From the NCBI GenBank assembly GCA_021414105.1, contig JAIOPB010000017.1:1-64000 (forward strand): DNA of 64,000 nt, in the 5' to 3' direction. The translations under genes were made by a program, and so were the position numbers. Shown one piece after another: positions 1-64,000 of the stretch; within the stretch, counting starts at the first letter, position 1; every line of letters begins with the position of its first letter. A model generated the notes under the pieces. The model was not told the DNA's origin, ran no database searches, and saw nothing but the letters and a program-made list of their open reading frames with translations. Source of the DNA: Nitrosarchaeum sp. GTDB lineage: Archaea > Thermoproteota > Nitrososphaeria > Nitrososphaerales > Nitrosopumilaceae.

Positions 1-683
1 GCATTAAAAAGTCTGCATTCTGTTTTTTCACAAAACGCTTCACCTGTTTCAAAATAAAATATTGCTTGTAATAGATAACCTTCTATGATTTTTGATAGTC
101 TAGTATCGTTGTATTCTAGATACGTTCCTTTGTATTTTTGCTTTATTGATTCTACATTTATGCCCTGTGTGTAATTTGATATTAAATCTAAATAGTATTC
201 TCTTGGCTTTGCTGGTGCTTCAATTATTCCGGTTGTTGAAATTATTGAAGGATTTGCACCAATTATTGCTCTTCCGTGATATCTATAATCATTGCAATCA
301 TACGTACATGTCAATTTGTTTGTAAAAAAAATGTGGAATAAATCTAAGGATGTTTCCTCATTTGGAACTAATTCTGTTAATACTTTTTGAAGTTCAAATC
401 CGTCATACATGATAATATTTTCTGTTTTTGCAGTATCTTCAAAATTTGCTTCTTCAAAAAGAATTTCATCTGTACTTGGTTTGTGTTTTTCATATGGTTT
501 TCTAGGATTAAAAATTCTGCATGATGCAATCTTTTCAGATGTGTCTTTTTTTGCGAATTTTAAAATACTGTCTCTTGTCTCAACTTGAACTGGAAATGTT
601 TCTTTCAGAAAACTAGCCAGTCTCCTAAGCTGAATCTGAGAAACAGCAGGCTCATCATACAAAAATATTTTTGAGATCTTCAA
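1..683 (-). CDS. Partial hypothetical protein, possible archaeal metallopeptidase-like family
   Basis: An open reading frame on the minus strand runs off the left edge; about 227 residues are visible and there is no stop. The first plausible start is TTG at 683, which gives MKISKIFLYDEP; no in-frame ATG lies between it and the thi4 stop 23 bp upstream, so it is probably co-transcribed with thi4. The visible part is soluble and mixed alpha/beta. Near the edge it has the segment CEKTECRLFNA, which recalls the conserved Cys/His end of an archaeal family annotated as putative metallopeptidases (DUF6775). The catalytic part would lie outside the window, so that assignment is tentative. The reading frame itself is solid. 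Confidence 0.6.
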   Translation of the reverse strand, partial: MKISKIFLYDEPAVSQIQLRRLASFLKETFPVQVETRDSILKFAKKDTSEKIASCRIFNPRKPYEKHKPSTDEILFEEANFEDTAKTENIIMYDGFELQKVLTELVPNEETSLDLFHIFFTNKLTCTYDCNDYRYHGRAIIGANPSIISTTGIIEAPAKPREYYLDLISNYTQGINVESIKQKYKGTYLEYNDTRLSKIIEGYLLQAIFYFETGEAFCEKTECRLFN

Positions 684-706
684 TGAATCAATAAATTTAT
701 GATTGT

Positions 707-1525
707 TTATCTTTCTAACTCTTTGATTTTCTCTGCTGTGATTTCAGCTGCTTTTCTTCCTGAAAACAACATTGAACCATACGTAGGACCCATTCTTGCC
801 AGTCCATATGTTTCAGTCACAGACATTCCTGCTGCAACCAATCCTGGATATACTTCACCGGTATTGTGAACCACATGTTCTTCTCCCTCGTTTACATACA
901 TTGGATTCATTCCCTTCCATTCTACTAATCCTCTATCTACAAGTCGTTTTACTGCAACTGAGTCATGACCTGATGCATCAATAATCATTTTTGCCTCAAG
1001 TGCAATTGGATCAACACATGTGATGTTTCTTGGTAATGCTGATACTGGCATCCAATTAACAACAATGCCTGTAACTCTGCCATTTTTTAAAACAAGATCA
1101 TCAAACTTTGTAAGATTAAGAAATTTTACTCCTGCATCACATGCAGCTGCAATTAATTTTGAAACCGCATGTGGTCCAGGTGTTAAGTACAATCCTTCTG
1201 AAACTTTTTTGTATGGAATACCTAATTCATCCCATATCTTTTGGGCTGGTTCTCTAACTGTTACTGGATTCATCATATATCCGCCTAGCCAATAACCTCC
1301 GCCAAGGTAATTGTTTTGTTCAACAACTAAAACTTTGAAACCCATATTTGAAAGATCTCTACTTGCAGTTAATCCTGCAGGTCCTGCTCCTATAATTATC
1401 ACATCTGATTCTGCTCTGTCTATTAGAACTGAGTGCCATTCATTTGCAATTGCACGAGTAATCTCGACTTCACGAACATCAGTAAATATTTTTGTTGATT
1501 TTTCTGCAACAGTAGCTTTTTGCAT
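707..1525 (-). CDS. thi4: Thiamine thiazole synthase Thi4
   Basis: 272 residues, full length for Thi4. The enzyme builds the thiazole moiety of thiamine from NAD and glycine. The Rossmann FAD/NAD site is GAGPAG at residues 46-51, followed by the GGGYWLGG loop and the DASGHD motif near residue 183. Archaeal sulfide-dependent enzymes generally carry His just before the (V/M)DP motif. This protein reads ITCVDP with Cys170 (codon 1016-1018), matching the position of the sulfur-donating Cys of yeast Thi4. The start is ATG at 1525, with a T/A-rich box around 1565-1578. No TPP riboswitch signature was seen upstream. The partial gene downstream follows 23 bp later. Confidence 0.93.
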   Translation of the reverse strand: MQKATVAEKSTKIFTDVREVEITRAIANEWHSVLIDRAESDVIIIGAGPAGLTASRDLSNMGFKVLVVEQNNYLGGGYWLGGYMMNPVTVREPAQKIWDELGIPYKKVSEGLYLTPGPHAVSKLIAAACDAGVKFLNLTKFDDLVLKNGRVTGIVVNWMPVSALPRNITCVDPIALEAKMIIDASGHDSVAVKRLVDRGLVEWKGMNPMYVNEGEEHVVHNTGEVYPGLVAAGMSVTETYGLARMGPTYGSMLFSGRKAAEITAEKIKELER

Positions 1526-1674
1526 GAAAATATTGCTTCTTAGAACCCATTAATACTTTCCCACTTTTTTTAAATTAGGGGAAACTAATTCTAAGATGCT
1601 AGAATTATTTACAGTATAGGAAAATTCATGTATGACATCGAAATCTTACCTCCTAAACTTCCCTATATCAAAAA

Positions 1675-1684
1675 TTTATATCAT
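1675..1684 (+). promoter_or_regulatory. TATA box of the nitrite/sulfite reductase gene
   Basis: TTTATATCAT is centred about 29 bp before the TTG start at 1708. This is the spacing expected if transcription begins at or next to the start codon (leaderless mRNA). Confidence 0.55.
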
Positions 1685-1707
1685 AACTCAAAGGACTTTC
1701 TATTGTA

Positions 1708-3513
1708 TTGACCATATCTGATCTTAAACAATCGTATCCCGACTCCACCAAACCTAAAATTAATTGGGCAAGAATGGAGGAAGCTGAAGACTTTGCTAAT
1801 ACTGTAAAGTTATTCCGTCAAGGAAAATACGACGAAGACAGCTTTAGACGATATAGACTCCAGCATGGAGCGTATGGCACCAGAATGACCAATGATTACG
1901 CCATGGTTCGAATCAAATTACCCGCAGGAGAAATTTATCCGCATCAACTTGAAAAAATATCTCAACTAAGTGAGCAATTTTCTATAGGAAGTGCCCATTT
2001 TTCTACAAGAGAAAATATTCAATTACACTGGGTAATCTTAGAAGATGTTTCAGAAATTTTACGAGGACTAGCTGAAGTAGGTCTTACATCGCGTGAAGCA
2101 TGTGGTAATTCTGTAAGAAATGTAATGTGTAGTCCTTTATCTGGAGTTTGTCCTGATGAAGAATTTGATTCTACTCCTTATGCCCTTGCCACAGCTAGAT
2201 TTTTCTTAAGAAACCCATTATCGCAAAGCCTCCCAAGAAAATTCAAATTTAATTTTACATGTTGTGAAAAACATGGAATGGTGAGAATGGTAGATGTTGG
2301 ATTGATTCCACAAACTAGAGATTTGGATGGAACTATTCAAAAAGGATTCAAAATTTTTCTTGGTGGTGGATTGGGTAACAAATCTTTTGTCGGTTATCAA
2401 TTAGAAGAGTTTACTCCAGAAGAAGATCTTTTGTATACCTCAATTGCAGTACTGCGAATTTTTGATAGACTAGGTGATAGGAAAAACATGGCCCGAAATA
2501 GAATGCGTTATCTTGTGAATGACATGGGTTGGGAGAAATTCCAAAACCTCGTTCTCAAAGAAAGAGCTATAGTAAGGGCAACTCAATCTGTTGTAACTCA
2601 TCTTGAAGTAGATCATACTCCGTCAATAATTAAAAGACCAATTAGAATATCTGATGAAAGCGGTTCAATTCCTGATGGATACGCCAGATGGCTAAAAACC
2701 AACACCCTAAAACAAAAACAGTCAGAGTATCACTCTGTATTCATAACCCTTGAGGCTGGGGACATCACATCAAATCAGATAACTGCACTGGCAATAATAA
2801 TTAGAGAATTCTCCTCAGAAGGTTATGCAAGAGCTGGGTTTGTACAAAACATTGCATTACGTTATGTTCATGATGATGACTTATCACGTTTGTATTCCAA
2901 ACTGCTTACTGTGGGATTAGCAAAGTCTGGTGCCTTAACCATGGCTGCCCCTATTGGTTGCTCAGGCACAACTTCATGTAATCTTGCTTTGACTAATTCT
3001 CATAGACTGGCAAAGGAAATTCAAAGAAAATTCCTCGAACTCAAATTAGACCAAGATGATGATTTACGTGATTCTTCAATTAAGATAAGCGGATGTCCAA
3101 ACGCATGTGGCCAACATGGAATTGCCACAATTGGTTTCTTTGGTGGGGGAGGTAGGGTTGGAAAAGAAATGTATCCTAACTATCAAATGTCTTTGGGAGG
3201 ACGCTCTGATGGAGAAACCATGCTTGGTGCTACATGTCATAGAATTCCTGCAAAAAGAGTAATTCCAGTAATTTTAAAAATTATTGAATTATTCAAACAA
3301 AATAAAAAATCTGATGACACTCTTAAAGATTGGATTCATAGAGTTGTAAATGGAAAAGAAGATTCTGAAATAAAATCTATCCTTGATATGAGAAAAGCTT
3401 TGGATTCATTTACAATTCCACCTACAAAAGAGGAAGATCCTGATTTTTACAATGATTATGGAAGTGATTCTAGCTATCATACAAAAACTGGAAAAGGTGA
3501 ATGTGCAGCATGA
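1708..3513 (+). CDS. Ferredoxin-dependent nitrite/sulfite reductase (siroheme, 4Fe-4S)
   Basis: 601 residues, the normal length of a two-repeat siroheme reductase. It performs the six-electron reduction of sulfite to sulfide or nitrite to ammonium. The siroheme/4Fe-4S ligands are Cys418-x5-Cys424 (GCSGTTSC) and Cys463-x3-Cys467 (GCPNAC). The N-terminal ferrodoxin-like half contains HFSTRENIQLHW, a substrate and siroheme contact region. The TTG start fits the TATA box 29 bp upstream. The stop codon overlaps the start of a rhodanese gene (ATGA), so translation is coupled and sulfur metabolism is the likelier role. The family motif alone does not separate sulfite from nitrite reductase, so substrate is inferred. 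Confidence 0.9.
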   Translation: MTISDLKQSYPDSTKPKINWARMEEAEDFANTVKLFRQGKYDEDSFRRYRLQHGAYGTRMTNDYAMVRIKLPAGEIYPHQLEKISQLSEQFSIGSAHFSTRENIQLHWVILEDVSEILRGLAEVGLTSREACGNSVRNVMCSPLSGVCPDEEFDSTPYALATARFFLRNPLSQSLPRKFKFNFTCCEKHGMVRMVDVGLIPQTRDLDGTIQKGFKIFLGGGLGNKSFVGYQLEEFTPEEDLLYTSIAVLRIFDRLGDRKNMARNRMRYLVNDMGWEKFQNLVLKERAIVRATQSVVTHLEVDHTPSIIKRPIRISDESGSIPDGYARWLKTNTLKQKQSEYHSVFITLEAGDITSNQITALAIIIREFSSEGYARAGFVQNIALRYVHDDDLSRLYSKLLTVGLAKSGALTMAAPIGCSGTTSCNLALTNSHRLAKEIQRKFLELKLDQDDDLRDSSIKISGCPNACGQHGIATIGFFGGGGRVGKEMYPNYQMSLGGRSDGETMLGATCHRIPAKRVIPVILKIIELFKQNKKSDDTLKDWIHRVVNGKEDSEIKSILDMRKALDSFTIPPTKEEDPDFYNDYGSDSSYHTKTGKGECAA

Positions 3514-4313
3514 GCCAAGAAAAAACAGTCAAAACAACAACTGATATTGATTCACTTAGATCTGAAATTAGAGATAAAAGTATCAGAGTAATTGACGTAC
3601 GAAGAGAGGAAGATTACAAACAAAGCCATATTCCAACTGCAGTAAATCTTCCACTTGCAAATTTATTATCTGATGATAGTCCTGAACGTGTTTTAAAACT
3701 TGTAAATGCAATGGGCATAGATGATGAAACTCCTGTGGTCGTTTATGACGATACGTTTGGTGCGCTTGCATCTAGAGTTGCTTGGACGTTGGAATATCTT
3801 GGTCATTCTGATGTCTCTTTACTTGAAACAACTTTTAGTAAATGGAAATCACTTGGTTTAGAAAATGACAATAAAACACCAGAAATACAAAGCAAGAACC
3901 ATTCCATTCATCTTAAGCCTGAAATTTTAGCAACTTCTGATTATTTAGAAACATCAAAAGATAAACCAAATGTGATCCTCATTGATAACCGAGAACGACT
4001 AAACTATCTAGAACAACATATTCCTGGTGCAATTAGCCTTCCATATAGAACTCTTGCAACTCAAGATAAAATTCTACGACCAAAAGATGACATGAAGCGA
4101 CTTTTCGATAACAGGAGAATTTCAGGTAATTCTGAAATTATTACTTATTGTGGAAGTGTTGGAACCCTTTCGGGGTTGGCTTATTACGCACTAAAATCAG
4201 TTGGTTTACCTAATGTTAAGCTGTATGTACGCTCTTTCAAAGAATGGAAAGGCCTTGAGAAACCCATAGCAAAACAACAGGATGCAAGCTATTGGGACTT
4301 GTCTGCAGAATAA
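3510..4313 (+). CDS. Tandem rhodanese-domain sulfurtransferase
   Basis: 267 residues from the ATG at 3510, which overlaps the reductase stop as ATGA; a longer version from 3501 is possible but less likely. There are two rhodanese domains. The N-terminal one (about 10-125) has Asp in the catalytic loop (VVYDDTFGALASRVAW), so it is the inactive structural copy. The C-terminal one ends in ITYCGSVGTLSG with the persulfide-forming Cys. This is the thiosulfate/3-mercaptopyruvate sulfurtransferase layout. The tight coupling to the siroheme reductase suggests handling of sulfane sulfur or sulfide from assimilation. The exact donor cannot be read from the sequence. Confidence 0.9.
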   Translation: MSQEKTVKTTTDIDSLRSEIRDKSIRVIDVRREEDYKQSHIPTAVNLPLANLLSDDSPERVLKLVNAMGIDDETPVVVYDDTFGALASRVAWTLEYLGHSDVSLLETTFSKWKSLGLENDNKTPEIQSKNHSIHLKPEILATSDYLETSKDKPNVILIDNRERLNYLEQHIPGAISLPYRTLATQDKILRPKDDMKRLFDNRRISGNSEIITYCGSVGTLSGLAYYALKSVGLPNVKLYVRSFKEWKGLEKPIAKQQDASYWDLSAE

Positions 4314-4314
4314 C

Positions 4315-5433
4315 TCAGGATATTTCGTTTCTAAGCTTTTTAGTAATTGTAACTTCTATGTTATCAAAAAGATTTAGCATCTTACCTTTGTTTTCAATAA
4401 GATAGTCTACTCCTCTATCTTTTAATCTAATTTTCCACAATCTTATTTCTCTGTGTTCTTCAAAGAACTGTTCAATCATTTGCTCTCCTGACTTTGTTGG
4501 GTCAATAAACTCTTCAAAGATTTGAATTGTTTTTTCAACATTTTCTTCTTCTATTGTTTCTCTAGCTGATTGTATGGCTTGACTTAGCTCTTTTAGGTTT
4601 TTGAGTGGTTTTGGTAATTGTTTTTTTGTGATTCCAAATAATCCTTTTTTCTCTTTTCCCATTCTTTCTGCAACCTCTGCTGTAAGATCATATATTGGAA
4701 TTCTACTTAGACCGTCTCGTTTTTCATGTTGAACGATTAATCCTTTTTCAAGCAATTTCCTCAATGCATCGTCTGCATCATCTTTATCTAGAAATGTTGT
4801 CCATACAATAGCACCAAGTGTGTGATAACCTTGTCTGATTGATTCTAAAACTACTACTTCTACAATTCTTTTGAAGCCTTCTTCAATTCTAACATTTGCA
4901 AAATCTTTGTCTCTGATTGACTTTCTTGCATTTTTTACATCAATTTCGATTGAACGCTTTAATGCTTCAAGCGATTCTGGAACTTGGTTTACTAGAGACA
5001 GAAAACATGCTTTGTTGTACCATGCCATTCCATATGTAGGATCTGACTCTACTGCCTTTTCAACTGCATCTAGTGCTTTGGCATAATTTTTTTGTTCATA
5101 GTGAACTAGTGCTTTTAAATTCCAAGCTTCGGGGTTGGTTACGTCTATATCTACAATTTTATCATAAATCTTTAGTGCATCATTATACTCTTCCAAATGG
5201 AATCTTGCATAGCCTAATTTCATCAAAGTCTCAATGTTGTTTGGGTCGATTCGTAATGCCTGCTCAAAAATAACCGTTGCCTCTTCAAGCTTTTCATCGG
5301 CCATCAGGTTTACTCCCTTTTTAAATAATTTTTTAAGATTATAGTCAGGATCTACTAACCCTGTCTCCTCAACCTGATCTGTCTTTTTAGGCTCTATCTC
5401 TTTTTCATTTGATTTTTTTTGAAATGGCTTCAC
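4315..5433 (-). CDS. TPR-repeat protein with winged-helix-like segment
   Basis: 372 residues and convergent with the rhodanese gene, whose stop is 1 bp away. After a Lys/Glu-rich N-terminus, about four tetratricopeptide repeats span residues 33-170, with consensus fragments such as AEDKLEEA-type helices and ALRIDPNN. A segment at about 190-265 (VVVLESIRQGYHTLGAIVW to YDLTAEVAERMG) looks like a winged-helix domain. The C-terminus is charged and helical. There is no signal peptide, so it is probably a cytoplasmic scaffold. Its partner is unknown. Identification of the TPR repeats is secure; the winged helix is inferred from pattern. Confidence 0.75.
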   Translation of the reverse strand: MKPFQKKSNEKEIEPKKTDQVEETGLVDPDYNLKKLFKKGVNLMADEKLEEATVIFEQALRIDPNNIETLMKLGYARFHLEEYNDALKIYDKIVDIDVTNPEAWNLKALVHYEQKNYAKALDAVEKAVESDPTYGMAWYNKACFLSLVNQVPESLEALKRSIEIDVKNARKSIRDKDFANVRIEEGFKRIVEVVVLESIRQGYHTLGAIVWTTFLDKDDADDALRKLLEKGLIVQHEKRDGLSRIPIYDLTAEVAERMGKEKKGLFGITKKQLPKPLKNLKELSQAIQSARETIEEENVEKTIQIFEEFIDPTKSGEQMIEQFFEEHREIRLWKIRLKDRGVDYLIENKGKMLNLFDNIEVTITKKLRNEIS

Positions 5434-5524
5434 TAGCTCATCTTGGACATTTAATCTAGATAAATACTATCCTGAATTGAGCCTAGTTCTTGACATGTCT
5501 AAATCTCTGAAAATGTAGAAATAC

Positions 5525-6976
5525 TTGGAATTTACACAAACGATTGTGTCATCTCGTCACAGATTAGAGGTTCAAGGTCAAGCTCCATTCAAACAATCTG
5601 GCATCTATGAAGTACAGATCTTTATTGTTGACTCAAAACCATCTGTTGATCAAATTAGAAATAAACAATTTTCTTCGTTATGGAAAGGACATTTTCATCT
5701 TCGAGTAAAAGATGGAATATTCACAGAAATACTTGGTTCTGATGAAAACCCAATTCCTTCCTCTGTTTATGATCTAAATGCTGTTTGGATTGTTGTTGCT
5801 GATCTCTTTTCTTCATTGCATTCTATTTTTGATGTCTCTTTAGGAAAACCCTCAAAGGAAACTACATCTGAAACTAGAATTGAAATCGAATCACCAAAAC
5901 CACGACGTACTGTAAAGACAACTCCTGATTCTTTTACTGCATATGGTTATACTGGTCCACAAGGTGACAAAGGTCCAACTGGTCCACAAGGTGTTTCTGG
6001 TGACAAAGGTCCAGCTGGTGATAAAGGCCCACAAGGAATTCAAGGTCCACAAGGTGACAAAGGTCCAACTGGTCCACAAGGTGTTTCTGGTGACAAAGGT
6101 CCACAAGGTGACAAAGGTACACAAGGAGAAAAAGGAATAACTGGTGATAAAGGCGATAAAGGTGACAAAGGAGTCTCTGGTCCTATTGGTGATAAAGGTG
6201 ACAAAGGTCCAACTGGTCCACCTGGTGACAAAGGTCCTGAAGGACTGAAAGGTTCACTTGGTCCACAAGGAGAACGAGGATTAACTGGTCCACCTGGTGA
6301 CAAAGGTCAAATCGGATTACGTGGAATTACTGGCGAACAAGGTGACAAAGGTCCGTTAGGTCCACAAGGTGTTTCAGGCGATAAAGGATTAACCGGTCCA
6401 CCAGGTCCTATTGGAGAAAAAGGTCCGTTAGGTCCACAAGGTGTTTCAGGCGATAAAGGATTAACCGGTCCAACTGGTCCTATTGGAGAAAAAGGCCCAC
6501 AAGGTCCACAAGGTCCTGCGGGTGCAAAAGGATTAACTGGAGTTCCTGGACCACAAGGAGAAAAAGGTGACAAAGGTCTAATTGGTCTGCAAGGCGATAA
6601 AGGATTAACCGGTCCAACTGGTCCATTAGGAGAAAAAGGCCCACAAGGCCCACAAGGTCCACAAGGTGAAAGAGGTCCAACTGGTCCATTAGGAGAAAAA
6701 GGTCCACAAGGTCCACAAGGCATTCAAGGTCTACAAGGTGAAAGAGGTCCAATAGGTTCAATCGGTCCACATGGTGAACAAGGCAGAATAGGCGAACAGG
6801 GTCCAGTAGGTCAAGCTGGTCCTAGAGGTCCACCAGGTCCACCTGGAGAAAAAGGTCCAGCAGGAGGAATGTCTATGGAACAAAAAGCATTATTCAAAGA
6901 ACTTTTGGAAATCCTGACTAACAAAAATATCATTAGTACTGAAGACCAAATCAAACTGATGAGTTATCTTTACTAA
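5525..6976 (+). CDS. Collagen-like protein with 102 Gly-X-Y triplets
   Basis: 483 residues from a TTG start. Residues 1-140 form an unrecognised beta-rich domain without a signal peptide or membrane segment. Residues 141-446 are 102 consecutive, uninterrupted Gly-X-Y triplets, rich in GPQ, GDK, GEK, GPT and GLT. A 35-residue helical C-terminus ([19 protein letters not shown] and onward) could act as a trimerisation or attachment domain. Bacterial collagens fold into stable triple helices without hydroxyproline, helped by Lys-Glu/Asp pairs, and this sequence is full of such pairs. The absence of an export signal is odd for a collagen. A small gene follows 22 bp later. Function is unknown. Confidence 0.88.
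5945..6862 (+). repeat. Gly-X-Y coding repeat (102 triplets)
   Basis: This is a degenerate 9-bp-based repeat. Blocks built from GGTCCACAAGGTGACAAAGG recur many times, and longer blocks such as [12 protein letters not shown] and [17 protein letters not shown] are near-duplicated. Such arrays can change length by recombination or be mis-sized in assemblies. Confidence 0.9.
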
Positions 6977-6998
6977 TGCTTGACAAAGTGAATTACTG

Positions 6999-7283
6999 AT
7001 GAGTGAAAACCCTGAAAAAATAGAATTCAAAATGTTGGATTACAAACGTCTTGAAAATGATTTTGTATCTTTTGAATTAGAGGATGGAACAATTGTAAAA
7101 GTCAAAGTTGATTTAGATCGTGTTGGCAAAGCTGTCAATTTTACAAATCCTGATGGCACTCCGCATTATGCCATTAACACTTCTGTAAAACTATCTATCA
7201 CTCCGCCCGATAAGAAATTTACAGTTCAAAAAAATGCAATTAAAGGAAAAAGCTCACAGCCTCCAAGCCAAATGTTTAGTTAA
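6999..7283 (+). CDS. Small acidic/basic mixed hypothetical protein, collagen-gene neighbour
   Basis: 94 residues, unrecognised. It starts 22 bp after the collagen-like gene on the same strand, so the two are probably co-transcribed. The N-terminal half is rich in alternating beta-prone residues (KMLDYKRLENDFVSFELEDG). The C-terminus is polar (KGKSSQPPSQMFS). There is no signal peptide, Cys or metal motif. A role as partner of the collagen-like protein is possible but rests only on position. Confidence 0.7.
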   Translation: MSENPEKIEFKMLDYKRLENDFVSFELEDGTIVKVKVDLDRVGKAVNFTNPDGTPHYAINTSVKLSITPPDKKFTVQKNAIKGKSSQPPSQMFS

Positions 7284-7309
7284 TTTTCAAGATTAGAAAA
7301 AGGAAAACA

Positions 7310-7330
7310 AATCGTCATTACATGACGATT
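7310..7330. terminator. Palindromic hairpin between convergent genes
   Basis: AATCGTCAT and ATGACGATT form a perfect 9-bp stem with a 3-nt loop. It lies between the end of the plus-strand gene (7283) and the end of the minus-strand gene (7349). T-rich tracts follow on both strands, so it could end transcription in both directions. Archaeal termination mostly relies on T-tracts, so the role of the stem is inferred. Confidence 0.45.
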
Positions 7331-7348
7331 GTTAGTTTTTTGACGTTT

Positions 7349-7486
7349 TTATCGTCGTCTTTTTGCTGCTTTTCTTCTAGGAGCTGCTTTTCTTTTTGGA
7401 GCTGCTCTTCGTCTAGGAGCTGCTTTTTTTGCTGCAGATTTTCTACTAGTTCTACGTTTAGAGGCAGCTTTTCTTTTTGTAGCCAT
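7349..7486 (-). CDS. 45-residue Lys/Arg/Ala-rich basic protein
   Basis: Start ATG 7486, stop TAA 7349-7351. The protein is MATKRKAASKRRT followed by AAP(K/R)R(K/R) repeats, ending KAAKRRR. It consists almost wholly of Ala, Lys, Arg, Ser and Pro, with no acidic residue. This is the composition of histone-H1-like or AlgP/HupB-type tails that bind nucleic acid through charge. The frame contains a regular repeat in protein space, whereas the overlapping frame in the same strand is a Gln/Leu/Glu shadow of it. A nucleoid or RNA-binding role is inferred from composition only. Confidence 0.7.
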   Translation of the reverse strand: MATKRKAASKRRTSRKSAAKKAAPRRRAAPKRKAAPRRKAAKRRR

Positions 7487-7602
7487 TGATGAATCGCCAT
7501 TTTCATAGCTTTTCTATAGTTAGAATAAACAAAATTACACAAACTGATTACTATTTGTCAACGAAATTTTATTTTTAAAATTTAATTCTGATCGGAAAAC
7601 TT

Positions 7603-7779
7603 TCAATAAACACTTTCAGCTGATGGTCTTCTTCCTTGCAACCAACTTTTTTTTCCACAAATAGTGCATTGATACTGTCTTCTACGCTTGTATGTTGCCA
7701 TTTCTGGAAGAAAAACAAGAATTTGTTTTGTTTTTGCCATGCAATATTTACACCATCTATGTTCTGTATCTTGATCCAT
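7603..7779 (-). CDS. Small zinc-ribbon protein (58 aa)
   Basis: ATG 7779 to TGA 7603. Two cysteine pairs, CKYC near residue 10 and CTIC near residue 38, are separated by 24 residues and flanked by basic residues (YKRRRQYQ). The second pair is followed by GKKSWLQGRR. This is a typical C4 zinc-ribbon that could bind nucleic acid. It sits 20 bp upstream of the start-distal end of the DRG gene on the same strand. No family name is recognised. Confidence 0.65.
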   Translation of the reverse strand: MDQDTEHRWCKYCMAKTKQILVFLPEMATYKRRRQYQCTICGKKSWLQGRRPSAESVY

Positions 7780-7799
7780 TTTGTTATTTAAAATTAGAA

Positions 7800-8909
7800 T
7801 TATGCTCCACGTGTTTTAATTATTGTTAAAACATCTTCATCTTGTACAATGTGATCTAATCCCACTCTTTGTCCTCCAAACTTTACACTTTTCCCCCAAA
7901 TCAAACCATATCTGAATTGTCTTTTCATACTTCGATGTAGTTTGTTACAAATGTCTTCTACTGTGTCTCCTTCTCTTGCAATTAACGGTTCTTTAAAGTC
8001 TGTTTCTCCACCTTTTGGTCTCATGTATATTCTAATAAAATTAAGTTTTTCATAGATTTTCTCTTTTAGCAATTCTATGTTGATTTCTGAATTTGCTGAA
8101 ACTTCTATTACTTCTGATTTTATTTTTGTTTTCAAATCTTCTAGAAATTCTCTATCTACTAGATCTATTTTATTTAAAATTGTAAGTGATTTTGAATAAC
8201 TAATATTTCCAGCGATGTGATCTGCTAATTGCTCTGATGTAATGTCTTCTCTAATGACAACTCTGGCACTAACTATGCCATAAATATGTAAAATGTCTTT
8301 TAGGTGCTGTTCTGAAATTTTTGTTAGTTTTACTTGTTGGGCAATGGCAATTCCACCCATGGATGATTTTTCAATGGTGATGTTTGGGGGTAGTCTGTTT
8401 AGTCTAATCCCTATATTTCCCAATTCATTAACTAACACATCTTCATGAAAAGGCTGAAAAACATCTAGCATGAGTAAAACCAAATCTGCAGTTCTTGCAA
8501 CAGATAGTATTCTTTTGCCCAATCCTTTTCCACTTGATGCACCTTTAATGATTCCAGGTAAATCTAGAACTTGAATTTTAGCTCCTCTATACTCCATCAT
8601 TCCTGGAACTACTGTTAAAGTTGTAAATTGGTAAGCACCAATTGCAGACTTTGCATCTGTTAATTTGTTTAGCAATGTTGATTTGCCAACACTGGGTAAT
8701 CCGATAAACACAACTGTAGCATCTCCTGCACGTCTGACATCAAATCCATCTGTTTTTGCACCACTTTTTTGAATTTCTTTGTCTTCTTGCTCTCGTTTTA
8801 GTTTTGCAATTTTTGCTTTTAGTAAACCAATGTGGTGGTTTGTAGCTTTATTGATCTGTGTTTTTGCCATTTCATCTTGAATGGCTTTAATTTTTTCAGG
8901 AATTCCCAA
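7800..8909 (-). CDS. DRG-family GTP-binding protein
   Basis: 369 residues, full length. DRG GTPases of the OBG class are conserved in archaea and eukaryotes and associate with ribosomes. An N-terminal helical hairpin (1-55) precedes the G domain, with Walker A GLPSVGKST at 70-78, the TTLT switch I region, DLPG at 116-119 and NKID near 247. The C-terminal TGS domain occupies about 290-369. The DUF504-like gene lies 2 bp upstream on the same strand, so the two form an operon. Confidence 0.93.
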   Translation of the reverse strand: MGIPEKIKAIQDEMAKTQINKATNHHIGLLKAKIAKLKREQEDKEIQKSGAKTDGFDVRRAGDATVVFIGLPSVGKSTLLNKLTDAKSAIGAYQFTTLTVVPGMMEYRGAKIQVLDLPGIIKGASSGKGLGKRILSVARTADLVLLMLDVFQPFHEDVLVNELGNIGIRLNRLPPNITIEKSSMGGIAIAQQVKLTKISEQHLKDILHIYGIVSARVVIREDITSEQLADHIAGNISYSKSLTILNKIDLVDREFLEDLKTKIKSEVIEVSANSEINIELLKEKIYEKLNFIRIYMRPKGGETDFKEPLIAREGDTVEDICNKLHRSMKRQFRYGLIWGKSVKFGGQRVGLDHIVQDEDVLTIIKTRGA

Positions 8910-8911
8910 AT

Positions 8912-9139
8912 CTATTCAATCTTTTTACTGTCCTTTTCAAATAAAATCCTATGATTTTTCTTAATTACCTCTATTCTTGTGATTGGAATGGTTTGAAAAT
9001 TGTTTGATTCTTTGATAAATTCATCTAACGTTGTTTCTCTCAATCTCTCAAAATCTCTGTAGAAAATTTTGTATGCTTTCATATCATCTGCAAATCTTGC
9101 TTTGCTAAAAATTTCCTCTATGACCCCCTTTTTTGACAT
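8912..9139 (-). CDS. DUF504 (UPF0248)-like protein
   Basis: 75 residues. The pattern of N-terminal helix, FYRDFERLRETTLDEF, then IPITRIEVIKKNHRILFEK matches the small archaeal DUF504/UPF0248 family, whose members typically end in an IP.HRI..I..G..VW segment. It is immediately upstream of the DRG GTPase gene (2 bp gap). Function is unknown; the family assignment is by eye. Confidence 0.65.
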   Translation of the reverse strand: MSKKGVIEEIFSKARFADDMKAYKIFYRDFERLRETTLDEFIKESNNFQTIPITRIEVIKKNHRILFEKDSKKIE

Positions 9140-9220
9140 GTTTTTTACTATTTTTCTAATACGTCACTTCATAATTATAATGTGTTATTTGAAAGTCTAG
9201 TTTTAATCAAGTTCGTTCGG

Positions 9221-9228
9221 TATTTATC
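9221..9228 (+). promoter_or_regulatory. TATA box of the 32-residue Cys-rich gene
   Basis: TATTTATC is centred about 27 bp upstream of the TTG at 9252, consistent with a leaderless transcript. Confidence 0.4.
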
Positions 9229-9251
9229 ACAGCTCTTCGTAAAGATGTGAC

Positions 9252-9350
9252 TTGGTTACTTGTGACAAATGTTATCATGAACATCATGATCAATGCATGG
9301 GAAAAGCAGGAATGTTTGATTGTGACTGTAAGTGCATTAAACAATCTTAA
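9252..9350 (+). CDS. 32-residue Cys/His-rich miniprotein
   Basis: TTG 9252 to TAA 9348-9350. It reads MVTCDKCYHEHHDQC and later FDCDCKC, with seven Cys and three His in 32 residues. An in-frame stop at 9240-9242 forces a start at this TTG, and a TATA-like box sits at the right distance. The layout resembles the 44-residue CDC/HCHC protein at 45106. Metal binding is likely. The family is unknown. Confidence 0.5.
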   Translation: MVTCDKCYHEHHDQCMGKAGMFDCDCKCIKQS

Positions 9351-9387
9351 TTTTGTGATTATCTTATTTGTCTAGGTGATTCTTTGC

Positions 9388-9396
9388 TTTAAATAA
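9388..9396 (+). promoter_or_regulatory. TATA box of the 45-residue gene
   Basis: TTTAAATAA is centred about 25 bp before the ATG at 9417, the spacing seen for leaderless archaeal genes. Confidence 0.45.
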
Positions 9397-9416
9397 CAAT
9401 ACACTGTTAGTAAAGT

Positions 9417-9554
9417 ATGCCTCAACTCCAAATCACTGCTGAAACAATGACTAGAATAAAGATTATTACTGGAATTAGCCATGTCCGCGATGGCGATTTC
9501 ATGGTTAATGAATTGATCGATATTTTAGAACAAAAAATCCGAGAACGACGATAA
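9417..9554 (+). CDS. 45-residue hypothetical protein, possibly ribbon-helix-helix-like
   Basis: ATG 9417 to TAA 9552-9554. It begins MPQLQITAETMTRIKIITG and ends DILEQKIRERR. A beta-prone N-terminus followed by a threonine-capped helix, a short turn (SHVRDGD) and a second helix (FMVNELIDILEQK) is the shape of a small ribbon-helix-helix DNA-binding protein. No family match is certain. The TATA box position supports expression. Confidence 0.5.
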   Translation: MPQLQITAETMTRIKIITGISHVRDGDFMVNELIDILEQKIRERR

Positions 9555-9654
9555 TCTGATCTTGATTTAACTTCAATCTGAAACTATGTGAAGTCTGTTC
9601 TCTGTTTTCCAAAATAATACGATACTACTTAAGAGGTGAAAATCACATAAAATC

Positions 9655-9783
9655 ATGTCCGAAGAAAGAATAATGTATCCTTGCACATGTGCAGATTGTG
9701 GTAAGGAAGACAAAGTGCCTTTTGAACCAAAACCTGACAGACCTGTATATTGTAAAGCATGTCTGCCAAAACACAGAAAGTAA
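9655..9783 (+). CDS. CxxC-x17-CxxC zinc-binding protein (42 aa)
   Basis: ATG 9655 to TAA 9781-9783. CADC and CKAC are separated by exactly 17 residues (GKEDKVPFEP then KPDRPVY), which is the spacing defining the CxxC-x17-CxxC domain found in many archaeal and bacterial zinc-ribbon proteins. Here the domain is the whole protein. A GAGGTGA element lies 15 nt before the ATG, far for a ribosome-binding site. A structural zinc site and nucleic-acid contact are inferred. Confidence 0.7.
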   Translation: MSEERIMYPCTCADCGKEDKVPFEPKPDRPVYCKACLPKHRK

Positions 9784-9933
9784 AAGATTTCAAGTTAATT
9801 TCGTTTAAAGTAATTTAAATTCAATTATCTTTTTCTCCTTTTTTTACATTTTTTATTTAATCTACTATTTTTTTGTTAATCTGGACAAGGAATAACGCAT
9901 AGCAAATATTATTCGGTTCCACAACCCATTTGT

Positions 9934-10629
9934 ATGAAGCCCAAAACATTTGCCGTAGATATTGATGGTACCATAACTGAAAATGGCGGTGGCCGAATTA
10001 ATTTAGATGCACTTTCTGCTTTAAGGCATATGAAAAATATTGGCCATAATGTAATCTTTGTAACTGGGCGATCATCTGTAGAAGCATATCTGCTATCAAT
10101 TTTTGGTGGAACTACAAGAATTGCAGTAGGTGAGAACGGTGGTTGTATCACTGTAAATACAAATGAGCATATTTTACTTGGCAACATACAACAATGTCAA
10201 CAAGCATTTCAAATTATTAAAAAAGAGATTGACAATGTTGTAGAAAAACCAGTCTTTCCACGAATGACTGAAGTTGTATTGGAGCGAACATTTGACTTGA
10301 ATATAGCAAAACAACTGGTTCTAGAGAAAAATCTGGATGTTTTACTTTCAGATAGTCAGTATGCATTTCACATTAATTCACGTGGAATTGACAAGGGCAC
10401 TGGATTCCAAGAAGTTATGAAACGGTTGTCTATTTCCAGTGATGATGTAATAGCGATAGGGGACAGTGCAACGGATATTCCTTTATTCAAAGTTGCAAAA
10501 ACAAGCATTGCATTAGGAAATTCTACAGAGTATGTCAAATCTCATGCAACAATGACTGTATCTGCTGAATCTGGAGATGGAGTTATAGAAGCACTAGATA
10601 AATTAGCACCCAAATTATCTGAGGTATAG
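9934..10629 (+). CDS. pgp: Phosphoglycolate phosphatase, HAD superfamily (archaeal type)
   Basis: 231 residues, full length for the archaeal TA0175-type enzyme. It dephosphorylates 2-phosphoglycolate. HAD motif I is DIDGT at residues 9-13, with the nucleophile Asp9. Motif II is VTGRS. Motif III/IV is IAIGDSATDIPLF in the C-terminal part. A C2-type cap sits between. The stop is 2 bp before the TTG that begins the argS N-terminal frame, so the two genes form an operon. Confidence 0.88.
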   Translation: MKPKTFAVDIDGTITENGGGRINLDALSALRHMKNIGHNVIFVTGRSSVEAYLLSIFGGTTRIAVGENGGCITVNTNEHILLGNIQQCQQAFQIIKKEIDNVVEKPVFPRMTEVVLERTFDLNIAKQLVLEKNLDVLLSDSQYAFHINSRGIDKGTGFQEVMKRLSISSDDVIAIGDSATDIPLFKVAKTSIALGNSTEYVKSHATMTVSAESGDGVIEALDKLAPKLSEV

Positions 10630-10631
10630 TA

Positions 10632-10703
10632 TTGTCATTCAAATCATTAATAGACGAAATCGAAAATAATCTCCATAAAATATTAGATGATCTCGGTATC
10701 TGA
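10632..10703 (+). other. Out-of-frame N-terminal codons of argS (apparent frameshift)
   Basis: TTG 10632 opens a 23-codon frame (MSFKSLIDEIENNLHKILDD and on) that ends at TGA 10701. This reads like a normal ArgRS N-terminus, and the next residues SDISFSVEPAKP continue in another frame from 10700. Restoring two bases in GGTATCTGAT would fuse them. Either the sequence has a small deletion or translation restarts at ATG 10687. Confidence 0.6.
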
Positions 10704-12516
10704 TATTTCATTTTCTGTTGAGCCTGCAAAACCAGGCTTTGGAGACGTAAGCTCAAATGTTTCATTTTTACTTGCAAAACACCTAAAGAAAAACCCAAAA
10801 GAAATTGCAAACATTTTATCTGAAAAATATAGACAATCTCAAAGCACTCTTGTATCTAAGGTGGAATCTCATCCTTCTGGGTATCTTAACTTTTTTGCTA
10901 ATTGGGAAAAATTAAACCAGCTTATTTTATCTGAATCTAATTTAGATGAGTTTGGATCTGTAGATTTGGGCAAAAATTCTACAATCGTGGTAGAACATAC
11001 CAGTGTAAATCCTAACAAAGCTCTTCACATAGGTCATATACGTAACATTATTCTTGGTGACATCATTGCTAGAATTTTAAAAAAATCCAATTACAAAGTC
11101 AACATACTGAATTATGTTGATGATTCTGGTTTACAAGTGGCAGATATCATCGTTGGTTTTAGACACCTTGGTTTTGACCTACAACCTCCTCAAGGAAAAA
11201 AATTTGATCATTATTGCGGTGATGATGTCTATGTTAAAACTACTGAAAAATATGAAAAGGATCCTAGTTTGGAAGAGATTAGAAAAAACATTCTCAAAGA
11301 ACTAGAAGATGGTAATTCTGAAACTGCCCAGTTTGCTGACAAAGTCACACGTCGTGTTTTAGAAAATCAACTAGAAACATGTTGGAACTTGGGAGTCTAT
11401 TATGATTGTTTAAATTTTGAATCACAAATAATTCGCTCAGGATTATGGAGTAAAATCTTTGAAAAACTCAAAGAACTAAATCTCATAGAGTTTGAAAATG
11501 AAGGTAAGAATGTCGGATGTTGGGTGATTAGGGGAGAAAATAATGAAGAAGACAAAGTCATTGTTAGAAGTAATGGTACTGCAACATACGTTGCAAAGGA
11601 CATCCCATATGCTGCATGGAAGTTGGGATTGCTAGAAGATCCTTTCAATTATCAAAAATACGAAAAGATTCAACCTGGCAATCATGTTATTTGGCAAACG
11701 ACTTTGGTGCCTAGTAGTGAGCCCAAACAAAACTTTACTGGCAAAAAAGTAATCACTGTAATTGATTCAAGACAAGCAAGACTTCAAAAAATTATCACAA
11801 CACTAATGTCTAAATTCAAATCTGCCGAAGATGCATACGTTCATCTTAGCTATGAATCCGTTACACTTAGTGCTGATACTGCACAAACTTTGGGATTAAA
11901 CACTGATGGCAAACAAGCTCAGATGTCAGGAAGAAAAGGTCTCTATGTTAATGCTGATTCTGTTTATGATTTGCTAAAAGACAAAACCATTGAGGAAACC
12001 AGAAAGAGACATCCTGAAATGATTGATTCTGAGGTTAAAAAAATTGCCCATCAAGTATCTGTTGGAACTTTGCGTTATGAGATGATAAAACAGGATTTAG
12101 ATAAGATAATTTCATTTGATTTGACAAAATCTCTGAGCTTAGAAGGTGACACTGCTCCATACATACAATATACTTATGCAAGAGCATCTAGGATAATTGA
12201 AAAATCTACACGTACTCCATCAATTGATGTTGATTTTTCTTTACTAAATGATCCATCTGAACTGGATTTAATTAAAACAATTGGCTTATTTGATATTCAT
12301 GTTATGGATGCAGCAAAAAATCTATCTCCCAAAGTGATAGCAAGATATTGTCATGATTTGGCTGTTGCATTCAATTCATTTTATGAACATGTTAAAGTGC
12401 TTGATCTAGGTGATGAAAAATTAGAAAATTCCAGATTGTGCCTTGTAAATTCATTCAAGTTAACACTTGAAAAGGCACTTGAGTTACTTGGTATTGTCGC
12501 ACCTGATAAAATGTAA
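10687..12516 (+). CDS. argS: Arginyl-tRNA synthetase
   Basis: 609 residues from ATG 10687. Class I synthetase that charges tRNA-Arg. The N-terminal Add-1 domain begins GFGDVSSNVSFLLAKHL. The HIGH motif is HIGH at 114-117 (after SVNPNKAL). The KMSKS-equivalent is MSGRKG at 413-418, the lysine-poor form usual for ArgRS. The C-terminal DALR anticodon-binding domain starts near APYIQYTYARASRI. About 18 N-terminal residues appear to lie in another frame upstream (10632-10700), so the gene is probably frameshifted or the ATG used here is a natural shortened start. Confidence 0.93.
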   Translation: MISVSDISFSVEPAKPGFGDVSSNVSFLLAKHLKKNPKEIANILSEKYRQSQSTLVSKVESHPSGYLNFFANWEKLNQLILSESNLDEFGSVDLGKNSTIVVEHTSVNPNKALHIGHIRNIILGDIIARILKKSNYKVNILNYVDDSGLQVADIIVGFRHLGFDLQPPQGKKFDHYCGDDVYVKTTEKYEKDPSLEEIRKNILKELEDGNSETAQFADKVTRRVLENQLETCWNLGVYYDCLNFESQIIRSGLWSKIFEKLKELNLIEFENEGKNVGCWVIRGENNEEDKVIVRSNGTATYVAKDIPYAAWKLGLLEDPFNYQKYEKIQPGNHVIWQTTLVPSSEPKQNFTGKKVITVIDSRQARLQKIITTLMSKFKSAEDAYVHLSYESVTLSADTAQTLGLNTDGKQAQMSGRKGLYVNADSVYDLLKDKTIEETRKRHPEMIDSEVKKIAHQVSVGTLRYEMIKQDLDKIISFDLTKSLSLEGDTAPYIQYTYARASRIIEKSTRTPSIDVDFSLLNDPSELDLIKTIGLFDIHVMDAAKNLSPKVIARYCHDLAVAFNSFYEHVKVLDLGDEKLENSRLCLVNSFKLTLEKALELLGIVAPDKM

Positions 12517-12607
12517 TTTTTTATAATTTTTACTAATTCCAAAATCTTTCTAATTTTAAATGATAAAAAATGTCTATGTTTTGATCTATGGTTATTAAAA
12601 AAATGAT

Positions 12608-12745
12608 TTAGTGGCTATGCCCACAGCCACAAGAGTCATGACCTGCACTCCCATGAGATTCATTTCCTGCACATCTGGAACATTTGTCTGCCCCTGTTGG
12701 GGAAAAGAAACCAATTCCACATGATACACATTTCATATTTGACAT
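12608..12745 (-). CDS. Small zinc-ribbon protein with GCGHSH tail (45 aa)
   Basis: ATG 12745 to TAA 12608. It contains CVSC and CSRC pairs 13 residues apart, then a His/Gly-rich end HDSCGCGHSH. The first part is a short zinc ribbon; the tail could bind nickel, copper or zinc. It is convergent with argS. No family name is recognised. The reading frame has good Cys spacing and a clean start and stop. Confidence 0.6.
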   Translation of the reverse strand: MSNMKCVSCGIGFFSPTGADKCSRCAGNESHGSAGHDSCGCGHSH

Positions 12746-13030
12746 GCCATGTTTAGCAAATTGCCGTATTTATTGAATACGGATTGTTTTTTATCATGTA
12801 TTGAAATCAAGTTGTTCAATTTACACACACTATTGTTCATATTTCTAAAAGATAATCTGAATTATGGTCACTACCATCTTAATGGTAAACAAAATTAGAG
12901 AAGAACAAAACAATGAACTAATTACAAAGCTTAGCGTAAATCAAACAAAAATTAATGATTCTTAAGAATGATGTCATGCTGTTCTTGGAAAATATCAATC
13001 AGAATTTCTTAGAAAAAAGATCACTCTATG

Positions 13031-13858
13031 TTAAGACCATTCCTTGATCTTTTTTAACAATTCAGCATCTTTCATGATTTGTATTTCGGGATAACAATTA
13101 AGCATGATCCCATTATCAATCTCATAAAACTCCAAATTTTTACATTCTTTATCATATTCGTAGGGATTAGTGTTTTCAAATTTCCAGTCAAAACCATTAG
13201 CAATACTTTCATCAGGATATCCATGTCCTCTTATCAAAGTAATTGTATTTGTTGATTCATTATGTTTTATTTTGGCATACAGTGCATTTGGATATAGATA
13301 GATTACATTGGGGTGAGATGTTATTGCATCAAATTCTTTTTGAGTGACATATTCATTGTGCAATAGTATCACTTTGTCGTATTTTTTCAAAATATCTGGG
13401 TTAATATCGACATCTACATCTGATATCACATCATATCCCAGAAGAGTAAATACTTGCAATGCGTTACCACTTGCCTGTCCGATTAATGATGTCTGGATTT
13501 TTGCAGTAAGACATGATTCATCACATGTTTTTTTATAGTAATCGTAGAATCCAGGAGAAGTATATGCAGATGCCGTAAAAATTGGATAAATTACAATTGT
13601 TCTTTGAGGTTCTGTTCTGACGCCTATTTCATTATAGAGTTCTTTGAATTCTGGTTTTAGTTCTATCTTAAATGATGTCCAGTACAATTTGCCGTCATCA
13701 GATACACTGAGATTTTCTCCCTCATTTCCAAATGCGTTGAAAATAAATGATTCATCACGATATTTGTAATCAAATTCTGATTTCTCAAAACCACTGAAAA
13801 GATACAAAATAATAACTCCAAGAACCACAGGAATGATTAAAATGAGTTTCTTGTTCAT
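13031..13858 (-). CDS. Membrane-anchored extracytoplasmic hypothetical protein
   Basis: 275 residues. Residues 5-22 (LILIIPVVLGVIILYLF) form an N-terminal anchor or signal; the rest is soluble and likely outside. A segment around 130-190 (GNALQVFTLLGYDVISD, then KVILLHNEYVTQKEFDAI and NVIYLYPNALYA) resembles the Rossmann-like fold of ThuA/glutamine-amidotransferase-like domains, but no catalytic Cys-His-Glu triad is evident. Two Cys pairs (CDESC; C at 246 and 259 approximately) may form disulfides. Function is unknown. Confidence 0.65.
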   Translation of the reverse strand: MNKKLILIIPVVLGVIILYLFSGFEKSEFDYKYRDESFIFNAFGNEGENLSVSDDGKLYWTSFKIELKPEFKELYNEIGVRTEPQRTIVIYPIFTASAYTSPGFYDYYKKTCDESCLTAKIQTSLIGQASGNALQVFTLLGYDVISDVDVDINPDILKKYDKVILLHNEYVTQKEFDAITSHPNVIYLYPNALYAKIKHNESTNTITLIRGHGYPDESIANGFDWKFENTNPYEYDKECKNLEFYEIDNGIMLNCYPEIQIMKDAELLKKIKEWS

Positions 13859-14060
13859 TTACTCTGTGACTTAAAGATGTGCCCTCATTAATAATTCATC
13901 ATTTATTCTAATGCTTGACTCACCACCACAGTTGTTCTAGAAAAATCAGTAGATTGCTAGATTATTTTTAACTAATAATCTGGACTTTCTCTTTTTACTA
14001 TAGCCAATAAACTCACTATTGCACCAGTAGATTCTTATCTAAAATTTTTCGAAAAAGTCC

Positions 14061-14918
14061 ATGGCCAAGATTAAACAAAATTCTCCTGTATTGTTTTACT
14101 TTAATCAATCAAAAAAATGGCTTGTTAAAATATCTAAAAAAGAATCACTTCATACTCATATAGGTGTCATCAAACATGCAGATGCCATAGGAAAAGAATA
14201 TGGTTCTAGACTAGTCACTAACAAAGACAAGTATGTCTATCTTATCGAACCTACAATGTATGACTATGTAATGAAACTTCAACATGGTACTCAAATAGTA
14301 TATCCTAAAGATATTGGTTACATTATTGCAAGAGCTGGTATTGGAAGTGGCCAAAAAATTCTAGAGATTGGTACTGGTAGTGGTTCTCTTACCTCATTTA
14401 TTGCAAGTGTGGTAAAACCAAGAGGACATGTCTATACTTTTGATGTTGATGAGAATTTTATGAAAATAGCTGAAAAAAATATCAAAAAAGCTGGAATGTC
14501 AAAATATGTTACACAACAAAATTTGGATTTGAAAACTGCAAAAAAAATGCCGCTTGAAGAAGCTGATGTGGCTTTAATTGATCTAGGTGATCCTTGGACT
14601 GTACTTCCACAAGTTCGTAAAATGCTCAAAGGAAGTGGTGCTGTTTTTGCAATTTGTCCTACGATGAATCAGCTAGAAAAATTAACTATGGCGCTAGTTG
14701 AAAATGAGTTTACAGATATTGAATCAACTGAGCACATCATTAGAACAATTGAAGCACGTGAAGGAAAAACTAGACACTCTTTCCAGGGAATAGGTCATAC
14801 AACCTATCTCTGCTATGCAAGAAAGGCATTTTTTGGAAGAGGTTCAAAGAAAAAATCTGATACTTCATCTTATTCTGAATCTGAACCCAATATCGAGCCT
14901 AATACAAAATCGATCTAA
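14061..14918 (+). CDS. trmI: tRNA (adenine-N1)-methyltransferase TrmI
   Basis: 285 residues, full length. SAM-dependent formation of m1A57/58 in the T-loop of tRNAs. An N-terminal beta domain (1-75) precedes the Rossmann core with SAM motif I EIGTGSGSLT at 102-111, the acidic strand end VYTFDVDENF, and the ALIDLGDPW motif around 160. The IVYPKDIGYII segment before motif I is typical of the TrmI family. The Ser/Glu-rich C-terminal tail after about 262 is extra. Confidence 0.88.
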   Translation: MAKIKQNSPVLFYFNQSKKWLVKISKKESLHTHIGVIKHADAIGKEYGSRLVTNKDKYVYLIEPTMYDYVMKLQHGTQIVYPKDIGYIIARAGIGSGQKILEIGTGSGSLTSFIASVVKPRGHVYTFDVDENFMKIAEKNIKKAGMSKYVTQQNLDLKTAKKMPLEEADVALIDLGDPWTVLPQVRKMLKGSGAVFAICPTMNQLEKLTMALVENEFTDIESTEHIIRTIEAREGKTRHSFQGIGHTTYLCYARKAFFGRGSKKKSDTSSYSESEPNIEPNTKSI

Positions 14919-14978
14919 TCTTACATACTTTTAGATAAAAACAAGATTTATCCCTCAAAGCATTTACTGTATTTTGTA

Positions 14979-15842
14979 TTGGTTAGAAAATTACTCCAAA
15001 GCACAACTGTTAAAAAATTCATACCTGCACGAAAAGCAAAATCTCGTAAAGGTGACAATGGTACTGTTTTAGTTCTTGGAGGCAGCTATATCTATCACGG
15101 AGCTCCTATTTTCTCTTCAATTGCCGCATTACGATGTGGAGTTGATCTAGTGTATACCTCAGTTCCAAAAATTAATGTAACTCCAACACGTGCAATATCT
15201 CCTAATCTTATTGTAATTCCTTTAGTTGATCAAAAATTAACACGCGGTGCTGTTAACAAACTTCTCGGCGCTTTGCCACACAAACTAGATTCTGCAACAA
15301 TTGGAATGGGACTTGCAGTCCAAGAAAGAGGTTCTTTGATACTTTTGATAAAATCCCTTTTGGATAGAGATGTGCGACTTTCATTAGATGCAAGTGCTCT
15401 TGTTCCTGACGTGTTACCGCTTTTGCCTGACAAAAATGTTGTAGTGACACCTCATGCTGGAGAGTTTAAGCGATTATTTGGGACAATGCCTCCAGATTCT
15501 AAAAAAGACCGAATTTCATTAGTTGAAAAAAATGCTAAAGATAATGGAATTACTGTTTTGCTTAAAGGTGCAACTGATATTATTTCTGATGGTACTACAA
15601 CATATCTCAATGAGAAAAAAACCCCCGCAATGACTGTGGGTGGAACCGGCGATGTCTTATCTGGATTGGTTGCAGGAATGTTAGCAAAAAATCGTAATGC
15701 TTTAGAATCTGCAGCAGCTGCAACTTTTATCAATGGATTGGCTGGGAAAGCAACTCAAAAGAAATTTGGGTTACACATGACCTCTATGGATCTCTTAGAT
15801 GAACTCCCAAATGCCATGAAACCATTTGATAGAATTGTATGA
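14979..15842 (+). CDS. nnrD: ADP-dependent (S)-NAD(P)H-hydrate dehydratase
   Basis: 287 residues from a TTG start. This ribokinase-fold enzyme repairs hydrated NAD(P)H. The N-terminal GDNGTVLVLGGS, the TPHAGEF motif around 155, and GGTGDVLSG at 221-229 with catalytic Asp225 identify the YjeF C-terminal domain. The epimerase domain (YjeF-N) that is often fused is absent, so it must be encoded elsewhere. The stop overlaps the start of the M20 peptidase gene (ATGA), so the pair is translationally coupled. Confidence 0.9.
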   Translation: MVRKLLQSTTVKKFIPARKAKSRKGDNGTVLVLGGSYIYHGAPIFSSIAALRCGVDLVYTSVPKINVTPTRAISPNLIVIPLVDQKLTRGAVNKLLGALPHKLDSATIGMGLAVQERGSLILLIKSLLDRDVRLSLDASALVPDVLPLLPDKNVVVTPHAGEFKRLFGTMPPDSKKDRISLVEKNAKDNGITVLLKGATDIISDGTTTYLNEKKTPAMTVGGTGDVLSGLVAGMLAKNRNALESAAAATFINGLAGKATQKKFGLHMTSMDLLDELPNAMKPFDRIV

Positions 15843-17197
15843 GTAACATGCATCCTCTGAAGCATATTGATGTACATATGAATAATTTAATTTCTGATTT
15901 ACAAACACTAATTCAACAACCAAGTGTTTCTGCAAAAAATGAAGGAATTGAAGAATGTGCACAATTAGTAAAAAAAATACTAGGAAAATCTGGAATAAAA
16001 TCTGAAATCTTGCGACTAAAAAATGTGGCACCGATTGTATATGGAGAGGTAAAATCAAAAAAGAATCCAAACAAGACTTTGATGTTTTATAATCATTATG
16101 ATGTCCAACCTGTAGAGCCGTTTGAGTTGTGGGATGATCATCCATTTAGCGGAAAAATCAAAGGGAATAAAATTTTTGGTAGGGGTTCATCTGATGATAA
16201 GGGCGAACTAATCACTAGAATAAAGGCAGTAGAGGCATATCTGAAAACTACTGGAGATGTCCCATGTAATATCAAATTTGTAATTGAAGGCGAGGAAGAA
16301 ACAGGCAGCGCACATATTGATCAATATCTAAAAAAATATCAAAATAAATTTTCATGTGATGGTGTAATTTGGGAATTTGGTTATGTTGATTCACAAAATA
16401 GACCTATCATTGGTCTTGGAATGAAGGGATTACTTTATGTTGAATTATCTGTAAAGGAATCAATTCGCGATGCACATTCAAGCTTAGCTGTTTTGATAAA
16501 AAATCCTGCATGGCGATTAATTGAAGCTGTACAAACATTAAGGGATTCAAATGGAAAAATCCTCATTAAAGATTGGTATAAAGAAATAATGCCGCTTTCA
16601 AAAAAAGATTTGGAAATAATTTCAAAAGAACCTTTTGATGAAAAATCATTTAAAAAAGAATTTGGGATAAAATCCTTTATAGGCAATATGCATGGATTGA
16701 CTGCAAAAAAAGCTCTGGTTGGAGGTGCAACTTGTAATATTGCTGGATTTGTTTCAGGCTATACTGGAAATGGCGCAAAAACTGTACTTCCTGGAGAAGC
16801 ACTAGTCAAAATTGATTTTAGACTAGTTCCTAAAATGGATCCAAAAAAACAAGTTCTACGATTGAAAAAGCATTTGAAATCAAAAGGATATGGAGATGTA
16901 TCAATCAAAATTTTTCATGGCGAATCAGCTGCACGAACAAATCCCTCTGATCCATTTGTTTCTAAAGTTAAAGAAGCCGCTGATCAATCATTTGGAAAAT
17001 CAGTTCTTAATGTTTCAAATGCAGGTACCGGTCCAATGCATTCTTTTGTAAATGCCCTGAATGCTCCTTGCATCTCAATTGGCAGTACCTACATGTTTTC
17101 TCGTATCCACTCCCCCAACGAATTTGCTAGAGTTGATTTATTGAAAAAAACCACAAAATGTATTTGTCTTGTAATGGAAAAATTTGGAAAAGACTAG
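15839..17197 (+). CDS. M20-family metallopeptidase/deacylase
   Basis: 452 residues. Metal ligands of the M20 family are visible: HYD at 86-88, the GRGSSDDKGE motif with Asp119/120, the EGEEETGS catalytic Glu pair at 151-153, and a late His in MHSF. The dimerisation lid is in the middle (about 190-330). Homologues are annotated as dipeptidases, carboxypeptidases or acetylornithine/diaminopimelate deacylases. Substrate cannot be told from the sequence. The start overlaps the nnrD stop. Its end overlaps the convergent DoxX gene by 4 bp. Confidence 0.88.
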   Translation: MSNMHPLKHIDVHMNNLISDLQTLIQQPSVSAKNEGIEECAQLVKKILGKSGIKSEILRLKNVAPIVYGEVKSKKNPNKTLMFYNHYDVQPVEPFELWDDHPFSGKIKGNKIFGRGSSDDKGELITRIKAVEAYLKTTGDVPCNIKFVIEGEEETGSAHIDQYLKKYQNKFSCDGVIWEFGYVDSQNRPIIGLGMKGLLYVELSVKESIRDAHSSLAVLIKNPAWRLIEAVQTLRDSNGKILIKDWYKEIMPLSKKDLEIISKEPFDEKSFKKEFGIKSFIGNMHGLTAKKALVGGATCNIAGFVSGYTGNGAKTVLPGEALVKIDFRLVPKMDPKKQVLRLKKHLKSKGYGDVSIKIFHGESAARTNPSDPFVSKVKEAADQSFGKSVLNVSNAGTGPMHSFVNALNAPCISIGSTYMFSRIHSPNEFARVDLLKKTTKCICLVMEKFGKD

Positions 17198-17613
17198 TGA
17201 AGACATCTGGGCAATTTTTTGATCACGTGTGCAAGCGATGCTCTTCCTGGACCTGCAGCAACTATCACTAGTGACCCTGCAAGTAATATCAATTCAAACT
17301 CAACTCCACCTTCTCCAGTTAGATTGGCTGCTTTTTTGACATGGAATATTGCACCAAGCATAACTATGGCTAACATTGATGCAGAAATTCGTGTAAAGAT
17401 GCCTACAATTAACAATATCCCTGGTATTATCTCTGCTAATGCAATTGGTATCTGCATCTCTGGAGGAAATCCTAATTGTCCTGTTAGAAATCCCCCAAAT
17501 CCTGGATTTAGTTTTCCTGAACCATGTACTATGAAAATTATTCCTATTGCAGATCTGATGCCCAAATTTGTAATATCATTTAATTTTGTCTGATGAATGC
17601 TGGCTTCAGTCAA
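17194..17613 (-). CDS. DoxX-family membrane protein
   Basis: 139 residues with four predicted membrane helices (about 17-32, 55-72, 76-92, 105-122). The first helix is followed by FIVHGSGKLNPGFGGF, the characteristic DoxX loop. DoxX relatives are small integral membrane proteins with poorly defined redox roles. The gene overlaps the convergent M20 peptidase by 4 bp. Confidence 0.85.
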   Translation of the reverse strand: MTEASIHQTKLNDITNLGIRSAIGIIFIVHGSGKLNPGFGGFLTGQLGFPPEMQIPIALAEIIPGILLIVGIFTRISASMLAIVMLGAIFHVKKAANLTGEGGVEFELILLAGSLVIVAAGPGRASLAHVIKKLPRCLH

Positions 17614-17634
17614 TACAATATTTTATTTCTTAGC

Positions 17635-17644
17635 GTATAAAATA
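17635..17644 (+). promoter_or_regulatory. TATA box of the proteasome beta gene
   Basis: GTATAAAATA predicts transcription start near 17661-17667. That leaves a leader of about 45 nt to the ATG at 17710 and places the alternative TTG (17659) too close to the box. Confidence 0.5.
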
Positions 17645-17709
17645 TTTTATCTCATTTTTTGTATCTAAAAGGAGAAAGCCCTTTATTATGCTCTGAAATC
17701 ATTTCAAAT

Positions 17710-18303
17710 ATGTCTATGTACATGCCAGGCGCAACGGCTGTAGGAATTACTTTTAATGGAGGTATAGTTCTTGCAAGTGAAAAAAGGATCGCATTTGGAA
17801 ATTTTCTTGTAAGCAAGTCTACAAAAAAGACTTTTTCAATCACTTCAAAAGTGGGAGCAACATGTGCTGGACTTGTAGCTGATATGCAAATTTTAACATT
17901 ACAAATTGCAGCACTTGCAAAAATTAGAAAAATGGAACTCAAAAGAGATGTTCCACCAAACACTTTAGCTAAAATGATGTCAAATATGATGTATGAAAGA
18001 AGATACTTTCCATTATTGACTCAGGTCATTGTTGGCGGTGTAGTTGACAAGCCTATCATGTATACTCTTGACCCATTAGGTTCTGTTCTTCCAGACGAAT
18101 ATGCCGCAGTTGGAACTGGTGCTGAAATGGCATTGGGTGTTTTAGATCCTCAATTCAAACCAAACATGACTCAAGAAGAAGCAATAGATTTAGCAAAAAG
18201 AGCTGTTCGCTCTGCAGCACTTAGAGATTCTGCAAGCGGTGATGGACTTGATATACTTGTTATCACTAAAGATGGCACCAAAGAATTCACAGAAAAAATC
18301 TAG
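17710..18303 (+). CDS. psmB: Proteasome beta subunit with Ala in place of Thr1
   Basis: 197 residues from ATG 17710 (a TTG start at 17659 would add 17 residues). The N-terminus MSMYMPGATAVGITF aligns without gaps to the active-subunit pattern G|TTTVGIT. The aligned residue for the nucleophile Thr1 is Ala8 (codon 17731-17733), with Thr next to it. Glu17 (in ASEKR) and Lys33 (in STKKTF) keep their exact spacing from that Ala. Archaea with two beta paralogues often have a non-canonical one. This copy is therefore likely structural or poorly active, unless processing differs. Confidence 0.9.
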   Translation: MSMYMPGATAVGITFNGGIVLASEKRIAFGNFLVSKSTKKTFSITSKVGATCAGLVADMQILTLQIAALAKIRKMELKRDVPPNTLAKMMSNMMYERRYFPLLTQVIVGGVVDKPIMYTLDPLGSVLPDEYAAVGTGAEMALGVLDPQFKPNMTQEEAIDLAKRAVRSAALRDSASGDGLDILVITKDGTKEFTEKI

Positions 18304-18360
18304 TCTTCTATAAGCAAATCTACGGTTCTATTGTATTTGGATTATGCAAACTAGAGTAAA

Positions 18361-18837
18361 TCAATCATAAATCGTCTTTCCTATTTCCCAAAACTTGTCT
18401 GAAATGTAATGCATATTTTTTATGACTTCTCCTTTTTCCATATTTTCTAATTCTGAACTTGAAACAAGAGATTTTCCAACTGCAAGAAATTTATGCTGTG
18501 ATTCTTCAATAATGCAAACTATCTTTTCTTTTTCAAATTCATTGTGACTTTTGATTCCAGGTCTCATCACATTTGCTCCTTTACACATAAACTTCACTGC
18601 TCCCATGTCTACTGTTACATGAGGAAATTTTTCAAGCAACTGCGTTTCTGATAAAAATGGCAGATATTCATCATTAATCTTCAAAATTTTTATTCCTTGA
18701 CCCGTGATTATCTGTGCTTCATCTGCAATTTGGTGTACTTTGAGGTTCTTTATTTTTGGAAATTCAATTTTCCACTTTTCTGAGACTGTTTTTAGTAGAT
18801 CTGCTGTTTCACTTTTTGAAATTAAATTGGATTTCAA
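18361..18837 (-). CDS. PUA-domain RNA-binding protein
   Basis: 158 residues starting at TTG 18837, which overlaps the hom stop codon (TTGA). A longer reading into hom was discarded because it uses the homoserine dehydrogenase sequence in the wrong frame. The C-terminal half carries a PUA domain, with FPHVTVDMGAVKFMCKGANV and RPGI characteristic of archaeal stand-alone PUA proteins. The N-terminal half is the alpha/beta pre-PUA domain. Translational coupling with hom is indicated. The RNA partner is unknown. Confidence 0.82.
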   Translation of the reverse strand: MKSNLISKSETADLLKTVSEKWKIEFPKIKNLKVHQIADEAQIITGQGIKILKINDEYLPFLSETQLLEKFPHVTVDMGAVKFMCKGANVMRPGIKSHNEFEKEKIVCIIEESQHKFLAVGKSLVSSSELENMEKGEVIKNMHYISDKFWEIGKTIYD

Positions 18838-19844
18838 ATTTTCGCTATCTCTTGTCTGATGTCTAACAAATCTCTGAGAATAGAACTTGCCGTTTCCATT
18901 CCACCTGCTCCTTTTCCAATAATTGTTTGAGTGCCAGAATGTTCTGATGTAAATGCAATTGCGTTTAATGTTCCATTGACACACAATGGATCATCTACTG
19001 ATACTTCTTTTGGTTCTACTATCAGCTCTTTATTGCATGAAGCAATTAATTTTACAGCGCAATTGTTTTTGCTTGCTTTTTTAATATCTTCTGTTGTTAC
19101 GTCGCGTATCCCTTTACATTTGATATCTGGCATTGTCACTTTCATGTCCATGACCCAATTTGCAAGAATTACTAATTTTGCAGCTGCATCCAATCCATCC
19201 AAATCTAATGATTCATCTGCTTCAACATACCCTTTGTCTTTTGCATCTTTTAAAGCAGTAACAAATGATAATCCATTTGCCATATTTGTTAAAATATAAT
19301 TTGTTGTTCCATTTAGGATGCCTGAAAATGACATTATTCTTTCACCCTTGAGACTATTTTTTGCATAATCCAAAATTGGCGTTCCTCCACCTACGGTTCC
19401 ACTAAACTTGAAAATAACTTGATTGTAAGTTGCTAGTTCCATTAATGATGGAAATGCTAATGCTAACGGGCCTTTGTTTACAGATATTACATGCATTCTT
19501 CTTTTCATTGCAGTTGTTATGTGAGTCATTCCTGGTTCTGCATCTTTGTAATTGCTGGCAGTAGTCTCAATTACAACATCTGCATCTAAATTTTTGATCA
19601 TGTCTATTCCTGACATGTTATTTTTTGTGTTAGCATAGTTTTTTACGGTTCCAAATTTTTTCTTTACTTCTATCAGTCTTTCTAATTCCAGTCCTGATGT
19701 ATCTACAGCACTACCTTTACTATCAAAGACACCTACAACTCGTGGTTTTAATCCATATTTTGCATAAAGATCCTCTGATCTTGAATCAAATAATTTTACC
19801 AAGCTCTGACCAACAACGCCAAATCCACAAAGTATTATTCTCAA
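18834..19844 (-). CDS. hom: Homoserine dehydrogenase
   Basis: 336 residues. It reduces aspartate semialdehyde to homoserine for threonine and methionine synthesis. NAD(P)-binding GFGVVGQSL is at residues 7-15. The catalytic region has VISVNKGPLAL with the conserved Lys, then SGTVGGGTPILDYA, GILNGTTNYIL and DESLDLDGLDAAAKL. No fused aspartokinase or ACT domain is present. The PUA gene overlaps its end by 4 bp on the same strand. Confidence 0.93.
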   Translation of the reverse strand: MRIILCGFGVVGQSLVKLFDSRSEDLYAKYGLKPRVVGVFDSKGSAVDTSGLELERLIEVKKKFGTVKNYANTKNNMSGIDMIKNLDADVVIETTASNYKDAEPGMTHITTAMKRRMHVISVNKGPLALAFPSLMELATYNQVIFKFSGTVGGGTPILDYAKNSLKGERIMSFSGILNGTTNYILTNMANGLSFVTALKDAKDKGYVEADESLDLDGLDAAAKLVILANWVMDMKVTMPDIKCKGIRDVTTEDIKKASKNNCAVKLIASCNKELIVEPKEVSVDDPLCVNGTLNAIAFTSEHSGTQTIIGKGAGGMETASSILRDLLDIRQEIAKI

Positions 19845-19977
19845 ATTCCTTCTTTCCTTTCTGATTTGTTATTGTGATTCATTTTACTTCTTTGATTTTC
19901 TTATCATTGACTGTGTTTTATTAATAATTTTTGAATTCTCTTGGTTCCTATGCTCACGAGTGATTACTGCCTATCTT

Positions 19978-20379
19978 TTACTCATCATTCTTGTCAAGGT
20001 CAAGTGAAATTGAATTAATGCAGTATCTAAGATTAGTTGGTTTTGGTCCATCATCAAAAACATGACCTAAATGTGCACCACATTTCTTACAGTTTACCTC
20101 TGTGCGTACCATCCCGTATTCTGTATCTGATATGTATTCCATTTTTTCATCTGAAAGAGGTTGCCAAAAACTTGGCCATCCAGAACCTGAATCATACTTT
20201 GTATCTGATTTGAACAATGTTTCTCCACAGCAGACACACTTGTAAGTCCCTTTTTCTTTATTGTTGTAATATTTTCCAGTAAATGGTGGCTCTGTCCCCT
20301 TATTGATACACACTTCGAATTGTTCAGGTGTCAATACTTCTTTCCATTCTTTGGGTGTTTTTACAATTTTATCTGCCAT
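19978..20379 (-). CDS. msrB: Peptide-methionine (R)-S-oxide reductase MsrB
   Basis: 133 residues, a complete MsrB domain. It repairs the R epimer of methionine sulfoxide. Zinc is held by CVCC near 48 and CKKC near 98. The fold marker [11 protein letters not shown] and the catalytic region [12 protein letters not shown] are present, and the catalytic Cys is in LRYCINS. The gene is cytoplasmic (no signal peptide). Confidence 0.94.
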
Positions 20380-20414
20380 ATTTCTGTCTCTTTTTGATTG
20401 TATTAGAATATTTT

Positions 20415-22052
20415 CTATTTTTTAAGGTTCTTTCTTTTCTCTTCAGATCTTTTTTCTGATTCGAATCTTTCCAAGTCATATTCTTTTAAATCCACAAATT
20501 TCATTATTTTGCTCAAGTTAGGATGAACTCTGTTGATCTCTTTGAACATTTGCTGTGCAACTCGTCTGTAATCAATGTGTCCTTGCGGAACAGTTCTTAA
20601 TTCTATTAAATGACATGCCTCTCTAAGATTAAATTTCATAAAATATGGGTAGTTGTAGGCAAAGTTAACAACATACTGCCCCTGCTCTGGATGCTTTTTT
20701 CTAATTTTATCAAATGTTTGTTTTGTTTTCTCCATGCACTCTCTATAGTCTTTTTCAATTCCTAGAATTTTGATTTCATTTGGAATGTTATACCCATGAT
20801 CTGTTGTTAGTAATTGTCTTTCTAATGTGAGAGCTCTATGTCTGTGAAAATCTCTGAACATTCCAAAATTATTGAGTAAATCAAATGTATAGTATACACT
20901 TTCAAATGCCCTTGATGGTCGATGACGTCTATTTTTACGCAAATTTGTAAATGCACTAATTATTTTTCTTTTCTTTTCGTCTGATAATTTTTTTACTTGC
21001 TGCATGATAATATTATAAGATGTACTTGGAGACTGTTCATAGATTATGCTTGTAATGATTTTGTCTATTGCTATTTTTTCTGATTCATAATCAACTAGTT
21101 GTGTTCTCACTCCTAAAATTATTTTTGGTTTGATTTCTTTTGCTACTATTTTTGATGTTTTTTTGAGCTGTTGGAGATAATTTTGAAATGCTTTTCCGTA
21201 TTTATCATCTGCTCTTCTAACGAAAGCTTTGATGGTAGTATCAAGCTCTTTTTTGATTTTTGAGGCTAAATCTTGCTCTTCTTTCAGTCCTGATGACGCA
21301 AGTATTGTCAGTAGATACTCAAAAGCGCGTCCGTTTCCTGTAATTCCTACATTAGTTAATGTGGATGCTGGCAAAAGTCCACGTAAAATATCCAGTGCTT
21401 TTGCTTTTGTAGATCCATTGTAAATCATGTTTGCAGATTTGATATCGTTTTCTTCTTTTAATTTGGAAAATGATTTTTCTGTTCCGTCTTTTGAGTCTTT
21501 AAAAGTATATTTTTCAATTGGATATTTTTCTCGTATGTATTTTACCATAGGTTCGATATTTTTTGAATAAACCTCAAATGAAAAATTACATGTGTCTAAA
21601 TACAAATCTCCGAATTTTGATTTCATTAATACTGGTTCTCTATAGAATCTATACTCTCCGTTTATTTTTTTATTCCATGCTACATATCTTGATGATTTCT
21701 CCAAATACGATAATCCTATTCTTCTGTCTTCGATTTTCTTAACTGCAATATTTGAGAGTCCTTCAATTGCAATTTGGGCTTCACCTAGTTCTGCAACTGA
21801 ATCATCTCCATATTCTAAGAGTACACGATTGTAAAATTCCTCACCTCTGTTTTTATTTTGTAGAAATTCATCTAAGAATATTCTGCGCATGCTTTTGTCT
21901 GTCCTGCTATATCTTGACATCAATGCACCGCGATCAACTTGTCTTGGTGTGATTATTGCAAAGACATTGTCCTCTGCATTTGAAAAATGATTGGAAAGAA
22001 TCTTTTTTTCTTTAATTGAAAATTCTGACAATACGTTTGTCAAGTTTTTCAA
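20415..22052 (-). CDS. Long tandem ThyX-like (FAD-dependent thymidylate synthase family) protein
   Basis: 545 residues, about twice a single ThyX. The N-terminal half has [16 protein letters not shown] and [13 protein letters not shown], and the C-terminal half has [15 protein letters not shown]. Both resemble the ThyX signature RHRxxSxxExSxR, but each is degenerate. Archaeal genomes commonly carry this long form annotated as ThyX. Whether it makes dTMP from dUMP and methylene-tetrahydropterin or has another flavin role cannot be decided here. The gene is in a run of minus-strand genes, 35 bp upstream of msrB. Confidence 0.75.
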
Positions 22053-22063
22053 TTATTAATAGT

Positions 22064-22348
22064 CTATTTCTTTTTTCCAATTTGTATTAGATCGGGGGCA
22101 TGATTTTTTTCCATCCCTTTTGTCTGCCATCTTAGTAGTACCTCTTTGAATGCATTTGCATCTGATTCGTTTTCTGTATACATTAATGCGGTTACCCATC
22201 TACCTTTTCCTGCTTTTCCACCCACAGAATTCATCCAAAAATTGCTTGGCAGCGTTTCCATGGCTTTGTTGTTTGGCTCTTTTGTAATCTCTAACCATCT
22301 TTTTGCTACAAAATTCAAAATTTGTTCTAATTCTTCTCTCTGTATCAT
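22064..22348 (-). CDS. 94-residue hypothetical protein
   Basis: Start chosen at ATG 22348 (MIQREELEQILNFVAKRW). A T/A-rich TATA-like box lies about 24 bp upstream, and residues of the longer reading to 22564 are low-complexity and hydrophobic without a domain. The protein is soluble. It has a conserved-looking middle (LPSNFWMNSVGGKAGKGRWV) and a Lys-rich end. It is 11 bp upstream of the ThyX-like gene on the same strand. No function is recognised. Confidence 0.6.
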   Translation of the reverse strand: MIQREELEQILNFVAKRWLEITKEPNNKAMETLPSNFWMNSVGGKAGKGRWVTALMYTENESDANAFKEVLLRWQTKGMEKNHAPDLIQIGKKK

Positions 22349-22601
22349 GTTGTTTACTAATATGTAGTTAAATTTTAAAATTTCTAAAATGATTCTTAGA
22401 TTTGATTGATTTTGGCAGACTAATGTACTTACAATAATATTATTCCATAAGCATTTTGATATTTTAGAATTATTTTCATTGAGTTTTGAGGTAAATGGCA
22501 AAAATAAAAAATCTTGTAGATCTATATGAAATCCATATTGATCATTGTTGTACATAAAATACATACAAAAGATCTAATAGAAATTTTGCCAAAATTACAC
22601 T

Positions 22602-22760
22602 ATGAGAATTGACTCGTGCCGTAATTGTGGTCAAGTGTTAAGTGTTGTAAAATTTTGCAAGATCTGTTTGCAGCCTATCCAATTACAATGTAACTTTTGC
22701 CTCAAATATGTTGATGATCCAATTCATTCTCTATGTCAAAATAAAAGTCTAGTCTGCTGA
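22602..22760 (+). CDS. Small triple-CxxC protein (52 aa)
   Basis: ATG 22602 to TGA 22758-22760. CRNC, CKIC and CNFC pairs occur at about residues 6, 19 and 31, with further single Cys near the end. This spacing suits one or two zinc sites, as in double zinc-ribbon fragments. Too short for automatic calling, but the Cys pattern is unlikely by chance. Function is unknown. Confidence 0.6.
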   Translation: MRIDSCRNCGQVLSVVKFCKICLQPIQLQCNFCLKYVDDPIHSLCQNKSLVC

Positions 22761-22882
22761 TTTTACTTGCCATTATTTTATCAAGTAAAATACTCAAATT
22801 AACAAATTGGATCTTAAGACCAACAACGGTTAGTTGTTTGGTGATAGTTCCAATCATTACTAGTTTGGCAATTTAGTATTTA

Positions 22883-22891
22883 GTTTATACT
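22883..22891 (+). promoter_or_regulatory. TATA-like box upstream of structured leader
   Basis: GTTTATACT would start a transcript near 22912, leaving about 120 nt before the ATG at 23035. That is long for this genome, where most starts appear leaderless. Confidence 0.35.
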
Positions 22892-22938
22892 GATAATTTC
22901 TACGTGAGTCTTTTATTCTAATTTCGATAATGTGGAAC

Positions 22939-23017
22939 AATAGACGGAGAGGTTTTCTCGACCATTACCTCATCAGTCTATTTACAAAAGATTAGAAGTC
23001 CTTATGAACTTCTAATC
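22939..23017 (+). promoter_or_regulatory. Two stem-loops in the leader of the secreted-protein gene
   Basis: Hairpin 1 pairs AATAGAC (22939-22945) with GTCTATT (22976-22982), and inside it GAGGT (22949-22953) with ACCTC (22967-22971). Hairpin 2 pairs GATTAGAAGT (22990-22999) with ACTTCTAATC (23008-23017), an exact 10-bp stem with an 8-nt loop. The ATG follows 17 nt later. This may be a cis-regulatory RNA or the end of a small RNA. No known riboswitch class is recognised. Confidence 0.4.
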
Positions 23018-23034
23018 CTTCATTTAATCAAATA

Positions 23035-23598
23035 ATGAAATATCTTGTAATCTTTTTGATTTTGGTTGGAACTATGGGAACATCATTTGCGTTAGAGTCT
23101 AAAGAAGTAGAACTTGGTGAATCTTTTATGATAAAACTACATCAGACATTATCTATTGATAGTCTTGATGTTGAATTTTCAGGAATAGAAGACTCTCGAT
23201 GTCCATTAGACGTGACGTGTATTTGGGAGGGGCGTGCCTCTGTCACACTTTACATTTACAATCAAACTCAATATCGAGCAATAACTCTCAATACAAATGA
23301 TGCCAAAACCTTTCGTGTAGATTCATATGAAATTAACCTAATTGATGTCTTACCTTATCCTGTTAGTACAAAGGACATATCCGAAGAATATGTTGCAACA
23401 ATTAACATATCTAAAAATAAAAATGAAATTGTTTTGTCTCCATTAAAACAATCTAAAAATGGTATCAAATCTAATCTGATTGACTGTAAACCTACTCTAG
23501 TATTGATCATAAAAAATAGTGATGGTTCACCAGCTTGTGTCAAACCAGATACAAAATCACGGTTATTTGAAAGAGGCTGGGCAACAATTCCAATTTAG
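23035..23598 (+). CDS. Secreted hypothetical protein with two Cys-containing modules
   Basis: 187 residues with a signal peptide (MKYLVIFLILVGTMGTSFA, cleavage near 19). The mature part has the motif DSRCPLDVTCIWEGRASV, found in secreted proteins of unknown function in several phyla. The C-terminal module is TLVLIIKNSDGSPACVKPDT followed by an ERGW motif, which recurs at the C-termini of many thaumarchaeal secreted proteins. Two Cys pairs may form disulfides. The leader carries two hairpins. Confidence 0.75.
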   Translation: MKYLVIFLILVGTMGTSFALESKEVELGESFMIKLHQTLSIDSLDVEFSGIEDSRCPLDVTCIWEGRASVTLYIYNQTQYRAITLNTNDAKTFRVDSYEINLIDVLPYPVSTKDISEEYVATINISKNKNEIVLSPLKQSKNGIKSNLIDCKPTLVLIIKNSDGSPACVKPDTKSRLFERGWATIPI

Positions 23599-23686
23599 AT
23601 ATGTGTAGATCTTAAAACGTATTTGTTTCAATCCAACTAGATCTCAAGATTGATTTATAATCATAACCTAAATGAAATGAATCAAT

Positions 23687-24667
23687 TTGCCAGTAGAGTC
23701 CGGTGTGATCACATTAGAGCTTTGGATTCTCTTTTTTGTAATTCTATCAGTTACAATAGCAATTGATCTTGGTTTATTCCACAAAATTAAAAGAAAATTG
23801 AGCAAAATCAAGTCAACTGAAACAGAACATGTGATGTCTAGTAAAGAGGCACTTGGTTGGACCATCACTTGGATTTCTCTTGCGGGTATCTTTGCTGGGG
23901 TGATCTACTTTACACTTGGTAATGATAAGATGATCGAGTTTGTCACTGGTTATGCTCTAGAAAAATCACTTAGCGTAGATAACATGTTTGTATTTTTGCT
24001 GGTGTTTACTACCTTAGGAATTCCTCACAAGTACCAGCATAGAGTTCTCTCATTTGGAATCTTGAGTGCAATTGCAATGAGAATAGTACTGATTCTTGTT
24101 GGCGCATCGTTACTGGATAATTTCCAATGGATGATCTATATTTTTGGTGGATTGCTTTGGTATACTGCAATTAGAATGATCATCCAAAAAGAAGAAAAGA
24201 AAATTGAATTAGAAAAAAACATTGCAGTTAGAATTCTAAAAAAATTCATGCCTGTTAATCTTAGTCTAGTTGGAAACAAGTTCATTGTCCCAATTAATGG
24301 AATAATGCATGCTACTCCATTGCTAGTTGCCCTTGCGATTATTGAGTTGACTGATTTGGTATTTGCCATGGATTCCATCCCAGCTGTTTTAGCAATAACT
24401 AGAGATCCGTTCATAGTAATTACATCAAACGTATTTGCAATTTTAGGTTTGAGAGCACTGTACTTTTTAATTGGTGGTATGATGGAAAAATTCCACTATC
24501 TCAAGCCTGGACTGATTGTATTGTTGTTATTTATTGGCACAAAGATGATAATTTCAGAATTTTATCATATTCCAACTGTAACCTCGTTAATTATTGTATT
24601 TGTAATTTTGGCAACAGTTATTGTTGCTTCGCTACTACGAAAACCAAAGACTGCAAAACAAGAATAA
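23687..24667 (+). CDS. TerC-family integral membrane protein
   Basis: 326 residues with about eight membrane helices. Acidic membrane residues in SVTIAIDLGLF, SLSVDNMFVF and ELTDLVFAMDSIPA are the hallmarks of TerC/Alx proteins, which are linked to metal (especially manganese) export and tellurite resistance. The long cytosolic loop after helix 1 is Lys-rich. The start at 23687 is a TTG, with M-P-V-E-S-G-V following. Substrate is inferred from the family. Confidence 0.88.
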   Translation: MPVESGVITLELWILFFVILSVTIAIDLGLFHKIKRKLSKIKSTETEHVMSSKEALGWTITWISLAGIFAGVIYFTLGNDKMIEFVTGYALEKSLSVDNMFVFLLVFTTLGIPHKYQHRVLSFGILSAIAMRIVLILVGASLLDNFQWMIYIFGGLLWYTAIRMIIQKEEKKIELEKNIAVRILKKFMPVNLSLVGNKFIVPINGIMHATPLLVALAIIELTDLVFAMDSIPAVLAITRDPFIVITSNVFAILGLRALYFLIGGMMEKFHYLKPGLIVLLLFIGTKMIISEFYHIPTVTSLIIVFVILATVIVASLLRKPKTAKQE

Positions 24668-24674
24668 ACAAGAT

Positions 24675-25214
24675 CTATTTGCTTCTAAATGCCAATATGA
24701 AACCTATGCCACCACATATTACTCCCAATGCAAGTATGGCGATAAATCCGCCAATTGGTTCTATAAAAGAATCCATGATGGCGGGATATTTTGGACCTAG
24801 CTTTCCTTCTGTAAATATTGAAAGTACTCCAGTTCCAGCCAATCCTGCAAATGCCATTATGATCATTGCTCCTGCACCTCCAATGTTCATTCCAATCAGA
24901 TGAATCGCTGCCATTACGTTTGATGCTTTGGAGAATTTTTTCTTTAATGTAATTTCCAGATGACTGTAAAATAATGCAGATACTGCCACTGCAAGTACAA
25001 CAATCAAATAAAATATGATTCCCAAAAAAAACCATTTTGCAGTTCCTTCAAAAGATAATGATAGATATTGTATTATGTTTACTTGAGTATATGACATTTG
25101 TATTCCCACAATGACTATTGACATTGCAGTTATTACGCCACCTTGAAGAATAGCTGCAATTATGAATCTATTTGCCCATTTACTTCCAATCTCTTCCATA
25201 TTTACATCCAGCAT
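24675..25214 (-). CDS. Four-helix membrane protein, hypothetical
   Basis: 179 residues with hydrophobic segments at about 16-38, 60-83, 100-124 and 150-174. The third is Gly/Ala-rich (GMNIGGAGAMIIMAFAGLAG). No signal peptide or catalytic motif is visible. It is convergent with the TerC gene (7 bp gap). Function is not recognised. Confidence 0.7.
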   Translation of the reverse strand: MLDVNMEEIGSKWANRFIIAAILQGGVITAMSIVIVGIQMSYTQVNIIQYLSLSFEGTAKWFFLGIIFYLIVVLAVAVSALFYSHLEITLKKKFSKASNVMAAIHLIGMNIGGAGAMIIMAFAGLAGTGVLSIFTEGKLGPKYPAIMDSFIEPIGGFIAILALGVICGGIGFILAFRSK

Positions 25215-25344
25215 GAAATATTGGCATAAGTATCTTTTAAATCTAATAATATGCTAAAGTGTTAATTTTTTGTAACAATTGTTAATCTCAATTGATCAAA
25301 TGGATAGTGAAATTTATTATCTCATTTATTAAATTTGGATTTAA

Positions 25345-27168
25345 TTGAATATTTGTACTTTGAATAGAACACTATCCCTTAGTTTATGCTTTAGTTTATC
25401 ATTGTTAATTGTTGTTGCATCAGGACTAACCTTAGATATAAAAAATAATTTGCTATATGTTGTAGACACTAATAACATACTTGAGGCATTTGCATCAAAT
25501 TCTACATCTTTTACACCAAGTTCTCCAAAAAATCTTAAAACCTCGCCTATTTCTCCAACATCTGTTATTCTTATCTGGGATGAACCTATTCTTAGTAAGA
25601 ACATGACGGCTGTAACAGGATACAAAATTGAATACAAAATAGGCTCTGCCAGTTATATTGCTATTACTGCAGACACCAAAAGTGTTACTACATCATTTAT
25701 TCACCAAGGACTGGATTCCAGCAAGACTTACACTTATCAAGTATCTGCAATAAATTCAAACGGAACTGGCAATCCATCATCAAGTTCATCTGTCAAACCT
25801 GCAGCAACAACCGTACCGGGAGGATTAACTGCAACTGCAATTAATCCTACTCAGATTAGACTTTCATGGCAACCACCATCAAACACATTTGGTCAGTCCA
25901 TTAGTGGATATGAAATTAAGCCTGTGTTTGCAACTGATGTTTATGGTGATACTGTAGGTTCAACTAATGGGAAAACTACTAGTTACATTATAAGTAATCT
26001 GATAACTGACAAGAAGTATTCATTTGTAGTTGTAGCAAATATTGGTTATGGTTCTACTGGGCCATCAAATACTGCATCTGCTACTCCACTAACAAGTTCA
26101 GTTGATGTACCTGTAACTCCATCTTCTACTATCTCGACAATCACAGTTTCTACATCTCCAATAAAATTAACTGCGACAAGTGTTTCTTCGACTCAAATTA
26201 ATCTCTCTTGGAGTCCACCCTCATCTGATGGTAACTCTCCGATCACAGGTTACAAAATTGAAGTAAAACAAGACTCTGGCTCTAATTCTACACTAGTAGC
26301 AGATACAAAAAGTACTGCAACAACATATTCTCATACAGGTCTCATAACAAATTCAAAATACACATACAAAGTATATGCAATAAATTCTGTTGGTACAAGT
26401 ACTGCATCTAATGAAGTCACAGCAACTCCGGTTACTACTCTTAAGCTGAATCCGTTGGGTAAATTATCAATTGATGAAGGAAAATCTTTGTCATTTGCTG
26501 TCAAAGTAACTGATAATTCCTTGCATGGCCTAATCTTTAACCTAGACAAAAACCCTCCAATTGGTGCCAAAATCAATTCAAACACAGGCATGTTTACATG
26601 GACTCCTGCTGATTCACAGGGTGCAAAATCGTACACATTTGATATCGTTGTAACTCTAGGTTCATCGACTGATAGACAATCAATTACAATTACCGTGAAT
26701 GATGTTTTGAATGAACCTGAACCCACACCAGTAAAAGAACCAGAGCCAACATCAGAACCTGAACCAACACCCGAATTAGGAATTGCCTTATTTGTTGATA
26801 AATCAAAAGATCCACAATCGTATGTTGATAGATACAACAAAGAACCAACTTACAAAAAATGGTTTGATACAAACTTCCCAGAATATTCTTCTATCTATGA
26901 GGCAGTTGGCTTAGATGAACCAAAGAAAGATCCACAATCGTATATTGATAGATACAACAAAGAACCAACTTACAAAAAATGGTTTGATACAAACTTCCCA
27001 GAATATTCTTCTATCTATGAGGCAGTTGGCTTAGATGAACCAAAAGTCGAGGAACCAAAAGTTGAAACACCTCAATTTGGAATATGTGGTACTGGAACAA
27101 AATTAATTGATGGAATGTGCACTCTTATTGAAATGCCAAAAGCTAAACCTTGGTGGAAGTTTTGGTAG
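25345..27168 (+). CDS. Secreted fibronectin type III repeat protein
   Basis: 607 residues. An N-terminal hydrophobic stretch (LSLCFSLSLLIVVASG) acts as signal or anchor. Three FN3 domains follow at about 55-153, 155-248 and 268-362, each with SWxPP and TYKV-type strands. An Ig-like putative-Ig domain spans 366-455 (GLIFNLDKNPPIGAKINSN). A Pro/Glu linker leads to two nearly identical 40-residue modules (488-527 and 528-567) and a C-terminal GTKLIDGMCTL plus PWWKFW tail. This is a cell-surface adhesion or matrix architecture. The start is TTG 25345 (MNICTLNR). Confidence 0.82.
   Translation: MNICTLNRTLSLSLCFSLSLLIVVASGLTLDIKNNLLYVVDTNNILEAFASNSTSFTPSSPKNLKTSPISPTSVILIWDEPILSKNMTAVTGYKIEYKIGSASYIAITADTKSVTTSFIHQGLDSSKTYTYQVSAINSNGTGNPSSSSSVKPAATTVPGGLTATAINPTQIRLSWQPPSNTFGQSISGYEIKPVFATDVYGDTVGSTNGKTTSYIISNLITDKKYSFVVVANIGYGSTGPSNTASATPLTSSVDVPVTPSSTISTITVSTSPIKLTATSVSSTQINLSWSPPSSDGNSPITGYKIEVKQDSGSNSTLVADTKSTATTYSHTGLITNSKYTYKVYAINSVGTSTASNEVTATPVTTLKLNPLGKLSIDEGKSLSFAVKVTDNSLHGLIFNLDKNPPIGAKINSNTGMFTWTPADSQGAKSYTFDIVVTLGSSTDRQSITITVNDVLNEPEPTPVKEPEPTSEPEPTPELGIALFVDKSKDPQSYVDRYNKEPTYKKWFDTNFPEYSSIYEAVGLDEPKKDPQSYIDRYNKEPTYKKWFDTNFPEYSSIYEAVGLDEPKVEEPKVETPQFGICGTGTKLIDGMCTLIEMPKAKPWWKFW
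26806..27045 (+). repeat. Tandem 120-bp duplication (2 copies)
   Basis: Copy 1 is 26806-26925 and copy 2 is 26926-27045. They are almost identical at the DNA level (a G/A difference near 26824/26944 was seen). Each encodes KDPQSY(V/I)DRYNKEPTYKK and the rest of a 40-residue module. Near-identity including silent sites indicates a recent duplication. Confidence 0.9.
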
Positions 27169-27252
27169 TATCTGATTTTATATCATAACAATCAAAAATT
27201 ATTTGCAACTTTGTTTTCTCAAACTCGTGAATATTTTTTAGAAAATTGTGTG

Positions 27253-27561
27253 CTAATTCTCGTAGATTTGTCTTTTAATGTCTAATACATGATCATTGAA
27301 AATCTCAATTTCTGCATCAAATAACTCCATTGTATTTTCAACTGTATTGGGTTGATTCTCATCGGTTCTTTTGTTTGTTAGGTACTGACCAGAATCATGA
27401 ATATATTTTTCAAAGACCATTCCAAAAATACACTCATGCATGTTTTTAATTTCCCATTTTTCCTTTGTTGAATTTATTAAATTAAAATATTTTGGAATTT
27501 GGCTTGTTGCTATTTTCAACAAGTTTTCTAGTTCCACTCTGTCTTCTGCTTTGAGTCCCAT
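27253..27561 (-). CDS. 102-residue hypothetical protein
   Basis: Predicted all-helical and soluble (MGLKAEDRVELENLLKIA at the N-terminus, EIEIFNDHVLDIKRQIYEN at the end). One Cys and conserved-looking aromatic residues (KYFNLIN, EKYIHDSGQYL) are seen. It is convergent with the FN3 gene. No family is recognised. Confidence 0.6.
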   Translation of the reverse strand: MGLKAEDRVELENLLKIATSQIPKYFNLINSTKEKWEIKNMHECIFGMVFEKYIHDSGQYLTNKRTDENQPNTVENTMELFDAEIEIFNDHVLDIKRQIYEN

Positions 27562-27725
27562 ACTTTACGATTAATCTGATTTTATCTCTAAAATTAAGAG
27601 TTTGGATTATTCAAACACAATGACTTTTTTCTGAGGCTAATTATTTCATTTTCTAAATTTCCTCTAACCTTATTGCTGTCAAAATAATCTTACCAAAACT
27701 AGTAACCTTTCTCACACTTTGCCGG

Positions 27726-27734
27726 TTATACAAA
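27726..27734 (+). promoter_or_regulatory. TATA box of cdvA
   Basis: TTATACAAA is centred about 22 bp before the ATG at 27752, consistent with a leaderless cdvA mRNA. Confidence 0.45.
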
Positions 27735-27751
27735 TCTCTAAACCTTAAGCC

Positions 27752-28414
27752 ATGACACATGACGATATCGATATTATCGGTAAAAACGTCAAAGACATGT
27801 ACGGAACATTCATGGGTAAAGTCATTGGAACAATAACTGACATTGATGGCAGCATCCAATCAGTAGGCGTTGACTGCGGTTCTCAAGGATTACAGCAAAT
27901 CCAATATGAGCAATTAGTAGTTCAAGGCAATGTTGTTATATTCATTCCAAAATGGAGACTAGACTCTCAAAGACTTCTTCGCGAAAAACAACTAACTCTA
28001 CGTCGTCTAAAAGCCTTGATTGATATTGTTTCTGAAAATGATGACATGAAAGCAGACGCAGAAATAATTCATGAAAAATACAAGTCAAAACTTGCATCAT
28101 TAGATGAAGCAGAACAACAAATCAAAGCCAAGCTTGAAGCAAGATTAACAGAGTTAGATGAACAGATCAAGTCCGCAAAGATGTTGCTATTTGATGCCAA
28201 AGTGCAATACAAGAGCAATGAGATCTCTGATAACACATTTGAGACAGTAAAGACATGCTCTGCAGAACTAATTGAGCATGTTACTCACGAAACTGCAGAA
28301 ATCTCAAACGTTAAGAGATTCCAGAGGCACCTACCGCACCAGTCACATACTCTTCAGCAGTACCCTTTATTGCTGAATCTCTGCCAACAATTCCAGAACC
28401 ACCCAAACAGGTGA
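27752..28414 (+). CDS. cdvA: Cell division protein CdvA (C-terminus frameshifted)
   Basis: CdvA is the DNA- and membrane-associated component of the archaeal Cdv/ESCRT-III division system that recruits CdvB. An N-terminal PRC-barrel-like domain (about 5-70, GTFMGKVIGTITDIDGSI) is followed by a long coiled coil (75-190). In this frame the protein ends at 28414 with a His/Gln-rich stretch (residues 190-220) that looks like out-of-frame sequence. A convincing CdvA-like tail continues in another frame from 28318 to 28470. The window sequence therefore appears to have an indel at about 28316. Confidence 0.85.
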   Translation: MTHDDIDIIGKNVKDMYGTFMGKVIGTITDIDGSIQSVGVDCGSQGLQQIQYEQLVVQGNVVIFIPKWRLDSQRLLREKQLTLRRLKALIDIVSENDDMKADAEIIHEKYKSKLASLDEAEQQIKAKLEARLTELDEQIKSAKMLLFDAKVQYKSNEISDNTFETVKTCSAELIEHVTHETAEISNVKRFQRHLPHQSHTLQQYPLLLNLCQQFQNHPNR

Positions 28415-28470
28415 AAACAGTAACATCTAACAACGAAGACGACTGGCTTGCCAGAATGGAAGCACAATAA
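28318..28470 (+). other. Out-of-frame C-terminus of CdvA
   Basis: Fifty codons plus TAA, beginning IPEAPTAPVTYSSAVPF and ending NEDDWLARMEAQ. The Pro-rich linker and acidic-Trp-Leu end fit the CdvB-binding (E3B-like) tail of CdvA. The frame is offset by two from the main cdvA frame, joining at about 28316-28318. There is no start codon that would make it a separate gene. Confidence 0.65.
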
Positions 28471-28528
28471 TTTTTTTTAACTTATTTTTTCTTTAACATT
28501 TACAAGTCTGACGTTCTAAACAATTTTG

Positions 28529-30442
28529 ATGTCAGAGATTAATCTCGGCCTTGGAAATAATGACACTGCAACTAGAAAAGAAGCTGAATCTGATTTTATT
28601 ACTTTTTGGGAAAAACAAGCAAAAAATCTCACTTGGTTTTCAACTTGGAAAAAACCATTGGACTGGAATCCTCCTTTTGCTAAGTGGTTTGTAGGTGGCA
28701 CAATTAATGCCTCGTACAATACTCTAGATATTCATCAAAACAAGGCCAATAAACCTGCAATTTTGTGGGAGGGTGAGAGTGGTGAATCCAGAATCCTCAC
28801 TTACAGAGACATGTGGATTCAAGTCCAAAAGTTTGCAAATGTCCTCAAATCACTTGGTGTTAAGAAAGGTGACAGGATAACCATCTATCTTCCGATGATT
28901 CCAGAACTACCAATATCGATGCTTGCGTGTGCTAGAATTGGTGCAGTACACACTGTAATATTTTCTGGATTTAGTGCTGCTGCAATTAAAGACAGAATAT
29001 GTGATTCAAAATCAAAAATTGTTATAACTGCTGATGGTGGATATAGACGTGGTAATATAATAAAGCTCAAGGAAGTAATTGATGAAGCCATCAAAGATTT
29101 TGATTTTATTCAAAATGTTATTGTGATAGAGAGAACAAAAACCAAAATCGTTCTATCCCCAAAAGATATGCTTTGGAATGAATTAATGCATAATATCTCT
29201 GATACTTGTATTGCAGAAAAATTAGATAGCACTCACCCTCTTTACATTTTGTACACTTCTGGAACAACAGGAAAGCCAAAAGGAGTATTACATGGAACTG
29301 GTGGTTATCTGACACATTTGTATTCTACATTCAAGTGGGCATTTGACATTAAAGACTCTGATGTATTTTTTTGTACAGCTGATATTGGTTGGGTTACAGG
29401 TCACAGCTATATAGTTTATGGCCCATTACTACATGGTGCAACTGAAGTAATGTATGAGGGTGCACCAGATTTTCCTGACGCATCACGAATGTGGGAAATT
29501 ATTCAAAAATACAAAGTTACAATTTTTTACACGACTCCAACTGCATTACGAATGTTTATGAAATTTGGCGATGATCTTCCAAATTCATTTAATCTTTCAA
29601 CTCTTAGATTATTGGGAAGCGTAGGTGAACCAATCAATCCTGAAGTGTGGAAATGGTATTTCAAAATAATTGGAAAAGAAAAATGTCCAGTAATTGATAC
29701 TTGGTGGCAAACTGAAACTGGTGGTATGATGATCTCTGCTTTGCCTGGATTGGAAACAATTCCACTAAAACCAGGCTCTGGAACTAGGCCTATTCCTGGA
29801 TTAGATATCTCTGTAGTAGACGAAACTGGAAACGACATACCTCCAAACACTAAAGGTTATCTTGTGATCAAAAATCCTTGGCCTGGAATGCTCTTGACTC
29901 TTTGGGGTGATGATGAGAAATACAGTGATGTATACTGGTCAAAATACAAAAATTGTTACTATCCTGGTGATTATGCTCTAAAAGATGCTGATGGCTATTT
30001 TTGGTTACTGGGTAGAGCCGATGATGTACTCAAAGTATCTGGTCATAGAATAGGAACTGCAGAAATTGAAAGCTGTATTGTATCTCATCATGATGTGGCA
30101 GAATCAGCTGTATGTGGAATTCCCGATGAACTCAAAGGTGAGGCAATTATTGCATTTGTAGTTTTAAAACAAAATGCAATCAAAGACACACTAATTTTAG
30201 AAAAAGAACTGTTGATAAAAATAAGAAATGATATAGGTGCAATAGCTACTCCAAAGCAAATCTATTTTGTAACAAAATTGCCAAAAACTCGTAGTGGTAA
30301 AATCATGCGACGACTGCTAAAATCAATAGCTAATCACGAAACTATTGGCGATATCAGTACTTTGGAAGATGGTGCGGCTGTATCTGAAATTCAAACTGCA
30401 TTTGAAGAATTACAAAAATCCATCCAAACAAAATCTGATTAA
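28529..30442 (+). CDS. acs: AMP-forming acyl-CoA synthetase, acetyl-CoA synthetase type
   Basis: 637 residues from ATG 28529 (an in-frame TTG precedes it by 3 bp). It activates acetate or a similar short acid with ATP and CoA. The nucleotide loop is YTSGTTGKPKGVLHG near 245. DTWWQTETGG and YYPGDYALKDADGYFWLLGRAD-type motifs follow (A5-A8 region). The acetylatable Lys is in PKTRSGKIMRR near the C-terminus. In this lineage related enzymes may act on propionate or 3-hydroxypropionate; acetate is inferred from the overall family. Confidence 0.88.
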   Translation: MSEINLGLGNNDTATRKEAESDFITFWEKQAKNLTWFSTWKKPLDWNPPFAKWFVGGTINASYNTLDIHQNKANKPAILWEGESGESRILTYRDMWIQVQKFANVLKSLGVKKGDRITIYLPMIPELPISMLACARIGAVHTVIFSGFSAAAIKDRICDSKSKIVITADGGYRRGNIIKLKEVIDEAIKDFDFIQNVIVIERTKTKIVLSPKDMLWNELMHNISDTCIAEKLDSTHPLYILYTSGTTGKPKGVLHGTGGYLTHLYSTFKWAFDIKDSDVFFCTADIGWVTGHSYIVYGPLLHGATEVMYEGAPDFPDASRMWEIIQKYKVTIFYTTPTALRMFMKFGDDLPNSFNLSTLRLLGSVGEPINPEVWKWYFKIIGKEKCPVIDTWWQTETGGMMISALPGLETIPLKPGSGTRPIPGLDISVVDETGNDIPPNTKGYLVIKNPWPGMLLTLWGDDEKYSDVYWSKYKNCYYPGDYALKDADGYFWLLGRADDVLKVSGHRIGTAEIESCIVSHHDVAESAVCGIPDELKGEAIIAFVVLKQNAIKDTLILEKELLIKIRNDIGAIATPKQIYFVTKLPKTRSGKIMRRLLKSIANHETIGDISTLEDGAAVSEIQTAFEELQKSIQTKSD

Positions 30443-30466
30443 TATCAATTATTTTTCTTATGTTTT

Positions 30467-31003
30467 CTATCTGATATTTTTTAATCTTTTCAAATCAGTT
30501 GTTAATAACATATCAAACATTTTCTTTAATCCGTCATATTCTGACTTGGAATTCTCATCTAGTTTTTTATATTCATTATTTTTAATTTCATCTAGTTTGT
30601 TTTTTGCTTCACTGAAAAACTTTTCAAATTCTTCAATTTTTGTATCACTCATTTCTGTAAGATCAAAAATCACAGTATTGCTTCCAAGCAGATTTTTCTT
30701 TTCATCATAAAGACTTGTTGCATGTAACAAGCCTGGAAACGTACTGCCATCTTGTTTTTTAAACGTAATTTTCCTATCTGATACATTTCCTGTCTCAAAC
30801 CATGTTTTCAATGAATCATTCATGCTTTCCCATGATTCTTTTTGCACGTGCTCAAATACTGACTTGCCTAAAATCTCTGATTTTGCATATCCCATCTTAC
30901 TAGCATAAGTAGAATTGCAATCCAAAATGATTCCAATAGAGTTGACTCGCCTCCACATGATTGGTGCATCTTTGAGAATTTTTCTTGCTTCTGTCTGGAG
31001 CAT
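30467..31003 (-). CDS. PAS-domain protein
   Basis: 178 residues. A single PAS domain spans about 10-120 (CNSTYASKMGYAKSEILGKSVF and DRKITFKKQDGSTFPG). A charged helical coiled coil fills the C-terminal third. No kinase, HTH or cyclase output is fused, so it may act by protein interaction. The ligand is unknown. It is convergent with acs and in the same direction as fen1, 38 bp upstream of it. Confidence 0.8.
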   Translation of the reverse strand: MLQTEARKILKDAPIMWRRVNSIGIILDCNSTYASKMGYAKSEILGKSVFEHVQKESWESMNDSLKTWFETGNVSDRKITFKKQDGSTFPGLLHATSLYDEKKNLLGSNTVIFDLTEMSDTKIEEFEKFFSEAKNKLDEIKNNEYKKLDENSKSEYDGLKKMFDMLLTTDLKRLKNIR

Positions 31004-31041
31004 TTTTTATTTTACATTTGACTTGTTATTAAATTCAAATC

Positions 31042-32067
31042 TTACTGAAACCACTGATCTAAATTATGGCTCTTTTTCTCTAGCGCTTTTTTAAGCCGAT
31101 TCAATGATGACTGTATCCTATCTTCAGAAAAACTTCTTTCCTTGACTAAATAATTGGTCATTCCTTCATAATCTACATTCCCAAATACTATCTCATCTAC
31201 ATCTGCCACAATTGGCTCAAGAAATATTTTCCGTATTTGCTCATAATCAATTTCTTGTAATTGCTCTTGAATTTGTGGTATGTCCTCTAATCGTAAATGC
31301 TGCTTGATCATTTTCAATGCAGTTTTTGGTCCTATCCTATCAAAACCATTTGGATTAAAGTCAGTACCAATTAAGATTCCAACATCCACTAACTGTTCTC
31401 TTGTAATTCCCAATGAATCTAGTGTTTTTTGTGTTTCAATTATCTCTGGCTCGATTTCAACATACGTGTTTCTGTTAGGAATTTTTCTTCTTCCGCTGTT
31501 TGTAAAATTTCTTATCAGTCTTTTTGCTCCACATAATATTGAATCAAAATCTTGGCTTGCTGATGCATATGCTTGTCCTGTATTTGTCAGATGTGCTGCA
31601 GTTGCTTCTCCCTCAGAAGGTGCATCAATATATGGAATTCCAAAATAAGATAAAATCTGTTTTGATTCTTTAACCATGCCATCTTTCATGCTAGTTGTTT
31701 GTTGTGCAAATTTTCTTGCATCTTCCATGTTTCCTTCTGCAATTGCCTTTTCATATTTCACAGTAGCGTCTTTTTTGATTTGCTTCCTTCTTTCAATTTC
31801 TGCAGTTTTTAACGATGGTGGTTTTCCATCAAATACGTATACTGGTTTTATTCCTAATGACAAGAAATTGATGTTTCTGTAAAGTAATCCGCTAAGATGA
31901 CTAGTAATCCTACCTTCTGAATCTGATAATTGTAATCCATCAGGACCTCTTATGCTTGCTAGGAATTGATAAATTGCATTATAGGCGTCAACTGCTATGA
32001 TTTTTGACGAAAATGATTCTAGTGTTGTCTTTTCCCTGACTACTAGTTCTTTTAGATTTAATCCCAT
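31042..32067 (-). CDS. fen: Flap endonuclease FEN1
   Basis: 341 residues, full archaeal length. It removes 5' flaps in Okazaki fragment maturation and repair. The N-terminal domain starts MGLNLKELV with the catalytic Asp27 in [10 protein letters not shown]. The I-domain includes [13 protein letters not shown] with catalytic Glu residues. [10 protein letters not shown] and [16 protein letters not shown] (helix-hairpin-helix) follow. The C-terminus HNLDQWFQ resembles a PCNA-interacting peptide, though without the leading Gln. Confidence 0.95.
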
Positions 32068-32238
32068 TGTTTGTTACTGATTTTTTATGCTATTTTGTGT
32101 TTATCTTTTGAATTGTGACTAACACTTCTGTTTTTACTATTGTTTTTGTATATTGTGAAAAGTTGGCTGTTTTGGAATGCTTGTAGGTGTTATTTTGATT
32201 GCAATTAGTTATATAAAAAATAAAAATCACATCAAACA

Positions 32239-32502
32239 ATGAAAAATCTGAATTTACCTGCAAATTTAAAAGATAAAATATATCAAATAAAGGTAAATTC
32301 TCAAAATGATTTTTCAAAAATTGTTTCTTATTTTCCATTATCTTCAGATGAAAAACAACTAATTGTTACTTTGATGAATAATTCAAAATCTTTTAATGGG
32401 TTTTATTCTATTTTTTCTGATCATATCTCTGAGCAAGAATGGAATAAATCTAAAGCGCAGATAATTAAGCGCTTTCAAGATGAATTATTTGATATAGACT
32501 AA
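32239..32502 (+). CDS. 87-residue hypothetical protein
   Basis: Starts at ATG 32239 (MKNLNLPANLKDKIYQIK). A TATA-like TTATATAAAAA at about 32209-32219 lies 25 bp upstream, supporting this start. Helical and soluble, with no Cys or known motif. It is divergent from fen1. Function is unknown. Confidence 0.6.
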   Translation: MKNLNLPANLKDKIYQIKVNSQNDFSKIVSYFPLSSDEKQLIVTLMNNSKSFNGFYSIFSDHISEQEWNKSKAQIIKRFQDELFDID

Positions 32503-32573
32503 TTTTATCCAAAATCATTTGTTTTGTGCTAGTTCTGATTTGCTTTATTATGTGGATGCTTCTAAGATTTCTT

Positions 32574-32655
32574 GCCAGGTTAGCCAAGTGGTACGGCGGC
32601 CGTCTCGAAAACGGCTACGCGCAAGCGTGCAGGGGCTCGAATCCCTTACCTGGCG
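32574..32655 (+). tRNA. tRNA-Ser (anticodon CGA)
   Basis: The acceptor stem GCCAGGT (32574-32580) pairs with ACCTGGC (32648-32654), with discriminator G at 32655. The anticodon stem GCCGT/ACGGC encloses loop CTCGAAA with anticodon CGA at 32606-32608. A long variable arm (CTACGCGCAAGCGTGC) makes it a class II tRNA, as expected for serine. The T loop reads CTCGAAT. CCA is not encoded. No intron is seen. A TATA-like TTTATTA lies near 32544. Confidence 0.95.
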
Positions 32656-32675
32656 TCATACCCTGTAACCATTTT

Positions 32676-33209
32676 CTAAGATTTTGATTCTTTTTCTCGT
32701 AATGAATTATAATCCAACATTATTTTTGGAAGTTTGTCGTCTGGGTTTGATACTATTCCATATTTTTGACAATACAGAAAATAATTTGGCCAATTTTTTC
32801 TTGCAATTTGATTATAATCCTCTCCTACCATATGATCATACCAATCAATTATTGTCAAACCATATGCAAAGAATCTGCTGAGATATTTGGCAATGCCCAC
32901 AGGGATTTTTTTGTGTATGTCTAGAAATGCAATTTGATCTATGGTATTCAAATAATCATTTGCGTATCTATGGCAATCCTCTGTAGTTTTAAGAATTGAA
33001 TTTTTGTCTAATCTGTTTGTAAGATCCTCATGGAATCCTCGTAATAGCTGAGAATATGTTGCTTTTGTATTCTCTCTAACACTTTTCCAAGTTATCAATA
33101 ACGTGATTACAAAAATTGTAGCAGTAACAGAGCTAATTATTATTGCAAGTGTAGCAGTTTCAATCTTTTGTGTTGACTGTAAAAATATCCCTGCAAGATT
33201 TAGAAACAT
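32676..33209 (-). CDS. Single-span membrane protein, hypothetical
   Basis: 177 residues. One membrane helix at about 20-42 (LAIIISSVTATIFVITLLI) follows a short N-terminus. The remaining cytosolic domain is helical, with conserved-looking HRYANDYLNTIDQIAFL and IIDWYDHMVGEDY. The general form (one N-terminal helix, then a helical domain) resembles DUF4760-type proteins, but that link is weak. It lies directly downstream of the tRNA on the opposite strand. Confidence 0.6.
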   Translation of the reverse strand: MFLNLAGIFLQSTQKIETATLAIIISSVTATIFVITLLITWKSVRENTKATYSQLLRGFHEDLTNRLDKNSILKTTEDCHRYANDYLNTIDQIAFLDIHKKIPVGIAKYLSRFFAYGLTIIDWYDHMVGEDYNQIARKNWPNYFLYCQKYGIVSNPDDKLPKIMLDYNSLREKESKS

Positions 33210-33353
33210 ATTGTTAATTATTTCATCACTTATTATAATATTTGAGATATGTTTGAAATAAACTCAGACTAATCACTATATCGTATATTTGCCTTCATAT
33301 GTGATTGAAAAGTTGAAATTATCAATGATTCTTGTAGATGTTACGTTACAAAA

Positions 33354-34952
33354 ATGACATCAAAATTATGGTTATTTTACATAATGCTGGCACTTACTAT
33401 CTCTTTTCCGCTATCTTTTGCTCAGCACCATGGCGGTCAGCAAGCTCCCCCAATTAGTTTTGGAATGGGGGAAGTAACCGTAAGTACATCCTTAATTCCA
33501 GCAGATTTTACTCCTGAAAAATATTCTGATGCAAATCTAAAAATCCGATTTTTTGATCCTATGACTAATGTGAATATAGAAAGTGTCAGTTATAGAATCC
33601 AAATATTTTATGGCACACAATTGGTTGCAAATCAAATGTTTTTTGATAAAGACGGAGAGCTAGATATTAAAATACAACCCAAATCCGGGTGTCAGCAAGA
33701 AGAACTGTGGAAATGTACAAAATATTATGGAGACGTTGATCCAATTGTGCCAAATGCTTTAGCATCCACATCTTCTAGCATTCCTGTGATTTCCGGACCT
33801 GTGTTTGTTAATAGTGGACAATATACTGTAAAAACTGACATAATAGGGGCAAAAAATCCAAAAACCCAAACTACTCAGGATATTCATTTTGAAACTATTG
33901 TGATTATACCTAATGAACAACAATTTAAGATGATTGCATCTGGTACTGAATATTCTATTTCCGCAAAAAATTTTCAAGATCCAATTACAAAATTACACTA
34001 TGATGAATCTTCCAACTCAATAATCTTTGAAATGCCTTTTGATTGGACGCATATTGAACACATAGATTTTATAAAAAATTATTTTGAAATTCCAAAAAAT
34101 TTCTTACCTTTTCAACATGTGAACAGCTTTTATGGCAAAGTTAATGACGTTTCAATTCTTCCAAAAGATTTGCATTATGATAAATATTCAAGCAAAAATA
34201 CTGACATAATACATTTTATGATTAATAATGACGAGCTAAAACAATTCAAAAACTCTGATTCTAAACTAAATATTGCAATTATCCCTGAATCTCAATCATC
34301 CATAGTATCCAAAGACCTTTTGTTTGATAATGGATTTAAGGCTCTTGCCTCTTATGATTCCAGATATTCTAAAAGTAAGGATTTTCTTTTTTCAATTGTA
34401 TTTTTTGATTCAAAAGGAAATCTGGCTACTGACATACGATATGGATATGGTTTAGAGGATCCATCTGGAAAAGAAACTGTAAACACTGGTGGAAATCCAA
34501 ATCATTTGGGAATTACTTTGCCAAATGGCATTGATACAAGAATACTTGATGCTTCTCTAGAAGGTAAGTATTCTATGCAAATAGTATTGTTGGGAATTGG
34601 ACATGACGACTTTGAAAGACCTCTTTTTAAAAAATTTGAATTTGAAATGGTAAAATCTGAAATGCCAGAAACTGTGATTCCTGTATCTGCCATTCCAGAC
34701 TGGATTAAAAAGAATGCAGGATGGTGGGCAGACGGCTCCATTGATGATGATTCATTTATTCAAGGAATTCAATTTTTAATCAAAGAAAAAATAATTAGTA
34801 TTCCTTCCACTCAAAATTCAGGAACTGGTTCCAATGAAATTCCTAGTTGGATTAAAAAGAATGCAGGATGGTGGGCAGATGGTTCCATTGATGATGATTC
34901 ATTTATTCAAGGAATTCAATATTTGATCAAAGAAGGCCTAATCAACCCTTAA
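33354..34952 (+). CDS. Secreted protein with duplicated WIKKNAGWWADG modules
   Basis: 532 residues with a signal peptide (about 1-23, FYIMLALTISFPLSFA). A long beta-rich ectodomain follows, with a Cys pair near residue 105-115 (SGCQQEELWKC). The C-terminus carries two copies of a 32-residue module, IP(D/S)WIKKNAGWWADGSIDD and the linked FIQGIQ(F/Y)LIKE segment, about 49 residues apart. This module is common at the ends of thaumarchaeal exported proteins and probably mediates surface attachment or interaction. It lacks the PEFG tail seen in the 43796 gene. Confidence 0.8.
   Translation: MTSKLWLFYIMLALTISFPLSFAQHHGGQQAPPISFGMGEVTVSTSLIPADFTPEKYSDANLKIRFFDPMTNVNIESVSYRIQIFYGTQLVANQMFFDKDGELDIKIQPKSGCQQEELWKCTKYYGDVDPIVPNALASTSSSIPVISGPVFVNSGQYTVKTDIIGAKNPKTQTTQDIHFETIVIIPNEQQFKMIASGTEYSISAKNFQDPITKLHYDESSNSIIFEMPFDWTHIEHIDFIKNYFEIPKNFLPFQHVNSFYGKVNDVSILPKDLHYDKYSSKNTDIIHFMINNDELKQFKNSDSKLNIAIIPESQSSIVSKDLLFDNGFKALASYDSRYSKSKDFLFSIVFFDSKGNLATDIRYGYGLEDPSGKETVNTGGNPNHLGITLPNGIDTRILDASLEGKYSMQIVLLGIGHDDFERPLFKKFEFEMVKSEMPETVIPVSAIPDWIKKNAGWWADGSIDDDSFIQGIQFLIKEKIISIPSTQNSGTGSNEIPSWIKKNAGWWADGSIDDDSFIQGIQYLIKEGLINP
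34692..34934 (+). repeat. Two direct repeats of 96 bp encoding the WWADG module
   Basis: Copies at 34692-34787 and 34839-34934 (period 147 bp) differ at few positions. They share the long central block encoding KKNAGWWADG and DDDSFIQGIQ. Confidence 0.85.
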
Positions 34953-34985
34953 AGTTGAATTAGTGCATTTGAATAAAAACAGAGA

Positions 34986-35147
34986 CTATGGATTGACTTG
35001 TTGATCTTTTGTTCTCTGAATTATTTCTGATCTTAATGTGGCAAAATCTGATGTAATTTTTGTATATGTCTTAATTTCAACTAGTTCTTTTAGAATTTTT
35101 TCTAATAACTCTATTATTCTTTGTTGGTTTTCTTGTTCATTTGGCAT
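34986..35147 (-). CDS. 53-residue helical hypothetical protein
   Basis: ATG 35147 to TAG 34986. It reads MPNEQENQQRIIELLEKI and on, a heptad-like coil (IIELLEKILKELVEIK), then TYTKITSDFATL and a polar end. No Cys and no membrane segment. Probably a small coiled-coil protein. Clean start and stop, no overlapping gene. Function is unknown. Confidence 0.5.
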   Translation of the reverse strand: MPNEQENQQRIIELLEKILKELVEIKTYTKITSDFATLRSEIIQRTKDQQVNP

Positions 35148-35252
35148 ATTGTCTGATGATTTTTTTTACTTTTTAAGTTTTATAAGGTCAAACATTGCAT
35201 CTTGATGATTTTTTATGTATCTGCTCAAATACAAATTAGTTGTATGTTGTTT

Positions 35253-35612
35253 TTAGGCTACCTTTGTTTTATCATCTACTAACTTGAATCTTGATAATAC
35301 TTTGTACATGATAAATACAATCAGAGCTATTATTGCAAAATCGATAATATTTGCAATAAAGTCTCCATACTTGAATTCTGAAATAACTCCAGTTGCACTG
35401 TTGACAATATTAGTTTGAAGCGTTTTAAGTTCCCCTGATGGTAAAGCTAATCCTACCATTGGATTGATGATGTCAGTTACTAGTGCACTAACTAACTTTG
35501 ATGCTGCTGCACCTATGACAAATGCAATTGCTAATCCAATAATGCCAAAAGTCTTAAGAAAACCCATGAATTCTTGAATAAAGCTTTGTTTTGCAGATGG
35601 TGCTTCAGTCAT
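35253..35612 (-). CDS. mscL: Large-conductance mechanosensitive channel MscL
   Basis: 119 residues. The N-terminal amphipathic helix precedes TM1 (FGIIGLAIAFVIGAAASKLV), the conserved SALVTDIINPMVG segment, an extracellular loop, and TM2 (IIDFAIIALIVFIMYKVL). This is the homopentameric tension-gated channel that protects against hypo-osmotic shock. Confidence 0.92.
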   Translation of the reverse strand: MTEAPSAKQSFIQEFMGFLKTFGIIGLAIAFVIGAAASKLVSALVTDIINPMVGLALPSGELKTLQTNIVNSATGVISEFKYGDFIANIIDFAIIALIVFIMYKVLSRFKLVDDKTKVA

Positions 35613-35973
35613 AAATTTTAAGAAATGTTTCTCCGATAAAATAAAACCTGATCAACAATATTGGTTTACCACAGTAAAATAATTTTCATCATTTTTGATC
35701 GGTCTGTTATTATCTTTATTCACACCTAAAAAACAAAATGAATTTTAATTCTTTGATGTTTAAGATTTTGTTTCTTCTTTATTTGATTTTAGTTTGTTAC
35801 AAATAGAACAATCTTGTATCATTGATTTGATTTTTTGTTTTAATCCCATATTGACACGTTTTTTATTCCGAATATAACCTGTAACTATTTCTCTAATTTA
35901 ACCTCAAATTCCTCTTTTAATGAGAAAAAGATCAGATCTAAACTTTGAAATATCGTATTATGGTTGATGTATC
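35613..35973. other. 361-bp region between mscL and the Lrp-like gene
   Basis: Strongly A+T-rich. It contains the probable mscL promoter and one possible 29-codon minus-strand gene (35760-35849, listed separately). TATA-like AATATCGTATTA near 35949 may serve the gene at 35974. No RNA gene, repeat or long reading frame is seen. Confidence 0.4.
35760..35849 (-). CDS. Possible 29-residue CxxC peptide
   Basis: ATG 35849 to TAA 35760. It reads MGLKQKIKSMIQDCSICNKL and ends KEETKS. A TATA-like GGTTATATT on the minus strand, about 25 bp upstream, supports it. The single CxxC and basic helix are all that can be said. It could be spurious. Confidence 0.3.
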   Translation of the reverse strand: MGLKQKIKSMIQDCSICNKLKSNKEETKS

Positions 35974-36207
35974 GTGACTACTGCTTATGTTATGATTAAC
36001 TGTGAACTTGGCGCAGAAGAGACCATTATGGAGAAATTAAAAGAAATAGAACAAGTTAAAGACGTATTTGGAACTATTGGAACTCATGATATGATGGTAA
36101 AATTAGATGCTGAAAATTTTGAAAAAATTAGAGAGGTTGTATCTAGAAACATCCAAAAAATAGAAAAAATTCGAACAATCTCCACACTTGTGAAAAAAGA
36201 TAATTGA
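35974..36207 (+). CDS. Stand-alone Lrp/AsnC ligand-binding (RAM) domain protein
   Basis: 77 residues from a GTG start. The beta-alpha-beta-beta-alpha-beta RAM fold is visible: AYVMINCELGAEETIMEKLK, then VFGTIGTHDMMVKLDAEN and IRTISTLVKK. The DNA-binding HTH of Lrp proteins is absent. Such proteins bind amino acids and can modulate full-length Lrp regulators. A 58-residue gene follows 22 bp later on the same strand. Confidence 0.85.
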   Translation: MTTAYVMINCELGAEETIMEKLKEIEQVKDVFGTIGTHDMMVKLDAENFEKIREVVSRNIQKIEKIRTISTLVKKDN

Positions 36208-36229
36208 AGTTATGGATTAGGTGAATTAA

Positions 36230-36406
36230 ATGTCAAATGAAAAAAATGAGATTGAAAAATTAATTGACACTATGATATCTAGCGGAGATGAATTAGTTCA
36301 AAAGCTCAAGACCGTTTTGCCTGATTCCTTATCTGAATCTATGATGTTATTTCATGAATCTAATGTTACAAATCTTACAAAAATTAAAGAATTTCTAAAT
36401 AAATAA
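36230..36406 (+). CDS. 58-residue acidic helical protein following the RAM protein
   Basis: ATG 36230 to TAA 36404-36406. An AGGTGA ribosome-binding site at 36219-36224 lies 5 nt before the ATG, a good leadered-gene signal and consistent with operon transcription from the RAM gene. The protein (MSNEKNEIEKLIDTMISSGD onward) is helical with no Cys. Function is unknown. Confidence 0.6.
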   Translation: MSNEKNEIEKLIDTMISSGDELVQKLKTVLPDSLSESMMLFHESNVTNLTKIKEFLNK

Positions 36407-36464
36407 GCACAGTCACTAAGAATTTGTACTATATGCTTTTTAATCTTTAATTGGATATTCTAAC

Positions 36465-36842
36465 ATGACTAGATCTCGTACCATTTCTATTCTTGTTAAC
36501 AAAAAAACAGGCGATACATTTGATGCTATTTTGAATTGTCCTCCAAAAATGATGCCTGATGCTAAGATGACTGTTGATGGCTGGTGGTCTTTTTCAACAC
36601 CTAGAGGAAATGCTCGATTGAAATTCAAAGAAAACAAATCTCTTGGAATTCTAGATCATGTGTTTATTGATCAAGAGTCAAAATGGGATGTTCCGATGCG
36701 AATAGTTTCTAGCGGTGATGAATCTGAAGTAGTAATTACTTTGATAAAACCACACGAACTGACAGATAAACAATTCAATGAAAGAATGGTAGAAATAGAA
36801 CAAGTATTTGTAAATATGAAAAAAATTATTGAACTGCCATGA
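36465..36842 (+). CDS. SRPBCC-like hypothetical protein
   Basis: 125 residues. The N-terminal ISILVNKKTGDTFDAILNCP, Trp-containing middle strands (VDGWWSFSTPRGNARLKF) and long C-terminal helix (NERMVEIEQVFVNMKKIIE) give the helix-grip/START-like fold of SRPBCC lipid- or polyketide-binding proteins. The ligand is unknown. Another SRPBCC gene lies at 37423. Confidence 0.65.
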   Translation: MTRSRTISILVNKKTGDTFDAILNCPPKMMPDAKMTVDGWWSFSTPRGNARLKFKENKSLGILDHVFIDQESKWDVPMRIVSSGDESEVVITLIKPHELTDKQFNERMVEIEQVFVNMKKIIELP

Positions 36843-36909
36843 TGAAAAATTTTACCTGTTTTTATAACTACACTTTGGGCAGAAATTAAGAACAAAACAT
36901 ACCTTAAGG

Positions 36910-36920
36910 TTAAATATAAT
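36910..36920 (+). promoter_or_regulatory. TATA box before the interrupted 23-codon frame
   Basis: TTAAATATAAT is centred about 28 bp before ATG 36943, a strong match to leaderless promoters in this window. Confidence 0.4.
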
Positions 36921-36942
36921 TTTTGTAAGTAAAACCAGAGAT

Positions 36943-37011
36943 ATGCCTTATTAAGAAATCTATTTTCAGCGGTTAAAAGAAGACAATCCTGAAGAGTTAG
37001 AGAAATTCTAA
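36943..37011 (+). pseudogene. Possible tiny gene interrupted by an in-frame TAA
   Basis: ATG 36943 gives M-P-Y then TAA, but the same frame continues EIYFQRLKEDNPEELEKF to a second TAA at 37009. The continuation has normal helical protein character and a good promoter precedes it. It may be a broken microprotein gene, a sequence error, or chance. Confidence 0.25.
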
Positions 37012-37061
37012 TTCATCAAAAACAACTAATTTTGTTTCTATCTTTAATTTTATTTTCTGCC

Positions 37062-37391
37062 TTAGTCTTTTTCTGAATTTTTATCGCCACCAGGACCTAC
37101 CATGTCTTCTGGTCTGACCTCATTATCCCATTTGCCTTTAATTCCTTTGATCAACGATATGACTCCACTCACAATCAATACTATAACAATTGCAAAAAAT
37201 AAAGTTTGATCAAATATCTTCGATGAGCAGTTGACTATAATTGGTTCTTTATCATCATAATATTTGTAACATTCATCAAATTCACTGGCTTCTATGTTTG
37301 CAATTTGATAGTCATGTCCAAATACACCTAAAATCAAAAACCCTGAAAAAATAACCACAATACCGATAATGATATAGCGCATATCACTCAT
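37062..37391 (-). CDS. Two-span membrane protein, hypothetical
   Basis: 109 residues. Helix 1 at about 6-24 (YIIIGIVVIFSGFLILGVF) and helix 2 at about 67-85 (TLFFAIVIVLIVSGVISLI) enclose a short loop with Cys residues (DECYKYYDDKEPIIVNCS) that could be disulfide-bonded outside. The C-terminus is charged. No family is recognised. Confidence 0.65.
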   Translation of the reverse strand: MSDMRYIIIGIVVIFSGFLILGVFGHDYQIANIEASEFDECYKYYDDKEPIIVNCSSKIFDQTLFFAIVIVLIVSGVISLIKGIKGKWDNEVRPEDMVGPGGDKNSEKD

Positions 37392-37422
37392 GAATTTATT
37401 TTTACGATATACTATTTACACT

Positions 37423-37893
37423 TTATTTACTTGTGCCTTCTAGTGATCTTTTTAGATTTTCTAAAGATGTCTCATAAAATGTTCCCATAAATGTTACAAA
37501 TTTCATAAATTGCTTCATTGACATCTTTTTACTATTGAAATAAGATTGCCATGTTAACTGAGTTGTTTTTTTATTTTTTGATTTGATAGCGATTGTTGCT
37601 ACGTATACTCTTAGAGGTAATCCATATGTTGCAACATATGTAAAATATTCCTTTTCTTTCCATGCAATTATGTGTTCTTCGATAGTATTGCCATCCGTAA
37701 ATGTAATCTTGCGTATTGCTCCAATATCTCTTCTTTTTTTCGAAAGATATGTTGTTTTTTTGACATCTATCACCCATGATGAAAGTCCTGCTATGTTACT
37801 TATTTTTCGCCAAACTTTTTCTTTTGATGCTTTGATCGTAATGATTTTCTTAACTGAGCCAGTATGAAATGATTTTTTCACATTTTTTGTCAT
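37423..37893 (-). CDS. SRPBCC-family (polyketide cyclase/dehydrase-like) protein
   Basis: 156 residues. ITIKASKEKVWRKISNIAGL is the classic SRPBCC opening strand and helix. Middle strands (GAIRKITFTDGNTIEEHIIA) and the ending helix (MKQFMKFVTFMGTFYETSLE) complete the fold. It probably binds a hydrophobic ligand. Specific function is unknown. Confidence 0.8.
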   Translation of the reverse strand: MTKNVKKSFHTGSVKKIITIKASKEKVWRKISNIAGLSSWVIDVKKTTYLSKKRRDIGAIRKITFTDGNTIEEHIIAWKEKEYFTYVATYGLPLRVYVATIAIKSKNKKTTQLTWQSYFNSKKMSMKQFMKFVTFMGTFYETSLENLKRSLEGTSK

Positions 37894-37969
37894 GTTGTCT
37901 GTATTTTTGAGTGAGTTTTAAATTTTATTTCTCTAACACATTTAATCCCCAGAGGTTAAACCTTAACAA

Positions 37970-39256
37970 ATGGTCTTTGGATGGGGTAAAAAGAAAGAAG
38001 AAAAAATATCTGAAGAAATTCCTTCACAAAAACAGATTCAGTTACCTGATGTATCTAAAATTACCCATCAAATACTTGAATTAAGAACAACACAGATTCT
38101 GTCTGACATAAAATCTATCAGAAATAATACTGAACCCCTGATTGCAGAACTCATTATGATCGGAAATACACTTGAAAAAGATAATCTTCAGGTCGATGAG
38201 ATAGATAAACACCTTCGAATAATTGTAGTTAGAGGCAAACAACAAGTAATTGATATGATAAAAAAAGATGCAACACATTTACCTGATATTGCCTCTTATG
38301 ATGATGCTGAAAATCTAAGTGTTATTTTAAATCAAATGTTAAAAAAAATTGGAGATGTTCTTGGACGACAAACTCGAGTAATACACATTTTTGCAAAAAA
38401 ATATGCTGAAAAATTAAAAGAAATTTTAATACAAATGAATTCAAATCATGTTGAAATCCAACAACTGTTAAAAAATTATGATAATGCCAAATCCCTTTCT
38501 GCTGAAATTTTAGAATCGTTAAAAGAAATCGCTGATTTAGAACACAATATCACAAAGAAAGAGCAAAGAATTGCTGAAATTCATAGTTTCATTGATTCCC
38601 TTGACAAAAAAATTCTTTCCTTTGAAGGTTCAATTAAAAAAATACAAACTTCAGAAGAATATGGAAAATTTTTAGATTTAAAACGAATTTTGGATGAATT
38701 TACTATTAAAAAAAATCAAATAAAAAATGAAATCGACTCACAATTCACAAAAATTTCAAGACCTCTTAGTAGATATGAATATGTTTCATCATTGGATAAA
38801 GAACAAAAAAATCTTCTATCTAAATTAATTGAAGATCCATTTGAGGTATTGCTTTCCAAGAATAGAGATTCAATAATACTTATTTTAGAAAATGTACGAA
38901 AGGGAATTACTTCAGGCTCCATTTCTGTTAAAGACGCTGAAAAATCATTTTCACAAATAACTGAAACCGAAGAAGCGTTAGATGGATTTATCAAACAAGT
39001 AACTGCATTTGTAGATAAAAGACAAAACATTCAAGATCAAATGTTTGCACTTGAATCAAATGAATTATCTGATCTTACAAGCGATCTGAAAAATGCTCTT
39101 TCTAATAAAGAAAACTCTGAATTAAAAATCAAAACATTTCAAGCTGAAATCAACGAATCTCATTCTAATATTCCCAAATTAATCTCTGATATTGAAGTTA
39201 AACTAAGAAAATTCTCTAATACTGCTTACACTATTACTTATCCTAAATTTAATTAG
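37970..39256 (+). CDS. Large coiled-coil protein, hypothetical
   Basis: 428 residues, nearly all helical after a basic N-terminus (MVFGWGKKKEEKISEEI). Coiled coils span roughly 45-110, 120-230 and 280-410. No membrane segment or nucleotide motif. It starts a same-strand run of four genes: this one, a JAMM protease (22 bp later), a membrane zinc-ribbon protein and a 104-residue protein. It could be a cytoskeletal or scaffold protein serving the protease. Function is unknown. Confidence 0.7.
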   Translation: MVFGWGKKKEEKISEEIPSQKQIQLPDVSKITHQILELRTTQILSDIKSIRNNTEPLIAELIMIGNTLEKDNLQVDEIDKHLRIIVVRGKQQVIDMIKKDATHLPDIASYDDAENLSVILNQMLKKIGDVLGRQTRVIHIFAKKYAEKLKEILIQMNSNHVEIQQLLKNYDNAKSLSAEILESLKEIADLEHNITKKEQRIAEIHSFIDSLDKKILSFEGSIKKIQTSEEYGKFLDLKRILDEFTIKKNQIKNEIDSQFTKISRPLSRYEYVSSLDKEQKNLLSKLIEDPFEVLLSKNRDSIILILENVRKGITSGSISVKDAEKSFSQITETEEALDGFIKQVTAFVDKRQNIQDQMFALESNELSDLTSDLKNALSNKENSELKIKTFQAEINESHSNIPKLISDIEVKLRKFSNTAYTITYPKFN

Positions 39257-39278
39257 TTCTAAACTATAATATCTTGAC

Positions 39279-39677
39279 ATGTTATTCAAAAAGAAAAAAT
39301 TTGAAAGACAGATTTCTTTACAAAAAACAGTTCTAGATAGCATTTTATCTTATTGTCAAATGAAGCATCCCAATGAATGTATTCTTATTTTGAAAGGTAA
39401 ATCAAAACAAGGGCAGATCTTAATTGATGGACTAGTAATTCCACCATTTCATTACTCTGGACCAACATTTGCAGGATTCCCTCACTCTTTTTTGCCTTTT
39501 GATATGAGTTATGTTGGAGTCGTCCATTCTCATCCAAGTGGAACAGCTGATCCTTCTGTCACTGATCTTCATAATTTCTTTGGATTGGTATCAATGATTG
39601 TCAAATCACCCTATGGGGATGATGATATCTTTGCTTGGGATAGTAACGGGAATTCCATAAATCTAGCAATTATCTAA
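39279..39677 (+). CDS. JAMM/MPN+ metalloprotease
   Basis: 132 residues. The full JAMM zinc signature is present: Glu33 (NECILIL), His83-x-His85 (VVHSHPSG), Ser93 and Asp96 (DPSVTD). Archaeal JAMM enzymes remove ubiquitin-like SAMP modifiers or process small modifiers. This copy is a single minimal domain with a basic N-terminus (MLFKKKKFERQ) and no signal peptide. It lies 22 bp after the coiled-coil gene. Confidence 0.9.
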   Translation: MLFKKKKFERQISLQKTVLDSILSYCQMKHPNECILILKGKSKQGQILIDGLVIPPFHYSGPTFAGFPHSFLPFDMSYVGVVHSHPSGTADPSVTDLHNFFGLVSMIVKSPYGDDDIFAWDSNGNSINLAII

Positions 39678-39727
39678 ATTAAAAAATCCCTCTCAAGTTA
39701 TAGAAAGAATGAGAAATCCTGACAAAA

Positions 39728-39737
39728 CTTTATAAGT
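39728..39737 (+). promoter_or_regulatory. TATA box of the membrane zinc-ribbon gene
   Basis: CTTTATAAGT is centred about 28 bp before the TTG at 39761, so this gene has its own promoter and a leaderless start. Confidence 0.5.
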
Positions 39738-39760
39738 ATTTTGAATGTATTTTCATTGAA

Positions 39761-40072
39761 TTGTTTAATTATAAGACTTATTTGATATTCTTGTTTGCAT
39801 CACTTGGTATCAGCATTGGACTGCAAATGATTCTTCCATTTCCATATGGTCTTGGTGCAGCTCTAGCTATTTTCATAGCGTTTCCAATGTTGTTAAGAAA
39901 ACGATACATGAGTCGTATGAAAGGATATGGCGATTCTGGAACTGGCGGTGGATTCTTTGGAATGAACTCTGGTGGTACTGGAGTGCGCTATGTGTGTCTA
40001 GTTTGTAGTAACAAACACAAAGGCGGCACTTGTCCTAGATGTGGTTCTAAAATGCAACGTGCTGATTTTTAA
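39761..40072 (+). CDS. Membrane protein with C-terminal zinc ribbon
   Basis: 103 residues from a TTG start placed by the TATA box. Two close membrane helices (about 6-23 and 29-45) are followed by a Gly/Arg linker (RMKGYGDSGTGGGFF) and a zinc ribbon with CLVC and CPRC pairs near 80-95. The ribbon would face the cytoplasm and may bind protein or nucleic acid. The 104-residue gene follows 9 bp later. Function is unknown. Confidence 0.7.
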   Translation: MFNYKTYLIFLFASLGISIGLQMILPFPYGLGAALAIFIAFPMLLRKRYMSRMKGYGDSGTGGGFFGMNSGGTGVRYVCLVCSNKHKGGTCPRCGSKMQRADF

Positions 40073-40081
40073 AAGATAAAA

Positions 40082-40396
40082 ATGTCATTAGATGAAATCC
40101 GAAAAAAAGTAATGTTTCATAATTCAATTGATGTTTGGATTGCTACATGCACAGAAAAAAATATTGGTTGGACAGATACGGAAAAATATAAAAAATTTAT
40201 CTCTTATTTGCTAAAAAATAATCTGAATCTAAAAGCATTTTCTTTATGTGCTCACGAAGCAGGTGCAACCGAACAAGAGAAAACAAAATTCGCTGATACA
40301 TTATCCGAGTCTAAGGATCCAAATGCCGCAACGTACACAATAAAACTAAACGATGCCACATTGGATGTAATTAGAAAATTTCATTTACAAAATTAA
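40082..40396 (+). CDS. 104-residue hypothetical protein
   Basis: Soluble, helical protein (MSLDEIRKKVMFHNSIDVW). A Cys/His-containing middle (FSLCAHEAGATEQEKTKF) is seen, with no complete metal site. It starts 9 bp after the membrane zinc-ribbon gene, so the pair is co-transcribed. It is adjacent end-to-end with the ABC permease gene. No family is recognised. Confidence 0.65.
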   Translation: MSLDEIRKKVMFHNSIDVWIATCTEKNIGWTDTEKYKKFISYLLKNNLNLKAFSLCAHEAGATEQEKTKFADTLSESKDPNAATYTIKLNDATLDVIRKFHLQN

Positions 40397-41764
40397 TTAT
40401 CTTTTGAGTTTTGGATTTACAATTGCATCTAATGCATTACCTATAAAGACAAAAGCAAGTCCAGTTATTGCTATCATTACCCCTGGCGGCATTATCCACC
40501 ACCATAATCCTCTAGCTGCCGCACCGTACACATTGGCATCATGTAAAATTTGCCCCCATGTTGGAAATGATGGATCGCCTAATCCTAAGAAACTAAGCCC
40601 TGCTTCTGTTGTAATTGCAGCTGGCACTGATATGGCAATACTGGCAAACGCATATGGTAGTAACTGTGGCAAAATATGCCTAAGTACGATCTTTGAATCT
40701 TTCTGACCCATCATATTGGCTGCTTCTACATATCCTCTGGTTTTAATTTGCAACGCCATACTTCTTGCAACTTTTGCTATTCCGACCCAACCAAATATCA
40801 TCAAAAACCCAATCATCACAAAAATACTATTGCTAATTGTAACAGATAGAATAATCAAAAATGGAAGTGCTGGCAGTGCATAGATTACGTCATTAAATCG
40901 CATCATTGTTTCATCTGTTTTTTTACCTCTATAGCCCGCATACACCCCATACAGCAAACCCATTATCACTGATGCTATTGCTACAACCAACCCTATGAAA
41001 AGTGCTAAAGGTGTTCCCCATAGTAATCCTGCAGCTAAATCCCTTCTCAGCTCATCTGTTCCCATAATTCCAAAAGCTTTGCCTCCTATGATTAGCTTGG
41101 ATTCTGAAATCTGATTTTCTGAATCACTGCCATACATCTTAATCAAAAAAATATAATTCCCTTTTAGTGGTTCATGATTCTCTGTTTTAGAAAAAACGAT
41201 GTCTTCTACTGATAAATTATTTATAGAAAACAAAAATTTGTTTGATTGTAGATATAGGTTTTTTCTAATTGCATTATCTGTGGAGAATATTCTTTCACTA
41301 TGAATTGAATTTGAATCTGAATATGGCAGTGATGTTGATAATAATTTTAATTGTATTCCATCTGGGCGTATTACATCCATTTGTAATAACGGCGTTCCTG
41401 AATATTTTGCAGAAAACTCATAAATGAAATCATTTGGAAAATCACCATAGTCAAAATTTACTCCAAACTGATGAGATGTAATTGACGTGTCTCCTGATAC
41501 ATCATAGTTGACATTTGGTGTATTCAAAATTTTGTGTTCAGGAATTTTTTCACTCAAAAATAAATTAATCCATACCGGTATGGCAACTTTGGGATATGAA
41601 ATCCAGTTTCCTGGATTATTCCATTCTTTAAAAGTGTCTACTGGAATTACAACAACTACAATAATTGATGTAAAAATTAAAACCGATAAAATGGCAATGC
41701 CTGCAATGCCTATTTTGCTTTTAAGAAACTCTACCTTGATTTCTTGTGATGTGATGCTACTCAT
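40397..41764 (-). CDS. Peptide-type ABC transporter permease (DppC/OppC family) with large insert
   Basis: 455 residues, well above the usual ~290. TM1 is at about 17-40. A roughly 190-residue extracytoplasmic region sits between TM1 and the permease core, which starts near AAGLLWGTPLALFIG. The EAA-like loop MALQIKTRGYVEAANMMGQK and the usual C-terminal helices follow. Its partner permease lies 1 bp upstream. No ATPase or solute-binding gene is in the window, so substrate is unknown. Confidence 0.88.
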   Translation of the reverse strand: MSSITSQEIKVEFLKSKIGIAGIAILSVLIFTSIIVVVVIPVDTFKEWNNPGNWISYPKVAIPVWINLFLSEKIPEHKILNTPNVNYDVSGDTSITSHQFGVNFDYGDFPNDFIYEFSAKYSGTPLLQMDVIRPDGIQLKLLSTSLPYSDSNSIHSERIFSTDNAIRKNLYLQSNKFLFSINNLSVEDIVFSKTENHEPLKGNYIFLIKMYGSDSENQISESKLIIGGKAFGIMGTDELRRDLAAGLLWGTPLALFIGLVVAIASVIMGLLYGVYAGYRGKKTDETMMRFNDVIYALPALPFLIILSVTISNSIFVMIGFLMIFGWVGIAKVARSMALQIKTRGYVEAANMMGQKDSKIVLRHILPQLLPYAFASIAISVPAAITTEAGLSFLGLGDPSFPTWGQILHDANVYGAAARGLWWWIMPPGVMIAITGLAFVFIGNALDAIVNPKLKR

Positions 41765-41765
41765 T

Positions 41766-42818
41766 TTAGCCTGTTCTCACTCGTGGGTCAAAATATCCGT
41801 ACAGTAAATCTGCAACAAATATGCTAATTAAGAAAAACACTGTCAAAATGTATGTGGCCCCAATAATTACGGGTAGATCCATGACTGTAATTGCCTCAAA
41901 ATACAGCCTGCCCATGCCTGGCCAATCAAATACTGCTTCTGTAATTATTGCACCACCTAATGACCCTGAAAGACTCAATGCTAGAATAGTGACTATTGGT
42001 GGGGCTGCATTTTTTAGAGCATGTGTGTAGATTATTTTTTTCTGATTAATTCCCATGGTCTTTTTTGCAATTATGAAATCTTCTTGCATTATTCCTACTA
42101 TGAAATTTCTAACTAAATACGCCCATGATCCAAAACCTATGATTACAATTGTGATCAAAGGCAATGTCATATGATATAGTAAAGATCCGATATAACTTGG
42201 ATCTGATGATGGAATTAATGGTGTTGCTCTTGCAGGAAAAATATGATATACAAATGAAAATACAAATATCATTAACATTCCTATCCACCAAACAGGAAAA
42301 CTAGAGCTAATTATTGCAAAACTGGATGTTATTCTGTCCAGTATTGATCCTGCTTTGCTTCCTGCTAATGCTCCTAAAAAAATACCTATCACTGATATTA
42401 TGATTGTTGCAGTTGTAAACAGTAGGATGGTTCTGGGTAGTTTTTCTAAAATAATTTCTTTGACATCTGATGATCCCGAATCACTAGTAAGAAATGTTGC
42501 ATGACCAAAGTCTAGAAATAATATTTTATACATTGTTAAACCTATTCTCTGTGGAGAATACCATGGTTCATCTAAGCCTAAAGTCTTGATTCTTTGTTCA
42601 ATTTGCGTCTGAATGAATAACTCAAATTCATCCACAGACGAAAAACTTTCTGCAATTGCAGGATTTTCTGTAATTTCTGATCTTACTTGAAAAACAACTC
42701 CTTGTTTTAAGATGCTGTCCATATTTGATCCTACTAACGCAATTGTAATGAGTAATGTGATCATTAAAACTCCAAACATTGTGATTAAACGCGTAGCAAC
42801 ATATCTTTTCAAAGTCAA
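41766..42818 (-). CDS. Peptide-type ABC transporter permease (DppB/OppB family)
   Basis: 350 residues with six membrane helices. The N-terminal MTLKRYVATRLITMFGVLM and the permease signature (VRNFIVGIMQEDFIIAKKTM in the EAA region, then HALKNAAPPIVTILALSLSG) identify the DppB family. It forms the heterodimeric pore with the downstream DppC-type protein (1 bp apart). Confidence 0.9.
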   Translation of the reverse strand: MTLKRYVATRLITMFGVLMITLLITIALVGSNMDSILKQGVVFQVRSEITENPAIAESFSSVDEFELFIQTQIEQRIKTLGLDEPWYSPQRIGLTMYKILFLDFGHATFLTSDSGSSDVKEIILEKLPRTILLFTTATIIISVIGIFLGALAGSKAGSILDRITSSFAIISSSFPVWWIGMLMIFVFSFVYHIFPARATPLIPSSDPSYIGSLLYHMTLPLITIVIIGFGSWAYLVRNFIVGIMQEDFIIAKKTMGINQKKIIYTHALKNAAPPIVTILALSLSGSLGGAIITEAVFDWPGMGRLYFEAITVMDLPVIIGATYILTVFFLISIFVADLLYGYFDPRVRTG

Positions 42819-43092
42819 TAACCAGAAATAGTAAACTCAGTTTATAATAATTGCAGTATGAATCTGCATTTTAGTTAGTTCTGAGCAGATTTCATGTGAT
42901 CTTGTGCCTAATTATGGCCCTTTCTTTTTTCCTTTGATGTTTATGATATATCAAATAAAATTAAACTCTGAAAAACTTCTAACTATATTGAACTAATGAA
43001 AACGCTCTTCTCAAGGCAAAAATGATGATATTGATTAGTCTAATGTCATAAAAAAATTAAAGAATAAAAAATAACTATGTGATAACTATCTT

Positions 43093-43329
43093 ATGAGTGC
43101 AAATACTATACGAAAGGCCAAAAAACTAGTTGAGACTGGCGGCGTTGTTAAAGTTGATGATGATCTATACCAAATAAAATCCTCATCTAATCCTGAGAAG
43201 TCTTATTTCGTGACATCTGATACATGTGAATGTCCTGGGTTCAAAAATTTCTACAAGTTTCATCATGGTAAGGGATTAAAGGCAAATTGTTCTCATTTAG
43301 AAGCAATAAGAATTTTCAAAGAATATTAG
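43093..43329 (+). CDS. SWIM zinc-finger protein (78 aa)
   Basis: The protein is essentially one SWIM domain: Cys45-x-Cys47 (TCECPGF), then Cys66-x-His68 (NCSHLEA), the CxCx(n)CxH pattern. SWIM domains bind DNA or protein and often accompany SNF2 helicases or recombination factors. Here it stands alone, about 2 kb before an SNF2 gene. The start is ATG 43093. Confidence 0.82.
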   Translation: MSANTIRKAKKLVETGGVVKVDDDLYQIKSSSNPEKSYFVTSDTCECPGFKNFYKFHHGKGLKANCSHLEAIRIFKEY

Positions 43330-43467
43330 ATCTTATTTGTCTGTTGTTTGTTTTGCCAACTTATATTTTCAATTATTGTTGGACATGAAATTGACTTAAT
43401 CAATTGTACATATCTGATGTCTATAGTCTTAGAATTATTTGGTTTTTATAAAATAGAAAAATTGCTA

Positions 43468-43635
43468 TTATATGCAACAAATCGATTTTTTGAAATCTTC
43501 TGAATTCCTTTCAAAATCACATTCCTTGCATACCTGCCAGCTTCTTTTTTTTAGTATTGTAAAAGATGCTTCATAACTTACAGAATACATCTTTCCCCCA
43601 CATGAAGGGCATGGTAATGGTATGTCGATTTTCAT
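43468..43635 (-). CDS. Small zinc-ribbon protein (55 aa)
   Basis: ATG 43635 to TAA 43468. CPSC near residue 9 and CKEC near residue 36 form a zinc ribbon with 23 residues between, and an extra CC near the C-terminus. MKIDIPLPCPSCGG is a typical opening. Not recognised as a specific family. Its start codon faces the PEFG gene promoter. Confidence 0.6.
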   Translation of the reverse strand: MKIDIPLPCPSCGGKMYSVSYEASFTILKKRSWQVCKECDFERNSEDFKKSICCI

Positions 43636-43795
43636 TGATACTGCTGATGTTTTTTTGATTATAAGGCACGCGTAGAATTGATAAGTCGTTCATACCATCT
43701 TGTTCTATTAATTGTTTGAATATTTTAGTTTCATTTTCGATAAAAAAGTACCTTTTCTTAAAAATCTATAAATATTATGTTCTTCGCCGATAAAC

Positions 43796-44353
43796 GTGCA
43801 TCGCTCTATTCTATTTGTCTTGTTCCTGTCTCTTGTTGTTTCTTTATCGCTAGCTGGTGTTTCATATGCTGAACCAGAAATCACTTGCATTAGTTGTGTT
43901 CAAATTCATTCTTATGAAATTGATCTTTACAAAGAGATGTTTCCATTAACTGTCTGGACCGATTCACAAATTTATGATCATCACTCAACTATCAAAATAA
44001 ATGGATACTTGAAACCACAAAATACTATTGCACCAATACTAGTTGTCGTAACTAACCCTATTGGAAATGTTGTAACTGTACAACAACTCTCCCCTGATGT
44101 TGATGGGAATTTTTCTTTTGAGCTAAACACTGAAAGTCCACTCTTAAAACAAGATGGTGACTATATTCTAAAAGTTCAAAGCGGTACTGAGACTAGACAA
44201 TTCAAAACAATGTTTACTCTAACTAGTGATCCCCTTATTCAACCCCATGTTGTACCTGAATTTGGTTCTATTTCTATTCTGATTTTAATTGGCTCAATTA
44301 TGTCGATTTTGGTTATTGGCAAGTCTTTTTCCAATAGATTTGTCAAGTTCTAA
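43796..44353 (+). CDS. Secreted protein with PEFG-CTERM sorting tail
   Basis: 185 residues from GTG 43796. A signal peptide (ILFVLFLSLVVSLSLAGVSY) precedes a single Ig-like beta domain with ILVVVTNPIGNVVTVQQL and GDYILKVQSG strands. The C-terminus has PEFG at residues 154-157 (44255-44266), a hydrophobic helix (ISILILIGSIMSILVIG) and a basic end (KSFSNRFVKF). This is the PEFG-CTERM tripartite signal that thaumarchaeal archaeosortases cut and anchor. The protein is thus a lipid-linked surface component. Confidence 0.88.
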   Translation: MHRSILFVLFLSLVVSLSLAGVSYAEPEITCISCVQIHSYEIDLYKEMFPLTVWTDSQIYDHHSTIKINGYLKPQNTIAPILVVVTNPIGNVVTVQQLSPDVDGNFSFELNTESPLLKQDGDYILKVQSGTETRQFKTMFTLTSDPLIQPHVVPEFGSISILILIGSIMSILVIGKSFSNRFVKF

Positions 44354-44399
44354 AACTTACATGTTCTTAAACCCCAATCTCTAAAGCAATCATACCCAC

Positions 44400-45059
44400 A
44401 TGGATTTAGAAAAGTTCCGTAACGATGTTTACGAAGTAACTGATAAACTCTCTAAAAATTTGAAAGAAACTGATTTGCCAAAACTCAACTATGTACGTCA
44501 ACAACTAATAGAAATGTATCAAAAAAATCTTGTAAAAATCAATCACTCTGTTTTAGAGATAATATGCGCTTCTAGTCTTATTGCACGTGGTTATTCTGTG
44601 GAAGTGGAAAAACAAATTTCTGATATTTTGGTATGTGATATTTTTGCAAAAAAAGGAGGTGGAAATACAATTATTGAAATAGAAACTGGTTTTACTCCCC
44701 CTGATCATGCCATGGATACTATTGATTATTTCACTGCAAGAATCATGAGTAAAATTGCTAGGTATAGTCAACATTGCTCAAAATTTTCTTTGGCAACTCC
44801 TGTAATAGGACTAATTCCAATTCCTAAAACTTTTCTTGTTCCCCCAAATGCAAGAAAAGAATCTGAGATAAAAAAAATCAAAGAACTATGTGATCGATAT
44901 TACAAAAATCCCCCCATATCATATGCTGATATTTTAAATGCCCATTTGCACTCAATTTATCTAATAAATATCGATAAGGGATTTGCCAAAGAGCTTGATC
45001 CTCACGGTTATGTAGATCTCACTGATAAACTACTTCAAAGAAGCGAAGTGGAATACTAA
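44400..45059 (+). CDS. PD-(D/E)xK-like nuclease candidate, hypothetical
   Basis: 219 residues. Residues 48-100 resemble the restriction-endonuclease-like core: Glu53 in an early helix (HSVLEIICASSLIARGYSV), then a strand ending at Asp80 (ILVCDIFAKK), then IIEIETG with Glu93 and Glu95. The usual ExK is ExE here, so catalysis is uncertain. The helical N- and C-terminal parts are unassigned. A 44-residue metal-binding gene and then an SNF2 helicase follow on the same strand. Role in repair or defence is inferred only. Confidence 0.6.
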   Translation: MDLEKFRNDVYEVTDKLSKNLKETDLPKLNYVRQQLIEMYQKNLVKINHSVLEIICASSLIARGYSVEVEKQISDILVCDIFAKKGGGNTIIEIETGFTPPDHAMDTIDYFTARIMSKIARYSQHCSKFSLATPVIGLIPIPKTFLVPPNARKESEIKKIKELCDRYYKNPPISYADILNAHLHSIYLINIDKGFAKELDPHGYVDLTDKLLQRSEVEY

Positions 45060-45105
45060 GTCAAAATAGAAAAAATACAAATCCATCTTCATTTTACTGC
45101 TAAGT

Positions 45106-45240
45106 ATGATTTGTGCTGCTTGTGAAACTAGAAAACACTACGAGTGTATTGACTGCGTAAACAACCATGAGACCCATCTTTGTCACTGTGATTGTCATGA
45201 TGAAAATACAAAGCCTCACCCTGTCGATAAACCCCATTAA
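45106..45240 (+). CDS. 44-residue Cys/His-rich miniprotein
   Basis: ATG 45106 to TAA 45238-45240. CAAC at residue 3, CIDC at 14, then HLCHCDCHDE and a His-containing end (KPHPVDKPH). With seven Cys and eight His-like ligands it could bind two zinc ions, somewhat like a B-box. It starts 46 bp after the nuclease-like gene. Unrecognised. Confidence 0.6.
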   Translation: MICAACETRKHYECIDCVNNHETHLCHCDCHDENTKPHPVDKPH

Positions 45241-45382
45241 TCTTAAAACACATGGCTAATCTACTTGAAATTTTAGTGCCTAAATCTATACATTCATTCC
45301 TATTTTAACTATTGTAGACAAACCGCCTGATCGTAAGAAACATCAAGATTCATAAGGCAAAAAAACTTTCTATCGACAAATT

Positions 45383-47107
45383 ATGGCGACATCCATGGAA
45401 AACTTTGGAACATTAGAGTATGTTTTGGACAAATACTCAAAAATTTGGAGTTGGAAGATTACAGGTCAGCGTGCAGTAAGTATGATCTCAAGGCTTGTGC
45501 CTGAAGCATGGTATGGTGAAAATATCAATGAGGTAATAATTCCTGACAGTATTGAAAGTGTAAAACAGATCAAATTAATCATGGATAGATATCCGCTTGA
45601 AATTCTATCTAAATCTGCATGGCAAAGAAAAATCGTAAAAACATATACTCCAAAACCTACACTTCCTCCCGTAAAATATAATCTGCATCGCGCAAAAGCC
45701 GGAGAACAATTTAGAGGAAAATTATTGAATTTTCAAAAAGAAGGATTAGATTTTTTGTTAAAATCGTCTGGTAATGCATTACTTGCAGATGAAATGGGTC
45801 TTGGAAAAACTGTACAGACTTTATCATATGTTGCTACTGAAAAACAAACTTTTCCAGTGCTGGTTGTGGCACCATTAGTGACGCTAAATAACTGGGAAAG
45901 AGAAATTTCCAAATTTATGAAGAAAAAAAGTAGAAATGGAAGAATAATAGAATCTGAGTCTCCAACGTCAACTATTATACGAACTGGTAAATCAAAAGAA
46001 CTTCCTGTGACTGATTTTTACATAATAAATTATGAATTACTTTACAAACGTCTTTCTGATTTATCCAAACTTAATCTCAAAACTATTGTCTGTGATGAAG
46101 TTCATAATTTAAGATCAAAGACAACCCAAAAATACAAGGCTGTTAAAAAACTAGCCGCATTACCCTCTCTTTCATATAGGATTGGTCTTTCTGGTACTCC
46201 AATTTACAATAGAGGTTCTGAAATCTGGCCAATTGTGGATATCCTGAGACCTGGATTGCTTGGCAGTTTTAAGGAATTCTGTGAGTACTTTTGTTATGTT
46301 AATGACAAAGGCAAGGCAATTGTACTTGAAAATAAACGAGCATCACTTCGAAATGAATTACAAAAACATGTAATGTTACGACGAAAAAAATCTGATGTCC
46401 TCAAGGAATTAAAAGATAAAGTTCGTTACAAAGAGGTAATTGATGCTGATACTGATTATTACTTTGATGAACTAGGAAAAATATGGACTAAATTAGAAGA
46501 AGAGCAAAAAGATGCTGAAACTGCTTTTGACAAATCTGCTTCATATCATAGAGCAATTCAAAGCGAAAGACAGATTGCCGGTGTTGCAAAATTGCCTCAC
46601 GTAATTAATTTTGTTAAAAACATTATGGAAATAGAAGAAAGCGTTGTAGTGTTTTGCCATCATAAAGTTATTCATAAATTACTGCATGAGAGTCTTGGCG
46701 AATTCTCTCCTGTTTCTATTATTGGTGGTCAATCTGATAAACTACGTCAAGACCAAATTGACAAATTTCAAAAAGGAGAATCAAAATTAATGATAGCTGG
46801 TCTAAGAGCTGGAAACGTAGGAATTAATCTGACTCGAGCCAAATACGTAATTTTTGCAGAACTAGATTGGAGTCCTGCAATTCACCGACAAGCAGAAGAC
46901 AGATTGCATAGAATTGGTCAAAAGAATACTGTTTTTGCATATTATCTTATTGGAAATGGTACTCTAGATGATCATGTTGCAAATATTTTGGTCGATAAAA
47001 GCTATGAAATTGATTCTATTATGGATGAGACTGCTGATACTTATGAAAACAAAGACAAGGCAGAATTAATTCTTGCCCAAATTCATGATAAAATAAGATC
47101 AAAATAA
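45383..47107 (+). CDS. SNF2-family DNA-dependent ATPase/helicase
   Basis: 574 residues. Walker A DEMGLGKT at 136-143, Walker B DEVH in VCDEVHNLRSK, motif III LSGTPIYN, and motifs V-VI with RAGNVGINLTRA and QAEDRLHRIGQKN place it in SF2/SNF2. The layout, with a short N-terminal region and no chromodomain, resembles SMARCAL1/ZRANB3-type fork-remodelling enzymes or archaeal Rad54-like translocases. Probably acts in DNA repair or fork restart. It is convergent with the 47108 gene. Confidence 0.9.
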   Translation: MATSMENFGTLEYVLDKYSKIWSWKITGQRAVSMISRLVPEAWYGENINEVIIPDSIESVKQIKLIMDRYPLEILSKSAWQRKIVKTYTPKPTLPPVKYNLHRAKAGEQFRGKLLNFQKEGLDFLLKSSGNALLADEMGLGKTVQTLSYVATEKQTFPVLVVAPLVTLNNWEREISKFMKKKSRNGRIIESESPTSTIIRTGKSKELPVTDFYIINYELLYKRLSDLSKLNLKTIVCDEVHNLRSKTTQKYKAVKKLAALPSLSYRIGLSGTPIYNRGSEIWPIVDILRPGLLGSFKEFCEYFCYVNDKGKAIVLENKRASLRNELQKHVMLRRKKSDVLKELKDKVRYKEVIDADTDYYFDELGKIWTKLEEEQKDAETAFDKSASYHRAIQSERQIAGVAKLPHVINFVKNIMEIEESVVVFCHHKVIHKLLHESLGEFSPVSIIGGQSDKLRQDQIDKFQKGESKLMIAGLRAGNVGINLTRAKYVIFAELDWSPAIHRQAEDRLHRIGQKNTVFAYYLIGNGTLDDHVANILVDKSYEIDSIMDETADTYENKDKAELILAQIHDKIRSK

Positions 47108-47719
47108 TTAAATTTTTAATTTTTCTTTGATTTCATCTAGTTTCAAAATTATGCTCTTTTTGTTGTTAAATTCTGGCTCTTCGCTAATTTCTTTTCTGAT
47201 TTGATCAATTAATTCAAAAATCTCTATTTTTGGTTTCTTTACTTCTAAGCTGTAGGTTTGAAATCCTGTCTCTTCTATTTTACTGATTTTTTCTATTCCT
47301 TCTGGGAGAATTTCATACATTTTGATAATTTTGGATTCTTGTCTTAGTGGTGACATTAGAATCAGTTGATTCTTTCTTAATTTTTCAATTTCATCAATTA
47401 GTTTGATTTCTGGTTTTTTTAAAAAATCTGAAATCATTTCACTGCTACACGACTTGATTTCCAACAATCGTAAAATTCTGACCCATATTGGAATTTGTTC
47501 ATCCCATAACGTGTGTTTTGCTAAATCTGTTATGAAAAACGAGCCGTCGCTATTCAAATTTACCAGTTTTCTATCTTTTAATGACGCTAATGCATCTAAT
47601 ATTCTGCCAACCCCTAATCTCTTTAATTCTGAATTTTCAATATCTTTTTCATTAAAATTTCCATTGCCTTTGATTCCTAAATGCAGTATTTGCAAATCAA
47701 TTAATCCTAATTTTGTCAT
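47108..47719 (-). CDS. Winged-helix-type hypothetical protein
   Basis: 203 residues. Residues 1-70 (LIDLQILHLGIKGNGNF, then RILDALASLKDRKLVNLNSD) look like a winged-helix domain, and residues 80-150 may form a second one (EMISDFLKKPEIKLIDEIEK). A helical tail follows. It may be a transcription regulator. Stop codons of this gene and the SNF2 gene abut. DNA targets are unknown. Confidence 0.6.
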   Translation of the reverse strand: MTKLGLIDLQILHLGIKGNGNFNEKDIENSELKRLGVGRILDALASLKDRKLVNLNSDGSFFITDLAKHTLWDEQIPIWVRILRLLEIKSCSSEMISDFLKKPEIKLIDEIEKLRKNQLILMSPLRQESKIIKMYEILPEGIEKISKIEETGFQTYSLEVKKPKIEIFELIDQIRKEISEEPEFNNKKSIILKLDEIKEKLKI

Positions 47720-47825
47720 TGTTGTTATTTTGTGCTAATGGTTATCATCTTTTTCGCTTGAAATTTGTTCTTTATGCCTAATTAAATCCAAAAACATCTA
47801 AGATAGATTTACAAAATTATGGCAA

Positions 47826-48137
47826 TTACCCGTAATCTATTTTCTTTATTCTTACAGCGCTTCCTTTAGTTTCTAGATAATGTCCAATAAAATTTGTCAT
47901 TTGTTCTGCAATTTTATATCCTAATGCGCCTTTCATCATACCTGATTTTTCAATTATCTCTGCCAACTCTTCACTAATTTGAATATTAAAAAATGTCCAG
48001 CCAAATTTTTCAAATGGTTTTTCAATAGTATATCCATTTTGCACATTACATTCTGTTTCAAGCTCTTTCAATGCTTGTCTTACTATTAGAATTTCTTTGT
48101 CATAACTTCTGGTACTAAGCTGAAATAATGGATTCAA
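47826..48137 (-). CDS. 103-residue hypothetical protein
   Basis: Soluble alpha/beta protein (MNPLFQLSTRSYDKEILIV). The middle has FEKFGWTFFNIQISEELAEI, and MMKGALGYKIAEQMTNFIGH forms a helix. One Cys, no known motif. Function is not recognised. Confidence 0.6.
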   Translation of the reverse strand: MNPLFQLSTRSYDKEILIVRQALKELETECNVQNGYTIEKPFEKFGWTFFNIQISEELAEIIEKSGMMKGALGYKIAEQMTNFIGHYLETKGSAVRIKKIDYG

Positions 48138-48250
48138 GATTTACTATACTGAAAATTATCTTGCTAATTATTGTTTAAGGATTCTGAACTTGTGTTTTTA
48201 TGCCTGAATTACCATAAAAGATGGCAAAATTATTTTATTTTTCCACTTGA

Positions 48251-48260
48251 AAAATATATG
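48251..48260 (+). promoter_or_regulatory. TATA box of the superoxide dismutase gene
   Basis: AAAATATATG is centred about 27 bp before the ATG at 48282, fitting a leaderless transcript. Confidence 0.5.
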
Positions 48261-48281
48261 TGGACTTTATTTGATTAGAGT

Positions 48282-48905
48282 ATGGTCAAATATGAATTAC
48301 CTAGACTGCCATATGCATATGATGATCTTGAACCATATATTGATAAACAAACCATGGAAATTCACCACCAAAAACATCATCAAGCATATGTTGATGGATT
48401 AAACAAAACTCTGGCCAAAATTTCTAGTGAATTTCATCCACAATACATTACATCTGTTTTATCTGATCTAAATACTATTCCTGAATCTGTTCGAAGCGAA
48501 GTTAATTTTTTTGGTGGTGGTTTTGAAAATCATAAATTATTTTGGGAAACTATGACTCCAAAAAACGATGAAAATCCTGGCGGTAAGTTAGGTGATTCAA
48601 TTGATGTATATTTTGATAACTTTGAAAATTTTAAAAAAGAATTCTCAAACAAAGCTCTATCTATTGAGGGAAGTGGGTGGTGTTGGCTTGTGTTTAATCA
48701 AACTTTTAACAAAGTAGAACTGATTACCACCTCTAATCAAGACAGTCCATGGTCAATAAGAAAAATACCTCTTTTGGGATTAGATGTCTGGGAACATGCT
48801 TACTATCTAAAATATCAAAATAAACGATCTGACTATATTGCAGCATGGTGGAATGTAGTAAATTGGAATTATGTTGAAAATCGATTCTCAGAATTATCTG
48901 ACTAG
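48282..48905 (+). CDS. sod: Fe/Mn superoxide dismutase
   Basis: 207 residues. It converts superoxide to oxygen and peroxide. Metal ligands are His28 in EIHHQKHHQAYVDGL, a His in FENHKLFWETM, and Asp/His in LGLDVWEHAYYLKY. WWNVVNW is the typical ending. It has no signal peptide, so it is cytoplasmic. Fe versus Mn preference is not decided by these motifs. Superoxide defence suits an aerobic ammonia oxidiser. Confidence 0.95.
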   Translation: MVKYELPRLPYAYDDLEPYIDKQTMEIHHQKHHQAYVDGLNKTLAKISSEFHPQYITSVLSDLNTIPESVRSEVNFFGGGFENHKLFWETMTPKNDENPGGKLGDSIDVYFDNFENFKKEFSNKALSIEGSGWCWLVFNQTFNKVELITTSNQDSPWSIRKIPLLGLDVWEHAYYLKYQNKRSDYIAAWWNVVNWNYVENRFSELSD

Positions 48906-49007
48906 TGTTAAAATCCATTAACATCTGTTTATTTTTTTAAAAAAAACATGATGAATGTTTGACATCATTATCGGTTTGCTTATCTTTGTTGATTACCATA
49001 TTAGACC

Positions 49008-49385
49008 ATGAGTAACACTGGTTTGTATCTTGTAAAAAAACCCGGATTAGAAGATGAGAAAATAAAACAAGCACTGGATATGTTGCTAATAGACAGAAGA
49101 AATGAATTTCGCGAATTATCTGCTGTGCTTTTAAAAACATCAAAATCTATGGGGCCAGTGCCAAATTCTGAGCAATTCATATTGAATTTCTGCTTGGAAG
49201 TAAACGAAGCATTCAAGACTTGGTCTGGACAAATGGATTTGTCGGTAAATTCCCCACAAAAAGCATTAACCATTCTCCGCCAGCTCTCACGAGACAAAAC
49301 CACAATGAATCAATTGGCACACTTTTTGAATCTCTCATATACACTTGCAGATGAATTCAAAGAAATCTATAGACGACTAAAATAA
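49008..49385 (+). CDS. 125-residue helical hypothetical protein
   Basis: All-helical and soluble (EDEKIKQALDMLLIDRRNEF at the N-terminus and LAHFLNLSYTLADEFKEIYR at the end). No metal or nucleotide motif is visible. It is 102 bp after sod on the same strand. Function is unknown. Confidence 0.6.
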   Translation: MSNTGLYLVKKPGLEDEKIKQALDMLLIDRRNEFRELSAVLLKTSKSMGPVPNSEQFILNFCLEVNEAFKTWSGQMDLSVNSPQKALTILRQLSRDKTTMNQLAHFLNLSYTLADEFKEIYRRLK

Positions 49386-49573
49386 TTTCTTTTTTTAATC
49401 TAAACCATTAATCTTAAGTTTGTAGAAGATAATCTAATTTAATGAAAGATGACTTGGCGACTTGTGAGAATTTCAATGAACAGGTTTATGCTGTCTTTCA
49501 TTTTTTGTTTTTCTCAAAAATGATGTCAATAGACGATCTTAGTTTAAATTTATTATAAAATCCATATTTTTGC

Positions 49574-49825
49574 ATGGACTTTATGCTTGAAGAGGAATTA
49601 ATGGATTTGATGACATTTTGTTTGCAAAATCCTGAATCTTCAGAAGTAATAGAAAAAAAGAAAAGAATCACAGAGATTGGTCAAGAACTTTTTTTGGATG
49701 GTGGAATCGATGCTCTTGAGAATTTTTTCTTTTCATTAAAAAATAGAATTATTCAAGAAATAGAAAAAGATCCATCTCCATTGCGTTCGCTATGGAATGG
49801 ACTAACTCCTGAATGGCACTACTAG
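49574..49825 (+). CDS. 83-residue hypothetical protein
   Basis: Acidic helical protein (MDFMLEEELMDLMTFCLQNP) with a Trp-containing C-terminus (LRSLWNGLTPEWHY). The TTTAAATTTATTATAAAAT stretch at 49543-49561 provides a TATA box about 24 bp upstream. Function is unknown. Confidence 0.6.
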   Translation: MDFMLEEELMDLMTFCLQNPESSEVIEKKKRITEIGQELFLDGGIDALENFFFSLKNRIIQEIEKDPSPLRSLWNGLTPEWHY

Positions 49826-49840
49826 ATATCTTTTGAATTT

Positions 49841-49984
49841 CTAGCCTCTACCAATTCTAAAAATAGCTGTACTGCATTTTGGGCAGGTGCCTTTTAGAGC
49901 TGGCTTGCCATTTTTCATGGTGTATGGTTTTGCGCCTTCGATGTCTCTTTTATCTCGGCACTTAACACAATATCCTATTGTCAT
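49841..49984 (-). CDS. DUF5679-type zinc-ribbon protein (47 aa)
   Basis: ATG 49984 to TAG 49841. It reads MTIGYCVKCRDKRDI, then PYTMKNGKPALKGTCPKCS and ends FRIGRG. CVKC and CPKC form a zinc site, and the TMKNGKPALKGTCP stretch is characteristic of DUF5679 proteins. Those are small nucleic-acid-binding-like zinc ribbons of unknown role. Convergent with the 49574 gene. Confidence 0.75.
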   Translation of the reverse strand: MTIGYCVKCRDKRDIEGAKPYTMKNGKPALKGTCPKCSTAIFRIGRG

Positions 49985-50141
49985 AATACTATTAGGCACG
50001 CGGTTCTATTAGCGAGATCTTGTTAAACTTTTTTTACTATGAGGCAAACCTCTGATCTTAATTTTATGCCTAAAAAACATCTTTTTACAACGATTTCTAA
50101 TTCTATTCTAAAATACATGTCAAGTGAATAAATGATTTTGA

Positions 50142-50615
50142 TTAACTAATGATTTTCAAAGTTGCATATTCTGCTAGTGCATCATTTTTGACTATTTTTG
50201 CAATTTTTCCATCATTGTTTATTATCGTCTCTACATCCCACACAAAAATCTCTGCTGTATATTCACCCGATGTCTTTGGTGTCCAGGATAATGCTGGATT
50301 AAATGTTTGACCGGGATTGAGTGACCCTATTACCCATGTTACTGATATTACAATATTATTTTGATTTTTAATCTGAACGATATATGAAAATTCTTGAGCT
50401 TTCTCTTGATTATTTTTAATCTCTGCAGAAATCTGAACTTGTTGATTTACATTGACCTGCTCTGATATTTTAGAGCCAAATGCATTTACCAGTCGTGGAT
50501 TTGTAATGTCCACTCTGTCTAACTGTGTTATTGCAAATACTGGATTGATTAAAATTGTAAAAACTAGTATGATCCCAAAAATGGCACTAACCCGTATCAT
50601 CTGATTTTCTGGCAA
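50142..50615 (-). CDS. Secreted Ig-like domain protein
   Basis: 157 residues. A signal or anchor helix spans about 8-28 (SAIFGIILVFTILINPVFA). The rest is one beta sandwich with VQISAEIKNNQEKAQEFSYI, WVIGSLNPGQTF and SGEYTAEIFVWDVE strands, as in CARDB/Ig-like adhesion domains. Likely on the cell surface. Function is unknown. Confidence 0.7.
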   Translation of the reverse strand: MPENQMIRVSAIFGIILVFTILINPVFAITQLDRVDITNPRLVNAFGSKISEQVNVNQQVQISAEIKNNQEKAQEFSYIVQIKNQNNIVISVTWVIGSLNPGQTFNPALSWTPKTSGEYTAEIFVWDVETIINNDGKIAKIVKNDALAEYATLKIIS

Positions 50616-50737
50616 TTTTTTTGTTAATAAAGCGTTTCTACACTTTATCTTGATTCCTTTAGTTTAATTCCTGTTACAAATTTTTTGATATAGTGACGTA
50701 TCTGATATACGGCATTTGAAAAGTTTTTAATTAATTA

Positions 50738-52060
50738 TCAAAGCTTGATTCTATAATAATCCCATCGTTCTGGGTCAAATCTTGCTACAAATTCTGCATC
50801 TTCTTTGTCTATTCTAGATTTTATTACGTCTCTTAATGCAAAACTAGTCAAATATTTGTATTTTTTAGCATGAGCCTGCATGACAAACATGTGACGCATT
50901 TCGCTGCCTCCTTTTAGCCCCCAGTACCCCATTTTTAATGCTAAAGGTTCTAGAAATATTGTATTGGTCATGCCATAATTCTCATCTCTGATTTCCGGTC
51001 TTAATTTGTAATTTTCCAACGGCCCACCTTTAGTAAATCCAACTATCTCTCCTTTGCAATCATTTAGTCTAAGAGTATTGAGAATTATGTTTTGATCCCT
51101 TACTGATTCTTCAAAATTCTCTTTTGCAAATTGAAGTGGTTTTGGTAACTCTAAAAATATTGAATATATTGATTTGATAAATTCAGGATCTTTTCGGGTT
51201 TCTATTTTTTCAATAGTTGGAACCAATTTCAAATTATCATATGTATAATTTGCTTGTATTGTAATTTCTTGCTGTCTGATATTCATAAATGATAATACTG
51301 TATCAAAAAAGTTCTTTCTCATTTGTTTTGGTAATGATTTTAAAACGAATTGGCTCATTTCAGTTTCTTTGTTTAATAGTTCTTCAAAATATGCTACTGA
51401 GCTTCTCACAATTAATGATGGTTTCCATGCTAAAGCATGAGCATTCATTTTTGCCATTTCCATAGCTTTTGAAAAATCTCCTACAGCATAACCGCTGATT
51501 CTGTCAATAACTGATAGATACCATCCTAAATTCATAAAATGTTCTTGTTTTGCTTCATTATCTTTAGTTAGTTCTGAATTTCTAAAACATTCTTTGATTT
51601 GCAGTTCTGCCTTTTCCTTAATCTGACCACTCCATGGATATGTTGTTCTTAGTATCAACACTTTGATTATCTCAAGATCCAAGTTTGCAATATCCAAAAG
51701 TTTTCGTAATCTTTTATCCATCGAAATAAATCTCAAAACACTCTCTTCGTGTGGCTTGTCTACACTTTTTTGTGGATCAAAATCATGAAATAATGCTGCT
51801 ACATACAGATATTTCAAATCAGTGTCTGAAAACTTTTTTGAAATGTTTAGATTTGCAGATAACAGCGAAACATATGTGACTTCTAATTCGTGGTTGATAT
51901 TGTGATATCCATAGTAATCACTTCCCAATCCCTGTGTTTCAAATAATTCGATAGTATAGTCTAGCATCTCCGTATAACAGTCTTCATCCATGCCGCTTTC
52001 CACCACTAGGCTCATGATTTGATTTCGCATAGTGTGGGATTTTGCAAATTCTTGCAACAA
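50738..52060 (-). CDS. HD-domain protein with C-terminal acetyltransferase-like region
   Basis: 440 residues. The N-terminal part has an HD metal-dependent phosphohydrolase pattern: His53 and His57 in YHNINHELEV, then His92-Asp93 in ALFHDFDPQKS. Residues about 280-440 (PEFIKSIYSIFLELPKP, then GEIVGFTKGGPLEN, TIFLEPLALKMGYWGLKGGSE and HMFVMQAHAKKYKYLTSFAL) resemble a GNAT fold. If both calls hold this is a fusion of nucleotide/phospho chemistry and acyl transfer. Substrates are unknown. The GNAT call is weaker than the HD call. Confidence 0.65.
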   Translation of the reverse strand: MLQEFAKSHTMRNQIMSLVVESGMDEDCYTEMLDYTIELFETQGLGSDYYGYHNINHELEVTYVSLLSANLNISKKFSDTDLKYLYVAALFHDFDPQKSVDKPHEESVLRFISMDKRLRKLLDIANLDLEIIKVLILRTTYPWSGQIKEKAELQIKECFRNSELTKDNEAKQEHFMNLGWYLSVIDRISGYAVGDFSKAMEMAKMNAHALAWKPSLIVRSSVAYFEELLNKETEMSQFVLKSLPKQMRKNFFDTVLSFMNIRQQEITIQANYTYDNLKLVPTIEKIETRKDPEFIKSIYSIFLELPKPLQFAKENFEESVRDQNIILNTLRLNDCKGEIVGFTKGGPLENYKLRPEIRDENYGMTNTIFLEPLALKMGYWGLKGGSEMRHMFVMQAHAKKYKYLTSFALRDVIKSRIDKEDAEFVARFDPERWDYYRIKL

Positions 52061-52194
52061 ATTTCGATCCTATATGTTCTTTTTAAGTATGTTCTTGGTT
52101 TATTGAAAATCTCTTCTAATCTTTGAATGATCTATGAAAATTTACGCTATTTTTATTGGAAAGATTCAATAGAATTGTTATTTTTTTATTTTCA

Positions 52195-52599
52195 ATGTCT
52201 GTTGACTTGAGTTTGCTTGAATCACTCATGAGTATTAATAAAAAACAACATTTGGATTATGTTCTACATCTCAATGGTCTCAAATATCCTCTCTTTGATG
52301 TCTCTATTGTAAATTCCCCCACCCCTGTCAATTCACCTACTACTCGAGGTGGCGTATATTTTTCCGATACATTTGCATACAAAATAAAAGGAATAATTCA
52401 TGATCTATCAATCGTTCCGTTATTATCAAAAACTATGTTGGGCCCAAACACTGAATTTGGTGAAATTAAAATCACAACACAAATTACTAATAATGATAAA
52501 AAAACAACTTTGTCTCTTTTTACAAATTTAACAAACAGCGTACAAAGTTCATCTAAAATTGAATTAAATATGATTCTGGTAAAACTGAAATCTGATTAA
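52195..52599 (+). CDS. 134-residue hypothetical protein
   Basis: ATG 52195 (MSVDLSLLESLMS) was chosen; a TTG at 52156 would add 13 residues that look untranslated. The protein is beta-rich in its middle (VYFSDTFAYKIKGIIHDL) and polar at the end. No known motif. It overlaps the end of the convergent J-protein gene by 4 bp. Confidence 0.55.
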   Translation: MSVDLSLLESLMSINKKQHLDYVLHLNGLKYPLFDVSIVNSPTPVNSPTTRGGVYFSDTFAYKIKGIIHDLSIVPLLSKTMLGPNTEFGEIKITTQITNNDKKTTLSLFTNLTNSVQSSSKIELNMILVKLKSD

Positions 52600-53165
52600 T
52601 CTTTGTTAAGATATGTATCGTATTTTTTACGTAATTCCTCATTTGATAATATCTCATATGCCTTATTGATTTGAACCATTATTTCTTCTGATTTTTCCCC
52701 TTTGTTTTTGTCTGGGTGTATTTTTTTTGCAAGTTTTCTGTATTGTTTTTTTATTTCGTCATGTGTTGCATTTTGTGGAATTTCTAATATCTTGTAATAA
52801 TCCGGTAATGAAGAATTTTGAGATGTAATTCTAAATTCTTTGTCTTCTTTTGAATTCTTTCTATTCCCAAATTCTTCATAATCATCTGACCAATCTGAAT
52901 GGTATTTTTCATATGTTTTGTCGTTTTTTGAATCAAATTCCTTAGAATCATACGGCGTTTTTTTCCTTAGAATTATGTCTCTTGCAAGATACACAAAAAG
53001 ACCTATCACTGCTATTGCAAAACTGGCAAATAAAATTATTTTTTGTTCATCTGTTACAACTAATTCCATCTGTATTTTTTTTCCAGCATCATCTGATTGT
53101 CCTGAAACATTCTGAATCATGCTTATGACAATTATGCTTAATATGATGATGCTGAAATTTTTCAT
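52596..53165 (-). CDS. Membrane-anchored DnaJ-domain protein
   Basis: 189 residues. An N-terminal hydrophobic segment (about 3-18, possibly a signal) and a second one at 43-62 (IILFASFAIAVIGLFVYLAR) anchor it. The C-terminal J domain (123-187) has the HPD motif at 150-152 (KKIHPDKNKG). It probably recruits DnaK (Hsp70) to the membrane or to exported substrates. It lacks the G/F and zinc domains of full DnaJ. Confidence 0.88.
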   Translation of the reverse strand: MKNFSIIILSIIVISMIQNVSGQSDDAGKKIQMELVVTDEQKIILFASFAIAVIGLFVYLARDIILRKKTPYDSKEFDSKNDKTYEKYHSDWSDDYEEFGNRKNSKEDKEFRITSQNSSLPDYYKILEIPQNATHDEIKKQYRKLAKKIHPDKNKGEKSEEIMVQINKAYEILSNEELRKKYDTYLNKD

Positions 53166-53170
53166 TTTGT

Positions 53171-53614
53171 TTACGTTAGTCTAAAATCTTCTTTAGTGGT
53201 ATTTAGAACCACATGTGTGATGGTATTTTCTATATTTGGAATTGTTGCCAATCCTTTTACAAATTCACTTAATTCATTACGTGATTTGAATTTTGCAATG
53301 ATTAGTGTATCTGTATTTCCTGTAATGTCGTAAACCCCACATACATTTTCTATCTTTGATATTTCTACTTCCATGTCTATGATTTTGTCTTTTTTTGCAA
53401 TGATCTCAATTATTGCAGTCAGATTATAGCCTAATTTTTCATGGTCTATTAGTGCAGTGTATCCTTTGATTATTTTTTCTCTTTCTAATTTTTTTATTCT
53501 TGATAATACCGTGACTGTTGATATTCCAAGCTTTAATGCAAGTTGTCTTGCAGATAATCTGGCATCGACCATTAAATTTTTAAGAATTCTTTCATCTGTT
53601 TTATCTAAATCCAT
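53171..53614 (-). CDS. Lrp/AsnC-family transcriptional regulator
   Basis: 147 residues. The N-terminal winged HTH (MDLDKTDERILKNLMVDARL, then LALKLGISTVTVLSRIKKLE) and a C-terminal RAM domain (AIIEIIAKKDKIIDMEVEIS onward) are complete. It would bind amino acids and form octamers on DNA. It is immediately upstream of the J-protein gene on the same strand (5 bp), so the two share a transcript. Confidence 0.92.
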   Translation of the reverse strand: MDLDKTDERILKNLMVDARLSARQLALKLGISTVTVLSRIKKLEREKIIKGYTALIDHEKLGYNLTAIIEIIAKKDKIIDMEVEISKIENVCGVYDITGNTDTLIIAKFKSRNELSEFVKGLATIPNIENTITHVVLNTTKEDFRLT

Positions 53615-53735
53615 ATGTCTTGTATAATCTGAAAATGCATTTAAATTTTAGGTGATTTCTTAAATATGTGTTTAATTTTATTTAATTTTGATGATTTTTA
53701 CGTGATTTACATCAATTCAAACTTAAAACAAACGA

Positions 53736-53978
53736 TTGACAAAACCTGTTGTGGAGCAAATCAAAGAACTTGTTTTAAAAGGCAAAATACTTCTGGAATC
53801 TGGTAGCCTTGAAGAGGCACTGGGTTATTTTGAGCAAGCATTATTGTTGAATCAAAGCGACCCTGAACTGTGGAATTTCAAGGCTGTAACACTGCGCAGT
53901 TTAGGCAGGTATGAGGAAGCCTTGGAGTGCTTTAACAAGTCCTTGGAGATTGACCCAAGAGATAAGTACGCATCATAA
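53736..53978 (+). CDS. Small TPR protein (80 aa)
   Basis: From TTG 53736. Two tetratricopeptide repeats (ILLESGSLEEALGYFEQALL and AVTLRSLGRYEEALECFNKS) make up nearly the whole protein. It is divergent from the Lrp gene. A second TPR gene lies on the other side of tfb. Likely a protein-interaction adaptor. The partner is unknown. Confidence 0.75.
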   Translation: MTKPVVEQIKELVLKGKILLESGSLEEALGYFEQALLLNQSDPELWNFKAVTLRSLGRYEEALECFNKSLEIDPRDKYAS

Positions 53979-54121
53979 AATCATATTTTTATCTGTAATT
54001 TCTTATTTTGATTATTTTTTGCTACAAGTGGGGCCTGGCTACCATATCTACGAACAAATCCAATTAAGTATTGCCAGATTTCATACTAGTTATTATAATG
54101 TGACACATCAGTGATACTGTA

Positions 54122-55039
54122 ATGGTCTTACAATCCCTTAATGCTGATAATTGTCCTCGTTGTGCAAAAAATTCGCTATTAACTGATGATGTTACTGGAG
54201 AAAGATTTTGCGGAAAATGCGGATATGTTATTTCTGAGAAATCCCAAGAATCTGGACCTGAATGGAGATCTTTTACACAAGATGAACATGGCAATAAAGC
54301 AAGAGCAGGGGCACCAACCTCATTGACTATGCATGACATGGGATTATCCACAATCATTAATCCTATGAATAAAGACGCATCTGGCAAACCCCTTACTGCA
54401 TCAATGAAAAGTACAATTGAAAGATTGAGAACTTGGGATAGTAGAAGTCAAGTTCATGAATCTGTTGATAGAAATCTTAGACAGGCATTAAGTGAATTAA
54501 ACAGACTAAAAGACAAACTTGCACTTTCTGATGCTGTAATTGAAAAGGCAGCTTACATTTACAGAAAAGCTATTGAGAAAAAATTAGTACGTGGAAGATC
54601 CATATCTGCAATGATTGCATCAGCACTTTATGCTGCATGCAGAGATACAGAAACACCACGAACTCTCAACGATGTAGGCGAAGCTGCAAATCTAAAGAAA
54701 AAAGACATTGCCCGATGTTATAGATTGTTACATAGAGAACTAGACCTAAAGATGCCTGTAGTTGATCCAATTCAATGTGTTGCCCGTATTGCAAGTAGGA
54801 TTGGAATTACAGAAAAGACAAAACGTTATGCAGCCAAAGTTCTAAAAATCTCTCAAGAACATGAAGAATCTGCTGGAAAAGACCCAATGGGACTGGCAGC
54901 AGCTGCACTATATCTTGCATGTGTTAAAAATGGTGAAGATATAACTCAGCGCGATATTGCCGAAGCTGCAAGTGTGACTGAAGTTACCATCAGAAATAGG
55001 TACAAAGGTCTAAAATTAGATCAAAACATGGACCTATAA
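54122..55039 (+). CDS. tfb: Transcription initiation factor IIB (TFB)
   Basis: 305 residues. The N-terminal zinc ribbon has Cys11, Cys14, Cys30 and Cys33. The B-reader/linker region includes EWRSFTQDE. Two cyclin repeats (about 105-200 and 205-300) bind TBP and the BRE. It recruits RNA polymerase to TATA promoters. Archaea of this group often carry several TFBs. A TATA-like TTATTATAATG precedes the start by about 30 bp. Confidence 0.95.
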   Translation: MVLQSLNADNCPRCAKNSLLTDDVTGERFCGKCGYVISEKSQESGPEWRSFTQDEHGNKARAGAPTSLTMHDMGLSTIINPMNKDASGKPLTASMKSTIERLRTWDSRSQVHESVDRNLRQALSELNRLKDKLALSDAVIEKAAYIYRKAIEKKLVRGRSISAMIASALYAACRDTETPRTLNDVGEAANLKKKDIARCYRLLHRELDLKMPVVDPIQCVARIASRIGITEKTKRYAAKVLKISQEHEESAGKDPMGLAAAALYLACVKNGEDITQRDIAEAASVTEVTIRNRYKGLKLDQNMDL

Positions 55040-55109
55040 AATAATCTTATTTTCTCATAGCTAACCAATTGTGAATCTATATTATTGATAAAATATTATC
55101 AAAGACATA

Positions 55110-55604
55110 TTGAATAAAGTAGATACAATGTTATCACAAGCTTATGATCTTTGTGAAGATGGTAATTTTTCAGATGCACTGAAACTATATGATTTAGCAT
55201 TAAAACAAGAGCCTGGAAACATTAATGCACTAATAGACAAAGGTGTAACGCTGCAAAATTTGGGTAGGATAAAACAAGCTATAAAATATTATGATAAAGC
55301 ACTCTGCATTGATCCAAAAAATATCAATGCACTAGTGAATAAAGGTGCATCATTGCACACAATTGAAAAATACAAAGATGCAATCTATTGTTATGATTTA
55401 GCCCTTAAAGTTGATAAAAAATGTGCGATGGCACTAGCTTACAAAGGACTATCCCTAGGTGAGCTGGGAAATCTTGCAGATGCGTTAAAACATTTTAAAA
55501 AAGCATTGTCTATTGATCATGATTATGACCTTGCCAATCTTAGCAAAGAGATGGCTAAAGAATTGTTAAAGTCTATACAAAAACAAAAATCTAAAACACA
55601 GTAA
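55110..55604 (+). CDS. TPR-repeat protein (164 aa)
   Basis: About four tetratricopeptide repeats: AYDLCEDGNFSDALKLYDLA, VTLQNLGRIKQAIKYYDKAL, ASLHTIEKYKDAIYCYDLAL and LSLGELGNLADALKHFKKAL. The C-terminus is Lys-rich. Start TTG 55110; ATG 55128 is the alternative. It overlaps the convergent C2H2 zinc-finger gene by 14 bp. Scaffold role inferred. Confidence 0.82.
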   Translation: MNKVDTMLSQAYDLCEDGNFSDALKLYDLALKQEPGNINALIDKGVTLQNLGRIKQAIKYYDKALCIDPKNINALVNKGASLHTIEKYKDAIYCYDLALKVDKKCAMALAYKGLSLGELGNLADALKHFKKALSIDHDYDLANLSKEMAKELLKSIQKQKSKTQ

Positions 55605-55764
55605 CATCGCCTGGTGCTGGTTCGCGCTTTGTGTTTTTTTCATGTGATTCAAAAAATTCTTTATGTTCTGTATTCTGATGCTCTCTGAGTTTATCTATAT
55701 TTTCAAATCCCACATGACACAAGTAACACTTTGGTCTATGTTCATCCACAAGTGGCAGCACCAT
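55591..55764 (-). CDS. C2H2 zinc-finger protein (57 aa)
   Basis: ATG 55764 to TAG 55591. One classic finger, Cys13-x2-Cys16-x12-His29-x4-His34 (CYLCHVGFENIDKLREHQ and NTEH), followed by a polar tail. C2H2 fingers are uncommon but present as tiny proteins in archaea. It overlaps the 3' end of the TPR gene by 14 bp and is divergent from mqnE. DNA or RNA binding is inferred. Confidence 0.7.
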   Translation of the reverse strand: MVLPLVDEHRPKCYLCHVGFENIDKLREHQNTEHKEFFESHEKNTKREPAPGDVTVF

Positions 55765-55831
55765 AACGTTAGTATCTTGTTTGCCTACTTATTTCTTGAG
55801 ACTGACAGTTAAGGAATATATCCTTTAATGA

Positions 55832-56941
55832 TTGACTCGTTCTGTGTTAGAACAACTAGTAGGTGAATCTAAGGCATTAGATCGAGCAATTGCTGGAGAA
55901 GAACTATCGTATAATGATGGTCTGGAATTGATGAATTATGATAATTTACATATGTTAAGTGCAGTTGCCGATAATGCTAGAAAGAAGCTAGTTGGCGATA
56001 CAGTAACTTTTGCTGCATCTTATTACATGAATTACACCAATGTCTGTGCTGCAAGCTGTCAGATGTGTGCATTTTATAGAAAAGATGGTGCTGAAGATGC
56101 ATACACTCTCACCCCAGAGCAAATCGAACAACGTGTTGCTATTGCAAAAAATATGGGCGCAACCGAAGTTCACATTGTAGGCGGATTTCATCCAAAACTT
56201 CCTCTTGAATATTACGAAGACATGATGAGAATCATAAAGAAAAATCACCCACAATTAAAAATTAAGGCACTTACTGCAGCTGAAATTTTCTACCTATCTA
56301 AATTAACAAAAAATTCTATCAAGGAGATTCTCTCTCGTCTTAAAGACGCGGGTCTTGATTCGATGCCTGGCGGAGGAGCTGAATTGTTCCATCCTGAAAT
56401 AAGGGGAAAAATTGTCAGGGGAAAATGCTCTGGTCAAGAATGGCTAGATACAATTGAGCAAGCTCACAATCTTGGAATCAAAAGTAATGTGACAATGCTG
56501 TACGGTCATATTGAAAAACCATCTCATATCATTGATCATCTGATAAAAATTCGTGAATTGCAAAAAAAGACTAATGGCTTTATCACATTAATTCCTCTTA
56601 AATTCAGTCTTGATAATACTGAGCTTGAGCAAGAACATCTAGTAAATAATGAATGCTCGTCTGTCTATGATTTGAAAATTATTGCATTATCTAGGTTAAT
56701 GCTTGCAAATGTGTTGAATAACATTTCTGTTTATTGGGTTGCGTATGGTAAAAAACTTGCACAAGTTGCATTATCTAATGGTGGCAATGACTTGGTCGGA
56801 ACCGCATTCTCTGAAGAAATTTACCGTGCTGCTGGAAAACCCACTGCTTCGTCTGTAGAAGAGTTAGCTACCATGGTAAAAGAAATCGGACGTCAACCAG
56901 CGCAACGTGATACTTTTTTTAATATCATCAAGAGATTCTAA
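55832..56941 (+). CDS. mqnE: Radical SAM aminofutalosine synthase-like protein (MqnE)
   Basis: 369 residues. The 4Fe-4S/SAM cluster ligands are Cys72-x3-Cys76-x2-Cys79 in NYTNVCAASCQMCAF. EVHIVGGFHPKLPLEYY, KALTAAEI, DSMPGGGAELF and NVTMLYGHIE are closer to MqnE than to MqnC or the F420 enzyme CofH. MqnE couples chorismate-derived enolpyruvylbenzoate with SAM to make aminofutalosine in the menaquinone pathway. MqnD-like protein lies 2 kb away. CofH is the main alternative. Confidence 0.8.
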   Translation: MTRSVLEQLVGESKALDRAIAGEELSYNDGLELMNYDNLHMLSAVADNARKKLVGDTVTFAASYYMNYTNVCAASCQMCAFYRKDGAEDAYTLTPEQIEQRVAIAKNMGATEVHIVGGFHPKLPLEYYEDMMRIIKKNHPQLKIKALTAAEIFYLSKLTKNSIKEILSRLKDAGLDSMPGGGAELFHPEIRGKIVRGKCSGQEWLDTIEQAHNLGIKSNVTMLYGHIEKPSHIIDHLIKIRELQKKTNGFITLIPLKFSLDNTELEQEHLVNNECSSVYDLKIIALSRLMLANVLNNISVYWVAYGKKLAQVALSNGGNDLVGTAFSEEIYRAAGKPTASSVEELATMVKEIGRQPAQRDTFFNIIKRF

Positions 56942-56943
56942 AT

Positions 56944-57255
56944 TTACTTTTTACTCAGGTGTTTTTTTATCGATTCTAATTTTTCTTCCATTTTTGCTTG
57001 CTTGTCTTTTCTAGAGTCTATTTTTAAAATCACTTCTACTCTATTTACTCCTAGATTATGGACTACTTCCATGATTGTTTTTGCAGCTTCGTAAATTTTA
57101 TCGATATTTTCTGACTCTAAAATTGTTCCCATGGAATTTAGCTCGTATCTAATTTCCTTGATGTTTTGTATGGCTTCTATTCCTTTTGCAATGTAAAAAC
57201 TAACACTTGTATCATTTGTCCCAATTGGATAGATGCTGATTTCTGCGTGAATCAA
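56944..57255 (-). CDS. MTH1187/YkoF-type thiamine-binding protein
   Basis: 103 residues, full length for MTH1187. The ferredoxin-like fold is visible in MIHAEISIYPIGTNDTSV, YELNSMGTILESENIDKI and NRVEVILKIDSRKD. Relatives bind thiamine or hydroxymethylpyrimidine and often accompany thiamine genes. Convergent with mqnE (2 bp gap). Confidence 0.82.
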   Translation of the reverse strand: MIHAEISIYPIGTNDTSVSFYIAKGIEAIQNIKEIRYELNSMGTILESENIDKIYEAAKTIMEVVHNLGVNRVEVILKIDSRKDKQAKMEEKLESIKKHLSKK

Positions 57256-57296
57256 TACTGGTTAATCATTAATTTTGGAATTAAAATGTTTGAAGT

Positions 57297-57575
57297 TTAC
57301 GTAATTGGCTTTTTTTCTTCTTTTTCTGGGCTGCCTTTTCTTTTCCTTCTAGCACCAAAACTAATCAAAATCAACATAAATCCAACTCCGATTAAAATTC
57401 CTGCAAAAGCAGTCATATCTTGATTTTCTTGTTGTTTTGTCATCAAATCTATAATTTCCTCCTCAGTCATTCCTGATTGACCTGCAGGCATTGCGGCATT
57501 GAGATTAATCATAATAATTGTGCCAACTACTACCATTGCAATTCCGCCTGCAAGTATTTTTTTATCTACTAGCAT
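57297..57575 (-). CDS. Two-span membrane protein, hypothetical
   Basis: 92 residues. Helix 1 at about 8-26 (LAGGIAMVVVGTIIMINL) and helix 2 at about 55-74 (TAFAGILIGVGFMLILISFG), separated by an acidic loop (TEEEIIDLMTKQQENQ). The tail is Lys-rich. Function is unknown. Confidence 0.65.
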   Translation of the reverse strand: MLVDKKILAGGIAMVVVGTIIMINLNAAMPAGQSGMTEEEIIDLMTKQQENQDMTAFAGILIGVGFMLILISFGARRKRKGSPEKEEKKPIT

Positions 57576-57635
57576 TTTTTTCTCATTAAAATTTGAACTT
57601 CATCATATATTAGGTAATACGTACATGAATAGAAA

Positions 57636-57827
57636 TTATAATTTATTTTCTTCAACTATTTTTTCTATTGTTTTGATGCATCCATGACACATCATTGATT
57701 TATCTGACATGTTGCGTATTGTCTCATTATTTTGAAATTCTGAATCATATGTTATTCCTATTACTATTTTATTCCACCACACCTCATAGTCTTCTTTCTT
57801 TTTTCCACAAACAAAACAATTTATCAT
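57636..57827 (-). CDS. Small zinc-binding protein (63 aa)
   Basis: CFVC at residue 4 and CHGC near residue 47 form a distant C4 site. Between them is a Trp/Tyr-rich beta region (EVWWNKIVIGITYDSE). The gene begins 1 bp after the stop of the 57829 gene, so the pair is co-transcribed. Unrecognised. Confidence 0.65.
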   Translation of the reverse strand: MINCFVCGKKKEDYEVWWNKIVIGITYDSEFQNNETIRNMSDKSMMCHGCIKTIEKIVEENKL

Positions 57828-57828
57828 T

Positions 57829-58104
57829 CTAATCTATACGACGCACCTTTGATGATGCTTTTAATGTCTCACCAAAAGAATATGGCGGCTTTGGAATCAC
57901 AGGTAATATTGAAACATTGTCTCCTATCATTTTTCGTATTTCTTCATCATATACTGATAATGTTTTACACTTTGGGCAAAACCAACCCCGACCTTTTATG
58001 AAACTACAGCATTCAATTATTATGTTAAATCCACATGCAGGACATTTGCTTGGCTCTTTCTGAACATATTTCACAAATTCAAAAACTATGCGCTCTACAC
58101 TCAT
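57829..58104 (-). CDS. Zinc-ribbon protein (91 aa)
   Basis: CPAC near residue 21 and CPKC near residue 43 (with an intervening CC) make a C4 zinc ribbon. A Pro-rich tail (LPVIPKPPYSFGE) follows. It opens a two-gene operon with the 63-residue protein. Function is unknown. Confidence 0.65.
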   Translation of the reverse strand: MSVERIVFEFVKYVQKEPSKCPACGFNIIIECCSFIKGRGWFCPKCKTLSVYDEEIRKMIGDNVSILPVIPKPPYSFGETLKASSKVRRID

Positions 58105-58158
58105 GATACTGGATCAAAACCACTGATTTTTTAAATTATGTGTTGATTTGCTTCAAAC

Positions 58159-58533
58159 GTGCGAGTCATGAATAGTCACTATCCTCCAGAAGGCTTTATC
58201 AGGCGTGCAAAACCCATTATTCTAATTGACTTTACTATGAAAGCATTATACAAAAAGGAAACACTAAAGGATCCAGAATCTGAAAATAACACATATTCAA
58301 ATTTTACATTAAGGCGTGATACAGAGTTTTGCTGTGAAAAATTCAAAAACTATTGTAAAAAATTTACAGTCTGGAGCTATGAATATGGTAAATTTTCAAT
58401 AGTGGACCAAATCACATACGAGGGACATTCAGTACAATCTATTGATTTTTGCCCTTTTTGCGGGGAAAAAATAGATTATGAAGATGAAAATGCTCCACAG
58501 AAAATAAAGAAAAAGAAAATTAAATCACTCTAA
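58159..58533 (+). CDS. 124-residue hypothetical protein with zinc-site cysteines
   Basis: GTG 58159 was chosen because a TTTAAATTA box (58129-58138) lies 25 bp upstream; ATG 58168 is the alternative. A Cys pair CC near 58, a Cys near 66 and CPFC near 98 probably form a zinc site. The C-terminus is Lys-rich (KIKKKKIKSL). Divergent from the zinc-ribbon operon. Function is unknown. Confidence 0.6.
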   Translation: MRVMNSHYPPEGFIRRAKPIILIDFTMKALYKKETLKDPESENNTYSNFTLRRDTEFCCEKFKNYCKKFTVWSYEYGKFSIVDQITYEGHSVQSIDFCPFCGEKIDYEDENAPQKIKKKKIKSL

Positions 58534-58554
58534 GTGTTAGCAAATATTGTAAAA

Positions 58555-58845
58555 CTAGAAACCTTCTGGAGGTTTTTGAACAAAGACATTACAAACAAGT
58601 GCATCTGTTTTGAGATCTCTGTATTGCACATTACATGACACAAACTTTCCTTTCAGTGCCATCTCCAGGTCTGTCTGCGTTGTTTCTTGATATTGGGGCT
58701 CATCAGGATTGTCAATTTTGGCAATTATTACGCGCTCTTTTCTAGCATATTCTTCTTTGTTGTCTTTGCGAAAATGCGTAACTAGAAGCTCAAATGTATT
58801 ATTTGACAGACAACCAATCACTGGTCCCCCTATTCCGTCTCCCAT
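58555..58845 (-). CDS. 96-residue hypothetical protein downstream of mqnD
   Basis: Beta-rich soluble protein (MGDGIGGPVIGCLSNNTFEL, then ERVIIAKIDNPDEPQYQETT and GKFVSCNVQYRDLK). Three Cys, no CxxC pair. It lies 27 bp downstream of mqnD in the same direction, so it may belong to the same transcript. No family is recognised. Confidence 0.6.
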   Translation of the reverse strand: MGDGIGGPVIGCLSNNTFELLVTHFRKDNKEEYARKERVIIAKIDNPDEPQYQETTQTDLEMALKGKFVSCNVQYRDLKTDALVCNVFVQKPPEGF

Positions 58846-58872
58846 TAAGTTGTAAACTTTTTTGCAATATAA

Positions 58873-59700
58873 TTACTTGATGGCTATGCTAAGTGTAAAT
58901 TCCGGTACCAAGTTTTTTTGTTTTGCCATTTCAAATAATCTTCTTATTGACTCTTCTCCTTTCTCTCCCATGTTTACAGTAATTTTATTGACATACATTT
59001 TTACAAATTTTTCAATCAACTCTCTTGGTTTTCCCCTGCTGTATTGCATTGCATAATCTATTGCATCATCTAGATTATTCAATCCATATTCTATTGATGC
59101 TTGCAAATATTGATCAAATTTATGAATTGTTTCCATTCCTAGACTAGTCTTCATAACATTGATTCCTAGTGGAACCGGTAGCCCATTTGTTTTTTCATCC
59201 CACCATTTACCAACATCTAAAATTTTGACATTTCCTTCTTGTTCATATGATAATTGAGTTTCATGAATGACTAATCCTGCATCTACTTTGCCGTTTCTTA
59301 CAGCTTCTGGAATATCGCTAAAATTCATTTCAACATAATCAAATTTGCCTATCATTAACTGAAGCAATAAAAACGCAGATGTCATTTTACCTGGTATTGC
59401 AATTTTGCATTTTTTAATCTCGTCAATTGTCATTTGTTTTTTTGCCGTAACAATTGGACCATACCCTATTCCAAAGCTTCCACCGCTTCTCAAAATAGTA
59501 TAACCTGGAATGTAAGCGCAAGCATGAACAGACACTGCTGTAACGTCCAGTTCTGGATTTGTTGCTTTTCTGTTTAGCTTTTCAATGTCTTCAATCACAT
59601 GATTCACAGTAAACTCTGAAGATGTTACTTTTCCTGTAAACATCCCATAAAACATGAATGCATCATCTGAATCTGGTGTATGCCCTACAGAAATTTCCAC
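58873..59700 (-). CDS. mqnD: MqnD-like 1,4-dihydroxy-6-naphthoate synthase
   Basis: 275 residues. The periplasmic-binding-protein fold of MqnD/MqnA is seen in MEISVGHTPDSDDAFMFYG, DVTAVSVHACAYIPGYTIL and GFGIGYGPIV-like segments (actual GGSFGIGYGPIVTAKK), with catalytic-region LVIHETQLSYEQEG. MqnD converts cyclic dehypoxanthinyl futalosine to 1,4-dihydroxy-6-naphthoate. Menaquinones are known quinones of this group of archaea. Together with MqnE it supports the futalosine route. Confidence 0.88.
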   Translation of the reverse strand: MEISVGHTPDSDDAFMFYGMFTGKVTSSEFTVNHVIEDIEKLNRKATNPELDVTAVSVHACAYIPGYTILRSGGSFGIGYGPIVTAKKQMTIDEIKKCKIAIPGKMTSAFLLLQLMIGKFDYVEMNFSDIPEAVRNGKVDAGLVIHETQLSYEQEGNVKILDVGKWWDEKTNGLPVPLGINVMKTSLGMETIHKFDQYLQASIEYGLNNLDDAIDYAMQYSRGKPRELIEKFVKMYVNKITVNMGEKGEESIRRLFEMAKQKNLVPEFTLSIAIK

Positions 59701-59887
59701 ATGTTACTTCTGAATATTCGTTATAAAAATCAAAACTAGACTATTTTTCTAATATGTGGTGATTTCTGCAAAAAAGTGATACCGTAATTTTCAAAGAAAA
59801 AATTCTCATAACAAGCAATGTAAGTGATAAAATGATCCATTGATCTTTCTCATAAGATTTAATAGCTGAATACTTAGGTTTGCGATT

Positions 59888-62080
59888 ATGGCAAAATTCA
59901 AGTCAACAGTTGAAGTACTAAAGATTATCAAAAATAAAGACAATATTCGTAACTTTAGTGTAATTGCTCATGTTGATCATGGTAAAACCACTATGAGTGA
60001 TAGTCTTTTGGCAAACTCTGGAATTATTGCCCCATCTGCTGCTGGAAAAGCACTGGCAATGGATTTTGATAAAGAAGAGCAGGCAAGAGGAATTACAATT
60101 TATCAAGCAAACGTAACATTACACTTTACACAAAAAGACAAAGAATATGTCATTAACATGATTGATACCCCTGGACACGTTGATTTTAGTGGAAGGGTAA
60201 TTCGAAGCCTTAGAGCAATTGACGGAGCAACTGTTGTCTGTGATGCAGTTGAAGGAATTATGACTCAGACAGAAACTGTAACAAGAATGGCACTAGAAGA
60301 AAGAGTCAGACCTGTTTTATTTATCAACAAAGTGGATAGACTAATCAAAGAACTCCGTTTAACTCCAGAACAAATGCAAGATACACTTGCAGGTGTAGTG
60401 TCCAGCTTTAATCAACTAGTTGATACTTATGCAGAACCAGAATACAAAGAAAAATGGAAAGTTTCAATACAAGATTCTAGTGTTACATTTGGCTCTGCTA
60501 AAGACAAGTGGGCATTTAACGTAGATATTATGAAAGAAAAAGGTATTACATTCAAAGATGTCATTGATGCATATAAAAATGAAAAAGTCGATGACCTAGT
60601 AGCAAGAGCTCCATTAGCTGACGCTGTATTGGGAATGGTAGTAAAACATGTTCCACCACCTGACGTTGCTCAGAAATATAGAATTCCTCAAATTTGGAAA
60701 GGAGATCTTGAATCTGATATAGGAAAAGCACTTTTGGCATGCAGTGATGATGGACCAACAATTATGATGGTCGTTAACATGGTGTTAGATCCTGCTGCTG
60801 GACCTGTTGCAATTGGCAGATTATTTTCTGGAACAATAAAAGATGGACAGACAGTTAACATTATAGATTCAAAACGGGAAGGCCGAGTCCAGTCTGTAAA
60901 CTTTTTCATGGGTAACCAAAGAGAACAAGTCGGTGAATTGGGTGCTGGAAACATTCCTGCATTATTGGGATTGACTGAAGCTCGAGCTGGTAATACAATT
61001 TCATCTGTCAAAGGAATTCCAATGTTTGAAGGAGTCAAATATGTTTCAGAACCTGTCGTTCAAATTGCAATAGAGCCAAAACATCCAAAAGACTTGCCTA
61101 AACTAGTTGAAGTTCTCAAACAACTAACAATTGAGGATCCTAATCTTGTAGTAAAAATCGACGAAGAAACAGGTGAAACACTTGTTGCCGGAATGGGTGT
61201 ACTACACCTTGATGTAGCAACTCATCGTATTCAAGACACTAAAATAGAAATTATCACATCTGAGCCACTTATCAATTATAGAGAAACTGTCAAAGGCAGC
61301 TGTGACCCAATAATGTCAAAATCACCAAATAGACACAATAAAATTTTCATGAAAGTAGAACCATTAGAGCCAGCTATTGCACACATGCTTCGAACTGGTG
61401 AAGTCAGTGATATGAAAGACAAAAAGGTAGTGGCTGATCTTCTCAAGGGTGCTGGTTGGGACACTGATACTGTTAAGAGAGTTATGAAATTAGATCCACG
61501 TGGAAATGTTATGATTAATGGAACAAAAGGTGTTCAGTTTATTCAAGAATCTACAGACTCTATTAATTCTGGATTTGAAGAAGTCATGAAAGAAGGTCCT
61601 TTATGTAAAGAGCAAATGAGGGATTGCAAATTTACTTTTACTCACTTTGTTCCTCACGAAGACACTGCACACAGAGGTCTGTCCCAATTGGGTCCTGCTT
61701 CTAGACGTGCATGTATGGGTGCATTACTAACAGCTGGAACTACAATACTAGAGCCAATGCTTGCAATTGAAGTCAGAGTTCCAACTGATTTGGTAGGAAA
61801 CGTTGCAACCGTACTATCTGGAAAACGTGGCAAAGTACTTGACATGGTACAAAAAGGAGCTTCCAGTATTATTGTTGGTGAAATTCCAGCATCTGAGACA
61901 TTTACACTTTCAGAAGCAATGAGAGGTCAGACAGCTGGACGTGCAACTTGGAATACTTCATTTAAGGCATGGACTGAGCTTCCAAAATCTATAGCTGCTA
62001 CTGCAATTGCAGAAATAAGAAAGAGAAAGGGTCTTGCACCACAACCACCTGGAATAGAAGAATATATCGACAGAGAGTAA
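59888..62080 (+). CDS. fusA: Translation elongation factor EF-2
   Basis: 730 residues, full archaeal length. The G domain has AHVDHGKTTMSDS (P-loop), RGITI switch I, DTPGHVDF (G3) and NKVD (G4). Domains II-V follow. The diphthamide loop near residue 597 reads EDTAHRGLSQLG, with the modifiable His kept. It translocates the ribosome along mRNA. The start is ATG 59888. Confidence 0.96.
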   Translation: MAKFKSTVEVLKIIKNKDNIRNFSVIAHVDHGKTTMSDSLLANSGIIAPSAAGKALAMDFDKEEQARGITIYQANVTLHFTQKDKEYVINMIDTPGHVDFSGRVIRSLRAIDGATVVCDAVEGIMTQTETVTRMALEERVRPVLFINKVDRLIKELRLTPEQMQDTLAGVVSSFNQLVDTYAEPEYKEKWKVSIQDSSVTFGSAKDKWAFNVDIMKEKGITFKDVIDAYKNEKVDDLVARAPLADAVLGMVVKHVPPPDVAQKYRIPQIWKGDLESDIGKALLACSDDGPTIMMVVNMVLDPAAGPVAIGRLFSGTIKDGQTVNIIDSKREGRVQSVNFFMGNQREQVGELGAGNIPALLGLTEARAGNTISSVKGIPMFEGVKYVSEPVVQIAIEPKHPKDLPKLVEVLKQLTIEDPNLVVKIDEETGETLVAGMGVLHLDVATHRIQDTKIEIITSEPLINYRETVKGSCDPIMSKSPNRHNKIFMKVEPLEPAIAHMLRTGEVSDMKDKKVVADLLKGAGWDTDTVKRVMKLDPRGNVMINGTKGVQFIQESTDSINSGFEEVMKEGPLCKEQMRDCKFTFTHFVPHEDTAHRGLSQLGPASRRACMGALLTAGTTILEPMLAIEVRVPTDLVGNVATVLSGKRGKVLDMVQKGASSIIVGEIPASETFTLSEAMRGQTAGRATWNTSFKAWTELPKSIAATAIAEIRKRKGLAPQPPGIEEYIDRE

Positions 62081-62193
62081 AAATGGTATCCCCCTCTTTG
62101 TAAGTTTGTGCTAGATTATTTGATTAACTAGATAGTTTGAAAAGTTATGATTTGTTGGATAATCGTTATAATGATATTATGAATTTATGATTT

Positions 62194-62679
62194 GTGAATA
62201 AAAATCTCGTTGCTGTAATAGTTGCAATACTTTTTTCGGGTTTATTGGGATATGCTGCATTTTCAGTATCTTTAGAAGATTATCGACATATTTCTGATGC
62301 ATACAAACATCTTTTCACTGCAATAGTAGCATCAGGCATAGGAATTACTATTCACATTGCCAAAAAAAGAACGATAGACAAAGAGATGCTTTTGGTTGCA
62401 GATGTAATGGAGATTATAATGTTCATGATCATTCCTGCAACGACATCATTTGAAGTATTACAAAATGAAATTAAACAACAACCTATAATCATTTTAGGAA
62501 TATTTTTGGCTACTTTGGTATCGTGGTTTTGGATTTCGCTTTATTTAATTGACAAAGAATTTCATGGTAAAGGTGATAAAGTTTTTTCTTATGTGTGGAG
62601 ATTCTTTTCATCCCTTCTAATTTTTGGTGTCGCATTAACGCTTTTTGTAATGTATTTACAATCATTAGTACCAAAATGA
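62194..62679 (+). CDS. Four-span membrane protein, hypothetical
   Basis: 161 residues from GTG 62194. Hydrophobic segments at about 5-25 (VAVIVAILFSGLLGYAAFS), 38-55, 95-117 and 132-155. No catalytic motif or Cys. A same-strand neighbour is EF-2, 113 bp upstream. Function is unknown. Confidence 0.65.
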   Translation: MNKNLVAVIVAILFSGLLGYAAFSVSLEDYRHISDAYKHLFTAIVASGIGITIHIAKKRTIDKEMLLVADVMEIIMFMIIPATTSFEVLQNEIKQQPIIILGIFLATLVSWFWISLYLIDKEFHGKGDKVFSYVWRFFSSLLIFGVALTLFVMYLQSLVPK

Positions 62680-62772
62680 CTCTCAAAGGTCATTCAAACC
62701 ACTACAACATAAAATTCCTAAAAGGGTATGTCACTCCATTTCTGTCAAAGATTCTAAACTCTCTTATTTTCT

Positions 62773-63054
62773 CTAACAACAAGTTACTCTGGGATCTTGT
62801 CCCAATTGATTTGTGATTTGTTTTTCAGTCACATCTGCTTGCTTTTGAATAATCTCATGTCCCCATTGCTGCAATCTTTCATTGTTTTGTAAATTAAAAG
62901 CCAAATCAAAAATGGGATTCATTGTATTGATTATCATATCAATAAAACTATCCAGCGAATTGCCAACTGTAGCAACATAATCTGAGTTGGAATCTGCATA
63001 TGCAGTACCTAATAGAGGCACCAGCAGAATTGCCCAGAGTAATGAAAGCCTCAC
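62773..63054 (-). CDS. Small secreted hypothetical protein
   Basis: 93 residues with a signal peptide (LSLLWAILLVPLLGTAYA, cleavage near 20). The mature part is helical and ends in VTCC, where a terminal Cys pair could take part in disulfides or metal binding. Divergent from the winged-helix gene. Function is unknown. Confidence 0.65.
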   Translation of the reverse strand: MRLSLLWAILLVPLLGTAYADSNSDYVATVGNSLDSFIDMIINTMNPIFDLAFNLQNNERLQQWGHEIIQKQADVTEKQITNQLGQDPRVTCC

Positions 63055-63162
63055 ATTTTATTGAGTGTATTTTATGTATTATCTGAGTGTACGTATACCA
63101 ATATTACATATTGATTTTTTTGCCTTGATGGACTTTTGCCAATATTGATAAATACTTGACCT

Positions 63163-63184
63163 GTATATACTAGGTCGACCTAGT
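63163..63184 (+). promoter_or_regulatory. TATA box and 16-bp palindromic operator
   Basis: GTATATA (63163-63169) is followed at once by the perfect palindrome ACTAGGTCGACCTAGT (63169-63184), which ends four bases before the ATG at 63189. A dimer bound there would cover the transcription start. Autoregulation by the winged-helix protein is the simplest reading. Confidence 0.6.
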
Positions 63185-63188
63185 AATA

Positions 63189-63770
63189 ATGACCTATATT
63201 GAGCCCAACTCCGAACTATATGAGCGTGAAAGGATTCTTCTGGAATGCATCAAAAACAACCCCAACATACATCATAATGCATTGCTAAAAATTATAGTTC
63301 CCGAATATATGGCAAAAACAACATTTGAAAAAACAAGAGATTCATTGCTTGAAAAAGAGATAGTTTCAGTTCAAAAAAAAGGAAACATGAAATTCTATGT
63401 TCCGACATTAAACTATGCTACTAAATTTCAACAACATATTGAAAGAATTACAAACACGTCTTTTCATAATCTAAAAAACCACATAAAAAAACTTGAAACT
63501 GACTATCAGCATAAAGATGTAAATGAAAAGATCATAATAGCAAATTCATTACTAAAAAACATACTACAAACTGATAATGGATTCACTCTTTTGGATTCCA
63601 ACAAAAACCCAAACAAAACTTTGTATCGTGATGAGCATCTGGAAATTCAACAGCTAATTCATAGGCTTTTCACTATAATTCATAACGATAAAGATTATGA
63701 CACAATCTATCCTACAGTCATGAGTTATCTTAGCACTAGTATGCCAAAAGACTATCAAGAGTTAGAATAA
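63189..63770 (+). CDS. Winged-helix transcriptional regulator candidate
   Basis: 193 residues. Residues 10-75 (ERILLECIKNNPNIHHNALL, then TTFEKTRDSLLEKEIVSVQK and KFYVPT wing) make a winged-helix domain. The remaining helical region (75-193) may dimerise or sense a ligand. The 16-bp palindrome directly before the start suggests that it represses its own gene. Its effector is unknown. Confidence 0.75.
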   Translation: MTYIEPNSELYERERILLECIKNNPNIHHNALLKIIVPEYMAKTTFEKTRDSLLEKEIVSVQKKGNMKFYVPTLNYATKFQQHIERITNTSFHNLKNHIKKLETDYQHKDVNEKIIIANSLLKNILQTDNGFTLLDSNKNPNKTLYRDEHLEIQQLIHRLFTIIHNDKDYDTIYPTVMSYLSTSMPKDYQELE

Positions 63771-63823
63771 TTTCTAATTAGTGGCTCTGGTTTTTATTCC
63801 AGATTGTTTTACTATCTTTGAAA

Positions 63824-64000
63824 ATGGGACTGCTATACACTAAATTTTATCTTGATTTTGAACCAAATGAGTGGAAGGAAATATCTAGCAATCCTGTGAT
63901 TTTTCAAACCATTGCTGACGATGTCTCTCTAGATATTTATGATACATCTCAGAATTCATACAAATTAAAATTTAAAAAAGGTGGGAAATTGCAACTTTTC
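63824..64000 (+). CDS. Partial hypothetical protein at the right edge
   Basis: ATG 63824 opens 59 codons with no stop before the window ends. The visible part (MGLLYTKFYLDFEPNEWKEI, then NPVIFQTIADDVSLDIYD) is soluble and beta-rich. It starts 53 bp after the winged-helix gene on the same strand. Product cannot be named. Confidence 0.55.
   Translation, partial: MGLLYTKFYLDFEPNEWKEISSNPVIFQTIADDVSLDIYDTSQNSYKLKFKKGGKLQLF

Follow-up and report, generated by a model that had tools for sequence, protein, structure and literature searches.

A near-universal, signal-less collagen-like protein of Nitrosopumilaceae and its possible role as a cytoplasmic triple-helical rod

Relation to described collagen-like proteins

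The streptococcal proteins SclA and SclB (NF038330 and NF038329) and the Legionella protein Lcl (NF046116) each carry terminal non-collagen domains on a Gly-X-Y rod that is long, uninterrupted, and free of hydroxyproline. The Bacillus exosporium protein BclA (PDB 1wck) is made in the mother-cell cytoplasm and also has a collagen-like rod, which is variable in length; it lacks a classical signal but still reaches the surface of the spore (PMC3850424). Signal-less repeats of the trimeric-fibre type are found in phage tail-fibre collagens (PHROGs 819, 5073, 6320, and 1806), and Gly-X-Y repeats occur in other thaumarchaeal proteins of the archaeal class to which Nitrosarchaeum belongs. A 2015 count of Pfam collagen sequences gave 14 from archaea versus 2,554 from bacteria (PMC4565658). 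Our literature search found no paper describing the signal-less collagen family of Nitrosopumilaceae as such.

The gene studied here (5546..6976, + strand) lies in the window, i.e., the whole 64,000-nucleotide stretch of Nitrosarchaeum sp. DNA that was analysed, which comes from a draft genome of 1.29 Mb in 65 contigs. It encodes a 476-aa protein whose limits were set from orthologue start positions and the Pfam Collagen match. The protein resembles SclA, SclB, and Lcl in its rod but differs from them in having no signal peptide, no LPXTG motif, and other end domains, and its scores are below the cut-offs of all three models: 177 bits versus 325 for SclB, 154 versus 400 for SclA, and 182 versus 500 for Lcl. 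Six orthologues likewise score under the SclA and SclB cut-offs. The match to BclA (1wck) is confined to the collagen repeat; where BclA has a short targeting N-terminus and a C-terminal domain, the archaeal protein has a 98-aa head and a 34-aa helical hairpin, and BclA is tied to sporulation whereas the archaeal host does not sporulate. Unlike the phage tail fibres, the archaeal protein has a head and hairpin that are unmatched, and its gene stands in a chromosomal housekeeping context; the other thaumarchaeal collagen-like proteins have other flanking domains. The protein is collagen-like by its repeat; it lacks the features that were used to test for an LPXTG adhesin, Lcl, BclA, or a phage tail fibre. 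The rod probably works like those of other prokaryotic collagens, with the differences lying in the end domains, the absent export signal, and the near-universal, family-specific gene.

Start codon and export signal

To collect orthologues, we queried relatives with the N-terminal portion of the protein and then read the open reading frames. Their aligned start is an ATG or GTG equivalent to GTG 5546 in the window, and many of the 53 orthologues have an in-frame stop codon a few codons 5′ of it. In nearly all 53, the likely start codon is separated by only 2 to 7 codons from the first conserved β-strand. Alignment of the upstream DNA of the same orthologues revealed an AT-rich, promoter-like element with the consensus GAAAATACAGAAATACTT at a near-fixed distance of ∼20 to 37 nt from the start codon; in the window it reads GAAAATGTAGAAATACTT (5509..5526, + strand) and may represent the BRE/TATA of a leaderless transcript. 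The earlier note had placed the start at TTG 5525, a reading whose first codons overlap this conserved element and which gains its extra codons because the promoter-like element precedes GTG 5546. Judged from these alignments, the true start is very probably GTG 5546 rather than TTG 5525.

The absence of a signal peptide was assessed by start position and hydropathy in the 53 orthologues, and none was found in any of them. The maximal N-terminal hydropathy in a 12-residue window has a median of 0.32 among orthologues, compared with 2.3 to 3.4 for seven proteins of the window that carry hydrophobic signals or anchors. Values of 1.7 to 1.95 occur in a few orthologues, mostly because residues 5′ of the likely start were counted. 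The N-terminus leaves no space for a signal peptide, because many orthologues have upstream in-frame stops and the first β-strand of the head starts at about residue 5 to 7. A hidden signal peptide reached through an upstream start was considered and rejected on the orthologue starts, the upstream stops, and the conserved upstream element. The missing export signal remarked on for the single protein is therefore a conserved property of the orthologue family. A search for the LPXTG sortase motif in 45 orthologues returned none (0/45).

In contrast, nearly all of the other thaumarchaeal collagen-like proteins examined have a hydrophobic N-terminal signal or anchor, including several within Nitrosopumilaceae; the comparison set departs from this rule only in a DnaK with repeats in its tail and in fragmentary or partly masked entries. 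The DnaK (L132 1297, + strand; G155:C57) was caught by the collagen model through a C-terminal tail of GAEGQQ repeats. Another Nitrosopumilaceae genome encodes a collagen-like protein of 2518 aa with 559 uninterrupted Gly-X-Y triplets (L129 ∼5246, − strand; G160:C1), in which the N-terminus is hydrophobic and an alanine-rich repeat region precedes the rod. The window itself (33354-34952 and 25345-27168, + strand) encodes two proteins that look exported and whose C-terminal motifs, IPSWIKKNAGWWADGSIDDDSFIQGIQ... and DPQSYVDRYNKEPTYKKWFDTNFPEYSSIYEAVGLDEPK, are duplicated.

Rod, head, and hairpin

The rod (5945..6871, + strand) matches Pfam Collagen (PF01391) with an E-value of 8.5e-51 and 170 bits (cut-off 27.2) and is the sole run of at least six Gly-X-Y triplets in the six frames of the window. 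The 102 perfect triplets first reported are real, and become 103 uninterrupted triplets when the final GGM is counted. In the 40 complete orthologues the glycine register is unbroken without exception, over 72 to 185 triplets (median 104). Three aligned pairs differ within the rod only by whole triplets, and the one single-residue gap among them falls in the linker. These patterns indicate that the rod is under constraint. In genus g5 (L054 and L052, reduced genomes of 0.8 Mb), the head is retained and the rod is short or interrupted, with 10 + 22 triplets in L054, as if in the course of loss; L052 and L056 end at contig ends.

The rod carries no net charge. Its acidic X residues are strongly paired with basic Y residues of the same triplet: 28 triplets hold Asp/Glu-Lys/Arg versus 9.4 expected. 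Charge pairing of Lys with Asp/Glu had been remarked on before, and it stands in this within-triplet form, whereas Lys-Gly-Asp/Glu is not enriched (4 observed versus 7.9 expected). Cysteine is absent from the window protein and occurs at most once in every orthologue. Three landmarks on the + strand lie at distances from the C-terminal rod end that are constant although total rod length varies. GLTGVPGPQ (6530..6556; triplets −38 to −36) keeps its position in about half of 41 orthologues and GPQGIQGxQGER (6710..6745; triplets −18 to −15) in nearly all of them; GPRGPPGPP (6818..6844; triplets −6 to −4), the proposed nucleation clamp, is fixed in position in nearly all 41, with 94 to 99% column conservation. 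GPP has a frequency of 0.274 in the last 8 triplets versus 0.063 elsewhere.

The N-terminal head (5546..5839, + strand) is a ∼98-aa domain that AlphaFold2, using 52 orthologues, predicts to be six-stranded and β with confidence (pLDDT 92, pTM 0.85). It is followed by a charged, proline-rich linker of ∼35 residues (5840..5944, + strand) that is poorly conserved and differs in length among orthologues. The earlier note's novel N-terminal domain of 140 residues thus comprises the head plus the linker, and the novelty holds for the head, which had no credible match in Pfam, PHROGs, or PDB sequences. No structural match in the PDB or BFVD had E ≤ 0.001, the nearest being SgrA 5fce (E 0.21, TM 0.53) and a phage protein (E 0.012). 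A suspected resemblance of the head to a β-domain common in bacterial fibre proteins gained no support from these searches, and an approximate consensus of that domain had no match in plasmids. Directly after the rod, a C-terminal end previously described as helical is predicted as a 34-aa hairpin (6872..6973, + strand; AlphaFold2 pLDDT 95.6), for which we propose a role as trimerisation knob. In the relatives searched, the hairpin was matched with confidence solely at the collagen gene. Both end domains are under purifying selection, with dN/dS of 0.05 to 0.24 in the head.

Distribution and possible function

The closest named relatives of the window's genome are Nitrosarchaeum, and its family is accordingly taken as Nitrosopumilaceae. 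A profile of the N-terminal domain matched 187 of 400 genomes of the class, all Nitrosopumilaceae among the matches listed, and phylum-wide it matched 43 of 250, again all Nitrosopumilaceae, with no unmatched genome of that family among those listed. The single-protein search matched 55 of 61 Nitrosopumilaceae genomes and 0 of 40 others. In the class-wide profile search, nearly all matching genomes have one match. Two complete-looking genomes (G161 and G172) lack the collagen gene, and since they also lack the neighbouring TPR gene, assembly gaps are suggested. The gene is near-universal, essentially single-copy, syntenic, and, among the genomes searched, restricted to Nitrosopumilaceae. It had been presented by implication as an isolated oddity, a view that does not survive the finding of collagen-like sequences in 112 of 150 genomes of the class and of an orthologue in nearly every Nitrosopumilaceae genome; the unusual point is a collagen that is signal-less, near-universal, and family-restricted. 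Two records in these searches bear unexpected names: a Nitrosopumilus-type gene block lies on a contig of a record named Phycisphaerae bacterium (L112, probably a contaminant), and the name Nitrososphaeraceae is given to a Nitrosarchaeum-like contig (L078).

The conserved gene order is a sulfite/nitrite-reductase-like gene, a rhodanese, a divergent TPR gene, the collagen gene, in many genera a gene for a 94-aa protein, and a GTPase. The divergent TPR-repeat protein (4315..5433, − strand) is a constant neighbour, older and more widely spread than the collagen gene; it was set aside as a functional partner, adjacency being strong but the TPR protein occurring also in families without the collagen gene. 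The 94-aa protein (6999..7283, + strand) has no Pfam or NCBIfam match, and its gene is possibly co-transcribed with the collagen gene; it is not obligatory, because it does not adjoin the collagen gene in many relatives. A histone-H1-like basic protein rich in lysine, alanine, and proline (MATKRKAASKRRTSRKSAAKKAAPRRR...) is encoded at 7318-7486 (− strand), and several relatives also have it 3′ of the collagen gene, with variable repeat number. In codon adaptation the collagen gene is similar to the genes for EF-2 and superoxide dismutase, which hints weakly at good expression.

In animal fibrillar collagens the triple helix zips from the C- to the N-terminus. A GPP-rich C-terminal clamp immediately followed by a folded element suits zipping in this direction, and for this reason we propose the order hairpin, clamp, rod, heads. 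Three chains, lacking any Sec or Tat signal, would be made in the cytoplasm; the C-terminal hairpins would gather them and set the register, the conserved GPP-rich clamp adjoining the hairpin would nucleate the triple helix, and the helix would zip toward the N-terminus, with charge pairs taking the place of hydroxyproline. The product would be a rigid rod of ∼88 nm (computed at 0.286 nm per residue; 60 to 159 nm across orthologues) with one end carrying three flexibly linked β-domain heads and the opposite end a small helical knob. Its most likely role would be that of a spacer or scaffold inside the cell, in which the heads and conserved rod landmarks would serve for binding. We consider it an even call that the protein is such a cytoplasmically assembled, C-terminally nucleated trimer with N-terminal binding heads, and a core structural scaffold protein of Nitrosopumilaceae. 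More tentatively, conserved triple-helical rods of 60 to 159 nm may form a family-defining core scaffold in the cytoplasm of these cells. The cytoplasmic rod is the most likely reading because the signal is absent where the other collagen-like proteins of the class mostly have hydrophobic N-termini.

The main alternative, which we judge unlikely, is a collagen-like fibre or adhesin at the surface or outside the cell, associated with the S-layer and exported by a signal-peptide-independent route. The surface is where most characterised prokaryotic collagen-like proteins are found, bacterial collagen-like adhesins among them, and this counts against an internal rod. Since BclA is a precedent for signal-less surface assembly (PMC3850424), the absent signal is no proof of an internal site. 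S-layer association was proposed by the authors of a study of N. chungbukensis (PMC13037477); the label used there may denote an orthologue of the collagen-like protein, as orthologues score, below cut-off, on NCBIfam models bearing that name. Against export stand the 53 orthologues without a signal peptide, the 45 without LPXTG, and the reliance of the class's other collagen-like proteins, also within Nitrosopumilaceae, on hydrophobic N-termini.

A domesticated viral tail fibre or contractile injection system fibre that is built in the cytoplasm and freed by lysis is improbable. Phage fibres have no signal peptides, and many PHROGs tail-fibre families are matched by the rod, but these matches are confined to the collagen part, no viral relatives were found for head or hairpin, the neighbours are housekeeping genes in conserved order, and a tail sheath occurs in only one of the 61 Nitrosopumilaceae genomes; a viral origin finds no support and is disfavoured. 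A drifting low-complexity repeat forming a disordered chain rather than a triple helix, as might be suspected from the differing tract lengths among relatives and from the highly expressed collagen-like proteins of marine Euryarchaeota classed as disordered (PMC5069720), is hardly to be expected given the unfailing glycine register of 40 complete orthologues, the whole-triplet rod indels, and the fixed landmarks and GPP clamp adjoining a hairpin predicted to be folded.

The Nitrosopumilaceae, ammonia oxidisers with cells ∼0.2 μm across, rank among the most abundant archaea of the ocean. The cytoplasmic rod proposed here would be a hydroxyproline-free collagen with short, built-in, putative trimerisation and nucleation elements. 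Were the protein confined to the cell interior, a free-living cell would be using collagen as an internal structural element, and rods nearing half of the cell width would bear on how such tiny cells are organised.
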